From the NCBI GenBank assembly GCA_030706785.1, contig JAUZNW010000006.1, forward strand, positions 1 to 48,135: a stretch of 48,135 nt of DNA, given 5' to 3'. This DNA comes from Bacteroidota bacterium. Lineage in GTDB: Bacteria > Bacteroidota > Bacteroidia > Bacteroidales > VadinHA17. The position numbers were made by a program, and so were the translations under genes. Positions 1 through 48,135 of this stretch are shown here, in pieces; within the stretch, counting starts at the first letter, position 1, and each line of letters begins with the position of its first letter. The notes under the pieces were generated by a model, which worked only from the letters and a program-made list of their open reading frames with translations, had not been told where the DNA came from and ran no database searches.

Positions 1-482
1 CCATTCCATGAAGCAAGCGATGCCCCCGGACCAATCAGAATGTTTATATCTTTCAGGTTATCCGGCTGCAACGATCCGATAGTACCCGGAATGAAAAAAT
101 CTTCGAGTTCCAGTGTAGTCTTTGTCCCGAAAAGAGGATCATCACCGCCCGTATATGGAGCTGTCATCTTAAGTATCTCAGCCTCGGGCCTGAGATACTC
201 CGTAGTTATTATCCAGTTTGTCGTAAAGCTTTTTTTCCTGAGAATTGAATCGATTCTTTCCTGGAATATATCGAAGAAAATACCGATGTAACCATCAATA
301 ATAATAAGTTTATGTCCTGAGATCTTTTCAGCGAGTGATTCAAATCCCGGATAAATAAGATTATCAGCGATTCTGAAAGAGGGATAGATGTCATATTTTC
401 CCTCTGGCGGATTCTCTTTGACAGCGGGGATCAAAAACTGCCCTGTCCTTCTAAGTATTTTATTTTCAGAGGAAGTGAACAA
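1..482 (-). CDS. Class I mannose-6-phosphate isomerase, N-terminal part (cut by window edge)
   Basis: Reading the minus strand from 482 gives 160 codons open to the window edge, so the C-terminal part lies outside. The fragment carries a YDIYPSF segment, a hydrophobic strand HKLIIIDGYIGIFFD and a GGDDPLFGT motif. I recognise these from the long (about 580-residue) Bacteroidota form of class I mannose-6-phosphate isomerase, in which a nucleotide-kinase-like domain precedes the cupin isomerase domain. That enzyme interconverts mannose-6-phosphate and fructose-6-phosphate. A stop codon lies four codons upstream of TTG at 482 and no in-frame ATG occurs before residue 104, so TTG is the likely start. 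The family call is from memory of the motif pattern and the catalytic domain is not visible. Confidence 0.6.
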   Translation of the reverse strand, partial: MFTSSENKILRRTGQFLIPAVKENPPEGKYDIYPSFRIADNLIYPGFESLAEKISGHKLIIIDGYIGIFFDIFQERIDSILRKKSFTTNWIITTEYLRPEAEILKMTAPYTGGDDPLFGTKTTLELEDFFIPGTIGSLQPDNLKDINILIGPGASLASWN

Positions 483-534
483 AAACTGTTAGTTTGCTGC
501 AGTTAGGGTTTAATTGTCGGCAATATTGTGATTG

Positions 535-984
535 TTACTTCGGGAAGGTCCTGAAAAACTTCCTGATCGCCTTGTGGAATTTATGGATGCTGTGCGGCTT
601 ATAGTGCATCAGTATGCATTCTTTTGTTATGTAATTTATTCCTGTGCCTTCCAGCTCTTTCAGTGCATCCTTCGATTCTGCCATCTGCTGTATCCAGATC
701 TGCCTTATACCTTTTTCCTTGGCCTCACGGATCACACCGGCCGTCTGGTCCTTTTTTGTCATCACAATGAGCCCCCTGACATCGTCAGGCAGACTTTTAA
801 TGTCATGATAAACTTTAGATCCGTGAATTTCGTCCGCATACGGATTCACAGGGATGACTTTCATTCCTTTCTCTTTCAATTCCTTGAAAGCTGCATATCC
901 GAATTTCTTGGGATTACGTGATACCCCTGCCATTGCAACAGGTTCCGATCCGAGGAACTCCTCTATTTGTTTTAAGGTGACCAT
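535..984 (-). CDS. CoA-binding domain protein (YccU-like)
   Basis: A 149-residue protein with one Rossmann-type CoA-binding domain. The first strand reads VAMAGVSRNPKKFG (about residues 16-29), followed by VIPVNPYADEIHG and YHDIKSLPDDV. This is the standard pattern of the small stand-alone CoA-binding proteins related to the N-terminal part of succinyl-CoA synthetase alpha. The C-terminal 20 residues are Lys/His-rich and specific to this protein. It starts at ATG 984 and is divergent from the MFS transporter at 1132. The fold is clear but the physiological role of this family is unknown. Confidence 0.85.
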   Translation of the reverse strand: MVTLKQIEEFLGSEPVAMAGVSRNPKKFGYAAFKELKEKGMKVIPVNPYADEIHGSKVYHDIKSLPDDVRGLIVMTKKDQTAGVIREAKEKGIRQIWIQQMAESKDALKELEGTGINYITKECILMHYKPHSIHKFHKAIRKFFRTFPK

Positions 985-1131
985 CTCTTTGAATTTTAAT
1001 ATTTTAGGTGAGCTAATTTATATTCAGGACTTTTTACTTTCAATGGGTATAAAGACTTAAAATTACAACAAAAAATACAACAAAGGCTTATTTTTATTTA
1101 ATTGGTAACACCTTAACCTATCGTATTTTCT

Positions 1132-2415
1132 ATGAAAAGTCCCGTTGCTCCGCAGGGATATCTTTTCTCCAAAGGATACTCCAATTACGTTTTTGTGCTT
1201 CTTTTCCTGTTATATATGTTCGATTATATTGACAGGTCAGTCGTGACATCGATGTTCACCTCCATCGAACGGGACTGGGGAATCTCTCATACCCAAAGCG
1301 GGATGCTTATGTCAGCGGTTTACTGGGCAATTGTGATCCTGACTTTTCCAGTTTCACTTCTTGTCGACCGCTGGAGCCGTACAAAAACCATAGGTCTGAT
1401 GGCAATAATCTGGAGCATGGCTACTGCCTTATGTGCAATTACAGGGAATTTTATACAGCTTTTTATGACCAGGCTTCTGATCGGTGTTGGTGAGGCTGGT
1501 TATGCCCCAGGAGGCAGTGCAATGATATCAGGACTTTACCCCGTTGAAAAACGATCGAAGATGATGGGTTTATGGAATGCTTCAATACCTTTCGGAACAG
1601 CAATAGGAGTGCTTCTGGGAGGGATCATAGCAACCAGGCTGGGCTGGAAGCATGCATTCGGACTGGTCGCAATCCCGGGATTCCTCGTTGCCATCTTATT
1701 CCTGTTCGTGAAGGATTACAAGACGGTTGACCTTTCCTTCATCGACAAGGCAAACAACAGGATCAAAATGGAAAGGAAGGACATAATAAGGGAGTTCCTG
1801 ACAAAACCATCGATCATTTTCACCTATTTTGGGATTGCAGCTGTCGTTTTTGTAACCACCTCCCTGATAACCTGGCTTTCAACATATTTCCAGAAAGTAC
1901 GCATGATAACCCAGGATAAGGCCGGCACAATGGCAAGCGCAGTCATGGTCCTGGCACTAGTGGGGGCTCCGCTTGGCGGCATACTGACTGACAGATGGCG
2001 CCGGACGCAGATAAATGCAAGATTACTATTGCCGATGATTTCATCGGTTGTTTCAGCGGTATTGCTTTTCCTTGCACTGACGTTCTTCGGTGGAACCCTT
2101 CAATTCGCAACATTGCTGGTCATGGGAGTTACGATAATGATGTTCATAGCAGGTGCTTCGGCAGTTACTCAGGATGTCATCCATCCGGGGCTCAGGGCTA
2201 CCTCATACGCAATAGCTGTTGTGGTCCAGAACCTGTTGGGAGCATCAGCTGCTCCCCTTGTGGTGGGAAGGATGTACGATAATTCAAATATTCAGAGAGC
2301 CTTGTCTATTCTGCCTTTCGTGCTCCTGGTCGGTGCATTTCTTTTCTATATGGGCTCGAGATATTACAAAAGGGACATGGAAAGGGTGACAAAAGTTAAC
2401 CTGGAAGTGGCGTAG
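1132..2415 (+). CDS. MFS transporter, Spinster-like
   Basis: A 427-residue inner-membrane protein with about 12 hydrophobic segments in two halves separated by a charged loop near residues 195-225. The segment GVGEAGYAPGGSAMISGLYP (about 118-137), followed by KRSKMMGLW, matches the Spinster-type signature in helices 4-5. DRWSRTKT (about 79-86) is the MFS motif A between helices 2 and 3. The substrate cannot be read from sequence; relatives carry lysolipids, sphingolipids or organic anions. No neighbouring gene suggests a substrate. The ATG at 1132 starts just before the first hydrophobic segment, and the gene stands alone, followed by hairpins. Confidence 0.8.
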   Translation: MKSPVAPQGYLFSKGYSNYVFVLLFLLYMFDYIDRSVVTSMFTSIERDWGISHTQSGMLMSAVYWAIVILTFPVSLLVDRWSRTKTIGLMAIIWSMATALCAITGNFIQLFMTRLLIGVGEAGYAPGGSAMISGLYPVEKRSKMMGLWNASIPFGTAIGVLLGGIIATRLGWKHAFGLVAIPGFLVAILFLFVKDYKTVDLSFIDKANNRIKMERKDIIREFLTKPSIIFTYFGIAAVVFVTTSLITWLSTYFQKVRMITQDKAGTMASAVMVLALVGAPLGGILTDRWRRTQINARLLLPMISSVVSAVLLFLALTFFGGTLQFATLLVMGVTIMMFIAGASAVTQDVIHPGLRATSYAIAVVVQNLLGASAAPLVVGRMYDNSNIQRALSILPFVLLVGAFLFYMGSRYYKRDMERVTKVNLEVA

Positions 2416-2442
2416 TACCCCATTACAAGAACCCCCTTTTAA

Positions 2443-2462
2443 TTCCCTCCGGAGGGGGGAAA
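2443..2462. terminator. Hairpin downstream of the MFS transporter, possible terminator
   Basis: A perfect CCCTCC/GGAGGG inverted repeat at 2445-2456, flanked by TT and AA, lies 28 bases after the transporter stop. There is no clear T-run on the plus strand, so termination is possible rather than certain. It also belongs to the G/C-rich hairpin family seen at 19865, 37428 and 41030. Confidence 0.4.
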
Positions 2463-2507
2463 TGAAACCCGGAGCTTGTACTAAGTTTAGTGCAAATTCG
2501 GATTATT

Positions 2508-2590
2508 CTCCCCTTTCAGGGGAGATCCCGCTTTTGCGGGCGAGGGGTTGTCTGGATTTCCTGCGAATCCTTTCAGGGGAGAGGGGTTGT
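2508..2590. repeat. Hairpin-rich spacer with a short direct repeat
   Basis: Two hairpins sit side by side: CTCCCC/GGGGAG (2508-2524, loop TTTCA) and CCCGC/GCGGG (2527-2540, loop TTTT). The blocks CCTTTCAGGGGAGA (2512-2525 and 2569-2582) and GAGGGGTTGT (2542-2551 and 2581-2590) each occur twice. The second copy ends at the stop codon of the polyprenyl synthase. A related CCCGC/GCGGG hairpin lies at 41092-41105. Confidence 0.7.
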
Positions 2591-3565
2591 TTATTTATCC
2601 CTTGAAACGGTATAATAGGCAAATTCCTTCAGTGAATTCTTCACATCCGAATCGGCGTAGGTGTCAAGTATTGCCAGGGCCTTGTCAAGATACTGGTTCA
2701 TTCTCATTGAAGCATATTCCAGTCCGCCGTTCTCGGTCACAAACCTTATAACCTCAGCTATATCGGATTTGGATTTCTTCCTGCTGCCAACGATCCCAAG
2801 TATATGCCTTTTACGGGTAAGTGAGACTTTTTCCAGGGAGTGGATAAGTGGAAGTGTAATCTTCTTTTCCTTGATATCATTGCCTGAGATCTTCCCGGTC
2901 AGACCATTGCCATTATAGTCAAGGATGTCATCGCGTATCTGGAACGCAATTCCGATTGCCTCTCCGAAATCCTTCATCACCTGTATGGTATCCGGATTGG
3001 CCGTTACCGACCTTGCTCCGCATGCAGTGCAGGCTGAGATCAGGGCTGCAGTCTTACATGTGATTATCCTGATATAGTCATCTTCCCTGATATTAAGTTT
3101 CCTGGCTTTCTGAAGCTGGAGGAGCTCCCCTTCGCTCATGGCTTTAACAGCTTCCGAAACAATCTCAAGCATGTCGGTTGAATTCTTTTCGATGCTTATC
3201 AGCAGACCTTTGGAAAGCATAAAATCACCTACCAGGACAGCAATTTTTGAATTCCAGAGGGCATTTATTGAAAGGGCGCCGCGCCGTTCATTTGCATCAT
3301 CGACAACATCGTCGTGTACCAGCGAGGCAGTATGAAGAAGCTCTATCAGAGTCGCGGCAACATATGTAGGCTCGGAGATTTCTCCATTCAGCTTTGCGGT
3401 AAGGAAGACAAGGAGTGGACGCATCTGCTTCCCCTTACGGCGGAGGATATAATTCAGTATTATTTTCAGAAGCGGGATCCGGCTTTGCATGCAGTTGCCG
3501 AAATAAGCTTCAAACCGGGACATTTCATCTTTTACAGGCTTTCTGATATTTCCGAGATCCGGCAT
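2591..3565 (-). CDS. Trans-polyprenyl diphosphate synthase
   Basis: A protein of about 324 residues of the isoprenyl diphosphate synthase family, which condenses isopentenyl diphosphate onto an allylic primer, usually to make the quinone side chain. The first Asp-rich motif is seen as HDDVVDDANERRG, the second as QIRDDILDY, and the substrate-binding segment GKQMRPLLVFL lies near the N-terminus. Length and motifs fit a long-chain (octaprenyl or solanesyl) enzyme. The frame opens with TTG at 3583, but that codon overlaps a minus-7 promoter element, so I place the start at ATG 3565. The gene lies 59-77 bases downstream of lspA on the same strand. Confidence 0.9.
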   Translation of the reverse strand: MPDLGNIRKPVKDEMSRFEAYFGNCMQSRIPLLKIILNYILRRKGKQMRPLLVFLTAKLNGEISEPTYVAATLIELLHTASLVHDDVVDDANERRGALSINALWNSKIAVLVGDFMLSKGLLISIEKNSTDMLEIVSEAVKAMSEGELLQLQKARKLNIREDDYIRIITCKTAALISACTACGARSVTANPDTIQVMKDFGEAIGIAFQIRDDILDYNGNGLTGKISGNDIKEKKITLPLIHSLEKVSLTRKRHILGIVGSRKKSKSDIAEVIRFVTENGGLEYASMRMNQYLDKALAILDTYADSDVKNSLKEFAYYTVSRDK

Positions 3566-3580
3566 CAAGGGATATTTCGA

Positions 3581-3588
3581 CAAATATA
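3581..3588 (-). promoter_or_regulatory. Minus-7 element TATATTTG
   Basis: TATATTTG on the minus strand fits the Bacteroidota sigma-A minus-7 consensus TAnnTTTG. It overlaps the upstream TTG codon of the polyprenyl synthase frame and so argues for the ATG 16 bases further on as the true start. I do not see a clear minus-33 TTTG. Confidence 0.5.
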
Positions 3589-3642
3589 GTAAAAGCTAAA
3601 TCACGAACTTTCAGTACTGCAATTATTCAGGCAGTGGCTGAC

Positions 3643-4251
3643 CTATTTGATCTCCCTGAACATTTTCCTCTGGAAGAGGATAATTGCAAATACACCACAG
3701 GTTATGGCTGAATCCGCTATATTGAAAACAGGCCGGAAAAAGATGAGTGACTCCCCGGGACGGAAAGGTGACCAGTCAGGCCAGGTAGTGTTGATTACCG
3801 GGAAGTACAGCATGTCGACAACCCTTCCGAGAAGTAAAGAGGAATACCCGCCTCCAGGCGGGAACATCACTGCAATATGGTTATAGCTTTCGCTGAAGAT
3901 CATCCCGTAAAAAGCGCTGTCGATAAGATTTCCAACTGCACCTGCAAGAATCGCGCTGACCGACAGAATTAGTCCGGTATTTGATTTCTTCCTGATGAGA
4001 GAAAGGAGAAACCATGTTATTCCTGCAATTGCACACACCCTGAAGATGCTGAGAATGATCTTGCCATTTATACCACCCATCTCCATTCCGAAGGCCATTC
4101 CGTTATTTTCGATAAAATGCAGTAATCCCCAGTTACCGAAAAGGTGGATCTCCTGCCCGACGACCATATGGGTTTTAACCCAGATCTTTAATGCCTGGTC
4201 AGCAATCAGGATCATAATTATCAGCAACAGTGATTTTTTCCCGGATGACAT
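3643..4251 (-). CDS. lspA: Lipoprotein signal peptidase (signal peptidase II)
   Basis: A 202-residue inner-membrane aspartyl protease that cleaves the signal peptide of diacylglyceryl-prolipoproteins. The four hydrophobic segments lie near residues 7-22, 64-84, 92-112 and 172-193. The conserved GNLID is at 107-111. The catalytic aspartates are expected at D146 (GRVVDM) and D180 (FNIADS), and both are present. FIENNGMAFGM matches the conserved N..GaaFg box. About 30-40 extra residues in the last external loop make it longer than the 160-residue proteobacterial enzymes, as is usual in Bacteroidota. It starts at ATG 4251. Confidence 0.95.
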   Translation of the reverse strand: MSSGKKSLLLIIMILIADQALKIWVKTHMVVGQEIHLFGNWGLLHFIENNGMAFGMEMGGINGKIILSIFRVCAIAGITWFLLSLIRKKSNTGLILSVSAILAGAVGNLIDSAFYGMIFSESYNHIAVMFPPGGGYSSLLLGRVVDMLYFPVINTTWPDWSPFRPGESLIFFRPVFNIADSAITCGVFAIILFQRKMFREIK

Positions 4252-4322
4252 TTTCCAGCTTTCTGATTAAGGGGCGCAAAATAGTAAAAAATGGTGATAA
4301 AAGAAGCTTTCCCCGGTGCAAT

Positions 4323-4357
4323 AAAAAAACCCCCCAGAATTTCTGGGGGGGTCTTTT
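4323..4357 (-). terminator. Rho-independent terminator after the lipoprotein gene
   Basis: CCCCCCAGAA and TCTGGGGGG form a hairpin (stem arms 4330-4339 and 4341-4350). On the minus strand it is followed by seven T residues and on the plus strand by TCTTTT. It lies 49 bases past the stop of the minus-strand lipoprotein gene and separates it from lspA. Confidence 0.85.
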
Positions 4358-4405
4358 ACTACTACATCCGGAACTGAATTCCCATGTATTGCAGACTCTG
4401 TTTCT

Positions 4406-5227
4406 TCAGGGGCATGTAATGTTCAGGAAATTTCCGTCCCAGCAGTACCAGCTGGTAGTTCCGAAATGACCTTCACTTTTAACCCGGCCGTTGTGAAGAG
4501 TTGTGCTCCACTCAACATTCAGATCCAGGAACTGCTGGTAAGTATTGTCATAATAATGAATTGTATAATAGGCATTTAATGCATTGGTGGTCAGGCCGTA
4601 TTCGATAAAGCTGTCTTTAAATGCATCGCCCTCCTTGATATAGGTGTATTTGATCATGCCTATATTCTCTTGTGACTTTTCCCAGTCGATCTGAAGTACC
4701 TTGACAGGACTTACAGGACTAAGGTAAAGTATCCACTGTCCTCCGTTTCCATCAAAATCCGACGTGCCTTCAAACCAGAGAAAATCACTGAATCCGCCTG
4801 TACCTTCTTTTGTAATGTACATCTTCCAAATGACGTTTGTTTCGCCGATCTGGCCGGTAAGCCTGGCTTTGTAGGTTACATTGAGGACTGTAGCAGTTGC
4901 TGACCACTGCCAGGTCTTGTTCTCAACATAAACGGGAGTCTGGCTTACCACCATTTCAAAAGATGTTACCGGAACTGCAAGCGTTGTGTATATTATTGTT
5001 TTCCATATGATTGCCACACCTGCTGCAAATTCCCAGTTACTGGTCTGGGTACCTTTTGGCACTGAAATGGAGGCATCACCCTTTTTTGTGGATTCAAAAT
5101 TACTGAAATCTATAGTCATTGATTTTGCCGGAGGCAAAACGGGAGGTTCCCCCTTATCCTTCTTGCACCCTGTAACAAGCGTTAAACTGAGGAGTGCAAG
5201 AAACATAAAAGAAAAATACTTTTTCAT
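4406..5227 (-). CDS. Lipoprotein of unknown function, possibly surface-exposed
   Basis: A 273-residue protein with a lipoprotein signal: MKKYFSF, a hydrophobic stretch, then the lipobox LVTGC at residues 17-21. The mature protein begins CKKDKGEPP. Charged residues right after the lipid-bearing Cys resemble the Bacteroidota lipoprotein export signal, so it may be flipped to the cell surface. The rest is rich in aromatic and beta-branched residues and probably all-beta, with about ten Trp and a possible disulphide between the two Cys near the C-terminus (SWYCWDG and NITCP). I recognise no domain. It has its own promoter-like element at 5268 and its own terminator, so it is likely a single-gene unit. 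Confidence 0.75.
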   Translation of the reverse strand: MKKYFSFMFLALLSLTLVTGCKKDKGEPPVLPPAKSMTIDFSNFESTKKGDASISVPKGTQTSNWEFAAGVAIIWKTIIYTTLAVPVTSFEMVVSQTPVYVENKTWQWSATATVLNVTYKARLTGQIGETNVIWKMYITKEGTGGFSDFLWFEGTSDFDGNGGQWILYLSPVSPVKVLQIDWEKSQENIGMIKYTYIKEGDAFKDSFIEYGLTTNALNAYYTIHYYDNTYQQFLDLNVEWSTTLHNGRVKSEGHFGTTSWYCWDGNFLNITCP

Positions 5228-5267
5228 ATGTCAAGATTTTGATTACCGGTTAGTCTATATACAACGT

Positions 5268-5275
5268 CAAAATTA
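5268..5275 (-). promoter_or_regulatory. Minus-7 element TAATTTTG of the lipoprotein gene
   Basis: TAATTTTG on the minus strand fits TAnnTTTG and lies 41 bases upstream of the ATG at 5227, which leaves a leader of about 30-35 bases. No convincing minus-33 element was found. Confidence 0.45.
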
Positions 5276-5429
5276 ATGTAAAAGTATATTTTAAGCTTTA
5301 TGCTGAAGCCTTAATCGTTTGTAAAGCTGAATGATCAGGCAGCCAGTCATGCGATAACCTGTTTCTTCTCAATATTCTTTTCAACAATTTGAACTTTTGT
5401 TTGTTTAATGTTAAACTAAATTAAGTAAG

Positions 5430-6155
5430 ATGGAACGTCGACATTTCCTTAAAAATCTCGGAATTGGAGCTGCTGCAACTTTGATTGCAGGAAAATCTGT
5501 TGCAAACGAAATAAATAAATCATTAGATTATACTATGGAAAACTTTAACACTCATGAATTTCAGCCATTGCCATATGCATATGATGCCCTGGAACCCTAT
5601 ATTGATGCACGGACCATGGAATTGCATTACGACAAGCATTATCGCGCTTATTTCAATAATTTTATCAATGCCATAAAGGGCACACCCCTCGACAATGAAG
5701 CTATTGACAAGATATTCGCCAAGGCATCGGGAGTTGGGGATGCTGTAAGAAACAACGGAGGAGGTTTTTACAACCATTTTCTGTTCTGGAACAACATGGC
5801 TCCGAAATCTGCCGGACCATCATCAGAACTGAATGCAGCGCTTGCCAAAGCATTCGGTTCCCTAGATAAGTTCAAGGAAACATTCAGTAATGCTGCAAAA
5901 ACACGATTTGGAAGCGGGTGGGCATGGCTTTATTTAACTCCTGATAAAAAGCTGGCAATCGGAAGCACTCCAAATCAGGACAACACCCTGATGGATGTCT
6001 CCCCGATCAAAGGAACGCCGTTACTCTGTCTTGATGTGTGGGAACATGCATATTATCTGAAATATCAGAATAGGCGTCCAGAATATATCGATGCTTTCTG
6101 GAATATCGTGAGCTGGGAAGAAGTGGGAAAGAGGTATCAGCAGGCATTGAAGTAG
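5430..6155 (+). CDS. Fe/Mn superoxide dismutase with twin-arginine signal
   Basis: A 241-residue protein. Residues 1-25 (MERRHFLKNLG, then a small hydrophobic stretch ending SVANE) form a twin-arginine signal peptide. The mature part is the Fe/Mn superoxide dismutase fold: metal ligands are His in LHYDKHY, His in NHFLFW, and Asp and His in DVWEHAYYLKY. The metal-specificity positions look Mn-like: NNGGGFYNH has Gly where iron enzymes carry Gln, and NQDNTLM supplies the Gln typical of manganese enzymes. The role inferred is superoxide removal outside the cytoplasm. It is a single gene with a good terminator, divergent from the lipoprotein at 5227. Confidence 0.92.
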   Translation: MERRHFLKNLGIGAAATLIAGKSVANEINKSLDYTMENFNTHEFQPLPYAYDALEPYIDARTMELHYDKHYRAYFNNFINAIKGTPLDNEAIDKIFAKASGVGDAVRNNGGGFYNHFLFWNNMAPKSAGPSSELNAALAKAFGSLDKFKETFSNAAKTRFGSGWAWLYLTPDKKLAIGSTPNQDNTLMDVSPIKGTPLLCLDVWEHAYYLKYQNRRPEYIDAFWNIVSWEEVGKRYQQALK

Positions 6156-6181
6156 TAAACATTACACAAGCCGGATGGCGG

Positions 6182-6212
6182 GGGGCATTTGATAGACAAA
6201 TGCCCCTTCTTT
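6182..6212 (+). terminator. Rho-independent terminator of the superoxide dismutase gene
   Basis: GGGGCATTTG (6182-6191), loop ATAGA, then CAAATGCCCC (6197-6206) is a perfect 10-base stem followed by TTCTTT. It starts 27 bases after the stop codon and ends on the last codon of the convergent acyl-CoA synthetase gene, so it may serve both. Confidence 0.9.
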
Positions 6213-7872
6213 ATGTGTACAGGAACCTCTTAATTTTCATCGTTGCAGTCTTCTGGAAAGGGACAGGCTGCAAAAAAACCTTATTGATCTGGCTGAATTT
6301 GCTGACCTTCGAGTTTACGTAGTCCTGAATTTCTGCAAGGATCTCCTTCTTTTTCTCTTCAAACTGCCTGGTCATGTCCTGTTTCAGATTATGGTATTTC
6401 TTTTCCAGTTCTTCCATGTTCAGGTGTACATAGGCAACAAGCCTGCCTTTCTGCTGGATCACCAGCGATTCAACGACATACCCGAAGTCATTGATGACCG
6501 ATTCGATCTCCTCGGGGTAAATGTTTTCCCCGCTTGCTCCAAGAATCATATTTTTAAGCCTTCCCTTTATGTACAGGTTGTTGTCCTTATCCATTAAACC
6601 CAGATCCCCTGTCTTGAACCAGCCATCAGTAGTCAGCACCTCCCTGGTCATTTCCGGGTCTTTATAATACCCTTTCATGACATTCGGTCCGCGTGCCCAG
6701 ATCTCCCCCTCACCGGTATTCCTGTCAGGATTGTTTATCTTAAGCTCAACACCTTCAATTGCGGGGCCTGTAGATCCCAAGCACTGATTTCCGGCATTTG
6801 TACCGGCCAGCAGGGGTGCGGTTTCAGTAAGCCCGTACCCGACAGCATACGGGAACCGCGCTTCGTGGAGAAATCTTTCCACACTCCTGTTAAGCTTTGC
6901 ACCGCCGATGCCATAAAACTTCAGGCTTCCGCCGAAGGTTTTCATCAGCTTCTTTCCGGCAGCGGCATTCAGCACCTTTCTTATCCTGGGGATCCGGTAA
7001 ATATTTCCCAGCAGGAAATTTTTCTGGAATGCGGGCAGGATTTTGTTGAAGTAGATCTTTTCCATTATCAGCGGAACAGTCAGCATCATTGTAGGTCTGA
7101 CCTCTTCAAGGGCTGGAAGTAAAATAGCCGGAGAGGGTGGCTTGCGGAGATAGTAAACACATGCCCCAAAAATCATCGGAAGTATCAATCCGAGTGTGTT
7201 TTCATATGCGTGGGATAGTGGAAGGACTGAAAGGAACCTGTCGTATTCAGTTATTGTCTGAATTTTACCTCCTTTCAGTGCATTGAATGAAATATTCCGG
7301 TGGGTCAGCATCACTCCCTTTGAACGGCCGGTCGTTCCTGAAGTATAGATGATGGAAGCAAGATCATCTTCGTTTACTTTGTAATTCCTTTCCGGAACAG
7401 CTTGAGGATCATACCGGGGATATGCTGGTTTCTGAAGGTTCAGGGAATAGTCATCGATGAGGATAACCGTTTTCTGGGAGTCGGGTTTGCCGGTATCAAG
7501 CTTTGCAAGCAGGGATGATGAAACAAAGATCACTTTGGACTCCGAATGGGACAGGATATTTGATATTTCTGAAGGGGAAAAATCAGGCAGGACAGGAACA
7601 GCAACCGCACCCATGAAAGTAACGGCATAATACACTGAGCTCCAGTTTGGCATATTTGCCGAAAGAATGGCTATCCTGTCGCCCGGTTTAACATACAGCT
7701 TTTCAAGAAATGCCATCAGGGCCCTGATTTCATCCGCTGTTTCATTAAAGGTCCTGGGTTTTTCACCTGCAAAGGCATATGCATTCCGGTTACCAAACCT
7801 GCATACTGTTTCCCCGAATAAAGCAGGAAGAGTGAGTTTTCCGTTATTTTCTGCTGCTGCCAAAGAATACAT
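6211..7872 (-). CDS. AMP-dependent acyl-CoA synthetase (long-chain fatty acid CoA ligase type)
   Basis: An ANL-superfamily adenylating enzyme of about 553 residues. The phosphate-binding loop is IIYTSGTTGRSKGVMLTHRN, motif A5 is YGLTETAPLLAG, the hinge region is GWFKTGDLGLMDKDN, and the C-terminal domain begins YIKGRLKNMILGASGENIYP. It should activate a carboxylic acid, probably a fatty acid, to acyl-AMP and then acyl-CoA. The catalytic Lys of motif A10 is probably in the FQKTATMKIKR tail. The frame opens with TTG at 7896, but ATG at 7872 gives the better start (MYSLAAAENN). It is a single gene between two plus-strand genes, and the substrate chain length is not readable. Confidence 0.88.
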   Translation of the reverse strand: MYSLAAAENNGKLTLPALFGETVCRFGNRNAYAFAGEKPRTFNETADEIRALMAFLEKLYVKPGDRIAILSANMPNWSSVYYAVTFMGAVAVPVLPDFSPSEISNILSHSESKVIFVSSSLLAKLDTGKPDSQKTVILIDDYSLNLQKPAYPRYDPQAVPERNYKVNEDDLASIIYTSGTTGRSKGVMLTHRNISFNALKGGKIQTITEYDRFLSVLPLSHAYENTLGLILPMIFGACVYYLRKPPSPAILLPALEEVRPTMMLTVPLIMEKIYFNKILPAFQKNFLLGNIYRIPRIRKVLNAAAGKKLMKTFGGSLKFYGIGGAKLNRSVERFLHEARFPYAVGYGLTETAPLLAGTNAGNQCLGSTGPAIEGVELKINNPDRNTGEGEIWARGPNVMKGYYKDPEMTREVLTTDGWFKTGDLGLMDKDNNLYIKGRLKNMILGASGENIYPEEIESVINDFGYVVESLVIQQKGRLVAYVHLNMEELEKKYHNLKQDMTRQFEEKKKEILAEIQDYVNSKVSKFSQINKVFLQPVPFQKTATMKIKRFLYT

Positions 7873-7991
7873 TATTCGAAGACTACAAAGTTGCAAATTT
7901 TTATTGTCTTCAGGTTAATAACATGAATAAATATTCGATTATTGCGCGAAGATGCATGATAAACACTGGAACTTTTTCCGGGGAAGTTGGT

Positions 7992-7999
7992 TAAATTTG
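7992..7999 (+). promoter_or_regulatory. Minus-7 element TAAATTTG of the queD-polA unit
   Basis: TAAATTTG fits TAnnTTTG and would place transcription start near 8006. That is only a few bases before a possible TTG start at 8010, so it favours the ATG at 8022 (or 8031) as the queD start. Confidence 0.5.
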
Positions 8000-8021
8000 T
8001 GTATGTTAATTGATAAAGCCG

Positions 8022-8474
8022 ATGGCAAATATGATCAGAGTTACAAAGGAATTTTCATTTGAGATGGCTCATGCACTCTGGAATTATGATGGCCTGTGCA
8101 AGGATGTCCACGGTCATTCCTACAAGCTTTTCGTAACCCTCTCGGGCATTCCTGTAAATGATCCAGGAAATCCCAGGGATGGAATGGTGATCGATTTTAC
8201 TGATCTGAAAGGGATAGTGAAAAAAGAGATTATCAATGTATTTGACCATGCCGTAACAATATCCGGCATATATGACCCGGAAAAAGCAGGTATGTTCAAA
8301 AAAATGTTTGGCAATACAATAGTTGTCGGTTATCAGCCGACATGCGAAAACCTGGCAGCCGATTTTGCATCAAGGATCAGAAAGCATCTCCCTGAAAACG
8401 TGAAGCTGCACAGCCTGAAACTGTATGAGACTGCCACCTCCTTTGCCGAATGGTACGCTTCGGATAATGAATGA
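8022..8474 (+). CDS. queD: 6-carboxy-tetrahydropterin / 6-pyruvoyl-tetrahydropterin synthase family
   Basis: A QueD/PTPS protein of about 150 residues. Zinc ligands are His in EMAHALW and both His in DVHGHSY; the catalytic Cys is in GLCKDVHGH. FDHAVTI and LKLYETATSFAEW carry the conserved Asp-His pair and the pterin-anchoring Glu. The QueD reaction makes 6-carboxy-5,6,7,8-tetrahydropterin, the second step towards queuosine. The PTPS reaction of folate/biopterin pathways cannot be excluded, as no other queuosine gene is in the window. The start was taken at ATG 8022. Its last four bases, ATGA, overlap the polA start, suggesting translational coupling. Confidence 0.85.
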   Translation: MANMIRVTKEFSFEMAHALWNYDGLCKDVHGHSYKLFVTLSGIPVNDPGNPRDGMVIDFTDLKGIVKKEIINVFDHAVTISGIYDPEKAGMFKKMFGNTIVVGYQPTCENLAADFASRIRKHLPENVKLHSLKLYETATSFAEWYASDNE

Positions 8475-11293
8475 AAATCAATATGTCAGAAAATCAGCAC
8501 AAAAAATTGTTTTTACTGGATGCCTACGCGCTTATCTTCCGCTCGTATTACGCATTCATTAAAAATCCCAGGGTTACATCAAAAGGGATGAACACCTCTG
8601 CGGTTTTCGGATTCCTTCTGACCCTGAGGGAAGTCCTGCAGAAACAAAATCCGACACACATTGCGGTGGTCTTTGACACTCCTGAGCCAACCTTCAGGCA
8701 CAAAATGTACAAGGAATATAAAGGCACACGGGATGAAACTCCGGAGGATATCAAGGTTGCTGTTCCATATATCAAAAGGCTTCTGGATGCATATAAAATT
8801 CCGGTCATAGATTACCCGGGATATGAGGCTGATGATATAATCGGGACTCTCTCGAGGAAAGCCGCGAAAAAGGGCTTTGTAACCTACATGATGACCCCGG
8901 ATAAGGATTATGCCCAGCTGGTATCTGATAATATTTTCATGTTCAAGCCATCAAGGGCAGGGAATGAATCTGTCCGGTGGGGTATTGAGGATATTAAACG
9001 TGAATTCGCAGTCAAAGATCCGGTACAGGTTATTGACATACTTGCCCTGATGGGTGACACTGCCGATAATATTCCCGGAGCACCCGGAGTAGGACCTAAG
9101 ACTGCCATGAAGCTGATCTCGGAATACGGGTCCGTTGAGGAATTGTTTAAGAATACAGAGAGTCTCAAGGGAAAACTCAGGGAGACAATAGAAAACAATA
9201 AACAACTCATCGAACTTTCGAAGAGACTGGCAACCATTGAAATCAATGTGCCAATCGAGCTTAAGGAGGAGGAACTGGTTACAGAAGTTCCCGACAGGGA
9301 AAAGCTAAAAAAACTGTTCGAAGAGCTTGAATTCAGGACCATTGCAACTGATATCCTCCAGGAGATTGACAAGTCGGCAAAACCTCAGGAGGCTGAGGGA
9401 AGTGTGAAAGCTTCAGTTGAATCAGTTCAGGGGACACTCTTCTCAGGAGACGGTGAAGGTACAGGTTCCGCAACAGGTGAGATGAGAACCATCGACAATG
9501 TCCCCCATAAATATGTGATACTTGAAACAGAAAAGGAACTGAAGGAATTCATTGCCAGGGCATTGAAACTGACTGAGATCTGTTTCGACTCTGAAACCAC
9601 AAGCATAAATCCCCTCGGATCGGAGCTTGTGGCTCTTTCATTTTCCTGGGAGAAGGGAACCGGGTATCTGGTCCATTTCACCGAATCTCAGAATGAAGCC
9701 AGGAAAAAGCTTGAAATACTGAGGCCTCTCTTTGAGAATCCGTCTATCCTGAAAATCGGACAGAACATGAAATTCGATATACAGGTCCTCGGAAATTACG
9801 GCATGGAGGTAAAGGGCCCTCTTTTTGACACTATGATAGCCCATTACCTGCTGGAGCCCGATATGAGGCATAATATGAATCTTTTGTCAGAGTCATATCT
9901 GTCATACAGCCCGGTTCATATTGAAACGCTTATCGGTGAGAAGGGAGCGGATCAGAAGAACATGCGGCTGGTGCCTGTTGAAAAGATCAGGGAGTATGCG
10001 GTTGAGGATGCCGATGTAACCTATCAGCTTAAAAAAGTATTTGAACCAAGGCTGAAAGCAGAGAATCTGTCAGAGCTTTCAGAGAAGATCGAAATGCCCC
10101 TTATCAGGGTCCTGGCCGATATGGAGAGGACCGGTATAAAGCTTAATACCGATGACCTGAGAGTAATCTCAGCTGACCTCCGCAGGGAGGTCACCGGTCT
10201 TGAGAAAGAGATCTATGATCTTGCAGGAGAGGAATTCAATATCTCTTCTCCAAAACAGCTAGGTGATATCCTTTTTCTGAAGCTGAAGCTTGATGACAAG
10301 GCGAGGGTGACCAAAACAAACCAGTTCGTGACCAATGAGGAGATTCTCCAGCGGCTTACCTCGAGGCATCCAATTGTAGGCAAGGTCCTTGAATACAGGG
10401 GCCTGAAAAAGTTGTTATCCACATACCTTGAGCCCCTGCCCACTATGATTGATAAAAGGACAGGAAGAATCCATACCTCATTCCGACAGGCGGTAGCTGC
10501 AACCGGTAGGTTAAGCTCCGATAACCCCAACCTTCAGAATATACCCGTAAGGGATGAAAAGGGAAGGGAGATCAGGAAAGCATTTGTTCCGGAAGAAGGG
10601 AATATATTTCTGTCATGTGATTATTCACAGATTGAGCTTCGTCTTATAGCCTCCCTGAGCAAAGACAGGAACATGATTGATGATTTCCTTTCGGGCAATG
10701 ACATTCATGCTGCCACTGCTGCCAAGATCTTCGGAGTGGATATAAAGGATGTTACCAGGGAAATGCGGGGCAGGGCAAAGACAGCCAACTTTGGAATAAT
10801 CTACGGGATCTCATCCTTTGGTCTTTCAGAGCGGCTGGGAATCGGCAGGAAGGAGGCAAAGGACCTTATTGACGGATATTTCAATTCCTATCCGGGTGTT
10901 AAAAAGTATATGGAGGAAAGCATCAGGAAGGGGCGTGAACAGGGTTATGTGACTACATTGTTCGGCCGCAGGAGGTATTTGAGGGATATCCATTCACGGA
11001 ACCAGGTAGTGAGAGGAAATGCCGAACGCAACGCAATAAATGCCCCTCTGCAGGGAACGGCGGCAGATATAATAAAGATCGCCATGGTGAGGATCCATGA
11101 GAACATGAAAAACGGGAAATATGCTTCAAAAATGATCCTCCAGGTACATGACGAACTGATCTTTGAAGTGGTCCCTTCCGAGCTTGACAAGCTCAGGGAG
11201 ATGGTCATCCATGAAATGACACATGCTGCGGAACTGGAGGTTCCGCTGAAGGTTGACTATGGTACCGGAAAGAACTGGCTGGAGGCACATTGA
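8471..11293 (+). CDS. polA: DNA polymerase I
   Basis: A 940-residue family A polymerase with all three domains. The 5'-nuclease is at about residues 10-290, with TPDKDYAQL and the helix-hairpin-helix GAPGVGPKTA. The 3'-5' exonuclease is at about 350-530 and keeps its acidic residues: FDSETTS, GQNMKFD and YAVEDADVTY, so proofreading should be active. In the polymerase domain, motif A is DYSQIELRLIA, motif B RGRAKTANFGIIYG (Phe at the ddNTP-discriminating position) and motif C QVHDELIFE. It works in Okazaki fragment processing and repair. The ATG at 8471 overlaps the queD stop; a second ATG lies at 8483. Confidence 0.98.
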   Translation: MKINMSENQHKKLFLLDAYALIFRSYYAFIKNPRVTSKGMNTSAVFGFLLTLREVLQKQNPTHIAVVFDTPEPTFRHKMYKEYKGTRDETPEDIKVAVPYIKRLLDAYKIPVIDYPGYEADDIIGTLSRKAAKKGFVTYMMTPDKDYAQLVSDNIFMFKPSRAGNESVRWGIEDIKREFAVKDPVQVIDILALMGDTADNIPGAPGVGPKTAMKLISEYGSVEELFKNTESLKGKLRETIENNKQLIELSKRLATIEINVPIELKEEELVTEVPDREKLKKLFEELEFRTIATDILQEIDKSAKPQEAEGSVKASVESVQGTLFSGDGEGTGSATGEMRTIDNVPHKYVILETEKELKEFIARALKLTEICFDSETTSINPLGSELVALSFSWEKGTGYLVHFTESQNEARKKLEILRPLFENPSILKIGQNMKFDIQVLGNYGMEVKGPLFDTMIAHYLLEPDMRHNMNLLSESYLSYSPVHIETLIGEKGADQKNMRLVPVEKIREYAVEDADVTYQLKKVFEPRLKAENLSELSEKIEMPLIRVLADMERTGIKLNTDDLRVISADLRREVTGLEKEIYDLAGEEFNISSPKQLGDILFLKLKLDDKARVTKTNQFVTNEEILQRLTSRHPIVGKVLEYRGLKKLLSTYLEPLPTMIDKRTGRIHTSFRQAVAATGRLSSDNPNLQNIPVRDEKGREIRKAFVPEEGNIFLSCDYSQIELRLIASLSKDRNMIDDFLSGNDIHAATAAKIFGVDIKDVTREMRGRAKTANFGIIYGISSFGLSERLGIGRKEAKDLIDGYFNSYPGVKKYMEESIRKGREQGYVTTLFGRRRYLRDIHSRNQVVRGNAERNAINAPLQGTAADIIKIAMVRIHENMKNGKYASKMILQVHDELIFEVVPSELDKLREMVIHEMTHAAELEVPLKVDYGTGKNWLEAH

Positions 11294-11394
11294 TCAGGTT
11301 TACCCCTGCCCCTTAAAGCAGGTGGATTGGGAATAGAGCCCAGGGGAGCAAAACAAATGAAGGTGGGTAGAAATATTGTTAGTCTTTCATTATT

Positions 11395-11628
11395 ATGGAT
11401 ATTAACGTGATTTTCTTTGGCGTCCTGGGCGATATAGCAGGTACCTGTCAAAAGCATTATCAGGGCGTATCATCATTCGATGACTTGAGGCACAGGATAA
11501 TGGATGATTTCCCGGAAATTATGCATTACAATTTCAGGATATCGGTCAACAATGAAATCATAAATGAAGATCCGGTGCTAAGGGATGGCGACGAAATTGC
11601 ATATCTCCCTCCCTTCGCAGGAGGTTAA
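11395..11628 (+). CDS. moaD: Molybdopterin synthase small subunit (MoaD/ThiS family)
   Basis: A 77-residue ubiquitin-like sulfur carrier. It ends FAGG, the di-glycine tail that is adenylated and thiocarboxylated. The beta-grasp pattern is visible in INVIFFGVLGDIAG, VNNEIINE and DGDEIAYLPPFAGG. The neighbour 36 bases downstream is moaE, so it is assigned to molybdenum cofactor synthesis rather than thiamine. Activation needs an E1-like enzyme; the ThiF/MoeB-like gene at 37513-38289 is the only candidate in the window. Confidence 0.88.
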   Translation: MDINVIFFGVLGDIAGTCQKHYQGVSSFDDLRHRIMDDFPEIMHYNFRISVNNEIINEDPVLRDGDEIAYLPPFAGG

Positions 11629-11664
11629 TCATAATCCTTTTTACTGACCTAAAACCATTTCAGA

Positions 11665-12090
11665 ATGCAACTAGTCAACGGTCCTGTGCCTGATGGCACA
11701 ATCTCAGAACTGATTGCAAAAAGCGGAAAAAAGCCTGGATCTGCAGCCCATTCGCTCTTTATAGGCCGGGTCGCGAAAGACATGGAGGACGGAAAACCAA
11801 ATAAAGCTGTCGAATATGCTGCTGTTGAAGAGATGGTAATTTATGAAGCGGATAAAATACATAAGACCATCCTTTCGGAATTCCCTGACGTTGCATCAAT
11901 AGAGATAGTACATTCAAGAGGCACAGTGCCGGCAGGTGAAACCTATCTGTGTATAATCGTGTCCGCTCCTGACAGTCAGCATGCGATAAAAGCATGCACC
12001 AGGGCAATTGAACTGATCGGTCAGAAATTACCGGTTCTGCGGAAAGAAATACCGGAAATAGGTGCAGGGGAGACTGAAGTGACTTTGTGA
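11665..12090 (+). CDS. moaE: Molybdopterin synthase catalytic subunit
   Basis: A 141-residue MoaE, which with thiocarboxylated MoaD converts cyclic pyranopterin monophosphate to molybdopterin. Recognised by GSAAHSLFIGRVAKD near residues 29-43, YAAVEEMVIYEADK, VHSRGTVPAGETYLCIIVSA and the C-terminal Lys/Arg segment LRKEIPE at the active site. No moaA, moaC or moeA is in the window. Its TGA stop abuts the TGA stop of the convergent protease gene with no bases between; the junction reads TGATCA. Confidence 0.93.
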   Translation: MQLVNGPVPDGTISELIAKSGKKPGSAAHSLFIGRVAKDMEDGKPNKAVEYAAVEEMVIYEADKIHKTILSEFPDVASIEIVHSRGTVPAGETYLCIIVSAPDSQHAIKACTRAIELIGQKLPVLRKEIPEIGAGETEVTL

Positions 12091-13836
12091 TCAGACAGAT
12101 TCCTGGTCACTCATAAGGTCTTCCTTATCGCCTGCTTGCCCGGGCATACTCAATTCATGTGTAATAAGCACGGATCCCGATTTTCCCTGAAGTATTGAAT
12201 TATATTTTTCCTTGCTGTTCAGGATCTGAACCGCTTTAAGCACCTGGTCATCGGTTTTGATGGTATGTGCAATATATCCATCTTCATAGAAGAACCGGCC
12301 AACGATCTCATCTTCAAGAAGGCTTGTAATTTCACTCTTGAATGCCGTGAGATCCTGTTCGAGCGTGTGGTTCAGGTCTTTCTCAAGCTGCTGGAAGAGG
12401 TCCTTATGGACATCATAGTACTTTTCCTTCTTTGCGTTGGAAATCAGTTCCTCGAGAGATGCCTCAGTGACAGTCTGGTAGCTGAATTTCCGCTTTAAGA
12501 GGAAATCCCTGAAGTCTGAAAAATCCTGATCGGTGAATTTGAACTGATCTGCTGATTTGATTTCCGGATGCGACCAGTAATACTTGGTTGCATAGTCAAA
12601 TATATAATTGCGGAGGAAAAGCTCAGTTGTAATCTGGCTCAGAGATTCAGGTGTAACTTCGACATCGGGCGTGATCCCGCCGCCATCCTTTACGATCCTC
12701 CCGTTCCTGGTATGGAATTCAGATATAAGTGAGTCGGGAATGATGCCCACGCTTCCGTCTTCATTCGGATGAGTAAAATCGCGCGCCTGGATACACCTTC
12801 CGCTGGGGATGTAGTATTTCGCAGTGGTAACTTTCAGTTGTGTATTATAGCTCAGCGGACGTGTGATCTGGACCAGGCCTTTCCCGTACGATCTCTGACC
12901 AACAATAATACCCCTGTCGAGATCCTGAATCGCTCCGGCAACGATTTCCGACGCCGAAGCACTGCTTCTGTTTATAATGACTGCAAGCGGTATCTTATCG
13001 TCAACCGGCTGCCTCTCGGTTTTGAATTCCTCATCAAAATTCTTCACCTTCCCTTTTGTCGATACGATCTCATTTCCGGGATCCACAAACAGGTTGACTA
13101 TATTCACAGCTTCAGTCAGAAGCCCGCCGGGATTGCCACGCAGATCAAGCACTATCTGCTGAGGATTATGAGTTTTAAGAGCAACCAGGGCATTCCTGAC
13201 ATCGTCTGAACAATCCTGGGTAAAAGTGGTGAATCTGATATATCCTGTTTTGGAATCGAGCATGCCGTAGTACGGAACCGGAGGTACAGCAATCCTTTCA
13301 CGTTTCAGGTCAAATTCCTGTTCAACGCCGTTTCTCTCAATTGTAAGGCTTATCGGTGTTCCTGGATTTCCCTTCAGCTTTTCGCTAACCTGATCGGTAG
13401 CCAGGCCTTTCAGGGAAACACCGTCGACCTTTTTAAGGAGATCTCCGGGTCTGATCCCTGCCAGATCGGCCGGAAATCCTTTATACACAAGTGAAATGAC
13501 AACATAATCGCCGGCATCTCTTATCAATGAGCCGATACCGCCGTACTTACCGGTCGTCATGAAAGTAACTTCATCACCTTCCGATTCAGGGTAGAATACC
13601 GTGTATGGATCAAGTGTCTTGAGCATATCGTCTATGCCCGTTTTTACCATTTTGTCGGGATTAATTTCATCTACATAGAAAGTATTGAGTTCCCTGAACA
13701 GGGAGAAAAAGATGTCAAGGTTCTTGGCTATCCTGAAATCCCTCGTCTCCTGTGTTGATAGAAATGAAACACTTATTACTGCAGTTAAAAGGATAACTCC
13801 GACTACTACATATTTTACCGAACTCTTTTTCTTCAT
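12091..13836 (-). CDS. C-terminal processing protease (S41 family, PDZ)
   Basis: A periplasmic serine protease of about 581 residues anchored by one N-terminal membrane segment (about residues 7-25). The PDZ domain lies near 85-165 (GGIGSL, GIRPGDLLKKVDG). The S41 core follows, with LRGNPGGLLTEAV, the nucleophile segment NRSSASASEIVAGA, and Lys in GQRSYGKGLVQ, giving the Ser-Lys dyad. A C-terminal extension of about 180 residues is predicted helical and charged. The frame is open to 13902, but the ATG at 13836 (MKKKSS then the membrane segment) is the natural start. CtpA-type proteases trim exported proteins and peptidoglycan hydrolases. The neighbours rnpA and hemD are the usual ones in Bacteroidota. 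Confidence 0.93.
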   Translation of the reverse strand: MKKKSSVKYVVVGVILLTAVISVSFLSTQETRDFRIAKNLDIFFSLFRELNTFYVDEINPDKMVKTGIDDMLKTLDPYTVFYPESEGDEVTFMTTGKYGGIGSLIRDAGDYVVISLVYKGFPADLAGIRPGDLLKKVDGVSLKGLATDQVSEKLKGNPGTPISLTIERNGVEQEFDLKRERIAVPPVPYYGMLDSKTGYIRFTTFTQDCSDDVRNALVALKTHNPQQIVLDLRGNPGGLLTEAVNIVNLFVDPGNEIVSTKGKVKNFDEEFKTERQPVDDKIPLAVIINRSSASASEIVAGAIQDLDRGIIVGQRSYGKGLVQITRPLSYNTQLKVTTAKYYIPSGRCIQARDFTHPNEDGSVGIIPDSLISEFHTRNGRIVKDGGGITPDVEVTPESLSQITTELFLRNYIFDYATKYYWSHPEIKSADQFKFTDQDFSDFRDFLLKRKFSYQTVTEASLEELISNAKKEKYYDVHKDLFQQLEKDLNHTLEQDLTAFKSEITSLLEDEIVGRFFYEDGYIAHTIKTDDQVLKAVQILNSKEKYNSILQGKSGSVLITHELSMPGQAGDKEDLMSDQESV

Positions 13837-13920
13837 AAGAACTATATAATTGATAATTGGAATTGCAAAATTAGAAAGAAAATAGCCTGCTAATTCAAAC
13901 AACTGAAATTTAGACCAACT

Positions 13921-14331
13921 TTAACTTTTTTCGCGGACCTTCGTGATAGCATAACAAAGTATCCCGATTACCTCTATTACGGATTTTTCAACCTCATAGT
14001 ATTCCGGAACCACGCTTTGTCTGAAAAATAAAACGAAAGCTATTTTGGTATTTCCGGTTACAAGGCAATCATAAAGCATTTTTTTGTTCTTCCTGTAAGC
14101 TTCCCGTATGCGCCTTTTGATCAGGTTCCTGGTAACCGCATGTTTGAATGTTTTTTTCGGGACACTTATTGCGACCTGGACCGGCGAGGGTATATCAGAA
14201 CTGCAAATGATCCACGATGTCCGGAACAGTGAAGTGTAGAAAACGCTTCCGTTCTCGAATATGTCTTCAATCAGTCTGGCACTGCAGAGCCTTTCACGCT
14301 TGGTGAAAGTTTCCCTTTCGCCGTTATTCAT
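13921..14331 (-). CDS. rnpA: Ribonuclease P protein component
   Basis: A 136-residue basic protein that assists the RNase P RNA in maturing tRNA 5' ends. The RNR-type motif appears as TFKHAVTRNLIKRRIREAYR (about residues 74-93), and FTKRERLCSARLIEDIFENG is the typical N-terminus. A short hydrophobic C-terminus is usual for the phylum. It sits between hemD and the S41 protease rather than next to rpmH and dnaA. The RNase P RNA gene itself is not in this window. Confidence 0.95.
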   Translation of the reverse strand: MNNGERETFTKRERLCSARLIEDIFENGSVFYTSLFRTSWIICSSDIPSPVQVAISVPKKTFKHAVTRNLIKRRIREAYRKNKKMLYDCLVTGNTKIAFVLFFRQSVVPEYYEVEKSVIEVIGILCYAITKVREKS

Positions 14332-14406
14332 ATTGTGAATGCGTAGGCAAAAATATAAGGGCGATCCCGTTACATCAGGGATATATCGGAATTTCCAATA
14401 AATATT

Positions 14407-15159
14407 TTACTTGTTATTCCTGTTGTGCTCTTTCAGGAAATCATCGAGGGCCATTGTCATCGATGGTGCTTTCGGATTGGGTGCATTGATATCAAGTCTC
14501 AATCCTTCATTCTCGACCGCTGTGGCGGTGGTTGGCCCGAATGCAGCTATCTTGATATCCCCCTGGATGAAATCAGGAAAATTCTCCTTCAGCGATTTAA
14601 TACCTGAAGGGCTGTAGAAAACCAGGATATCGTAATTAAAGTCATTCAGATTGGTGAAATGACTGCTGATTGTCTTATAGAGGGTTCCGATCGAATATTT
14701 TATGTCATGCTTGTCGAGCATTTCAGGTATTTCTGTGTTGTGAGGCTCGGAGAGCGGAACAAAAAAGTTATCATCCTTATGCTTGATAATAAGGTCGATC
14801 AGATCCTGGAACCTGGCTTTTCCGTGGAAGATCTTGCGCTTCCTGTAAACAATGTATTTCTGCAGGTAGAAAGCTACATTCTCAGTAATACAGAAATACT
14901 TCATTGTATCGGGAACCATAATCCTCAGCTCATTGCAGATCCTGAAAAAATGATCGATCGCTGTCTTGCTGGTAAATATTACGGCAGTGAAATCAAGGAT
15001 ATTGATCTTCTGCTGACGGAAATCCTTAGCGTTGATGCCCTCAACCTGTACAAACGGTTTGAAATCAATCTTCAGGTTGTATTTTTTAGCCAGATCATAA
15101 TATGGAGATTTCGGATTGTTCGGCTCTGGTTGCGAAACAAGAATTTTCCTTATTTTCAA
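14407..15159 (-). CDS. hemD: Uroporphyrinogen-III synthase (divergent, Bacteroidota type)
   Basis: A 250-residue protein. KILVSQPEPNNPKSPYYDLA at the N-terminus, AVIFTSKTAIDHFF, and DILVFYSPSGIKSL followed by IAAFGPTTATAVEN match the two-domain HemD fold, which closes hydroxymethylbilane to uroporphyrinogen III. HemD is poorly conserved, so the call also leans on order: it lies between DUF4271 and rnpA, as in many Bacteroidota. The start is TTG at 15159: the homologue-like start KIRKILVSQP leaves no room for another codon and there is no nearby ATG. Confidence 0.82.
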   Translation of the reverse strand: MKIRKILVSQPEPNNPKSPYYDLAKKYNLKIDFKPFVQVEGINAKDFRQQKINILDFTAVIFTSKTAIDHFFRICNELRIMVPDTMKYFCITENVAFYLQKYIVYRKRKIFHGKARFQDLIDLIIKHKDDNFFVPLSEPHNTEIPEMLDKHDIKYSIGTLYKTISSHFTNLNDFNYDILVFYSPSGIKSLKENFPDFIQGDIKIAAFGPTTATAVENEGLRLDINAPNPKAPSMTMALDDFLKEHNRNNK

Positions 15160-15204
15160 TTCTTTACTGATTAAGTTTTACTCTATAAAGTAACACTTCC
15201 CATC

Positions 15205-16224
15205 TCAGGAAATGCCTGTGAAGTATTTCAGCAAAATTAAAACAGGCAAAATTTCCAGCGCACAAAGGTACAAAATCAAATATAAAATTGAAATATTCAA
15301 CTTTAGAAAAATTAAAAAGAGCCTTGCAACACGATATGCATAAAAGATTCCTAATACTGCGAGCCCGGCAATAAAATAGACCTGCGGAGGTAGGAATACA
15401 GTATAAAGCAGCAGAACAACCAGAACGAAAATAACATAGGAACTGAACCTGTATGACTGGTAGACATTGAACAGATATTCATTGAAAGCTTCCTGCTTTC
15501 CGCTGAGATTACCTGCGGCCACGCATATAAAATGTCTGGAAGTGATTCCGAAAATAACCAATCCGAGAGCAAGAAGCATAAAGACAAAATGCGGTATGCC
15601 TGAAGGGATGAAATCGTAAAATGCAGCTGCACAATACCCGAAAAGTCCCAGCACCATAAATGATATGAAGTTAAGGACGGTTGACTGCCATGTGAACACC
15701 GAGCTCATATCACGTGCCACAGTTTCGTTAATACCCCGGAACATCAGGAATCTTGCCATCTCGGGAAGCATAGTTCTCGTTTTTGACCGCACAATCATAA
15801 AAAGATATGCCGCCAGGAACACTATCCCAAGTATCCAGTCAAAGTGCAGCGGCCTTTCAGAGAGCATCCTTCCATCCCTGAGATCCCTGATGATGGCAAG
15901 CCTCGGGCCCTGGCTGACCTGTGCTGTCTTACCCGCAAGCTGGCTGGGAAACTGACCTGCAGGATATTTTATCAGATTCCTCAGAAACTCTGAATTACTG
16001 TAAAATGAGACATCGGCAATGCTGTTCCGCTGGCAGACTGAAGTTGTATCTGTAATAACTACTTCAGGGATCTGGATCTTCTTCTTTCTTAATGCTTCGG
16101 CTTTAAGATATGCCGGAGTCTCATCTAGTTTCCGGAACACTGAGTCGGAAATGAGCTTGTCAGTGTTGATACGGATAACAAGCTTTGGCTTAATGGTGTC
16201 CTGTAGAATGTAGCCTGTTACCAT
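15205..16224 (-). CDS. DUF4271 membrane protein
   Basis: A 339-residue integral membrane protein. Residues 1-125 are largely soluble, and about seven hydrophobic segments follow between residues 128 and 335. The pattern and the place directly upstream of hemD match the Bacteroidota family DUF4271. Its function is not known; conserved linkage to hemD and rnpA is the only functional hint. The ATG at 16224 is used. It ends 46 bases before the hemD start, so co-transcription is likely. Confidence 0.8.
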   Translation of the reverse strand: MVTGYILQDTIKPKLVIRINTDKLISDSVFRKLDETPAYLKAEALRKKKIQIPEVVITDTTSVCQRNSIADVSFYSNSEFLRNLIKYPAGQFPSQLAGKTAQVSQGPRLAIIRDLRDGRMLSERPLHFDWILGIVFLAAYLFMIVRSKTRTMLPEMARFLMFRGINETVARDMSSVFTWQSTVLNFISFMVLGLFGYCAAAFYDFIPSGIPHFVFMLLALGLVIFGITSRHFICVAAGNLSGKQEAFNEYLFNVYQSYRFSSYVIFVLVVLLLYTVFLPPQVYFIAGLAVLGIFYAYRVARLFLIFLKLNISILYLILYLCALEILPVLILLKYFTGIS

Positions 16225-16301
16225 AAACTTTTCTGCAGATCAGTCAACAAAAATAGTGATAAAAAAAGAGAAACAAGGAAATCAATGCTGAACGGAAAGG
16301 A

Positions 16302-17174
16302 TCAGAAATATTCGTTGCAGGTTCCGGAGATATCAGCAAGAATATTGTTTGCCAGCCTGCTTGCCCCGATCCTGAAGAGAGTATTTGGGAGCCATTCATC
16401 GCCAAGGCAGCTTTTAACTATATGGTAATAGGTCAGGGCATCATGGGTTTTAACAATCCCTCCCGCTGCCTTGAAGCCTACCCTGATACCTGTTTCCGAG
16501 TAGAAATTGCTGATGGCCTGACACATTATAAAAGCTGCTTCGGGAGTCGCTGAAACAGGAGTCTTCCCGGTGGATGTCTTTATGAAATCGGCGCCTGCAT
16601 CCATTGCTATCATCGATGCCTTAAATATCTGCTCGTAATCACCAAGCAAGCCGGATTCGACAATAACTTTCAGATGTTTTTCTCCCAGTGCTTCCTTTAC
16701 TTCACGGATCTCATCGGCAACCATTGCAAAATCATTTACCATGAATGCGCCCACAGGCATAACAATATCAATTTCATCCGCACCGGCCTCAACAGCCATC
16801 TTGCATTCTGCAACCTTGATACTTCTGAAGGTCTGTGAAGAAGGGAATGCTCCTGCCACAGCTGCTATCCTGACAGATTTGACAGTCAGTTTCTCCTTGA
16901 CAACCGGCACGAAATTGGGATAAACGCATATAGCGGCAACATTGGGGATATTTGAAAATCTCCCGGAAAAGCTGTTGACCTTACCTGTAAGGTGAAGTAT
17001 CTGACTTTTATTATCAGTGGTGTTCAGGCTGGTCAGGTCTATAACATTCAGTATATTCATGAGAAGATGCTTATCGGGGGCTGCAGATGCGACGACCTCA
17101 ACCTTTTTGAGACCTTTTTTTATTTCTGCCTCCGACGGGCACGATTTTATAAGTTTTTGATACAGCTTTGTCAT
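16302..17174 (-). CDS. deoC: Deoxyribose-phosphate aldolase
   Basis: A 290-residue class I aldolase that splits 2-deoxyribose-5-phosphate into glyceraldehyde-3-phosphate and acetaldehyde in deoxynucleoside breakdown. The Schiff-base Lys is in DFIKTSTGKTPVSATPEA. The second conserved Lys is in VGFKAAGGI, and the acidic residues are in GADEIDIVMPVGAF. It is about 40 residues longer than E. coli-like short forms, mainly at the N-terminus. The ATG at 17174 is used. No other deo gene is near. Confidence 0.95.
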   Translation of the reverse strand: MTKLYQKLIKSCPSEAEIKKGLKKVEVVASAAPDKHLLMNILNVIDLTSLNTTDNKSQILHLTGKVNSFSGRFSNIPNVAAICVYPNFVPVVKEKLTVKSVRIAAVAGAFPSSQTFRSIKVAECKMAVEAGADEIDIVMPVGAFMVNDFAMVADEIREVKEALGEKHLKVIVESGLLGDYEQIFKASMIAMDAGADFIKTSTGKTPVSATPEAAFIMCQAISNFYSETGIRVGFKAAGGIVKTHDALTYYHIVKSCLGDEWLPNTLFRIGASRLANNILADISGTCNEYF

Positions 17175-17251
17175 ACAGCTTTCCTCGATTCTTTAGAAGT
17201 TAATAAGGTAAAAGAACGGGTTCAATATAATGCTTTTTGTCAAAAAACAAG

Positions 17252-18670
17252 TTAACTCCCGTTTGAATTTCCTTTTGAAAGATTATTGTTTCTGGCAAGT
17301 GAGGCAAAAATCCCCAGGACAGAAAGGACCGAAAAGATGACAAACCCTGTCTTCATTCCTGACAACAATCCCGGGTAAGTTGAGGGAGTAATCATCTGCT
17401 TTCCTATGAAGAGAGAAATCAACATCATGGCGATGCCCATGCTCAGCATCTGCCCCACCATTCTCATGGTACCAACAACTGCCGAGGCTACGCCGAGATC
17501 CCGTTTCTCAACAGAGCTCATTATGGCATTTGAGTTTGGGGAGGAGAAAAGACCGAAGCCGATGCCCATCAAAGTCAGCAGTGCCACGATAATGTAAACA
17601 GGGCTTGCCTGTGTAACGAAGCAAAGCAGAAAAAGCCCGATTGCTGTCAGTCCCATCCCGATCGAAGCAATGATCCCGGGATTGAACCTGTCAGACAATC
17701 TTCCTGCAAGAGGTGATAAAATTGTCATCGCTATCGGCTGCGATATCATAATGAGCCCGGCAGTCCGGGCATCAAATCCCTTGAGGTACTGAAGGTAAAG
17801 GCTTATAAAAAATGAAATTGCGCTTGTCGCAGAATAGTTAATCAGAGCTGCAAGACCTGAGAACGCAAACACTCTGTTCCGGAGTAAAAGGCTTATTTTA
17901 AAAACCGGGTTCTTCATTCCCTTCTCGAACAAAACGAACACACCTGTGAGCAATATTCCTGAGATCAGGCAGATCCATCCCGTAGCAGAAGGCAGCCTAG
18001 AGAAGCCGTACATCAATCCGAACAGTGCAATTCCATAAACAAGCGAACCCTTCCAGTCAAATTTCTCACCCTTTGATTCTGCCCATTCCACTTTTTTAAT
18101 TCTTGTCTCTATAAGGATAAGTGATGCAATACCAAACGGCACCAGGAATGCAAAAATGCTTCTCCAACCGAAATGCTGGGTGAGCAGACCGCCGATAATC
18201 GGACCGCTGGAAAGTCCGAGATAAGTGGCGGTTATATTGATCCCCATCGCCCTGCCCCGTTCCCCGACTGGAAAAACTGAGGTAATTATTGCTAGGCTTG
18301 TTCCAAATATCATTGAACTGGAGATCCCCTGGATTATCCTCAGAATTATGAGTATGGTTATAGTGTTGCTGAAAACCATCAGAAGAGTGGAAAGCGTGTA
18401 CAGGAATATCCCGTAGGTAAACACTTTCTTTCTCCCGGCTATATCAGCGAGCCGTCCGAAAGGAACAAGGAACATGGCTGCTGAAAGTATAAAGCTGCTG
18501 ATCACCCATCCCAGTCCGATTGCATTTGCATTAAAATCCCTGCCAATGGAGGGCAGGGCAAGGTTTACTGCAGAACCCAGGAAGGGCGTCAGGAAAGCAG
18601 CAAAGGTAGCCACAAGCAGGACGGATCTTTTCAGGGATCTTTCAGAAACAATATCCGGTTTATCACTCAT
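17252..18670 (-). CDS. MFS drug/solute exporter, DHA2 (14-helix) type
   Basis: About 472 residues with 14 hydrophobic segments. Motif A appears as GRLADIAGRKKVF between helices 2 and 3, and the antiporter motif C as GLSSGPIIGGLL in helix 5. This is the EmrB/QacA group of proton-driven exporters. No membrane-fusion partner gene lies nearby, so it may act alone; its substrate is unknown. The frame opens at 18724, inside the dtd gene, but ATG at 18670 (MSDKPDIV) removes the overlap and is preferred. It follows dtd by 31 bases on the same strand. Confidence 0.87.
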   Translation of the reverse strand: MSDKPDIVSERSLKRSVLLVATFAAFLTPFLGSAVNLALPSIGRDFNANAIGLGWVISSFILSAAMFLVPFGRLADIAGRKKVFTYGIFLYTLSTLLMVFSNTITILIILRIIQGISSSMIFGTSLAIITSVFPVGERGRAMGINITATYLGLSSGPIIGGLLTQHFGWRSIFAFLVPFGIASLILIETRIKKVEWAESKGEKFDWKGSLVYGIALFGLMYGFSRLPSATGWICLISGILLTGVFVLFEKGMKNPVFKISLLLRNRVFAFSGLAALINYSATSAISFFISLYLQYLKGFDARTAGLIMISQPIAMTILSPLAGRLSDRFNPGIIASIGMGLTAIGLFLLCFVTQASPVYIIVALLTLMGIGFGLFSSPNSNAIMSSVEKRDLGVASAVVGTMRMVGQMLSMGIAMMLISLFIGKQMITPSTYPGLLSGMKTGFVIFSVLSVLGIFASLARNNNLSKGNSNGS

Positions 18671-18701
18671 ATCAGTTGTTGTACAAAAGGAAACAGCAGT
18701 A

Positions 18702-19154
18702 CTATTCCTTTTCCTTTGTATCAATTATAATAGTTACGGGTCCGTCGTTTACAAGTTCAACCTGCATCATGGCCCCGAACTCACCTGTCTTCACTTCCCT
18801 GCCCAGTAATTCTGTCAGTTTCCCGACAAAATGGTTATACAGAGGTATGGCTTTTTCCGGCCGGGCAGCGCGAATATATGACGGCCTGTTCCCTTTCTTT
18901 GTTTTGGCATGAAGCGTGAACTGGCTAATGACCATCATACTTCCGCCTGTTTCCATTACCGGGAGGTTCATTACCCCGTTGTGGTCGTTAAAGATCCTTA
19001 ACTGAACTATTTTACTGGCGAGCCAGGAAGCATCGTTTTCATCATCCGACTCTTCTATACCCAGCAGTACTAACAATCCATGACCAATCTCGGCTTTCAG
19101 TTTTCCTTCTATCGAAACAGAAGCCCCTGTAACCCTCTGTATGACTGCTCTCAT
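18702..19154 (-). CDS. dtd: D-aminoacyl-tRNA deacylase
   Basis: A 150-residue enzyme that hydrolyses D-amino acids (and glycine on tRNA-Ala) from mischarged tRNAs. MRAVIQRVTGASV is the typical start. The two active-site motifs are SQFTLHAKTKKGNRPSY (Ser-Gln-x-Thr type) and NDGPVTIII (Gly-Pro cis-motif). Length is standard. It is the first gene of the unit with the DHA2 transporter and divergent from mntP. Confidence 0.96.
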   Translation of the reverse strand: MRAVIQRVTGASVSIEGKLKAEIGHGLLVLLGIEESDDENDASWLASKIVQLRIFNDHNGVMNLPVMETGGSMMVISQFTLHAKTKKGNRPSYIRAARPEKAIPLYNHFVGKLTELLGREVKTGEFGAMMQVELVNDGPVTIIIDTKEKE

Positions 19155-19221
19155 ATCAATATTTCAGAAAAGTCCAAATATATGTAAACTGAACAAGAAA
19201 TTCAGTGAAGTCGTTTTATAT

Positions 19222-19229
19222 TATCTTTG
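19222..19229 (+). promoter_or_regulatory. Minus-7 element TATCTTTG upstream of mntP
   Basis: TATCTTTG fits TAnnTTTG and lies 19 bases before the mntP ATG, giving a leader of only about 12-15 bases. There is therefore no space for a manganese riboswitch of the yybP-ykoY type here. Confidence 0.5.
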
Positions 19230-19248
19230 CGCAATTTAAGAGACCCGG

Positions 19249-19812
19249 ATGGATTTCATAACTATAGTCGCAGTAGCCCTCGGATTGTCCTTCGACACAT
19301 TTGCGGTCTCCATTTCATATGGTGTTATAAGAAACAAGATATTGTTCTGGCAGGCATCAAGGATCGCCATTGTGCTGGCCGTGTTCCAGGCCGGGCTGCT
19401 GGTAATAGCCTATTTCCTGGGATCCTTTATCAGCGAAATAATGAAGGCTGCCGACCACTGGGTGGCTTTGTTTCTTCTCGCTTTCCTGGGGATCAGGATG
19501 ATAGTTGAAGGGATGAAGAGGAAGGAGGAAGGCAAAATAAAGGATTACAGCGATATATTTACCCTGCTTTCAGTGGCTGTCGGGACCAGCATCGATGCCT
19601 TTGCCGTAGGTATCAGCTTTGCCCTTCTGAGCATCCGTATCTGGTACTCAGCGTTAATAATCGGAGCTGTGACCTTCTTTGCCTCCATGGCGGCAATCAG
19701 GATCGGCAAATCAGCTGGTACAAGGCTCGGGAATAAAGTCGAAATAATCGGTGGCCTGATCCTTATAGCAATCGGAATAAAAATCTTCCTTGAACATACT
19801 CTAGGGATTTAG
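19249..19812 (+). CDS. mntP: Manganese efflux pump MntP
   Basis: A 187-residue protein with six hydrophobic segments in two repeats. The acidic residues of each repeat are seen in LSFDTFAVSISYG and GTSIDAFAVGISFA, the MntP/YebN signature. It exports Mn(II) and so protects against manganese overload. The charged loop MKRKEEGKIKDYSD joins the two halves. It is a single gene. Presence of an Mn-type superoxide dismutase elsewhere in the window makes manganese handling relevant, but linkage is not implied. Confidence 0.95.
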   Translation: MDFITIVAVALGLSFDTFAVSISYGVIRNKILFWQASRIAIVLAVFQAGLLVIAYFLGSFISEIMKAADHWVALFLLAFLGIRMIVEGMKRKEEGKIKDYSDIFTLLSVAVGTSIDAFAVGISFALLSIRIWYSALIIGAVTFFASMAAIRIGKSAGTRLGNKVEIIGGLILIAIGIKIFLEHTLGI

Positions 19813-19853
19813 ACTTACTGCATTTATAATATAAAAAATCCTTCCTGATATTT

Positions 19854-19885
19854 CACCCCTAAATCCCCTTAAGGGGGAAGGCGGT
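19854..19885. repeat. C-rich palindrome, intergenic hairpin family
   Basis: ACCCCTAAAT leads into the palindrome CCCCTTAAGGGG (19865-19876). The same ACCCCTAAATCCCC lead-in recurs at 37419 and, altered, at 41188. It lies between the convergent mntP and PHP phosphatase genes and may also act as a terminator. Confidence 0.7.
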
Positions 19886-19886
19886 A

Positions 19887-20672
19887 TCAAAATGGTATCA
19901 TATACCTTTCACGACGGTCAAAAACTGCCATTTCAGTATATCCTGCATCCCTTAGAAGATCGTAAGCCTCATCAAAATACTGGCCTAAATTCAAAGGTGC
20001 GTGAGCATCTGAATTAACGCAAACCGGCACATTCTCCTTCCGGAATATCTTAAGGAATCTCCTGTCCGGATAAAAATCTCCTATCGGCCTGTTCCTGCCG
20101 TTGGTGTTGAGTTCAAATGCAACATCATGCTTCCTCAGGCTTTTTGCCATTTCCCTGTAAAGAGGTTCAGGATTCGAGGAGGGTGCATAGCCATATATCC
20201 TTACCAGATCACAATGTGCTATAATGTCGAAAATGCCCGAAGCAGCGGCTGAAATTACCTGCTCAAAATATTGCCCGAAGATCCTGTTTATGTTCTTTCC
20301 CTCGTAGAACTCGGCCCCCATGTCAACCGGTGATTCACCAAGATAATGAACAGATCCTATGACATAATCAAGTTCAAGCGTGTCCAGGAATTGCCTGATC
20401 TCTGCCTCCTTCCCCGGAAAGAAATCCACCTCGAGGCCAATCCTGATTGTAATGCCATCGGTATTTTCCCGGAGATGCCTGACATGGGCAAGGTAACTGC
20501 CAACTTCATTGCCATCCATGCTCCAGTCGAGCGGTCCCCTGAAGAGCGTCAGGTGCTCTGAAAAACCTATCTCCCGGAATCCCGCTTTTACGGCGGGAGC
20601 AATATAATCTTCCGGCAGGGATTTGCCGTCACTGAATGTGGAATGGATATGATAATCGGTCTTATAAATCAT
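19887..20672 (-). CDS. PHP-domain phosphatase (histidinol-phosphatase type)
   Basis: A 261-residue PHP-domain metallohydrolase. Metal ligands are seen in DYHIHSTFSDG (N-terminus), LEVDFF, HCDLVRIYG and the C-terminal NSDAHAPLNLG. The length and the YVIGSVHYLG segment match HisK-type histidinol-phosphatases, but there are no his genes nearby, so another sugar- or nucleotide-phosphate substrate is possible. It is divergent from the FNR-like regulator. Confidence 0.85.
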   Translation of the reverse strand: MIYKTDYHIHSTFSDGKSLPEDYIAPAVKAGFREIGFSEHLTLFRGPLDWSMDGNEVGSYLAHVRHLRENTDGITIRIGLEVDFFPGKEAEIRQFLDTLELDYVIGSVHYLGESPVDMGAEFYEGKNINRIFGQYFEQVISAAASGIFDIIAHCDLVRIYGYAPSSNPEPLYREMAKSLRKHDVAFELNTNGRNRPIGDFYPDRRFLKIFRKENVPVCVNSDAHAPLNLGQYFDEAYDLLRDAGYTEMAVFDRRERYMIPF

Positions 20673-20774
20673 TTCATATTAACTGGTTATGCGACATTGA
20701 TTATGGTTATTCAAAGTAGGCTCAAATTTCCCTATAAAACAAATTGATGGTTTATAAAGTAATCGGGAAAATAA

Positions 20775-20782
20775 TAACTTTG
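20775..20782 (+). promoter_or_regulatory. Minus-7 element TAACTTTG of the FNR-like gene
   Basis: TAACTTTG fits TAnnTTTG; transcription would start near 20789. This favours the ATG at 20808 over a GTG at 20799 as the regulator start. Confidence 0.5.
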
Positions 20783-20807
20783 CGGAAAACGCGCATTTGT
20801 GGAGAAA

Positions 20808-21494
20808 ATGTTCAAGCCATGCGATTGCGAACACTGTGATTTCAGGGATGTTGTATTCTCAACGCTGGATGATGAAAGTATAAGGGAGCTTTGTCAGTTT
20901 AAAGAGGAACATTCCTTCCGTAAAGGGGAAATAATAAATCATGAGGGGGAGAAAATCACTGACTTCAAATATCTTAAACACGGACTTGTAAAACTTTTCA
21001 GACGCTCACCGAACGGCGACGAACAAATAATTACTATCACACGGCCGTTTGAATTTGTCAGTAACATGAGCATTTTTTCCGGGGATAGATACCAGTATTC
21101 GGTTGCTGCACTTGAAGATTCGACCGTCTGCTCTGTAAAGCTTGAATTCATCAAGAACCTGTTCCTGAAGAATGGAGGATTTGCGATCGGGCTGCTTACA
21201 AAGATTTCAAAGATCAACGACAAGATAATTAACCAGACGCTTGATATACGCCAGAAAAACCTAATCGGTCGTGTGGCTTTTGTCCTGCTGTACTTCACAA
21301 AGGAGATCTTCAATTCAAGGGTCTTTGATCTTCCCGTTTCGAGAAAAGAGATAGCAGATTACATCGGGATGAGCACCGCCAATGTCATAAGGACAATGTC
21401 GGATTTTAAGAAAGAAGGGATAATAAAAGTATTTGGTAAGACAATCGAAGTCGCTGATATTGAAAAGCTTGAGATCATTTCAAAAAGAGGATAA
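20808..21494 (+). CDS. FNR/Crp-family regulator with N-terminal cysteines
   Basis: A regulator of about 228 residues: an N-terminal Cys cluster (C5, C7, C10 in MFKPCDCEHCD, plus C29), a cyclic-nucleotide-type beta-roll (about 30-125), a dimerisation helix, and a winged helix DNA-binding domain (SRKEIADYIGMSTANVIRTM, about 172-191). C108 in ALEDSTVCSV aligns with FNR Cys122 (ETSMVCEI), so an oxygen-sensing iron-sulfur cluster is plausible. The N-terminal spacing (C-x-C-x2-C) is not the E. coli C-x2-C-x5-C. The GTG at 20799 is an alternative start. The gene heads the plus-strand run of exported peptidases, 72 bases before the M14 gene. Confidence 0.88.
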   Translation: MFKPCDCEHCDFRDVVFSTLDDESIRELCQFKEEHSFRKGEIINHEGEKITDFKYLKHGLVKLFRRSPNGDEQIITITRPFEFVSNMSIFSGDRYQYSVAALEDSTVCSVKLEFIKNLFLKNGGFAIGLLTKISKINDKIINQTLDIRQKNLIGRVAFVLLYFTKEIFNSRVFDLPVSRKEIADYIGMSTANVIRTMSDFKKEGIIKVFGKTIEVADIEKLEIISKRG

Positions 21495-21566
21495 CCCCCT
21501 CCCCCTGCAGGTGGCTAATATGATATGGAAATAAATCCCCATGCAGGGCCAAAGGGGCAAAAACCT

Positions 21567-23492
21567 ATGAAAAACCTGATTATTCTGCCGGGGTTGCTGT
21601 TGATTTCCGCAGTTCTTTCCGGACAACCAGTCAGACCAGATCGGTCAGACAAAGAACCTGGAAAAAAGCAGTATACAGTGTCGGGCTTCAGACACGGTAT
21701 AAGCTATTTCCCACTCATTCAGCTGCCACATGTTGAGTATAAAGCCGGAGATACCCTTACCTTTGACAGGTACCATTCACTCGATGTGATCTATGCATGG
21801 CTTAAGAAATGGGAAAAGAAATATTCTGATATCGTCGAGCTTTACGAGGTTGGTAAAAGCTTTGAAGGGCGGCCGATCCTTCAAATGACAATAACGAACA
21901 GGAAAACGGGAAATGATACCGATAAACCGGCTGCATTTTTTGAAGGCGGGAGGCACAGTGGCGAAGTAACAGGATCGGAATGCGTAATGTGGCTGGCTAA
22001 TTACCTCCTTGCAAATTACGGTAAGGATCCGGATGTGACACACCTAATTGATACAAAGGCAATCTATCTTAAACCTGTCAATAATCCTGACGGACATAAC
22101 CTGTACATGAACACTGCCCAGAGCAACAGGAGCACAGTGAGGCCATATGACAGCGACAGGGACGGGCTTCTGGATGAGGATCCGCCTGAAGACCTTGACA
22201 ATGACGGTATGATCCTTACGATGAGATGGAAGGATGAAAAGAAGGGGAATCTTATTCAAGATCCGGAAGATTCAACGGGGAGAATCATGAAGAGAGTTCC
22301 GGTGGGGAAGGGCATTTATCGGTCATCCTCCGAGGGTATAGATAATGACGGTGACGGCGAAATCAACGAGGATGGCATCGGAGGCCTCGACCTTCACAGG
22401 AATTATCCTGAGAACTGGAGGCCCATGACTGAAAAGACAGGCCGTGGTTACACCCAGGGCGGATCAGGGGAGTTCCCATTGAGCGAAAGTGAAACCCGGG
22501 CCGTGGTCGATTTCCTCCTTGCGCACCCGAACGTATATGTGGTTAATTCAATGGACACAAGCGTCCCCATGCACCTGAGGCCGCCTTCAACATCACCATC
22601 TGACGCAAGGATGTATCCGGAAGACCTGGCATGGTACAGGACATTTGACAATATAGGCAGAAAAATAACCGGCTACAAAAAAGCAGGGGATGTATATAAT
22701 GACTACGGAAACGGGAATCCACTTTTCGGCCATGGTCCCGATTTCGGGTACTGGTATTTCGGTGCAATCTGGTATGGCGATGAAATATGGAACGGGGCCA
22801 GGTTCAGGGATTACAATAACGACGGGGATACAAATCAGATCGATATGCTCAGGTGGGATGATGAGGTAAACAAAGGGGAAGGATTCCACGAATGGAAACC
22901 TTTCAGGCACCCTGTTTACGGGGATATCGAAATAGGGGGATTTGATCCGAAATTCTTCCTTCAGAATCCCCCGGCACCACAGCTGGAGACATGGATCAGG
23001 AATGAAGCAATGTTTAACCTGGAAATGGCAAAGTATCTTCCGCAGCTCGAGTGGGGCAATACCGAGGTCAAACGGCTTAAAGTTTGGAAGACGGATTCAG
23101 TTGATTATCAGCTTAAAATTACTGTTTTGAATACTGGCAGGCTACCGACGGCGCTTAAACAGGCTGACCTTGTAAAGATTGTAAGGGAAGACAGGATCGA
23201 GCTGCAGTTTGACACAACAGGTTTGGCAAAAGGGAAACCCTCCTGGAAAGTAATCGAGGAAAATAAAAGAGCTCCTTCGAGATCAGGCAGAGGAATGGGA
23301 ATGTCCGATGAAACAGAAAGACCGGTCAGGGCAGCTGTGGCTTCTAAAAATATTCCTTACACCCAGGGAGGCTCATCAACTGATGCAATATTCACTATAA
23401 GGCTCTACAACAGGCAGGAGCTGAGGGGTAAAGCAGGCATGTACTCCACAAGGGGAGGGATTCTGAAAGACAAAGAATTTGTAATCAAATAA
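21567..23492 (+). CDS. Exported M14-family metallopeptidase-like protein
   Basis: About 641 residues with a signal peptide (MKNLIILPGLLLISAVLSGQ). The first zinc pair is clear: GGRHSGEVTG (HxxE). Two Asp-rich loops, DSDRDGLLDEDPPEDLDNDG and IDNDGDGEINEDG, look like calcium sites and interrupt the domain as in related Bacteroidota M14 proteins. DLHRNYP stands where DLNRNFP is usual. The third zinc ligand position seems to be D330 (SMDTSVPMHLRPP) rather than His, and a Glu in GDEIWNG could be the catalytic base. The C-terminal 130 residues are beta-rich. Expected role: carboxypeptidase on peptides outside the cytoplasm, but activity is uncertain. ATG 21567 was chosen over 21525 because it begins the signal peptide. 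Confidence 0.85.
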   Translation: MKNLIILPGLLLISAVLSGQPVRPDRSDKEPGKKQYTVSGFRHGISYFPLIQLPHVEYKAGDTLTFDRYHSLDVIYAWLKKWEKKYSDIVELYEVGKSFEGRPILQMTITNRKTGNDTDKPAAFFEGGRHSGEVTGSECVMWLANYLLANYGKDPDVTHLIDTKAIYLKPVNNPDGHNLYMNTAQSNRSTVRPYDSDRDGLLDEDPPEDLDNDGMILTMRWKDEKKGNLIQDPEDSTGRIMKRVPVGKGIYRSSSEGIDNDGDGEINEDGIGGLDLHRNYPENWRPMTEKTGRGYTQGGSGEFPLSESETRAVVDFLLAHPNVYVVNSMDTSVPMHLRPPSTSPSDARMYPEDLAWYRTFDNIGRKITGYKKAGDVYNDYGNGNPLFGHGPDFGYWYFGAIWYGDEIWNGARFRDYNNDGDTNQIDMLRWDDEVNKGEGFHEWKPFRHPVYGDIEIGGFDPKFFLQNPPAPQLETWIRNEAMFNLEMAKYLPQLEWGNTEVKRLKVWKTDSVDYQLKITVLNTGRLPTALKQADLVKIVREDRIELQFDTTGLAKGKPSWKVIEENKRAPSRSGRGMGMSDETERPVRAAVASKNIPYTQGGSSTDAIFTIRLYNRQELRGKAGMYSTRGGILKDKEFVIK

Positions 23493-23512
23493 ATGCAATA
23501 AACTAATTAAGG

Positions 23513-25039
23513 ATGGAAAAGTATAATGTCAGGGATATACCACGAAGGCGGTTTCTTGAACTGAGCATGAAAGGCGGCCTGCTGATAGCTGCAACCCCAA
23601 CGCTTCTGTCGCAGCTGGTTTCATGCAAAAGCGGGGCTAAAACTGCTCCAGAGATGGATATGGACAAGGAGACTCTCGCCAGGGTAATCGCAAAAGCCCT
23701 CGAAAAGGGCGGCAATTTTGCAGACGTCTATCTTGAAAACCGTATCTCCCGTCAGATCGTAATGGAAGAATCAAAATTCAAAAGCGGTCTTTACGGCATA
23801 AGTCAGGGTGCTGGCGTACGCGTAATATCCGGAAATAAGACCGGCTATGCCTATACTGATGAAATAACTGAAGAAAAGCTGATGCAGGCAGCTGTGATTG
23901 CTTCATATGTGGCCGCCGGCAGCAATCCGGTAATACCTGCTGCAATTGCCGTAGCCAGCAGTCCATCATTCATTACAGTGATGCAACCTCTTGATCAGAT
24001 TGCCGACGAGAGGAGGATAGAGATAATGAAACGGGCCGATCAGTCTGAGAGGGATTATGATCAGAGGATCAAAATGACAATGATCGATTATAGCGATGAG
24101 ATTAGGGGCAGGGTTATCGCAAACAGCGAGGGACTCTATCTGAAGAGTGAACTGCCCCTGATGTTTTTTATCGTCCAGGCTATGAGTGATGACGGGAATG
24201 CCAGACATATGGCACGAGAAAGGCTAAGCCAGCATGCGGGTTTTGAAATGTTCGAAAAAGTAACACCTGAGACCGTAGCCAGGAATGCTGCACGGGAAGC
24301 AATCGCAATGCTGGCAGCAGAAGATGCTCCTGCCGGTATAATGGATGTTGTAATGCAGAACGGATGGGGTGGTGTTCTTGTGCATGAGGCAGTGGGACAT
24401 CCGCTTGAAGCCGACAATATTGCCAAGGGAATTGGAATCTTTACCGGCAAAATGGGTCAGAAGGTCGCAGCTGAATGCTTTACAATGGTTGATGACGGGA
24501 CACTGCCAAATTTCAGGGGAACAATCAATTTCGACGATGAGGGTACGGAAGCCAGGCGCAATGTTCTTATTGAGAAGGGAGTGCTCACTGGATTCATGAC
24601 TGATGTTCTTAGCGCAAGGCAGCTTTCGATGGGCAGGACCGGCAACGGCAGGCGGGAATCTTTCAGGTATATCCCGATCCCGAGAATGACAAATACTTTT
24701 ATTGACACAGGAAAGGATAAACCTGAGGATATACTATCGTCAACCAAAAAAGGGATATATGTGCAGAGCCTGAGCGGCGGAAGTGTTAATCCGATAACAG
24801 GTGTATTTAATTTTACCTGCAGGGAGGCTTACCTGATCGAAAACGGAAAGAAGACAACGCCGGTCAGAGGTGCAACGCTAATCGGATCATGCAGGGATGT
24901 GATCTCGAATATTGATGCAGTCGGGAACGATCTTGATTTTGGTCCGGGTATATGCGGGAAAGGTCAGGCAGCTGAGGTCACAGCAGGTATGCCAACGGTA
25001 AGGTTACGCGGGATTAATGTCGGGGGAAGCAAAGCTTAG
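23513..25039 (+). CDS. TldD-type metalloprotease with Tat lipoprotein signal
   Basis: A 508-residue TldD/PmbA-family protein. The active-site motif HEAVGH (H291, E292, H296) marks the TldD (catalytic) subunit, and a Cys in GPGICGKG matches the third metal ligand region of TldD. The N-terminus is unusual: PRRRFLELSMKGG, a hydrophobic stretch, then LVSC at residues 35-38, i.e. a twin-arginine signal ending in a lipobox. Soluble cytoplasmic TldD of E. coli has no such extension. It should therefore act as a lipid-anchored protease outside the cytoplasm. It is 20 bases after the M14 gene and 23 bases before its TldE-type partner. Confidence 0.92.
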   Translation: MEKYNVRDIPRRRFLELSMKGGLLIAATPTLLSQLVSCKSGAKTAPEMDMDKETLARVIAKALEKGGNFADVYLENRISRQIVMEESKFKSGLYGISQGAGVRVISGNKTGYAYTDEITEEKLMQAAVIASYVAAGSNPVIPAAIAVASSPSFITVMQPLDQIADERRIEIMKRADQSERDYDQRIKMTMIDYSDEIRGRVIANSEGLYLKSELPLMFFIVQAMSDDGNARHMARERLSQHAGFEMFEKVTPETVARNAAREAIAMLAAEDAPAGIMDVVMQNGWGGVLVHEAVGHPLEADNIAKGIGIFTGKMGQKVAAECFTMVDDGTLPNFRGTINFDDEGTEARRNVLIEKGVLTGFMTDVLSARQLSMGRTGNGRRESFRYIPIPRMTNTFIDTGKDKPEDILSSTKKGIYVQSLSGGSVNPITGVFNFTCREAYLIENGKKTTPVRGATLIGSCRDVISNIDAVGNDLDFGPGICGKGQAAEVTAGMPTVRLRGINVGGSKA

Positions 25040-25062
25040 TCGAACTTTAATAAGGAAAGAAA

Positions 25063-26397
25063 ATGAACTATACAGAACTGACTGAAAAACTGGTTAAGAG
25101 ATGCCTCGCTCTCGGGGCTGACGCAGCTGAGGTTTACCTCGAAACCAGAAGAGACCTGTCAATAAACATACTAAACTCGGAAATTGAAACGATAGAGCAA
25201 GCTTCCACACAGGGAATTGGCTTCAGGGTATTTGCAGGGGGAAAAATGGGATTCAGCCACTGCAATGAATTCAGCGACAAATCACTGGAAAACACAATAT
25301 CAAGGGCTGTAGCGTTTGCCAGACTTTCAACACCCGATGAAAACAATGTTCTTACTGACGATAAATCCATCACCCGGGTCAGCAATCTCTTTGACCAGGG
25401 AATTTCCGCCCAGCCGATGGATAAGAAGATAAAGATGGCTATGGACCTTGAAAAGCTGGCAATGGGTGTCAAAGGAATTACCAAAAGCGCCGGGTCGGGT
25501 TATGGGGAAGGTGAAGCTGAGATCTTTATTGCAAATTCAAACGGCATCCTGAAAAATTATAAGGCGTCGGGCTGTTCGGTGGGTGTTTCTGTTGTGGCTG
25601 AAAAAGGTGAACAGAAAAACACTGGCGGTGAATATTGCTCAAGGGTATTCTTTTCAGATCTTCTTCCGTTGGAGGAAATTGCTAAAGTGGCATCCGGGAA
25701 AGCCCTTGAACTCCTTGATCCGGTAATGATAAAAACCCAGAGAGCCTCTGTAATTTTTGATCCTGATGTTTCGAGGGCTCTGCTTGGAGGGATTATTTCT
25801 GCCATCAATGGTGAGCGTGTGCTGCAGGGTGCAAGCTTCCTTAAAAATCATCTGAATAAGCAATTCGCGTCCTCATTGCTGACCATAGTTGATGACGGTA
25901 CATTGCCAGGGAAAACAGGCAGCTCCCCGTTTGATGGCGAAGGAGTACCTGTCACCAGGAATGTGCTTGTTGAGAATGGGGTCCTTAAAAGCTTTATTTA
26001 TAATGTAAAGGCTGCCAAACGGGCAGGCGTCAGAAGTACCGGCAATGCGTCGCGCGGAGGGTTCAGCTCCCTGCCCGGAATAGGTACAAACAATGCTTTC
26101 GTGCTGGCGGGTAAAAGTGCTCCTGCAGATATAATTGCAGCAACAAAGAAGGGACTGCTCCTTAAAGAAGTGACAGGATACGGTATAGACCCTGTGACAG
26201 GAAACTTCAGTGGAGGAGCCAGCGGGTTATGGATAGAAAATGGCGAAATTGCACATCCGGTAAAAGGAGTTACCATCGCAGGGAAGGCATTCGATATTCT
26301 TAATGCTATCGATATGATGGGCAATGACCTGGACATGAACCGGACAAACTCATCTCCGACATTCAGGGTTGCAGATATCCAGATAGGCGGTAAATGA
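25063..26397 (+). CDS. TldE/PmbA-type partner of TldD
   Basis: A 444-residue protein of the same family as its upstream neighbour but without the HExxxH motif, as expected of TldE/PmbA, the non-catalytic half of the TldD-TldE heterodimer. GADAAEVYLE (N-terminus), NSNGILKNYKASGCSVGV and the C-terminal AIDMMGNDLDMNRTNSSPTFRV are family features. No signal peptide or membrane segment is present: it starts MNYTELTEKLVKRC. If the pair forms a heterodimer, this protein must be co-exported with TldD or the dimer forms differently. ATG 25063 is the start. Confidence 0.9.
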   Translation: MNYTELTEKLVKRCLALGADAAEVYLETRRDLSINILNSEIETIEQASTQGIGFRVFAGGKMGFSHCNEFSDKSLENTISRAVAFARLSTPDENNVLTDDKSITRVSNLFDQGISAQPMDKKIKMAMDLEKLAMGVKGITKSAGSGYGEGEAEIFIANSNGILKNYKASGCSVGVSVVAEKGEQKNTGGEYCSRVFFSDLLPLEEIAKVASGKALELLDPVMIKTQRASVIFDPDVSRALLGGIISAINGERVLQGASFLKNHLNKQFASSLLTIVDDGTLPGKTGSSPFDGEGVPVTRNVLVENGVLKSFIYNVKAAKRAGVRSTGNASRGGFSSLPGIGTNNAFVLAGKSAPADIIAATKKGLLLKEVTGYGIDPVTGNFSGGASGLWIENGEIAHPVKGVTIAGKAFDILNAIDMMGNDLDMNRTNSSPTFRVADIQIGGK

Positions 26398-26457
26398 GCA
26401 GCTTATTTTGGATTTCACTAAAAAAATATACTTTTAGTGCTTCTAAATTTTCAAGAA

Positions 26458-27690
26458 ATGGTGTCAAATAAAAAGCAGAAGATCATGGTAAATCAGAAAA
26501 AAACTAAGGGAGTGATTGGCATCCTTACAGGGGGCGGGGATGTTCCAGGACTCAATCCGGCTATCAGGGCGGTCACGATCCGTGCCAACAGGGAAGGTTA
26601 TAGGGTTATCGGTCTGCGCAGGGGATGGGCTGGACTGATCGAAATCATCAGGGATAGTAAAGCCAATAATAGCAATTGCTACCAGGAGCTCACTGACGAT
26701 ATCGTCAACAAGGCAGGCCGGACTGGCGGTACTTTCCTCCATACTTCGCGCACCAGGCCCAGTCATGTTTCAAAGGCAAACGTACCTGAACACCTTCAGG
26801 ATACTTACAATGCAGACATGAATGATCTTACTCCTGAAGTGATAAAGAACCTGGAATGGCTGGGAATAGATTATCTTATTCCGATTGGAGGGGACGATAC
26901 ACTGAGCTATGGAGTTCATCTTTACAGGAAAGGCATTAAAGTGATCGCAATCCCCAAGACAATGGATAATGATGTTCCCGGAACCGATTATTGCATTGGT
27001 TTCAGCACTTGCGTTTCAAGAACCATCCAGATGACAAATACCCTCAGGACATCGGCAGGATCACATGAAAGGATAATGGTTATTGAGGTTTTCGGGCGCT
27101 ACGCCGGATTCACCGCAATGCTGCCTACAATGGCAGGTGCAGCTCACAGGTGCGTTATACCTGAATACGAATTTGACATCGACCTGCTTACAAGGCTTCT
27201 TGTTGAAGACCGGAACCATAATCCAAGCAAATATTCGATCGTCCTTGTATCGGAAGGAGCCATGTTCAAGGGAGGTGAAATGATATTCGCGGGCAGCGAG
27301 CGGGATGCTTACGGACACGCAAAGCTGGGAGGCATAGGTGATCTCGTTTCGGACCAGATAAAAGATCTCTCTGCCAAGTACAATAATGGCAAAACAATCA
27401 ATATCATAAATCAGAAGCTCGGATACATGGTCCGTGGCGGCGACCCTGATGCCCTCGACTCAATTGTGCCCATGGCATACGGGAACCTTGCTCTAGACCT
27501 TATCCTGAAGGGGCTCCATGGAAGGATTGTTGTCCTGAAGAACGGAAGGTATGACAATGTTCCGCTTGATGTGGTGACATCATCAAAGAAGATCGTTAAA
27601 GTGTCTGAGCATTACAATACGGAAAGGCTGAGGCCTCATTATCACAGCTTCGAGATGAAGCCATTCCTGCTGATGGCTTCGGATACCTGA
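26458..27690 (+). CDS. 6-phosphofructokinase, residues of the pyrophosphate-dependent type
   Basis: About 410 residues of the PfkA family. GILTGGGDVPGLNPAIRAV is the phosphoryl-donor loop. The two donor-specificity positions are Asp (D147 in PIGGDDTLSYG) and Lys (K167 in IPKTMDND), where ATP enzymes carry Gly and Gly; this is the pattern of PPi-dependent phosphofructokinases. GSHERIMVIEVFGRYAGFTA carries the fructose-6-phosphate contacts. It would make fructose-1,6-bisphosphate reversibly, in the cytoplasm. The frame opens with GTG at 26437; ATG at 26458 or 26485 is more likely. rsgA follows after 2 bases. Confidence 0.9.
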   Translation: MVSNKKQKIMVNQKKTKGVIGILTGGGDVPGLNPAIRAVTIRANREGYRVIGLRRGWAGLIEIIRDSKANNSNCYQELTDDIVNKAGRTGGTFLHTSRTRPSHVSKANVPEHLQDTYNADMNDLTPEVIKNLEWLGIDYLIPIGGDDTLSYGVHLYRKGIKVIAIPKTMDNDVPGTDYCIGFSTCVSRTIQMTNTLRTSAGSHERIMVIEVFGRYAGFTAMLPTMAGAAHRCVIPEYEFDIDLLTRLLVEDRNHNPSKYSIVLVSEGAMFKGGEMIFAGSERDAYGHAKLGGIGDLVSDQIKDLSAKYNNGKTINIINQKLGYMVRGGDPDALDSIVPMAYGNLALDLILKGLHGRIVVLKNGRYDNVPLDVVTSSKKIVKVSEHYNTERLRPHYHSFEMKPFLLMASDT

Positions 27691-27692
27691 TC

Positions 27693-28619
27693 TTGAAAAC
27701 CGGTATTGTCATAAAATCAGTCGGAAGCAGGTACAGGGTATTGTTCAGTGATGGCAGCACAGCCGACTGCCTCCTCAGGGGGAAGATGAGAGTACGTGAT
27801 GTTCAGACAACAAACCCTGTCGCCGTGGGGGATAATGTAATTGTGGATCCTGACAGGGATGAAAAAACCGGCCTGATAACCGATATACTCGACCGGAAGA
27901 ACTATCTCCTGCGGAAAGCATCCAACCTTTCGAAGCAATCACAGATAATAGCTGCAAATCTTGACCAGCTCCTTCTGATGCTTACAATAATCCTTCCTGA
28001 AACCAGGATTGAATTCATTGACCGGATCCTGGCTACAGCAGAGGCTTACCGGATTCCGGCAAGCCTGATTTTCAACAAGACTGATCTTTACGGGCATGAT
28101 GAAACCATGGAGATGGAAAACCTTATTTCTGTATATTCTGCAATTGGTTATTATTGTCTTAGCTTATCATTGACCAAAGGGACCGGACTTGAAGAAATGA
28201 AAGAGATCATGAAGGGGAAAATAAGCCTAATATCCGGCAATTCCGGAGTTGGCAAGACAACTTTACTCAACATCCTGGATCCTTCCCTTAAACTTAAAAC
28301 CGCTGAAATCTCAGATTATCATAAGCAGGGAAAACATATCACAACCTTTCCTGAAATGCATAAACTCCCGTTCGGAGGATTTGCGATTGACACGCCGGGT
28401 ATAAGGGGATTTGGTGTAGTTGATCTGGAGAGGAATGAGATATACCATTTTTTCCCTGAGATATTCAAAACTTCCAAACACTGCAAATATCATAACTGCC
28501 TTCACCTTGATGAACCGGGATGCGCGGTAAGGAAAGCCGTCGAACTCGGTGAGATAAATAGCTCGAGGTATAGGAGCTATCTTAGTATTTTAAATGATGA
28601 AAATACTAAATACAGGTGA
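27693..28619 (+). CDS. rsgA: Ribosome small-subunit GTPase A
   Basis: A 308-residue circularly permuted GTPase that checks 30S subunit maturation. The N-terminal OB fold begins MKTGIVIKSVGSRYRVL. Motif order is G4 (FNKTDL), then G1 (GNSGVGKTTL), then G3 (DTPG), which is diagnostic. A zinc knuckle follows, with Cys and His in HCKYHNCLHLDEPGC. The start is TTG at 27693, 2 bases after the phosphofructokinase stop; no ATG fits the conserved N-terminus. Confidence 0.95.
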   Translation: MKTGIVIKSVGSRYRVLFSDGSTADCLLRGKMRVRDVQTTNPVAVGDNVIVDPDRDEKTGLITDILDRKNYLLRKASNLSKQSQIIAANLDQLLLMLTIILPETRIEFIDRILATAEAYRIPASLIFNKTDLYGHDETMEMENLISVYSAIGYYCLSLSLTKGTGLEEMKEIMKGKISLISGNSGVGKTTLLNILDPSLKLKTAEISDYHKQGKHITTFPEMHKLPFGGFAIDTPGIRGFGVVDLERNEIYHFFPEIFKTSKHCKYHNCLHLDEPGCAVRKAVELGEINSSRYRSYLSILNDENTKYR

Positions 28620-28642
28620 AGTTGAGTTAATTAGCATATTCA

Positions 28643-31501
28643 GTGTTTATTTTGTCTGCCAATCTTTACAATAAAAGGAACATTTCGGTTATTGTCGCCG
28701 CGACAATTCTTTTAATTTTTTTAGCCAACTTTTTCTATTACAGAAGCCTGTATAATAAACAGTTAGACTATATTGTCAAGCTGCTTGACAGACAGGTGCA
28801 GATTGCAGGCCTTTCGGTCGACAACACCAATAACGGATTTGCAAGCGATCTGAACCAGATCATCTTCACTGAAGATATTTCACTTTTCTTTTCAGATCAG
28901 CAGCACAGGACCAGTGCTGTTGAAAAGATGAAGCTGTTCTTCCAGAAGTATGAGGATCTGGTAACAGGCATCAAACTCTATGACAACAACCGGAATGAAT
29001 TCACCCTTAAAAGGGACGAGACCGGTAACAACTGGCTCGAGCAAACCTTTATCCTTCATGTACAGGGAGAGATCGTTACACCGGAAAGACTGGTAACCGA
29101 AAAAAAGAATATCCAGTATTACCTGCCTGTGATCAAAAGCGATGTTCCGGTGGGTAATATAGTAGTATCACTGGATTTTCAGAAATACTTCGATAACATT
29201 TTTACAGCATTCAGGTTCCCTGATTCCCAATGGGAATGGGTGGTAAGTGATTCGGGCAGGATCATCTACAGCAATAGTGAAGAAAGGATCGAATATTCAC
29301 AGATGCAGAAGATCACCTCGGGAGTCGGGCGGGGATATTCAGGAAGTATAGTTCACAGAGCTAAAGGAAACAGGGATCCGATGGAGCTGATCTCATCCTA
29401 CTATTCCACGCAGCTTCTACTTCAGAATATTGGTATTGTTTTTTCCTCTCCAACCGACAAAATACAGGGTTTTATATTCAGAAAATCCCTCATAGTCGGG
29501 ATCGTCACTTTTATTCTGATAATGGCCCTGGCCGCATTTTTCATCAGATTCATCCGGTTGCAGGAGAAAGAGATAGGCAGGCTTGGTGAATCTGAGGAAA
29601 TACTCTTCAAAATGATAGAAGAGATGCCTGTCGGTGTAATCATTCACAACAAAGACCGTAAGATTTTAAAAGCTAACAGGAAAGCCGCAGAACAATACGG
29701 TTATTCCGGCGAAAAAGAGATGACCGGTATAATATTCCCTGAGTTTTCTGTTACTGACGAAAACAGCTATTTTTCACGGAATCTCGGGGGTATATTCAGC
29801 CCCGATCAGTTTGTGATAATCAGGAAGGAGATCGGGGAACTGATCCTTCTCAGGACCAGCACTCCGGTAAGATTTAATAGCGAGGAATCAACTATGGAAA
29901 TGCTCATCGATGTTACCTCGCTTGAATCGGCCAGGAAGCAGGAAGCCAGGGCAAGCACAGCAAAATCGGAGTACCTCACAAGGGTGAGCTATGAGATAAG
30001 AACTCCACTTAACGGAATTATAGGGATGACGGATCTTCTTGACAAAAAGAGCCTCCATGGAGAGGCAAAGGAAATTGTAGGACTACTGAGAGGTTCCGCC
30101 GAAGCCCTTATGAGCATTGTAAATGATATTCTGGAATTCTCAAGGATTGAATCGGGAAAAATGATCCTCGACGAAATTCCGTTCGGACTGAGGGAGGAGT
30201 TAGATTACTGCCGTGATCTCGCCCGCACTAAAATCAATGGGAAAAAGGTTAACCTTAACCTCATCATAGATGAAAATGTACCTGACAGGATAATTGGAGA
30301 TCAGTTGAAATTCAGGCAGATGCTTACAAATTTCCTTAACCATTCTGCGAGAAACACAGCTGAAGGACAGATAAAGCTGAACTGCAACCTGAAGGAAGCA
30401 ACAAAGGATCTTGTAAGGCTGAAGTTCGAAATAATGGATACCGGAAAAAGCTTTGACAGGGAAACCCTGGGCAATATTTTCGGGGATTATGTGAATGTCG
30501 AATCGAAAGTGCACCAGGAAGATGATGAATCTGGTTTCGGGCCGATCCTTGCGCGTCAGCTTGTAGAGCTTATGGGAGGGGAATTCTCGGCAGAAAGCCC
30601 GTCAGGTCTTGACGGTGTGAAAGGCAAGAAATTAGTATTTACCATTTCTGTTTATCCTGATGAAAAGCCGAAAAAGGATATTCATTTTACCAGGAAAAGT
30701 AATTTCGACCAGATCAGGGTCCTTGTCATCACAGGAAGCCAGGCACATGATGAAGAGATCCTCGGTATGCTGCATAAACTCGGACTGGCTATAACAGTTA
30801 CAACCTTCCAGAAATCAACGGTCAGCCATATAAGGACAAGCCTGAATTATCCTGAAAACAGGTATCAGCTGATAATAATTCTTGATGATGAGAGATTCAA
30901 TGGATTAGATCCCGCCAGGGAAATATGGGAAGGCAATCTTTCGGGCGAGTTCAGGATTGCAATGATCAGCTCCAATGATAGAAAAGGGAACCTTCTGAAA
31001 TGCAACAATCTGGGAATCGATCACTATGTTGCCCGACCCTATGACATAAAAGATCTTTATAACATCCTTGATGAAAGCTTCCCTCTGCCTGCTAATATTG
31101 CAAATGCTGAATCACCGGAATACAGCGCAGGCAATATCAGGATACTGATCATCGAGGACAACAAGATGAATCAGAAAGTTCTTGGGACAATGCTTAAAAG
31201 TCTTGGATATTCATTTGATTTTGCCGACGACGGATTTGCCGGGTATATCCAGGCCAAAACACGCAGGTATGATGTGATTTTCATGGACCTTATAATGCCT
31301 GAAATGGATGGCTTTGAATCGGCCCGGAAAATACTTGAATATGATAAGACATCAATAATAGTGGCTTTCACTGCCGACAACATGCCCGAATCAAAGAGAA
31401 AAGCCGAGCTTTCAGGTATCAGGGAATTTATTTCCAAACCCGTAAGGATCGAAGACCTGAAAAAACTGTTCGCAAAATATTTTATTAAGAACCAGGCTTA
31501 G
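28643..31501 (+). CDS. Hybrid histidine kinase-like protein lacking the phosphoacceptor His
   Basis: A 952-residue protein: membrane segment (about 12-30), extracytoplasmic sensor (about 31-280), second membrane segment (about 281-302), PAS-like domain (about 320-430), dimerisation helix, ATPase-like domain, a degenerate receiver (about 695-815) and an intact C-terminal receiver (about 830-948). In the H-box the phosphoacceptor is Tyr: SYEIRTPLNG, Y450 (TAT at 29990). The N-box Asn is His (H567 in NFLNHSAR) and the G1 box reads DTGKSF. The last receiver keeps Asp in MDLIMPEMDG and Lys in ISKPV. It is thus probably not an autokinase but can receive phosphate. It starts with GTG 28643, 23 bases after rsgA. 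Confidence 0.9.
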   Translation: MFILSANLYNKRNISVIVAATILLIFLANFFYYRSLYNKQLDYIVKLLDRQVQIAGLSVDNTNNGFASDLNQIIFTEDISLFFSDQQHRTSAVEKMKLFFQKYEDLVTGIKLYDNNRNEFTLKRDETGNNWLEQTFILHVQGEIVTPERLVTEKKNIQYYLPVIKSDVPVGNIVVSLDFQKYFDNIFTAFRFPDSQWEWVVSDSGRIIYSNSEERIEYSQMQKITSGVGRGYSGSIVHRAKGNRDPMELISSYYSTQLLLQNIGIVFSSPTDKIQGFIFRKSLIVGIVTFILIMALAAFFIRFIRLQEKEIGRLGESEEILFKMIEEMPVGVIIHNKDRKILKANRKAAEQYGYSGEKEMTGIIFPEFSVTDENSYFSRNLGGIFSPDQFVIIRKEIGELILLRTSTPVRFNSEESTMEMLIDVTSLESARKQEARASTAKSEYLTRVSYEIRTPLNGIIGMTDLLDKKSLHGEAKEIVGLLRGSAEALMSIVNDILEFSRIESGKMILDEIPFGLREELDYCRDLARTKINGKKVNLNLIIDENVPDRIIGDQLKFRQMLTNFLNHSARNTAEGQIKLNCNLKEATKDLVRLKFEIMDTGKSFDRETLGNIFGDYVNVESKVHQEDDESGFGPILARQLVELMGGEFSAESPSGLDGVKGKKLVFTISVYPDEKPKKDIHFTRKSNFDQIRVLVITGSQAHDEEILGMLHKLGLAITVTTFQKSTVSHIRTSLNYPENRYQLIIILDDERFNGLDPAREIWEGNLSGEFRIAMISSNDRKGNLLKCNNLGIDHYVARPYDIKDLYNILDESFPLPANIANAESPEYSAGNIRILIIEDNKMNQKVLGTMLKSLGYSFDFADDGFAGYIQAKTRRYDVIFMDLIMPEMDGFESARKILEYDKTSIIVAFTADNMPESKRKAELSGIREFISKPVRIEDLKKLFAKYFIKNQA

Positions 31502-31503
31502 CA

Positions 31504-32760
31504 TCATTTATCCTGACCGGGAGAATCGATCCACTTGAACAGCTTATCGGAACGCCTCACTATATCGCTTACCTTTATCGAGCAAAGCTCGCCTTTAAAC
31601 GCTTTTTCCGTCTCCTTCAGATCAGTTCCCCGGATCTCGCCGACCTGGAACTCCATGACTCCCGTGGTCGGGCCTGTTATAAGCAAAGTTTCCCCTTTGC
31701 TCAGGTCTCCGTTTTCGAGCTTTACTTCGGCAACACCCGGCTTGCTGAAATAATTGGTGACTTTCCCAAGATAGACTTTCCTTTTAGTTGCCCGCGAGCC
31801 ATAGCGGTTATTCCATTCACCAGGCCTCCGGCCCAGATAATAGCCATCCCAGAAGCCCCGGTTGAATACTTTAGCCAGCCTGTCTTTCCATTTCTCTATT
31901 TGTTCATCATCGTAGGAACCGGCAGAAACAGCTTTTACTGCTTCATCGTAGCATGATGTGACAGTTTTAACATATTCAGGCGATCGTGCCCGTCCCTCAA
32001 TCTTGAAGATCCTGACTCCTGAATCAATCATTCTGTCGATAAATCCAATCGTGCAGAGATCCTTCGGCGACATTATATACTGGTTATCAATTTCAAGCTG
32101 GTAGCCGGTCTCCCTGTCAGTAACAATGTAACCCCTTCGGCATGTCTGGAAGCATTTGCCGCGGTTGGCTGATGTATTGTTTTCGTGAAGGCTCAGGTAG
32201 CATTTACCGGATATGGCCATGCACAGGGCACCATGAACAAACATTTCGATCCTGACCAGCTCTCCGCGCGGGCCGCGAATATTCTGTTCGATGATATTCC
32301 TGTGAATATTTTTTACCTGGTCAAGGTCAAGTTCCCTTGCGAGGACAACCACGTCAGCCCATTGTGAATAAAATCTGAGGGCTTCGGAATTGGCTACGTT
32401 CAGCTGTGTGGAAAGATGGACCTCAATTCCCGAACGGAAAGCATAATTGATCGCTGAAAGGTCCGAAGCAATTATTGCAGATACACCGCTCCCGGCTGCA
32501 GCGTCAATTATCCGGTGCATCTGCTCAATTTCATTGTCATAAACAACTACATTGACTGTAAGATAGCTTTTGACATTATTATCGCTGCAGATCCTGGTAA
32601 TATTTTTAAGGTCGTCAATTGTGAAATTGACTGAGGATGCGGCCCTCATGTTCATCTCCTCTGCGCCAAAATAGACTGAATCGGCGCCTCCCTGAATAGC
32701 AGCAATAAGGGATTCATGGGATCCCACAGGAGACATTATCTCAATATCCGTCCGGTTCAT
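31504..32760 (-). CDS. U32-family protein, TrhP/RlhA-like
   Basis: A 418-residue member of the family once called U32 peptidases and now known in E. coli as RNA hydroxylation enzymes (TrhP for tRNA U34, RlhA for 23S rRNA). MSPVGSHESLIAAIQGGADSVYFG is the barrel start. A cluster of four Cys (ALCMAISGKCYLSLHEN, then NRGKCFQTCRRGY) would hold an iron-sulfur cluster. SPKDLC and FKIEGRARSPEYV resemble the TrhP pattern, so TrhP-like tRNA hydroxylation is my best guess. It starts at ATG 32760 and converges on the hybrid kinase with only 2 bases between the stops. Confidence 0.85.
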   Translation of the reverse strand: MNRTDIEIMSPVGSHESLIAAIQGGADSVYFGAEEMNMRAASSVNFTIDDLKNITRICSDNNVKSYLTVNVVVYDNEIEQMHRIIDAAAGSGVSAIIASDLSAINYAFRSGIEVHLSTQLNVANSEALRFYSQWADVVVLARELDLDQVKNIHRNIIEQNIRGPRGELVRIEMFVHGALCMAISGKCYLSLHENNTSANRGKCFQTCRRGYIVTDRETGYQLEIDNQYIMSPKDLCTIGFIDRMIDSGVRIFKIEGRARSPEYVKTVTSCYDEAVKAVSAGSYDDEQIEKWKDRLAKVFNRGFWDGYYLGRRPGEWNNRYGSRATKRKVYLGKVTNYFSKPGVAEVKLENGDLSKGETLLITGPTTGVMEFQVGEIRGTDLKETEKAFKGELCSIKVSDIVRRSDKLFKWIDSPGQDK

Positions 32761-32792
32761 CCGGGCGCAAAATTAATCAAATTTGCCTTGAA

Positions 32793-33998
32793 TCAGCCGT
32801 TGCCATTCCTTAACATGATTCTGATACAGGTACCTTTTCCGATTTCTGATGATTTCACGTAGATCTTGCCGTTGTGGTACTCTTCAATGATCCTTTTAGC
32901 AAGTGAAAGGCCTAGGCCCCAGCCTCTTTTCTTAGTGGTAAACCCCGGATTGAATATCTTTTTATAGGCCGATTTTGGAATCCCTTTACCGGTATCGGTT
33001 ATATCAATGATCGCGTGCTTTTCCGATTCCTCAACCCTGATTGTTATTGCCCCGTCCCCTTCCATTGCATCAATGGCATTCTTGCACACATTCTCAATCA
33101 CCCATTCAAAAAGGGCAGGATTGACAGGAATATTTATTTCATCATCCGGGGAGAAGGGTAATACAAAAAGTACCTTTGAGGAAGATCTGGTCTTGAGGTA
33201 ATCGACAGAATTCTGGATAAGGCTCAGGATATTTTCTTCAGTCAGTGAAGGTTTTGATCCTATCCTTGAAAATCTTTCAGTAACTTTTTCAAGACGTTTC
33301 ACATCAAGGGCAAGCTCCCTGGTTACTGGGATATCGGGGTAATTATTCTGAAGTATCTCAATCCATCCCGAGAGGGAGGTTGTTGGGGTTCCAAGCTGAT
33401 GGGCTGTCTCCTTTGACATCCCGACCCATACCCGGTTCTGCTCTGCCCTGCGTGATGAACTTAAAGCAATAAAGGAAACAAGAATGAAAAGGAGGATAAA
33501 ACCCAGCTGAATGAACGGATAATACATCAGCTGGCTCAGGATGATGCTGTCTTTATAGTAAATGCGGTTTGAAAATCCGTTGCCAAGATCGATAATTATA
33601 GGCTCATTATAACCTTTCATATTATCAAGTTTCATCCCCGGCGCTGCTTTACCCTGGTCAATGTTCCTGGCCGAAATGATAATATCAGAACCGTCCGTCA
33701 GTATAACCGGAACAGTGCTGTTATTCTCAATGATCGAATATAGGAACTCAAGGTTCTGGGTTGAATCGGCGGAATTTATTAGTCTGGTAGCTTCGGCCCA
33801 CATCTGAACTTTCTTCCTCTCTTCAGCCTTAAGGCTCCTGACGAGGAACTGTGTATAGATCAGGGATCCGATGCCCATCAATATGGCAAAGAGAAAAAAG
33901 AATATCTTCCATTTGCTTCTGTTGCGATAGAGGTTCAATGTCAATTTCTGATTAGGTTGAAAAATACTATTTCTTTCTAAAAATTCTTTTAAAAACAC
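32793..33998 (-). CDS. Sensor histidine kinase, two membrane segments
   Basis: A protein of up to 401 residues with membrane segments near 32-50 and 157-178 flanking a small external domain. The phosphoacceptor His is in KETAHQLGTPTTSLSGW, the N-box in ENVCKNAIDAM, G1 in DTGKGIP and G2 in GWGLGLSLAKRI, so all catalytic boxes are intact. No response regulator follows. The first possible start, GTG 33998, overlaps the AsmA-like gene by 32 bases; TTG at 33944 or 33938, just before NLYRNRSKWK, is an alternative that homologue-like starts would favour. Being intact and close by, it is one candidate phosphodonor for the hybrid protein at 28643-31501. Confidence 0.9.
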   Translation of the reverse strand: MFLKEFLERNSIFQPNQKLTLNLYRNRSKWKIFFFLFAILMGIGSLIYTQFLVRSLKAEERKKVQMWAEATRLINSADSTQNLEFLYSIIENNSTVPVILTDGSDIIISARNIDQGKAAPGMKLDNMKGYNEPIIIDLGNGFSNRIYYKDSIILSQLMYYPFIQLGFILLFILVSFIALSSSRRAEQNRVWVGMSKETAHQLGTPTTSLSGWIEILQNNYPDIPVTRELALDVKRLEKVTERFSRIGSKPSLTEENILSLIQNSVDYLKTRSSSKVLFVLPFSPDDEINIPVNPALFEWVIENVCKNAIDAMEGDGAITIRVEESEKHAIIDITDTGKGIPKSAYKKIFNPGFTTKKRGWGLGLSLAKRIIEEYHNGKIYVKSSEIGKGTCIRIMLRNGNG

Positions 33999-36591
33999 TT
34001 TCTTTTTTTACGGCCGGAGCTTCTTCCTGGGCAGGATTTATTGTATCGGATCCTTCCCAGGAAACCCTGAACCTGGGTTTAGAGGCCTGCTTCTTTTCCG
34101 TCCCGGAACTTTTACTGTACCCGCCGTATTCCTCATTCAGGATGGTTCTAAGGTTCTGCTTTTCCTTCTGAAATTCGCTTTTTATCTGGTTCCCGGCAGC
34201 TTTCATATCATAGCTTACCTTTACATCCTCTCCCTTGCCATTAATCCTGAGGAGAATTGACGTCCTTCCAAGGCCGTCGTCTTCAATCTCGCCGAACTCA
34301 TCGGACAATGTTTTGTTTTTTCTTGCCTTGTTGCTGAGGATCTCAGAAAGCCTCATCTTCACATGATACTCGTACTCATTTTCGAAGCTGTGCTTACCGT
34401 TTACTGATAGATCAACTGCCGATGAATTGATGTCAATCTGCGGCACATAGAAAACATTGTCCTTTATAAAGAATGTATTTTCCAGCTGACTGAATTTAAT
34501 ATTCTCGAGTTCCGAAAGAGCTATGAATGATGACAAAGCCTTGACAGGATCAAAATCGATCAAGGCTCCGTTTGTAAGTAAATATTTCCCCTCAGCTGTC
34601 AGTTTGCTCATCAGAGGTTTAAGAAGTGAATCGACAGGGAGAACCAGTGAGATTGTTCCGGAGAGAGAACCTGCAATATTCTCAGCTTTCAGAAATCCCT
34701 GACCGAAATTGTGAAATGTGTTGAACGCCTCGTTGACATCCACACCGGTAATGTCAAATGTCCCTCTCCCGGTGAATGATTTGTCAGGATGCTGTGCCAC
34801 AAGAATGTTCCCCGAGACCTTCCCTTTCTGCGAATTCAGGTTTATTGTCCTGAAGTTCAGCATTTTGGGCCTTACACCAAGACTGCCTGAAATCTTTCGC
34901 GCATCAAAGGTTTTATAGATCAGTGTGTCAAGACTGAAGTCAAGATCGATATTAATATCGGAAGGAAGGGTAAGCGCAGCCTTAGGCGGCTGGGTCTTAT
35001 CCATTTTATTCTTTTCCGTGGGGTTGTCCATGAAAAGTTCAGGCTTGATAAGTGAAGCATAAAGTAATCCTGATCCGGACAAGGTGACCGGATTACCCGC
35101 AAGCCAGCCCGGGAAGTTTGCAAACTTCCCGTTAAGCCTTATTTTCTGGCCGTTGAAGTTAAATCTGAAATTATCGGTGACTGTGGTTTCCTTAATAAAG
35201 ACATCGCCATTTACATCCCTGAAATCTATATTCTTATTATTCAGCTTTATGCCGAATGACTTGAAGCCCAGTGTGGAGTGTGAGTTCATATCCAGGAGTT
35301 CAGCAAGCCTGAAGCCGTTCCTTGTATCGGGATAGCCTGAAAAATTTAGATCAAGGTCAATGGAACCAGTTGCTTTTGCCACATTCTTCAGGTTGAAGAA
35401 TTCAGTGATCTCTGCTGGCAGCAGGGCTCCTTTTAATGCTAATTCTGCCTTTGGCCTTGAGAAGTTGGTCATCGAAAACGAACCTCTGAATTCCGATGAT
35501 CCGAGACGTGCCGTGAAATTGCTTAAGCTGAACAGGCTTGTTTCAGTATTGTTCCTGGGGCCGTTGGTCAGCGATCCGTCAAAGGAGAACCGGTCAATCT
35601 TAATATCCGACCTGCGGTTATTTATTCGTGCATTCTTAAGCGAAAAGCTTACATCACAGTGCGGATTTTCCTTTTTCGAGGCATAACCTTTTATTTTGCT
35701 GTCAAGTTTCAGGATTCCTGAAGGATGAAAGTCAGATACCTTGTTGCGGTATTTCTCGGGGAACAGATTCACTATCCTGGAAATATCGATATTGTTGCCT
35801 GTAACATTCAGGTCAAGATAATTATCTGATGCAACAAAGCCGGTCAGGACAAAATCCCAGTTTTCCACTGTCATTGTGCTTTTCCTGAAAAAGATACCCT
35901 TTTGGTTCTTGTTCAGGCTCACATCAAGCTTAGCGGGGATGCTCTGCCTGATTGCAGTGCTGTCAATGCTGAATAGTGTAAAAAGTGTCCCTGAATTACC
36001 TTCGAAATCAATATTATTTCCTTTGATTTTGCTTCTGCATCGGCCATCCTTGAATACCCCTTTAATAATCAGATTTACTCGGAGGTCATTATATACAAAG
36101 TTTACATCTGAAAGGTTGATCCTGTTGAGGTTGAGCCTGACTTTATTACTTGTAGAGCTGGTCTCATTCCCTGAAAATTCATAGTTATAGCCTCCGGCAG
36201 AATCGGTGAATATATTCAGGTTACCTGATTTAACATCTATCCTGGTAAAGGTATAGGCTCCCCTCAGGAGGTCGGTCATCCTGCAAATAATGGAGGCTGA
36301 TTTTGCTGCCAGAAGGGTATCTGTATTGATATCCTTAAATGCAGAAACATCAAATGTCGGTGATGAGTGAACAAGAACATTTTTAAGTTCAACGGTTGCA
36401 TTCGGGAATTTTCTGATAAGCGACAGCCGGTATGATCCGGTTTCTATTTTAGTTGTGAAATTCCTGTTCAGAGTTTTGATTATGATGTCGCCCACCCTGT
36501 TCTGCATAATCAGGGATGCTGAAAATAACAGTACCAGGACGGCTACAAAAATTATAACTGCTATTTTCAGAATTTTCGGCAGGACTTTCAT
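33967..36591 (-). CDS. AsmA-like envelope protein
   Basis: An 874-residue protein with one N-terminal membrane segment (about residues 7-27) and a long periplasmic part. The N-terminal pattern NFTTKIETGSYRLSLIRKFP and C-terminal regions such as LTAEGKYLLTNGALIDFDPV and VDLSVNGKHSFENEYEYHVK are the AsmA/DUF748 type, related to the bridge-like lipid-transfer proteins of the Gram-negative envelope. The C-terminal tail is Lys-rich with a Pro/Glu segment. A role in phospholipid transport or outer-membrane homeostasis is inferred from the family. It starts at ATG 36591 and overlaps the histidine kinase frame. Confidence 0.85.
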   Translation of the reverse strand: MKVLPKILKIAVIIFVAVLVLLFSASLIMQNRVGDIIIKTLNRNFTTKIETGSYRLSLIRKFPNATVELKNVLVHSSPTFDVSAFKDINTDTLLAAKSASIICRMTDLLRGAYTFTRIDVKSGNLNIFTDSAGGYNYEFSGNETSSTSNKVRLNLNRINLSDVNFVYNDLRVNLIIKGVFKDGRCRSKIKGNNIDFEGNSGTLFTLFSIDSTAIRQSIPAKLDVSLNKNQKGIFFRKSTMTVENWDFVLTGFVASDNYLDLNVTGNNIDISRIVNLFPEKYRNKVSDFHPSGILKLDSKIKGYASKKENPHCDVSFSLKNARINNRRSDIKIDRFSFDGSLTNGPRNNTETSLFSLSNFTARLGSSEFRGSFSMTNFSRPKAELALKGALLPAEITEFFNLKNVAKATGSIDLDLNFSGYPDTRNGFRLAELLDMNSHSTLGFKSFGIKLNNKNIDFRDVNGDVFIKETTVTDNFRFNFNGQKIRLNGKFANFPGWLAGNPVTLSGSGLLYASLIKPELFMDNPTEKNKMDKTQPPKAALTLPSDINIDLDFSLDTLIYKTFDARKISGSLGVRPKMLNFRTINLNSQKGKVSGNILVAQHPDKSFTGRGTFDITGVDVNEAFNTFHNFGQGFLKAENIAGSLSGTISLVLPVDSLLKPLMSKLTAEGKYLLTNGALIDFDPVKALSSFIALSELENIKFSQLENTFFIKDNVFYVPQIDINSSAVDLSVNGKHSFENEYEYHVKMRLSEILSNKARKNKTLSDEFGEIEDDGLGRTSILLRINGKGEDVKVSYDMKAAGNQIKSEFQKEKQNLRTILNEEYGGYSKSSGTEKKQASKPRFRVSWEGSDTINPAQEEAPAVKKESVFKRIFRKK

Positions 36592-36666
36592 CTATGTGCT
36601 GCAAAAATCAAAAGGAACGGTCTATAAACGGCAGTCAAAGATAAATTATTTGGATCAGGTTTATTT

Positions 36667-37374
36667 TTATTTGAACAGAAATGAAAAATCATCGTTTTCA
36701 CCCAGTTCAAGAGGCTCTTCATTTTTTCTGAATATTCTTGCCTTCTTATGACCGGTAAAAACTATCCTGTCTTCCTCAACCGCAAGCATTGTACCTTCCC
36801 TGAGACCCACAACCCAGACATTTCGGTTAATATCAATGAACTCCTCTATCCGCTGTTCCCTGGTTTCACCGGCATGGCCGTCGGGATTCCCGTCAAGATA
36901 GTGTGGATTTATCTGGAAGGACACAAGGTTGAATGCCTTGAATGAAGCTGGTTCCACAACAGGCATGTCGTTGGTTGTGCGGATCGTCGGACAGGCGACA
37001 TTTGCACCGGCACTCCAGCCGATATACGGAGTCCTGGCCAGTACCTTCTGCCTGATGGGATCGATGAGCCTGAAATCCTGAAGCATCTTTAAAAGCTTCC
37101 ATGTATTCCCACCGCCAACGACAATCACAGGAGCACTCCTGACAGCGTTCAGGGGATTTGTATAGTGATGGATTGAAATAATATCATGTCCGATCTCCCT
37201 GAACTTATCTCTTACCCTAAGCTCGTAGTCATTGTAGGAGAAGGTCACTGCAGCATAAGGTATGAACAATGCTTTTACATGCCCGTCGCCAAGGAATTCC
37301 TTTATTCTTGCCAACGGATGTCCAAGGTATCCTTCTCCTGCATTTGTTGAATTGCTTATAAGTAAAAGTCTCAT
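36667..37374 (-). CDS. pepE: Peptidase E (aspartyl dipeptidase, S51 family)
   Basis: A 235-residue cytoplasmic serine peptidase that releases N-terminal Asp from dipeptides. The nucleophile elbow is YIGWSAGANVACP, preceded by VVGGGNTWKLL. His in NPHYLDG is a candidate catalytic residue. The length is standard and no signal peptide is present. It starts at ATG 37374; the gene is preceded by a two-hairpin repeat and followed by the AsmA-like gene after 75 bases. Confidence 0.93.
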   Translation of the reverse strand: MRLLLISNSTNAGEGYLGHPLARIKEFLGDGHVKALFIPYAAVTFSYNDYELRVRDKFREIGHDIISIHHYTNPLNAVRSAPVIVVGGGNTWKLLKMLQDFRLIDPIRQKVLARTPYIGWSAGANVACPTIRTTNDMPVVEPASFKAFNLVSFQINPHYLDGNPDGHAGETREQRIEEFIDINRNVWVVGLREGTMLAVEEDRIVFTGHKKARIFRKNEEPLELGENDDFSFLFK

Positions 37375-37417
37375 TTTATGCAGATTTGGAGATATAGAAT
37401 AAGTCTCTTTTTCTTTT

Positions 37418-37485
37418 ACCCCTAAATCCCCCAGGGGGGACTTTTATATTTGACAACCCCCCCTTTGGGGGGATAGGGAGTAAAA
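37418..37485. repeat. Two-hairpin intergenic repeat, copy 1
   Basis: ACCCCTAAAT, then CCCCC-A-GGGGG (37428-37438), ACTTTTATATTTGACAA, then CCCCCC-TTT-GGGGGG (37458-37472) and ATAGGGAGTAAAA. The same order of two hairpins with the same flanks is found at 41187-41295, there with extra sequence inside the first loop. It sits between the ThiF-like and peptidase E genes. Confidence 0.8.
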
Positions 37486-37512
37486 ATAGGATTGATCTAC
37501 ACCCCAGATTTA

Positions 37513-38289
37513 TCAATACGTTTCATTTAGCCTATTTATATTATGGTTCTCCGGCACGCATTCCAGTTTCAGTATGCGGAATACATAATCATATATATTT
37601 AAAATCAGCAGCTTGCCTGAAAGAATATCTCCGTACCCGGTAATGATCTTTATTACTTCGTTTGCCATGATTGTCCCTGTTATACCAGGAACGACTCCAA
37701 GCAGGCCTGTTTCATCCGACGCAGGATTCCTGAAATCAGCCTGGAGGGGATTTGGATTGAAACACCTGTATGTCGGCCCTCCCCTGTAATTGAATACTGA
37801 GACCTGCCCTTCGTATTTATAGATCGCTCCATGCACCATAGGCTTGTTCAGGATTACGCTGGCATCGCTTAGCAGGAATCTCGTTGGATAATTGTCGGTG
37901 GCATCGACAATAATATCGTAGTCTGCCAGTACCCTGAGGGCATTGGCAGCTTCGATCCTTAAGTTAATCCTGTCAATTTTGACCAGATCGTTTAGACTCT
38001 CAATCCTGACTGCAGCAATTATCGATTTGAGCTTTCCTACGTCATTGGAACCATACAGGATCTGACGCTGAAGATCAGACTCATCCACCATGCCGGATTC
38101 TGCAACTGCCAGCCTGCCTATCCCTGCAGCTGCCAGGTATTGGAGTACAGGACATCCGAGGCCACCGGCGCCTACAATGATGACTTTCGCCTGTTTAAGC
38201 AGCTCCTGGCCACTGACTCCAATTTCCGGAAGCAGGATCTGCCGGCTGTATCTCTTGATCTCATGGAGGGATAAAATCTTATCCGACAT
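37513..38289 (-). CDS. ThiF/MoeB/HesA-family E1-like adenylyltransferase
   Basis: A protein of about 258 residues that should adenylate the C-terminal Gly of a ubiquitin-like sulfur carrier. The nucleotide site is VIIVGAGGLGCPVLQYLAAAG and the Mg-binding Asp is in IIVDATDNYPTRF. RYSRQILLPEIG is the family start. The structural zinc site of MoeB looks lost: only one Cys remains in TYRCFNPNP and one in LECVPE, where CxxC pairs are usual. A partner could be MoaD at 11395 or an unlinked ThiS. The frame opens at 38313, but ATG 38289 (MSDKILSLHEIKRYSRQ) is preferred. Confidence 0.88.
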   Translation of the reverse strand: MSDKILSLHEIKRYSRQILLPEIGVSGQELLKQAKVIIVGAGGLGCPVLQYLAAAGIGRLAVAESGMVDESDLQRQILYGSNDVGKLKSIIAAVRIESLNDLVKIDRINLRIEAANALRVLADYDIIVDATDNYPTRFLLSDASVILNKPMVHGAIYKYEGQVSVFNYRGGPTYRCFNPNPLQADFRNPASDETGLLGVVPGITGTIMANEVIKIITGYGDILSGKLLILNIYDYVFRILKLECVPENHNINRLNETY

Positions 38290-38339
38290 TACAAGTAATT
38301 TTGAATAAGTCAAAAATAAGATTGAAAATGGTAAAATGC

Positions 38340-38365
38340 AAAAAAGGCGACAGCCTCCTGTCGCC
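38340..38365 (-). terminator. Rho-independent terminator of the sigma/barrel operon
   Basis: On the minus strand GGCGACAG, loop GAGG, CTGTCGCC forms an 8-base stem (38346-38365) followed by six T. It begins 22 bases after the barrel protein stop and so ends the ECF sigma operon. Confidence 0.85.
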
Positions 38366-38390
38366 TTTCGCCCTTCGCCCTTCGCCTTTA
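38343..38390. repeat. Heptamer array with inverted arm (CGCCYTT units)
   Basis: Four tandem 7-base units, CGCCTTT, CGCCCTT, CGCCCTT, CGCCTTT, occupy 38362-38389, and the inverse unit AAAGGCG stands at 38343-38349. The array includes part of the terminator and runs into the barrel stop codon. Compare the arrays at 44105 and 47060. Confidence 0.75.
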
Positions 38391-39281
38391 ATCATTGAAT
38401 GTAAATGCCAGTCCGATTTCAAACGGCTCAAGGTTAAGTCCGTTCGGGCCCTTGTTATCCTGGAACCATGGAGTGAGATAGTAAGTTCCGTAGATCATGA
38501 AGTTCTGGTATCCGACTCTGGCGGTAACACCGCCTCTCAGCAGATTCAGGTTATAATCCCCGTTGACCTTCGATTTTTCCTTGTCCTCATAAACAATCTT
38601 CGTCCATGCGTTTAACCTTAATCCGCCTACAACACCTGCTGAGATATTAAGATGATTGTCAAACCCGGCCGGGATCTGCACTTCCAGCAAGGCCGGAACA
38701 TTCAGATAGATCGCTCCAAACTTCGATCTCTTTACCGGAGGTGTAACACCGTTATAATAGACAGGTTCGATCACCTCATCGGATCCTATATCAATACTGT
38801 TACCATGTTCAAACCTGTAGTTGTTCCAGTTAAGTCCTATGCCCGTAACTATTCCCATATGGCGGCTGAAGCCAATGCTCAGCTGGGAAAAATTAAGATT
38901 CAGATTGAGTGAGCTGTTGGCATCCACCTTCATGTAGGACACATCCTCGGGAAGAGTCATTGATCGGTTATAGGCATAGTTGTTAAATCCAATCTCGAAT
39001 CCTGACCAGTGTCCCCTGAAATGCCTTGCACCCCTGTCAGGATGTTCATCCTCCCACTCCTGGTATCGGTTACGGTTATGATCGTTCTCGTAAACTCTGA
39101 CAGCCTCATTTTTCTCATTTGTGACTGTTGCTCCTTCCAGCGACTCCAGCGTTTCCAGCCTTTTGTTAACCTGGCTGCCGGTTGTAGTCGTATTCTTGGT
39201 CTCCTGTCCTTCGCTTGCCTGAAAAGCGAATCCCTGGCAGATAACTGCTGCTGCTAACATTAAAAATACATTCCGTATCAT
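38388..39281 (-). CDS. Outer-membrane beta-barrel protein, PorT-like
   Basis: A 297-residue protein with a signal peptide (MIRNVFLMLAAAVICQGFAF, cleavage near residue 20). After a polar linker rich in Thr, Glu and Asn (25-85), the rest alternates aromatic and polar residues in strands such as GFEIGFNNYAYN, LSIGFSRHMGIVTGIGLNW and VTARVGYQNFMIYGTYYL, ending in aromatic/hydrophobic TFND. This fits the outer-membrane barrel domain family (PorT-like). The function is unknown. It is the last gene of the ECF sigma operon, 47 bases after the membrane partner gene. Confidence 0.75.
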   Translation of the reverse strand: MIRNVFLMLAAAVICQGFAFQASEGQETKNTTTTGSQVNKRLETLESLEGATVTNEKNEAVRVYENDHNRNRYQEWEDEHPDRGARHFRGHWSGFEIGFNNYAYNRSMTLPEDVSYMKVDANSSLNLNLNFSQLSIGFSRHMGIVTGIGLNWNNYRFEHGNSIDIGSDEVIEPVYYNGVTPPVKRSKFGAIYLNVPALLEVQIPAGFDNHLNISAGVVGGLRLNAWTKIVYEDKEKSKVNGDYNLNLLRGGVTARVGYQNFMIYGTYYLTPWFQDNKGPNGLNLEPFEIGLAFTFND

Positions 39282-39328
39282 GGCTTTGAATATTTTCTAT
39301 TGCAGTGACGGAGATATAATCTGAAAAG

Positions 39329-40435
39329 TTACAGTGAACCGGAATCCTTTCTTGACGGAGTGTTGAAATTAACCAGTCTTGAGCTGAAACGGTAGGATCT
39401 TACCTCTCCTCTTTCATCAATGTTTTTATGGAGAGCAAGTTCCCATCCGAAAAGCTTGTTCAGGCCTGTCAGCCCGGCGACTGCAATGTCAAATGTTGTG
39501 ACCGGGGCAGTTGCGTGAGCCTTATCATTCATAATCTTCTCATGGAAGATCCTTGCGAAAAACCGTTCCACATTGCTCCTGTCTTCCTCAAATGGGGATG
39601 GCAGAGTGGCTTCGCGACTAAAGGCCAGGATCGATTCAGGAATGGAATTATTTGATATTAATATATTTTCAGGCAACCGCACATTAACCACGCTTATTGC
39701 AGCTGCCCTCTGGATCTCTGGTATGTAAATAACTGAATCAGCCTTACTTTGATTGTCAGGAGCCGATTGAGATTGTACATTGTTTATCTCGGGAGATACG
39801 GCTGCTTCCCGTGCATTTTTTGTATTATGAATACTTATAGCAGCCCGCTGGGCCTTGTCCGTTGTGATCTTTGAAGGATAAAGTATAGTCAGAGTGTCTG
39901 GCTTTGCAACAATTGCCTGATTGTTTTTCCTTGAAAGGCCGGAAGGGAACAGAAGATAAATGCCAATGATCGCTGCAACAGTCGCAGCAATGCTTAAGCC
40001 TGTAATGGAGATCCTGATCACTTTCTGTCCTGAGGTAAGCTTTTTGAGAGCTTTTTTCCCGGCATAAATATATGGTATTGATTTAAGCCTGAGCTTCATC
40101 GTAAGCTCTAGTTCCCTCTTCTTAGACCCATCACTGGCTGTCATCTCAAGGAGCTCTGATTTTTGATCAGGGCTCAGATCATCCTCCAGATAAGCAATGC
40201 ATAGATTCTCAAATTGTTCATGAGTCAGGCTTTCGGCTGTTTTACGCAGGCTCTCCTTTCCCGGGAATGCATTTATGCCAGGCTTAAGGCTGATCTGCTT
40301 GAGACCGTCTATTTCATCCCGTATGTCAGGATTTTCCTTGAGGAATTCCATAAACTCTTCAGACTGCTTTTCACTGAGCCTTCCCCCGAGCCAGTCAAGT
40401 GACCATATTTCATAATTTGATCTGTCCGGCTTCAT
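39329..40435 (-). CDS. Membrane protein, putative anti-sigma factor partner
   Basis: A protein of about 368 residues with a single membrane segment (about 140-160 of the 40435-start protein) following a soluble N-terminal half. The N-terminus (NYEIWSLDWLGGRLSEKQSEEFMEFL) resembles the zinc-free anti-sigma domain that starts many Bacteroidota anti-sigma factors, and it directly follows an ECF sigma gene with 2 bases between. The external part (about 160-368) has no recognised domain. The frame opens at 40471 within the sigma gene; ATG 40435 is preferred. Role as anti-sigma factor is an inference from context and topology. Confidence 0.7.
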   Translation of the reverse strand: MKPDRSNYEIWSLDWLGGRLSEKQSEEFMEFLKENPDIRDEIDGLKQISLKPGINAFPGKESLRKTAESLTHEQFENLCIAYLEDDLSPDQKSELLEMTASDGSKKRELELTMKLRLKSIPYIYAGKKALKKLTSGQKVIRISITGLSIAATVAAIIGIYLLFPSGLSRKNNQAIVAKPDTLTILYPSKITTDKAQRAAISIHNTKNAREAAVSPEINNVQSQSAPDNQSKADSVIYIPEIQRAAAISVVNVRLPENILISNNSIPESILAFSREATLPSPFEEDRSNVERFFARIFHEKIMNDKAHATAPVTTFDIAVAGLTGLNKLFGWELALHKNIDERGEVRSYRFSSRLVNFNTPSRKDSGSL

Positions 40436-40437
40436 GG

Positions 40438-40923
40438 CTAAATAACTGTTTCGATCTTTCCGATAAAGCATTTAAGCGCAACCCTCCCTCTGTAAATATT
40501 GATCTTTACCTGGGCCTCACTCAATCCCGTTATTTCTCCTATTTCCCTGTAGCTGTATCCTTCATAGTCGCGAAGAAGGATGAGCGATCTCTGAGTTTCT
40601 GAGAGGCGGCCCAGGGCCATATGGAGAACCTCATTGAGATCGCTGTACTGCGATTCCGAAAGAAAGTCATTCTGAGAAGAATCTTCCAGCGAAATGATCC
40701 TTGATTCTTTCCTGATGATATCTATCATGGTCCTGTATGCCGTTGTGAACAACCATGATTTTACAACCTGATAATCAATATCAGTCACATTCCTCCACAA
40801 TTTTTCATAACTGTCCTGGACGATGTCGTTTGACCGGTCCTCATCCTTCAGGTTTGCCCGGATGAAGCGATAAACCGAATCGGAATATTCTTCTACAGAT
40901 CTGTTATATTCCGTTATGGTCAT
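40438..40923 (-). CDS. ECF RNA polymerase sigma factor
   Basis: A 161-residue sigma-70 of the extracytoplasmic-function class. Region 2 spans residues 10-75 (SVYRFIRANLKDEDRSNDIVQDSYEKLW; the DNA-melting part KSWLFTTAYRTMIDI). Region 4 covers 105-155, with the helix-turn-helix LLRDYEGYSYREIGEITGLSEAQVKINIYRGR. It should direct transcription of an envelope-related regulon and probably of its own operon. It is the first gene of a three-gene operon with a membrane partner and a barrel protein. It starts at ATG 40923. Confidence 0.95.
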   Translation of the reverse strand: MTITEYNRSVEEYSDSVYRFIRANLKDEDRSNDIVQDSYEKLWRNVTDIDYQVVKSWLFTTAYRTMIDIIRKESRIISLEDSSQNDFLSESQYSDLNEVLHMALGRLSETQRSLILLRDYEGYSYREIGEITGLSEAQVKINIYRGRVALKCFIGKIETVI

Positions 40924-41543
40924 TTGTTGAATTACAGAATAAAGACGGCATGAAGATAGGAATAGTTACATTGATTATAAGAAAATAACCAAAAGTACCC
41001 CCTTCCTGTTCGCCAGGGGCTTAACAGGACTCCCCCTTACAGGGGGAGAACATTTAGGAAATATCCAGAAGGTCCCCTTTCTCGGTGATGCCCCGCCCTT
41101 GCGGGATGGGGAGAATTATGGCGGTTATGAAATTATCCGGTAAATAAACAAGCAGAAGCTGCCTCAAGAGTCTTTTCTGATCAACAACCCTTAAATCCCC
41201 CAGGCCTTGCTCCGACGAAGCGGCTTCGCGAAGGCGAAGGGGGACTTAATTATGAGCAGATAACTGCGATGCCCCCCTTGGGGGGTTGGGGGTAAACAAT
41301 GACTTTTAAGACGGCTTCTGTATTGTTTTTATTTGCGTTTAATCCGCCTTCGCGTAAAGCTTGTGCCTCCGCTGAAGCTTCGGCGACACGCGGATGGCGG
41401 ACGCGAAGGTAAGGTATAATTCCTCGGTGCTTGCACCGTTCTTAGAGTCCAGAGCTTGCTCTGGAGTCCATACCATTTGATTTACGTAGTTCATTACGTA
41501 AATCTTCTTACGTATTTACGCAATTAAGTAATGAACAAAATAA
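40924..41543. repeat. Gene-free repeat cluster of short inverted repeats
   Basis: About 620 bases without a convincing gene. Hairpins in order: CTCCCCC/GGGGGAG (41030-41048), CCCGC/GCGGG (41092-41105), the two-hairpin repeat (41187-41295), CCTTCGCGT/ACGCGAAGG (41347-41355 with 41401-41409, enclosing GAAGCTTC at 41374-41381), CGGTGC/GCACCG (41425-41438, loop TT), CCAGAGC/GCTCTGG (41449-41464, loop TT) and GATTTACGTA/TACGTAAATC (41479-41504). The promoter of the ECF sigma gene must lie at the left edge. I see no tRNA, CRISPR or transposase. Confidence 0.85.
41187..41295. repeat. Two-hairpin intergenic repeat, copy 2, with insertion
   Basis: AACCCTTAAATCCCCC and GGGGGACTTAATTA are the two arms of the first hairpin, but the loop, one base in copy 1, holds about 36 bases here and itself folds (GAAGC/GCTTC). 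CCCCCC-TT-GGGGGG (41272-41285) and TTGGGGGTAAA follow, as in copy 1 at 37418. Confidence 0.75.
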
Positions 41544-43160
41544 TTATTTAAACTGATAAACCCTCACCCAGTCCACCTCCATGGTAGTCATGCCGTTGAT
41601 CGGTTTTTCAAGGCCGCCTGAAAGCAGCACATACATCGGCTCCTGGGGCACATTCGACGTCTGACGGAATGCCTCCTCCCCGTTTATTTTCCAGACAAGC
41701 CTGTCCTGTGTCCACTCGAGAGTGTAGATATAAAAATCATTAGCGAATTTTGAACCAAAGGCCTTTTTAGAACCTTTTTCAGGGGTTGGGAAATGATCAG
41801 CCCAGACCTTTCCTGATGATGTGCGGCAAATATCGATATGAGGTGTTATCCTGTCAGCCAGCATCCAGAAATTATTCCTTGCCTGGGCATTCCCCAGCCT
41901 TATCTTGGCAGAGAAGATCCCGTATTTCTGCCTGAAGCTTTTTCCGGAATTTATAAGCCCTGAAGTATAGCTGAATTCCCTGTTCTTGAATCCCGAATCG
42001 GGCGACCATACCTTTCCGTTAAACTTCTGCGGCTTTGTAATTATCTTTAAAAGGCTATTGCGGACCTCAAAATTCTCCTTATCGGTATAAGCCTGGAGAT
42101 CCGATTCAACCGAATACCTGTCTTTAAGCAGTTTATCTCCCCAGTAATAGTTTGAAAGCCATTTCCTTGTATCAAGCGATTCCCCGTTAAAATCATCGGT
42201 GAATGTCAGCTCTTTGTTCTTCAGGACATCGAACTTACTGCTGTCCTTTATTTTGAAATACCAGATTATATCTTCATTCTTTTTAAGTCTTTCATATTCC
42301 CTGAGGTTCCTGTATTCCTCAGTTTTTTCGAATTTCTTTTTATCCAGCAAATAATTCTTTCTCTCGGTGAATTTCGGTGTTGCCACATAATCCCTTAATT
42401 CATTGTAACGTCCAAGGCGGGCTGATCCGTCGGTATTCAGGAAGTTTGCATATTCCTTTGATGCCCTGAACTTGTAATATTCGCTGATCTCAACGCTTTT
42501 CTTCAGCCGGTTATATTCAAGAAGTTTCTTGTATTCTTCAGTATCCTTGAAAGTTATGGGCTTCATGTTTTTCTTGGCCAGGAATTCTGGTGTTTTTATA
42601 TATTTTCCCAGTTCCTCAAACCTGAGTACGGCTTTTGATTTATTATCTGCTTTCCCCTTTGCAGCTGCCTTCAGGAAACCTTTGATCTCAGGATCAGATT
42701 TAAGTGACTTGTATTCTGCAAATTTCCTGTACTCGTCTGAATCCTTGAATGTGATTGGTTTCATCTTCTGCCTTTGCCTGAAGGCATTTGATTTTATGAA
42801 ACTCTCTAGTTCTTCAAAATCCCTGATCTTCTGTGATCCATCCATTTCCCTGAATCGTTTCAGCATGCCCCCTGATGAGGTCTTAAAGTATATTACAATA
42901 TCCTTTGCCTTCTGAAGGGAATTGAATTCTTTTTCTCTTGCGTATTCTTCCGAATTCTTGTAGCGCAGGGATTCGATCTCCTTTTTTTTCTGAATGAAGG
43001 CAGAAGAGTTGACAAGTTCATGCAGCTTGTTATAATTTGCCAGTGTGTCAGATTTAATAAAGGCATTCAGTTTGTCAAACTCGGCAACAAGTTCTTTCTC
43101 TGCCTGTTCGATTTTAGATGTAGAGGGAATCATTCCAAGGAGAAACCGGAGACTTGACAT
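41544..43160 (-). CDS. Charged repeat protein fused to a GH16-like domain without catalytic Glu
   Basis: A 538-residue protein. Residues 42-318 hold about four imperfect units of 66-72 residues, rich in Lys, Glu and aromatic residues; units 2 and 3 share MKPITFKD followed by [ST][DE]EY (133-144 and 199-210), and units 1 and 4 have related SEEY/TEEY segments at about 70 and 280. Residues 317-538 are a GH16/concanavalin-like fold: FTDDFNGESLDTRKW, then GIFSAKIRLGNAQARNNFWM, then YIYTLEWTQDRLVWKINGE, ending MEVDWVRVYQF. The catalytic ExDxxE reads HIDICR (H441, D443, R446), so it cannot be a normal glycosidase. No signal peptide is seen. It could be a carbohydrate-binding or structural protein. 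It starts at ATG 43160 and is a single gene. Confidence 0.85.
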   Translation of the reverse strand: MSSLRFLLGMIPSTSKIEQAEKELVAEFDKLNAFIKSDTLANYNKLHELVNSSAFIQKKKEIESLRYKNSEEYAREKEFNSLQKAKDIVIYFKTSSGGMLKRFREMDGSQKIRDFEELESFIKSNAFRQRQKMKPITFKDSDEYRKFAEYKSLKSDPEIKGFLKAAAKGKADNKSKAVLRFEELGKYIKTPEFLAKKNMKPITFKDTEEYKKLLEYNRLKKSVEISEYYKFRASKEYANFLNTDGSARLGRYNELRDYVATPKFTERKNYLLDKKKFEKTEEYRNLREYERLKKNEDIIWYFKIKDSSKFDVLKNKELTFTDDFNGESLDTRKWLSNYYWGDKLLKDRYSVESDLQAYTDKENFEVRNSLLKIITKPQKFNGKVWSPDSGFKNREFSYTSGLINSGKSFRQKYGIFSAKIRLGNAQARNNFWMLADRITPHIDICRTSSGKVWADHFPTPEKGSKKAFGSKFANDFYIYTLEWTQDRLVWKINGEEAFRQTSNVPQEPMYVLLSGGLEKPINGMTTMEVDWVRVYQFK

Positions 43161-43325
43161 CGTAATATTGTTTTTAGCAATTGGTTAAAGTTAGGAATCT
43201 TTCCCTTATAAACGTTTCAGGCTCTCATATTATTATCGTAACTTTCACCTTCATATTCCATAACTGCTTTTATTTCAATGCTGCACCAATACCGGAAGCA
43301 CCTTGTTAGTAGCCAGAAAACATCA

Positions 43326-44099
43326 ATGAAAAAATTGCCGGAATCTGGCCCGGTCATATTACAGATTTCACTCTTAATGACAATTTCATCAGTGATTATT
43401 GCCCAGCAGCTCACACCAACTGAGATTGTCAGAAAAGCAGATGAAAAATGGCGCGGTGAGCAATCAGGATACAGTGAAATGGCAATGACCATAGTGCGGC
43501 CAACCTGGACGAGGACGATTGAATTCAGGTCCTGGGCTATGGGAAACGATTATTCTCTCACTCTGATAACAGGTCCGGCAAGGGAAAAAGGACAGACATT
43601 CCTGAAACGTAAACAGGAAATGTGGAGCTTCAATCCGTCAATTAACAGGCTTATAAAGCTGCCTCCTTCAATGATGTCACAGGGATGGATGGGTTCTGAT
43701 TACACCAATGACGATATACTGCGGGAATCATCTGTAGTGAACGATTATATTCATTCTATTGAAGGAGAAGAGGATATCGGCAGCAGACTCTGTTACAGGA
43801 TAAGGCTTACTGCAAAACCTGATGCGGAGGTACTCTGGGGAAGCCAGACCTGGTGGATAGACAGGAAGGAATTCATTTTACTTAAGGCCGAACTGAACGA
43901 CGAAGACGGCTATCTGGTCCGGACTGAAACAGCTTCAGACCTTAAAATATTTGAAGGAAGGCTCTTGCCGACCCATATTGAGCTTGATCCGGCAGACAAG
44001 CCCGGGAATAAAACAATTCTGAATATACTCGATATGAAATTCAATATTAAACTTGATGATATTTTCTTTTCACAGCAAAATATGAGAATAATCAGGTGA
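43326..44099 (+). CDS. LolA-like outer-membrane lipoprotein-sorting protein
   Basis: About 257 residues with a signal peptide (start MKKLPESGPVILQISLL, cleavage after VIIA, mature QQLTPTEIV). EIVRKADEKWRGEQSGYSEM, then KGQTFLKRKQEMWSFNP and KLPPSMMSQGWMGSDYTND match the family of LolA-fold sorting proteins often found with MacB-type transporters. The fold is an unclosed beta-barrel that shields an acyl chain. The neighbours are two FtsX-type permeases and a LolD-type ATPase, so it may be the periplasmic carrier of that transporter. The frame opens at 43278, but ATG 43326 begins the signal peptide. Confidence 0.87.
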   Translation: MKKLPESGPVILQISLLMTISSVIIAQQLTPTEIVRKADEKWRGEQSGYSEMAMTIVRPTWTRTIEFRSWAMGNDYSLTLITGPAREKGQTFLKRKQEMWSFNPSINRLIKLPPSMMSQGWMGSDYTNDDILRESSVVNDYIHSIEGEEDIGSRLCYRIRLTAKPDAEVLWGSQTWWIDRKEFILLKAELNDEDGYLVRTETASDLKIFEGRLLPTHIELDPADKPGNKTILNILDMKFNIKLDDIFFSQQNMRIIR

Positions 44100-44104
44100 T
44101 ACTC

Positions 44105-44164
44105 GTTGCTTGTTGCTGGTTGCTTGTTACCAGGCAGTTTTTTAACCAGCAACCAGAAATCAGC
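44105..44164. repeat. Heptamer array with inverted arms (GTTGCTK / AACCAGM)
   Basis: Left arm: GTTGCTT, GTTGCTG, GTTGCTT, GTTACCA at 44105-44132. Right arm: AACCAGC, AACCAGA, AATCAGC at 44144-44164. TTGCTGGTT (44113-44121) pairs perfectly with AACCAGCAA (44144-44152). It lies between the LolA-like and first permease genes. Confidence 0.8.
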
Positions 44165-44195
44165 ATCTGCAAATATATGTTATAAAACATATTTC

Positions 44196-45608
44196 ATGAT
44201 CTTACAGCTTGCATGGCGGAATCTCTGGAGGAACAGGAAGCGGACCCTGATTACGGCCGCTTCTGTTTTCTTTGCCGTTTTTTTCGCGCTGCTTATGCGT
44301 GCTCTTCAGCTGGGAGCATATGACAGGATGTTTAAAAATATTATCGAGGCATATACAGGATATATTCAGCTCCAGCACAAGGATTATTTTGATGATCCTG
44401 TGCTCGATAATGCCTTTAGTGTCAATAAATCAGAACTGGATAGTATAAAGACGGATAGGAACGTACTCGATATTGTTCCACGGATAGAGTCATTTGCCCT
44501 TGCAGCTTCGGGAAGCCGCACCCAGGGCGTGATTGTTATGGGAATCGATCCGGAAGGAGAGGACAGGGTTTCAGGAATAAGAAACAGAATGGTAAAGTAT
44601 AAGCTGACACCCGGGGCGATTGAGAAGATAAAAAGTGAAAGCATCCCCGACAGGGCCAGAAGGCTTCTCGATGTTTTCAATAATGAATCTTACTCGAGCG
44701 ACGGGCGGCTCATGCTCGATCTTGGCATATCAAATAGTGATTCATCTGCAGTGCTGCCGGTAATCAGGAAGGATGCTGCCTTCAGGAACGGCTATCTGAC
44801 AGATTCCGATTCCATGGGAATACTAATAGGCAACGGACTTTCAAAATATCTCAGGGCTGAGGTGGGGGATACTGTCGTGTTGCTTGGAGAGGGCTATCAC
44901 GGTACTTCGGCTGCAGGAAAGTATGTAATCAGGGGGATTGTAAGGCTTCCCGCCCCGGATATTGACAATATAATCACCTATATACCGATTGAATCTGCCC
45001 GGCGCCTGTATGATACTCCGGGTATGGCCTCATCAGCCGTTATCAGTATCAGGAACAATAGCGACGAGGAGATAGCGCGCACGGATCAAAGACTGAACAG
45101 GGTTATATCTGATCCGCTGGTGATTCGCACCTGGAGGGAGTTGAATGCACTTCTGATTAACCAGATGGAAGCAGATAACAGAAGCGGGATCATAATGATC
45201 GGAATACTCTACCTGGTGATTGCATTCGGAGTATTTGGCACCGTACTGATGATGATGTCTGAACGCAGGAAGGAATTCGGAATGCTTGTGTCGATCGGAA
45301 TGCGGAAAGGGAAACTTTCAAAAGTAGTTTCGCTCGAGATGCTATTCATCGGTTTTCTTGGTGTGATGGCAGGCGTCATAACATCACTGCCTATTGTGGT
45401 TTACGGGAATGTACATCCCCTGCGGTTCAGAGGGCAGCTGGCAAAAATGTATGAAGATTATGGATTTGATCCTGTCATGCCTACGTTGATGCCGGATACA
45501 TATTACCTGTGGCAGATGGTTGTAGTGCTGATAATACTGCTGATCGCGATTGCTTTCTGTATACGTAAGATATTCAGGATAAATGTGATAACCTCGATGA
45601 GGAATTAA
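44196..45608 (+). CDS. ABC transporter permease, FtsX/LolCE type (first)
   Basis: About 470 residues. ILQLAWRNLWRNRKRTLIT is the typical MacB/LolC N-terminal amphipathic stretch, followed by membrane segment 1 (about 20-40), a large periplasmic domain (about 45-330) and three C-terminal segments (about 333-360, 385-410, 435-455). SERRKEFGMLVSIGMRKGKL is the coupling-helix region that docks on the ATPase. The protein is a mechanotransmission permease, expected to move a lipid or lipoprotein rather than pump solute. The frame opens at 44106 within the repeat; ATG 44196 is preferred. It is followed by the second permease after 12 bases. Confidence 0.88.
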   Translation: MILQLAWRNLWRNRKRTLITAASVFFAVFFALLMRALQLGAYDRMFKNIIEAYTGYIQLQHKDYFDDPVLDNAFSVNKSELDSIKTDRNVLDIVPRIESFALAASGSRTQGVIVMGIDPEGEDRVSGIRNRMVKYKLTPGAIEKIKSESIPDRARRLLDVFNNESYSSDGRLMLDLGISNSDSSAVLPVIRKDAAFRNGYLTDSDSMGILIGNGLSKYLRAEVGDTVVLLGEGYHGTSAAGKYVIRGIVRLPAPDIDNIITYIPIESARRLYDTPGMASSAVISIRNNSDEEIARTDQRLNRVISDPLVIRTWRELNALLINQMEADNRSGIIMIGILYLVIAFGVFGTVLMMMSERRKEFGMLVSIGMRKGKLSKVVSLEMLFIGFLGVMAGVITSLPIVVYGNVHPLRFRGQLAKMYEDYGFDPVMPTLMPDTYYLWQMVVVLIILLIAIAFCIRKIFRINVITSMRN

Positions 45609-45620
45609 TACGGCATTACA

Positions 45621-47048
45621 ATGATTACTGAAATGGCATGGAAGAATGTATGGCGAAACAAGACAAGGAGCCTTATAGTCATTGCTGCTGTGGCAATAGG
45701 TGTTTTTGCAGGTGTATTTGCCATTGCAGCGATCAACAGTTCTGTGGTTCAGCGGATCGATGCTGCGGTCAATGAGGAGTTGTCGCATATCCAGATAAAC
45801 AATAAGGATTTCAGGAGCAGCGGGGATATTCAAAATTACATTTCCGGTTTTAACCTGATAAAGTCGGTGCTGGATTCAACCCCGGGTGTCAGATCATTTA
45901 CAGGAAGGATAATTTTAAGGGGAATTGCTTCAACTGCCGTAAAAAGTATGGGAGTGGAGATCGCAGGAATCGACACGGTGAAAGAAAGAAGCATCTTCAC
46001 GCTTTCAAAAAAACTTATTCCTGTAACCGGAACCTATTTCGGGAGCGAAACAAAATTCAATTCAGCTTTTATAGGTGAAAAACTGGCAAAGGAACTGAAC
46101 ATTATCAGGTATATTCTTTCAGATGAAGCAATTGCCGGACTAAAGGATAAAGGAGTGCCCGGACAGGTCATTTCAAAGCTTGATTCATTGAGGAATATCC
46201 GGTTCACTTCCGAGAAGCAGTTCTCAAAAGCCTTCGAACCTTTGCTAACTTCATCTGAACTGAGAAAATTCGGGAACAGGATCAAGGAAGCAGCATGGTC
46301 ATACCGCCAGGGTTCAAGAATAGTCCTTTCCTTCCTCGATATAAATACCGTGCAGACTGAAGCTGTATTCCGTGTCTGCGGGATATTCAGGACCAACAAC
46401 GATATGTTTGAGGTCTCTTCGGTGTTTGTTCCAATTGAGGAATTGAGGAGGCTGACTGGATTGCAGGAGGGTATCTATCACAGGATCATTGTAAGGCTTA
46501 CTGACAGCAAACTGACAGATAAAGTTACACCTGTTCTGAAGGATGCCCTGGGTGATTATGAGGTTATGAGCTGGAAGGAGATACAACCTGATCTTGCAAT
46601 GATGTCTGATTTCATGCAGCAGATCTATGGTATGTTTATGCTGATTATACTTGCTGCACTCGCTTTCGGCATCGTTAATACAATGCTCATGTCGGTCCTT
46701 GAACGGACTAAGGAGTTCGGAATGCTGGCTGCAATAGGTATGAACCGCAGAAAAACATTCCTGATGATAATGCTTGAATCTGTCTTCCTGTCTGTCGTTG
46801 GCGGAATTGTCGGCATGGGAATAGGCGGAGTTGTTATTGCAGCTACTGCTAAAAACGGAATAAACCTTGTGAAATACTCGGAAGGAATGGAAGCAATAGG
46901 CTACAGCGCTCACCTCTACCCTGCCATCGATCCACTGTTCTTTTTCATAACGTCGGTACTGATAGTTCTTACGGGTATTTTATCATCTGTTTACCCCGCA
47001 CGTAAAGCTCTGAAACTGAATCCAGTGGAGGCGCTGAGGGGCGAGTAA
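45621..47048 (+). CDS. ABC transporter permease, FtsX/LolCE type (second)
   Basis: A 475-residue paralogue of the preceding gene with the same plan: ITEMAWKNVWRNKTRSLIV at the N-terminus, membrane segment 1 (about 17-40), periplasmic domain (about 45-335), and three C-terminal segments (about 335-365, 385-412, 437-460). LERTKEFGMLAAIGMNRRKTF is the coupling region and YPARKALKLNPVEALRGE the conserved C-terminal signature. The two permeases probably form a LolC/LolE-like heterodimer with the ATPase at 47139. Confidence 0.9.
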   Translation: MITEMAWKNVWRNKTRSLIVIAAVAIGVFAGVFAIAAINSSVVQRIDAAVNEELSHIQINNKDFRSSGDIQNYISGFNLIKSVLDSTPGVRSFTGRIILRGIASTAVKSMGVEIAGIDTVKERSIFTLSKKLIPVTGTYFGSETKFNSAFIGEKLAKELNIIRYILSDEAIAGLKDKGVPGQVISKLDSLRNIRFTSEKQFSKAFEPLLTSSELRKFGNRIKEAAWSYRQGSRIVLSFLDINTVQTEAVFRVCGIFRTNNDMFEVSSVFVPIEELRRLTGLQEGIYHRIIVRLTDSKLTDKVTPVLKDALGDYEVMSWKEIQPDLAMMSDFMQQIYGMFMLIILAALAFGIVNTMLMSVLERTKEFGMLAAIGMNRRKTFLMIMLESVFLSVVGGIVGMGIGGVVIAATAKNGINLVKYSEGMEAIGYSAHLYPAIDPLFFFITSVLIVLTGILSSVYPARKALKLNPVEALRGE

Positions 47049-47059
47049 CGGAATTACGG

Positions 47060-47122
47060 ATTTCGGATTTTCGATTGCGGATTTTAAATCCGGAATCACA
47101 AATCCGCAATCCGAAATAACAA
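47060..47122. repeat. Heptamer array, all units start AT, with inverted halves
   Basis: From 47060 the sequence divides into 7-base units: ATTTCGG, ATTTTCG, ATTGCGG, ATTTTAA, ATCCGGA, ATCACAA, ATCCGCA, ATCCGAA, ATAACAA. The later units are inverse copies of the earlier ones, so the whole can fold into a long hairpin (ATTTCGG... with 47100-47117). It lies between the second permease and the ATPase gene. Confidence 0.8.
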
Positions 47123-47138
47123 AATTAAATGCAGAATT

Positions 47139-47840
47139 ATGAAGGTACTTGAATTGAAGAATGTGAACAAGATTTATAATTCCTCTGCGATAAAGGTTCA
47201 TGCGGTGAATGATGTGACCCTTAACTTTATGAAGGCAGAATTCACAGCAATTGTAGGACCTTCGGGTTCGGGCAAGACTACCCTTCTGAACCTTATCGGC
47301 GGCCTTGACCAGCCTACCAGCGGCGAGATCCTGATCGCCGGACACAGGCTTTCGGAATTGCGCCCTTCGGAGCTGATAGACTTTCGTATGGTGCATGTCG
47401 GATTTGTTTTCCAGTCCTATAACCTCATCCCTGTGCTCACCGCGGCAGAAAATGTAGGATTCATAATGAACCTTCAGAAATGGCCGAAGGAGAAACGGAT
47501 TGCCAGGACAAATGAACTCCTTGGTTCAGTTGAACTATCCGACAGACGAAACAGCAGGCCATCACAGCTGTCGGGAGGACAGCAGCAGAGAATAGCCGTG
47601 GCAAGGGCTCTGGCCACCCGTCCTGAATTCATTCTTGCCGACGAACCGACTGCCAATCTCGATTCAAAAGCTGCAGAATCGCTACTTGATATCATGGAGA
47701 AGCTGAACCAGGACGAAGAAATGACTTTTATTTTTTCAACGCATGATGTCAGGGTTATGAAAAGGGCCAGAAGAGTGATAACACTTGAGGATGGAAGGGT
47801 AATTTCAGATGTTCCTGAATCACAAGCAGCAAAGCAATGA
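47139..47840 (+). CDS. ABC transporter ATP-binding protein, LolD/MacB type
   Basis: A 233-residue nucleotide-binding subunit. Walker A is GPSGSGKTTLL, the Q-loop VFQSYNLIPVLTAAENV, the signature LSGGQQQRIAVARALA, Walker B ILADEPTANLD and the H-loop STHD. The close match to LolD/FtsE-type proteins fits the two FtsX-type permeases upstream. It would energise lipid or lipoprotein movement from the inner membrane. It starts at ATG 47139; its stop overlaps the next gene by ATGA, so coupled translation is likely. Confidence 0.95.
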   Translation: MKVLELKNVNKIYNSSAIKVHAVNDVTLNFMKAEFTAIVGPSGSGKTTLLNLIGGLDQPTSGEILIAGHRLSELRPSELIDFRMVHVGFVFQSYNLIPVLTAAENVGFIMNLQKWPKEKRIARTNELLGSVELSDRRNSRPSQLSGGQQQRIAVARALATRPEFILADEPTANLDSKAAESLLDIMEKLNQDEEMTFIFSTHDVRVMKRARRVITLEDGRVISDVPESQAAKQ

Positions 47841-48135
47841 GTAGTGTTTTAATTAAAAGACCAGGGTTAATCCTCCTTCTTTCTGTTTGTTGTTATACCG
47901 GCCTTCCGCAGGAAAAGAAAAAGATCTTTTCCCTTAACGGATATGTAACAACGATGCAAACCGTGATATTTGATTCACTTTCCGGTCCGTTCCTCAACGA
48001 GAACCTGATACACAACCGGTTAAATTTCAAAGCTTATCTGAATGACAATATTACTTTTGCGGCCGAGTTCAGGAACAGGCTGTTTACCGGCGATCTTGTA
48101 CGGCTCGGTACCGCATATACAGGCCCTGTTGGCAA
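47837..48135 (+). CDS. Exported protein, probable outer-membrane barrel (cut by window edge)
   Basis: The first 99 codons of a gene that continues beyond the window. The start ATG overlaps the ATPase stop (ATGA). Residues 1-25 (MSSVLIKRPGLILLLSVCCYTGLPQ) look like a signal peptide, possibly with a Cys near residue 18-19. The following segments (IFSLNGYVTTMQTVIFD, RLNFKAYLNDNITFAAEFRN) alternate like beta-barrel strands. Position suggests it is the outer-membrane partner of the transporter operon, but too little is visible to name it. Confidence 0.65.
   Translation, partial: MSSVLIKRPGLILLLSVCCYTGLPQEKKKIFSLNGYVTTMQTVIFDSLSGPFLNENLIHNRLNFKAYLNDNITFAAEFRNRLFTGDLVRLGTAYTGPVG

Follow-up and report, generated by a model that had tools for sequence, protein, structure and literature searches.

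The window, i.e. the whole stretch of DNA that was analysed (48,135 nucleotides), carries at positions 41544-43160 of the minus strand a gene for a protein of 538 residues; the coordinates, strand and frame given for it in the initial annotation were correct. An in-frame stop lies 8 codons upstream of the start Met. The protein consists of an N-terminus of about 30 residues, four helical repeats of about 72 residues each and a GH16-fold domain, with the following features:

41544..43160, minus strand: whole gene, 538 aa plus stop
43071..43160, minus strand: N-terminus (residues 1-30), with a hydrophobic/basic stretch ahead of the conserved P12...E18; possibly a docking segment
42852..43043, minus strand: helical repeat 1 (residues 40-103), by shuffle test and repeat HMM
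42642..42827, minus strand: helical repeat 2 (residues 112-173), by shuffle test and repeat HMM
42441..42626, minus strand: helical repeat 3 (residues 179-240), by shuffle test and repeat HMM
42225..42416, minus strand: helical repeat 4 (residues 249-312), by shuffle test and repeat HMM
41550..42215, minus strand: GH16-fold domain (residues 316-537), by Pfam, AlphaFold2 and Foldseek
41988..42017, minus strand: loop G382-F391 (GKVWSPDSGF), with W385 and G390 invariant across the family
41823..41840, minus strand: HIDICR (residues 441-446), the degenerate strand of the active site, which reads ExDxxE in active GH16s

The AlphaFold2 model of the full protein, based on an alignment of 27 rows (mean pLDDT 86.7, pTM 0.56), placed helices within residues 14-314 and a beta-sandwich from about residue 316 to 537, in agreement with the repeat arm and GH16-like domain annotated initially. 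The relative placement of arm and head is uncertain because of the pTM of 0.56. Just 3' of the gene, the intergenic positions 41340-41540 form a dispersed repeat that occurs at 20 places in its own genome including this one (71-100% identity over the longer matches), possibly a small mobile or REP-like element.

About four charged repeats had been annotated ahead of the GH16-like domain, and this number was borne out by two methods. All six pairs of hand-cut units exceeded 500 shuffles (z 7.3 to 18.1), and all four repeats were placed with E-values of 3.5e-20 or better by a repeat HMM of 64 positions, a partly circular result as the HMM was trained on the window units and their homologues. The motif MKPITFKD[ST][DE]EY had been assigned to two of the repeats; the full motif is indeed present twice (residues 133 and 199), but its [ST][DE]EY part occurs in all four (residues 70, 141, 207 and 280). 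Using the same HMM, one to nine repeats were detected in 140 of 143 family arms. Arm length followed 30 + 72n residues with n = 1 to 9 (r 0.986 for 112 arms with a called start). Modelled alone, the arm reached a mean pLDDT of 91.4 and a pTM of 0.61.

A known domain or solved structure for the repeat was sought and none emerged: Pfam matched no domain in residues 1-315 of the window protein and, besides GH16 and SKN1/KRE6, gave only scattered matches (1 to 3 members each) in 27 homologues, and none of 37 PDB matches of the arm reached E<=0.001. An arm-only profile matched in at least 71 of 295 genomes and, in the own genome, this gene only. Among the matches listed, all genomes were also carriers of the full family, and an arm without the GH16 domain, sought with this profile in the 295 genomes, appeared in no non-carrier genome. 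In genome G517, the family gene runs to the end of its contig; a frame of 231 aa on a second contig may be the remainder of that gene.

The C-terminal domain belongs to the GH16 beta-jelly-roll fold by Pfam (PF00722, residues 377-532, 29.3 bits, E 7e-7, cut-off 22) and by Foldseek, with laminarinases as best PDB matches (E 4e-17, TM 0.69 by target); a SKN1/KRE6 match in Pfam was sub-threshold. Where active GH16s carry the catalytic Glu pair of ExDxxE (or ExDxE), the window protein has H441 and R446 within HIDICR, as the initial annotation had read, and its claim that both catalytic glutamates are lost could be extended to the family. The family set comprised 143 distinct sequences from 174 loci (one gene, L047, contributed two pieces), 141 of them spanning the motif. 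Homologues with EIDxxE at 441-446 were sought among these 141 rows, and in none of them was Glu found at both positions, so the claim stands; the alignment of this strand is uncertain in the most divergent rows. Position 441 was occupied by H in 90 rows, Q in 24 and E in 18, position 446 by R in 57, K in 57 and E in 6; a lone Glu was retained in 18 rows at the first position only and in 6 at the second only. D443 was retained in 104 of 143 rows.

As a control, 53 PF00722 matches were obtained in 21 related genomes and 30 loci were read. Two belonged to the present family; the motif E-x-[DN]-x-x-E was present in 25 of the 28 others. When ordinary GH16s were aligned by mafft with 73 family members, all 23 of them had E, D and E at the motif positions; this comparison left out three motif-less GH16s as well as L206 and L187. 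Three exported-looking GH16s of related genomes (L179, L192, L198) lacked ExDxxE by pattern search.

Among 85 representatives, conservation was 51% at position 441 and 49% at position 446, and W334, W385, G390, W490 and N493 were identical in 85/85. The most conserved residues include the aromatics W334, W340, W385, W432 and W490. By this measure the catalytic positions drift while other residues of the domain stay fixed. Replacement catalytic residues at the old site were looked for, and none was conserved in the family. No single new residue has taken over the classical catalytic positions, and glycan binding may therefore not involve the old subsite at all.

P440, K419, W490 and W385 were considered as family-specific residues and rejected: plasmid or viral homologues also have W490, a Pro ahead of the motif and, in part, K419 and W385, which are therefore inherited, not new. 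In ordinary GH16s, the alignment mostly shows a gap in place of the loop with W385, G390 and F391; in five plasmid/viral homologues this loop is incomplete. Family residue N493 is replaced by D in 20 of 23 active GH16s and in 5/5 plasmid/viral homologues, and is also present in 3 of the 23 ordinary GH16s. On these alignments, the distinctive features of the family are limited to N493 and the complete W385-G390-F391 loop.

The absence of a signal peptide had been noted for the window protein and held throughout the family. A 12-residue window with a mean Kyte-Doolittle hydropathy of at least 2.0 within the first 40 residues was taken as signal-like; a start could be called in 113 of 143 members, and none of the 113 had such an N-terminus. 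The same test was positive for 124 of 277 neighbouring ORFs; scored with a slightly wider window, ordinary GH16s of related genomes looked exported in 25 of 28 cases. In 87 of the 113 members, an in-frame stop precedes the chosen Met by at most 10 codons. A type 9 secretion tail was surveyed as well: no Por_Secre_tail was among the Pfam matches of 27 members, and the window chain stops at the last GH16 strand, which therefore leaves no room for such a tail. With neither a signal peptide nor a C-terminal sorting domain, the protein does not have the make-up of type 9 secretion cargo. A cytoplasmic location is inferred from these sequence features.

The N-terminus keeps a common style across the family. 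P12 and E18 were invariant in 27 arms. No acidic residue occurred among the first 14 in 92% of the family, compared to 21% of 118 low-hydropathy controls, and the first 20 residues carried a mean charge of +1.32 in the family and +0.46 in the controls. The hydrophobic moment hardly differed (0.474 versus 0.451), and the N-terminus had low confidence in both structure models. The case for membrane docking is weak because the moment is barely above that of the controls and the model confidence is low; an amphipathic membrane helix at this place would be a guess only.

The genome collection contained 26 family loci. Matches were obtained in 41 of 60 genomes searched (the own genome, 34/35 of the same genus and 6/24 others of the order), several of them partial or in pieces. 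Of 393 genomes sampled from the order, 102 (the own genome among them) matched a 27-sequence profile at E<=1e-20, corresponding to 58 of 206 genera and spanning 34 sampled families. In a phylum-wide sample, the own genome was the sole match (1/395). The distribution is patchy, as the 27-sequence profile found no match in two further genera of the own family. One match, L028, is titled Chlorobiota bacterium and has the same protein as L070/G703, which is placed in the own order; the Chlorobiota title is probably wrong. Full-length relatives with 66-77% identity were present in independent assemblies. The median dN/dS was about 0.095 in the arm and in the domain, with dS near saturation and usable in 12 and 43 of 153 pairs, respectively. 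These data argue for a conserved family and not a decayed gene.

The best NCBIfam match of the window protein was EglC (47.3 bits, E 1.4e-12), far below the equivalog cut-off of 700. A tblastn search in plasmids returned nine records, which aligned only from residue 306 onward. Plasmid homologues from Acaryochloris, Ensifer, Mesorhizobium and Shinella (motifs PEIDIME, PEIDLME, PELDAVE and PEIDLME) were included in trees. The Mesorhizobium homologue is a full EglC (817.6 bits) and adjoins type I secretion genes.

In a first tree, the short fragment L206 fell within the family. A second tree was calculated without L206, L187, L179, L192 and L198 and gave L191/L194 as sister of the family; some of the active GH16s in it had been shifted out of register by hmmalign, and later alignments were made by mafft. 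After addition of five sequences, the plasmid homologues were closer to the family than L191/L194. In a maximum-likelihood tree of 101 sequences, with small taxon sampling outside Bacteroidales, the four plasmid homologues and the dead family grouped at UFBoot 100; support for the dead family alone was only 65 in this tree and 0.86 in an earlier FastTree. Ordinary GH16s of related genomes fell outside the family clade. As judged from these trees and profiles, the GH16 domain shares ancestry with the EglC/ExoK exopolysaccharide glycanases. Nascent succinoglycan is the substrate of rhizobial ExoK and ExsH according to a title cited in PMC4916376, which makes bacterial exopolysaccharide a plausible target of the ancestor.

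Divergent from the window gene lie genes for an outer-membrane lipoprotein-sorting-like protein, for two MacB/LolC-like permeases and for an ATPase that goes with them; an ECF-like sigma factor gene comes after the window gene (all named by reading). Parts of this gene order recur at many of the 26 collection loci and in none of the other families read. Genes were read at 45 loci, 44 of them having an upstream neighbour (L026 and L089 are the same place). Recurrent neighbours, each in a minority, were ATP synthase subunits, a heptosyltransferase, a LepA-like GTPase, a two-component pair, a formyltransferase-like gene and SiaC; the heptosyltransferase, the two-component pair and SiaC were profile-confirmed at single loci, the remaining ones named by reading. 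Neither a gene partner conserved across families nor a secretion gene recurring beside the family gene across families was found at the 45 loci.

A gene for a SiaC-family regulatory phosphoprotein stood directly upstream, at a distance of 19-34 bases, in 3 of 44 loci (L094:7058-7441, L108:6733-7110 and L124). It follows a two-component pair there and was Pfam-confirmed in L094 and L108. SiaC genes were present in 163 of 393 genomes of the order, i.e. in 76/102 carriers versus 87/291 others; by taxonomic family, the counts were 23/34 carrier versus 31/82 other families (Fisher p 0.004, the total of 116 families being inferred). This co-occurrence may be explained by a shared lifestyle. SiaC as an obligate partner was rejected, as 26 of 102 carriers are without it.

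A defence origin was rejected with PADLOC (0 families at E<=1), and a phage origin with PHROGs (two weak matches to entries whose function is not known) and with phage records (0 matches). The single relative on a viral contig is an ordinary, intact-looking GH16 with GEIDITE, encoded directly after a large virion-like protein (L209:2890-3729), and possibly represents a polysaccharide-degrading tail component of a phage.

The reading preferred here, with a probability of roughly 40%, is that of an internal, possibly membrane-docked tether or scaffold whose head, a former glycanase, has a glycan or a protein as its ligand. A domain from the EglC/ExoK-like lineage of GH16 would have lost its catalytic glutamates and, lacking an export signal, become a binding head at the tip of an extendable arm with one to nine helical repeats of about 72 residues. 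The short N-terminus, hydrophobic/basic and nearly free of acidic residues, would dock the opposite end; its most likely anchor would be the inner membrane, on the cytoplasmic side, or a partner protein. The ligand of the head could be a protein or a glycan such as a lipid-linked intermediate of surface polysaccharides, and the reach of the tether would be set by the repeat number. A lectin-like, glycan-binding character of the head is suggested by fold and ancestry. Sequence evidence covers the fold, the dead site, the repeats, the arm-length rule, the missing signal, the conservation and the kinship with EglC-like enzymes, and the main argument draws on the motif, signal and arm tests; location, docking, ligand and tethering are proposals built on these. 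A narrower form is rather doubtful: an intracellular glycan receptor derived from an exopolysaccharide glycanase, with an N-terminal inner-membrane dock, a dead head that holds nascent surface-polysaccharide intermediates and repeats that serve as a ruler. It is ancestry alone that suggests a tie to polysaccharide synthesis.

That the protein is purely a scaffold, with the GH16 fold as a protein-protein module that binds no sugar and has a structural or regulatory role in the cytoplasm, is a lesser but real possibility. No link to polysaccharide genes is conserved across families, the catalytic strand varies freely, and a cytoplasmic placement would keep the head away from most polymers. The SiaC-type signalling gene upstream at three loci, and commoner in carriers, would also fit a regulatory role, but a quarter of the carriers (26/102) do without it, and the five conserved aromatics fit a sugar-binding surface without proving one.

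Non-classical export, with an atypical targeting signal in the N-terminus and a site of action on or beyond the cell surface, appears improbable. The N-terminal style is conserved, hydrophobic and basic, other GH16s of these genomes look exported and at least one EglC relative adjoins type I secretion genes; however, a Sec-like signal was seen in 0/113 members, a type 9 tail in none of 27, and no secretion gene recurs beside the family gene across families. It is harder still to believe that the protein remains an enzyme, hydrolysing or transglycosylating through other residues. Retaining glycosidases without an acid/base residue do exist, D443 is widely retained and some rows keep a lone Glu, but no conserved pair of candidate residues is left at the old site. 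The source genome is a fragmented draft of 299 contigs, and a few homologues are broken or cut at contig ends; a decaying gene or an assembly artefact is nevertheless very unlikely, to the point of being negligible, given the full-length relatives in independent assemblies, the carriers in 34 sampled families and the low dN/dS, even with dS near saturation.

Dead GH16 domains as such are already known from PMC6827312 and PMC9459437. The former, a paper on GH16 subfamilies, puts the share of members with lost catalytic residues at about 9% for GH16_4 (from Metazoa and Fungi, without resolution into monophyletic groups), at 0.7% for GH16_3 and at 1% for all other GH16. The initial annotation had called the architecture of the window protein unfamiliar; it was likewise met neither in the libraries nor in the open-licence literature searched, which contained no description of a bacterial dead-GH16 clade on a variable helical arm without an export signal. 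A bacterial clade that spans 34 sampled families of one order, keeps the Glu pair in none of the sequences seen, lacks an export signal and has an extendable arm would represent a new type of pseudoglycosidase. The GH16 Pfam model matched 27/27 members tested, and they are therefore at risk of being listed as degradative enzymes. As a helical repeat for which neither Pfam nor the solved structures gave a match at the thresholds applied, the arm is amenable to direct structural work.

In comparison to known systems, the window domain has the same fold as laminarinase-type GH16s (Foldseek); the GH16s of related genomes differ from the family by ExDxxE (25/28) and an exported appearance (25/28). 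The EglC/ExoK enzymes (NF052454, NF052392) have in common with the family a Trp at W334 and W490 and the Pro before the motif, but retain ExDxxE, have no arm and carry D where the family has N493. Animal beta-GRP/GNBP proteins are exported, whereas the present family is bacterial, has a helical repeat arm and lacks an export signal. The N-terminal glucan-binding domain of beta-GRP/GNBP was absent from the window protein, which has a helical arm and no Pfam match in residues 1-315. As described in PMC9459437 and PMC6827312, insect beta-GRP/GNBP share with the family a GH16-like domain minus catalytic residues; they serve animal immune recognition and combine a different N-terminal domain with a C-terminal glucanase-like domain (PMC9459437). 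An internal, repeat-armed bacterial pseudoglycosidase had no example in the literature searched, as far as its accessible text goes. A parallel in principle is given by pseudoglycosidases such as the chitinase-like YKL-39, which, according to PMC7828330, have a glycosidase fold without catalysis and retain a binding role, but belong to other fold families.
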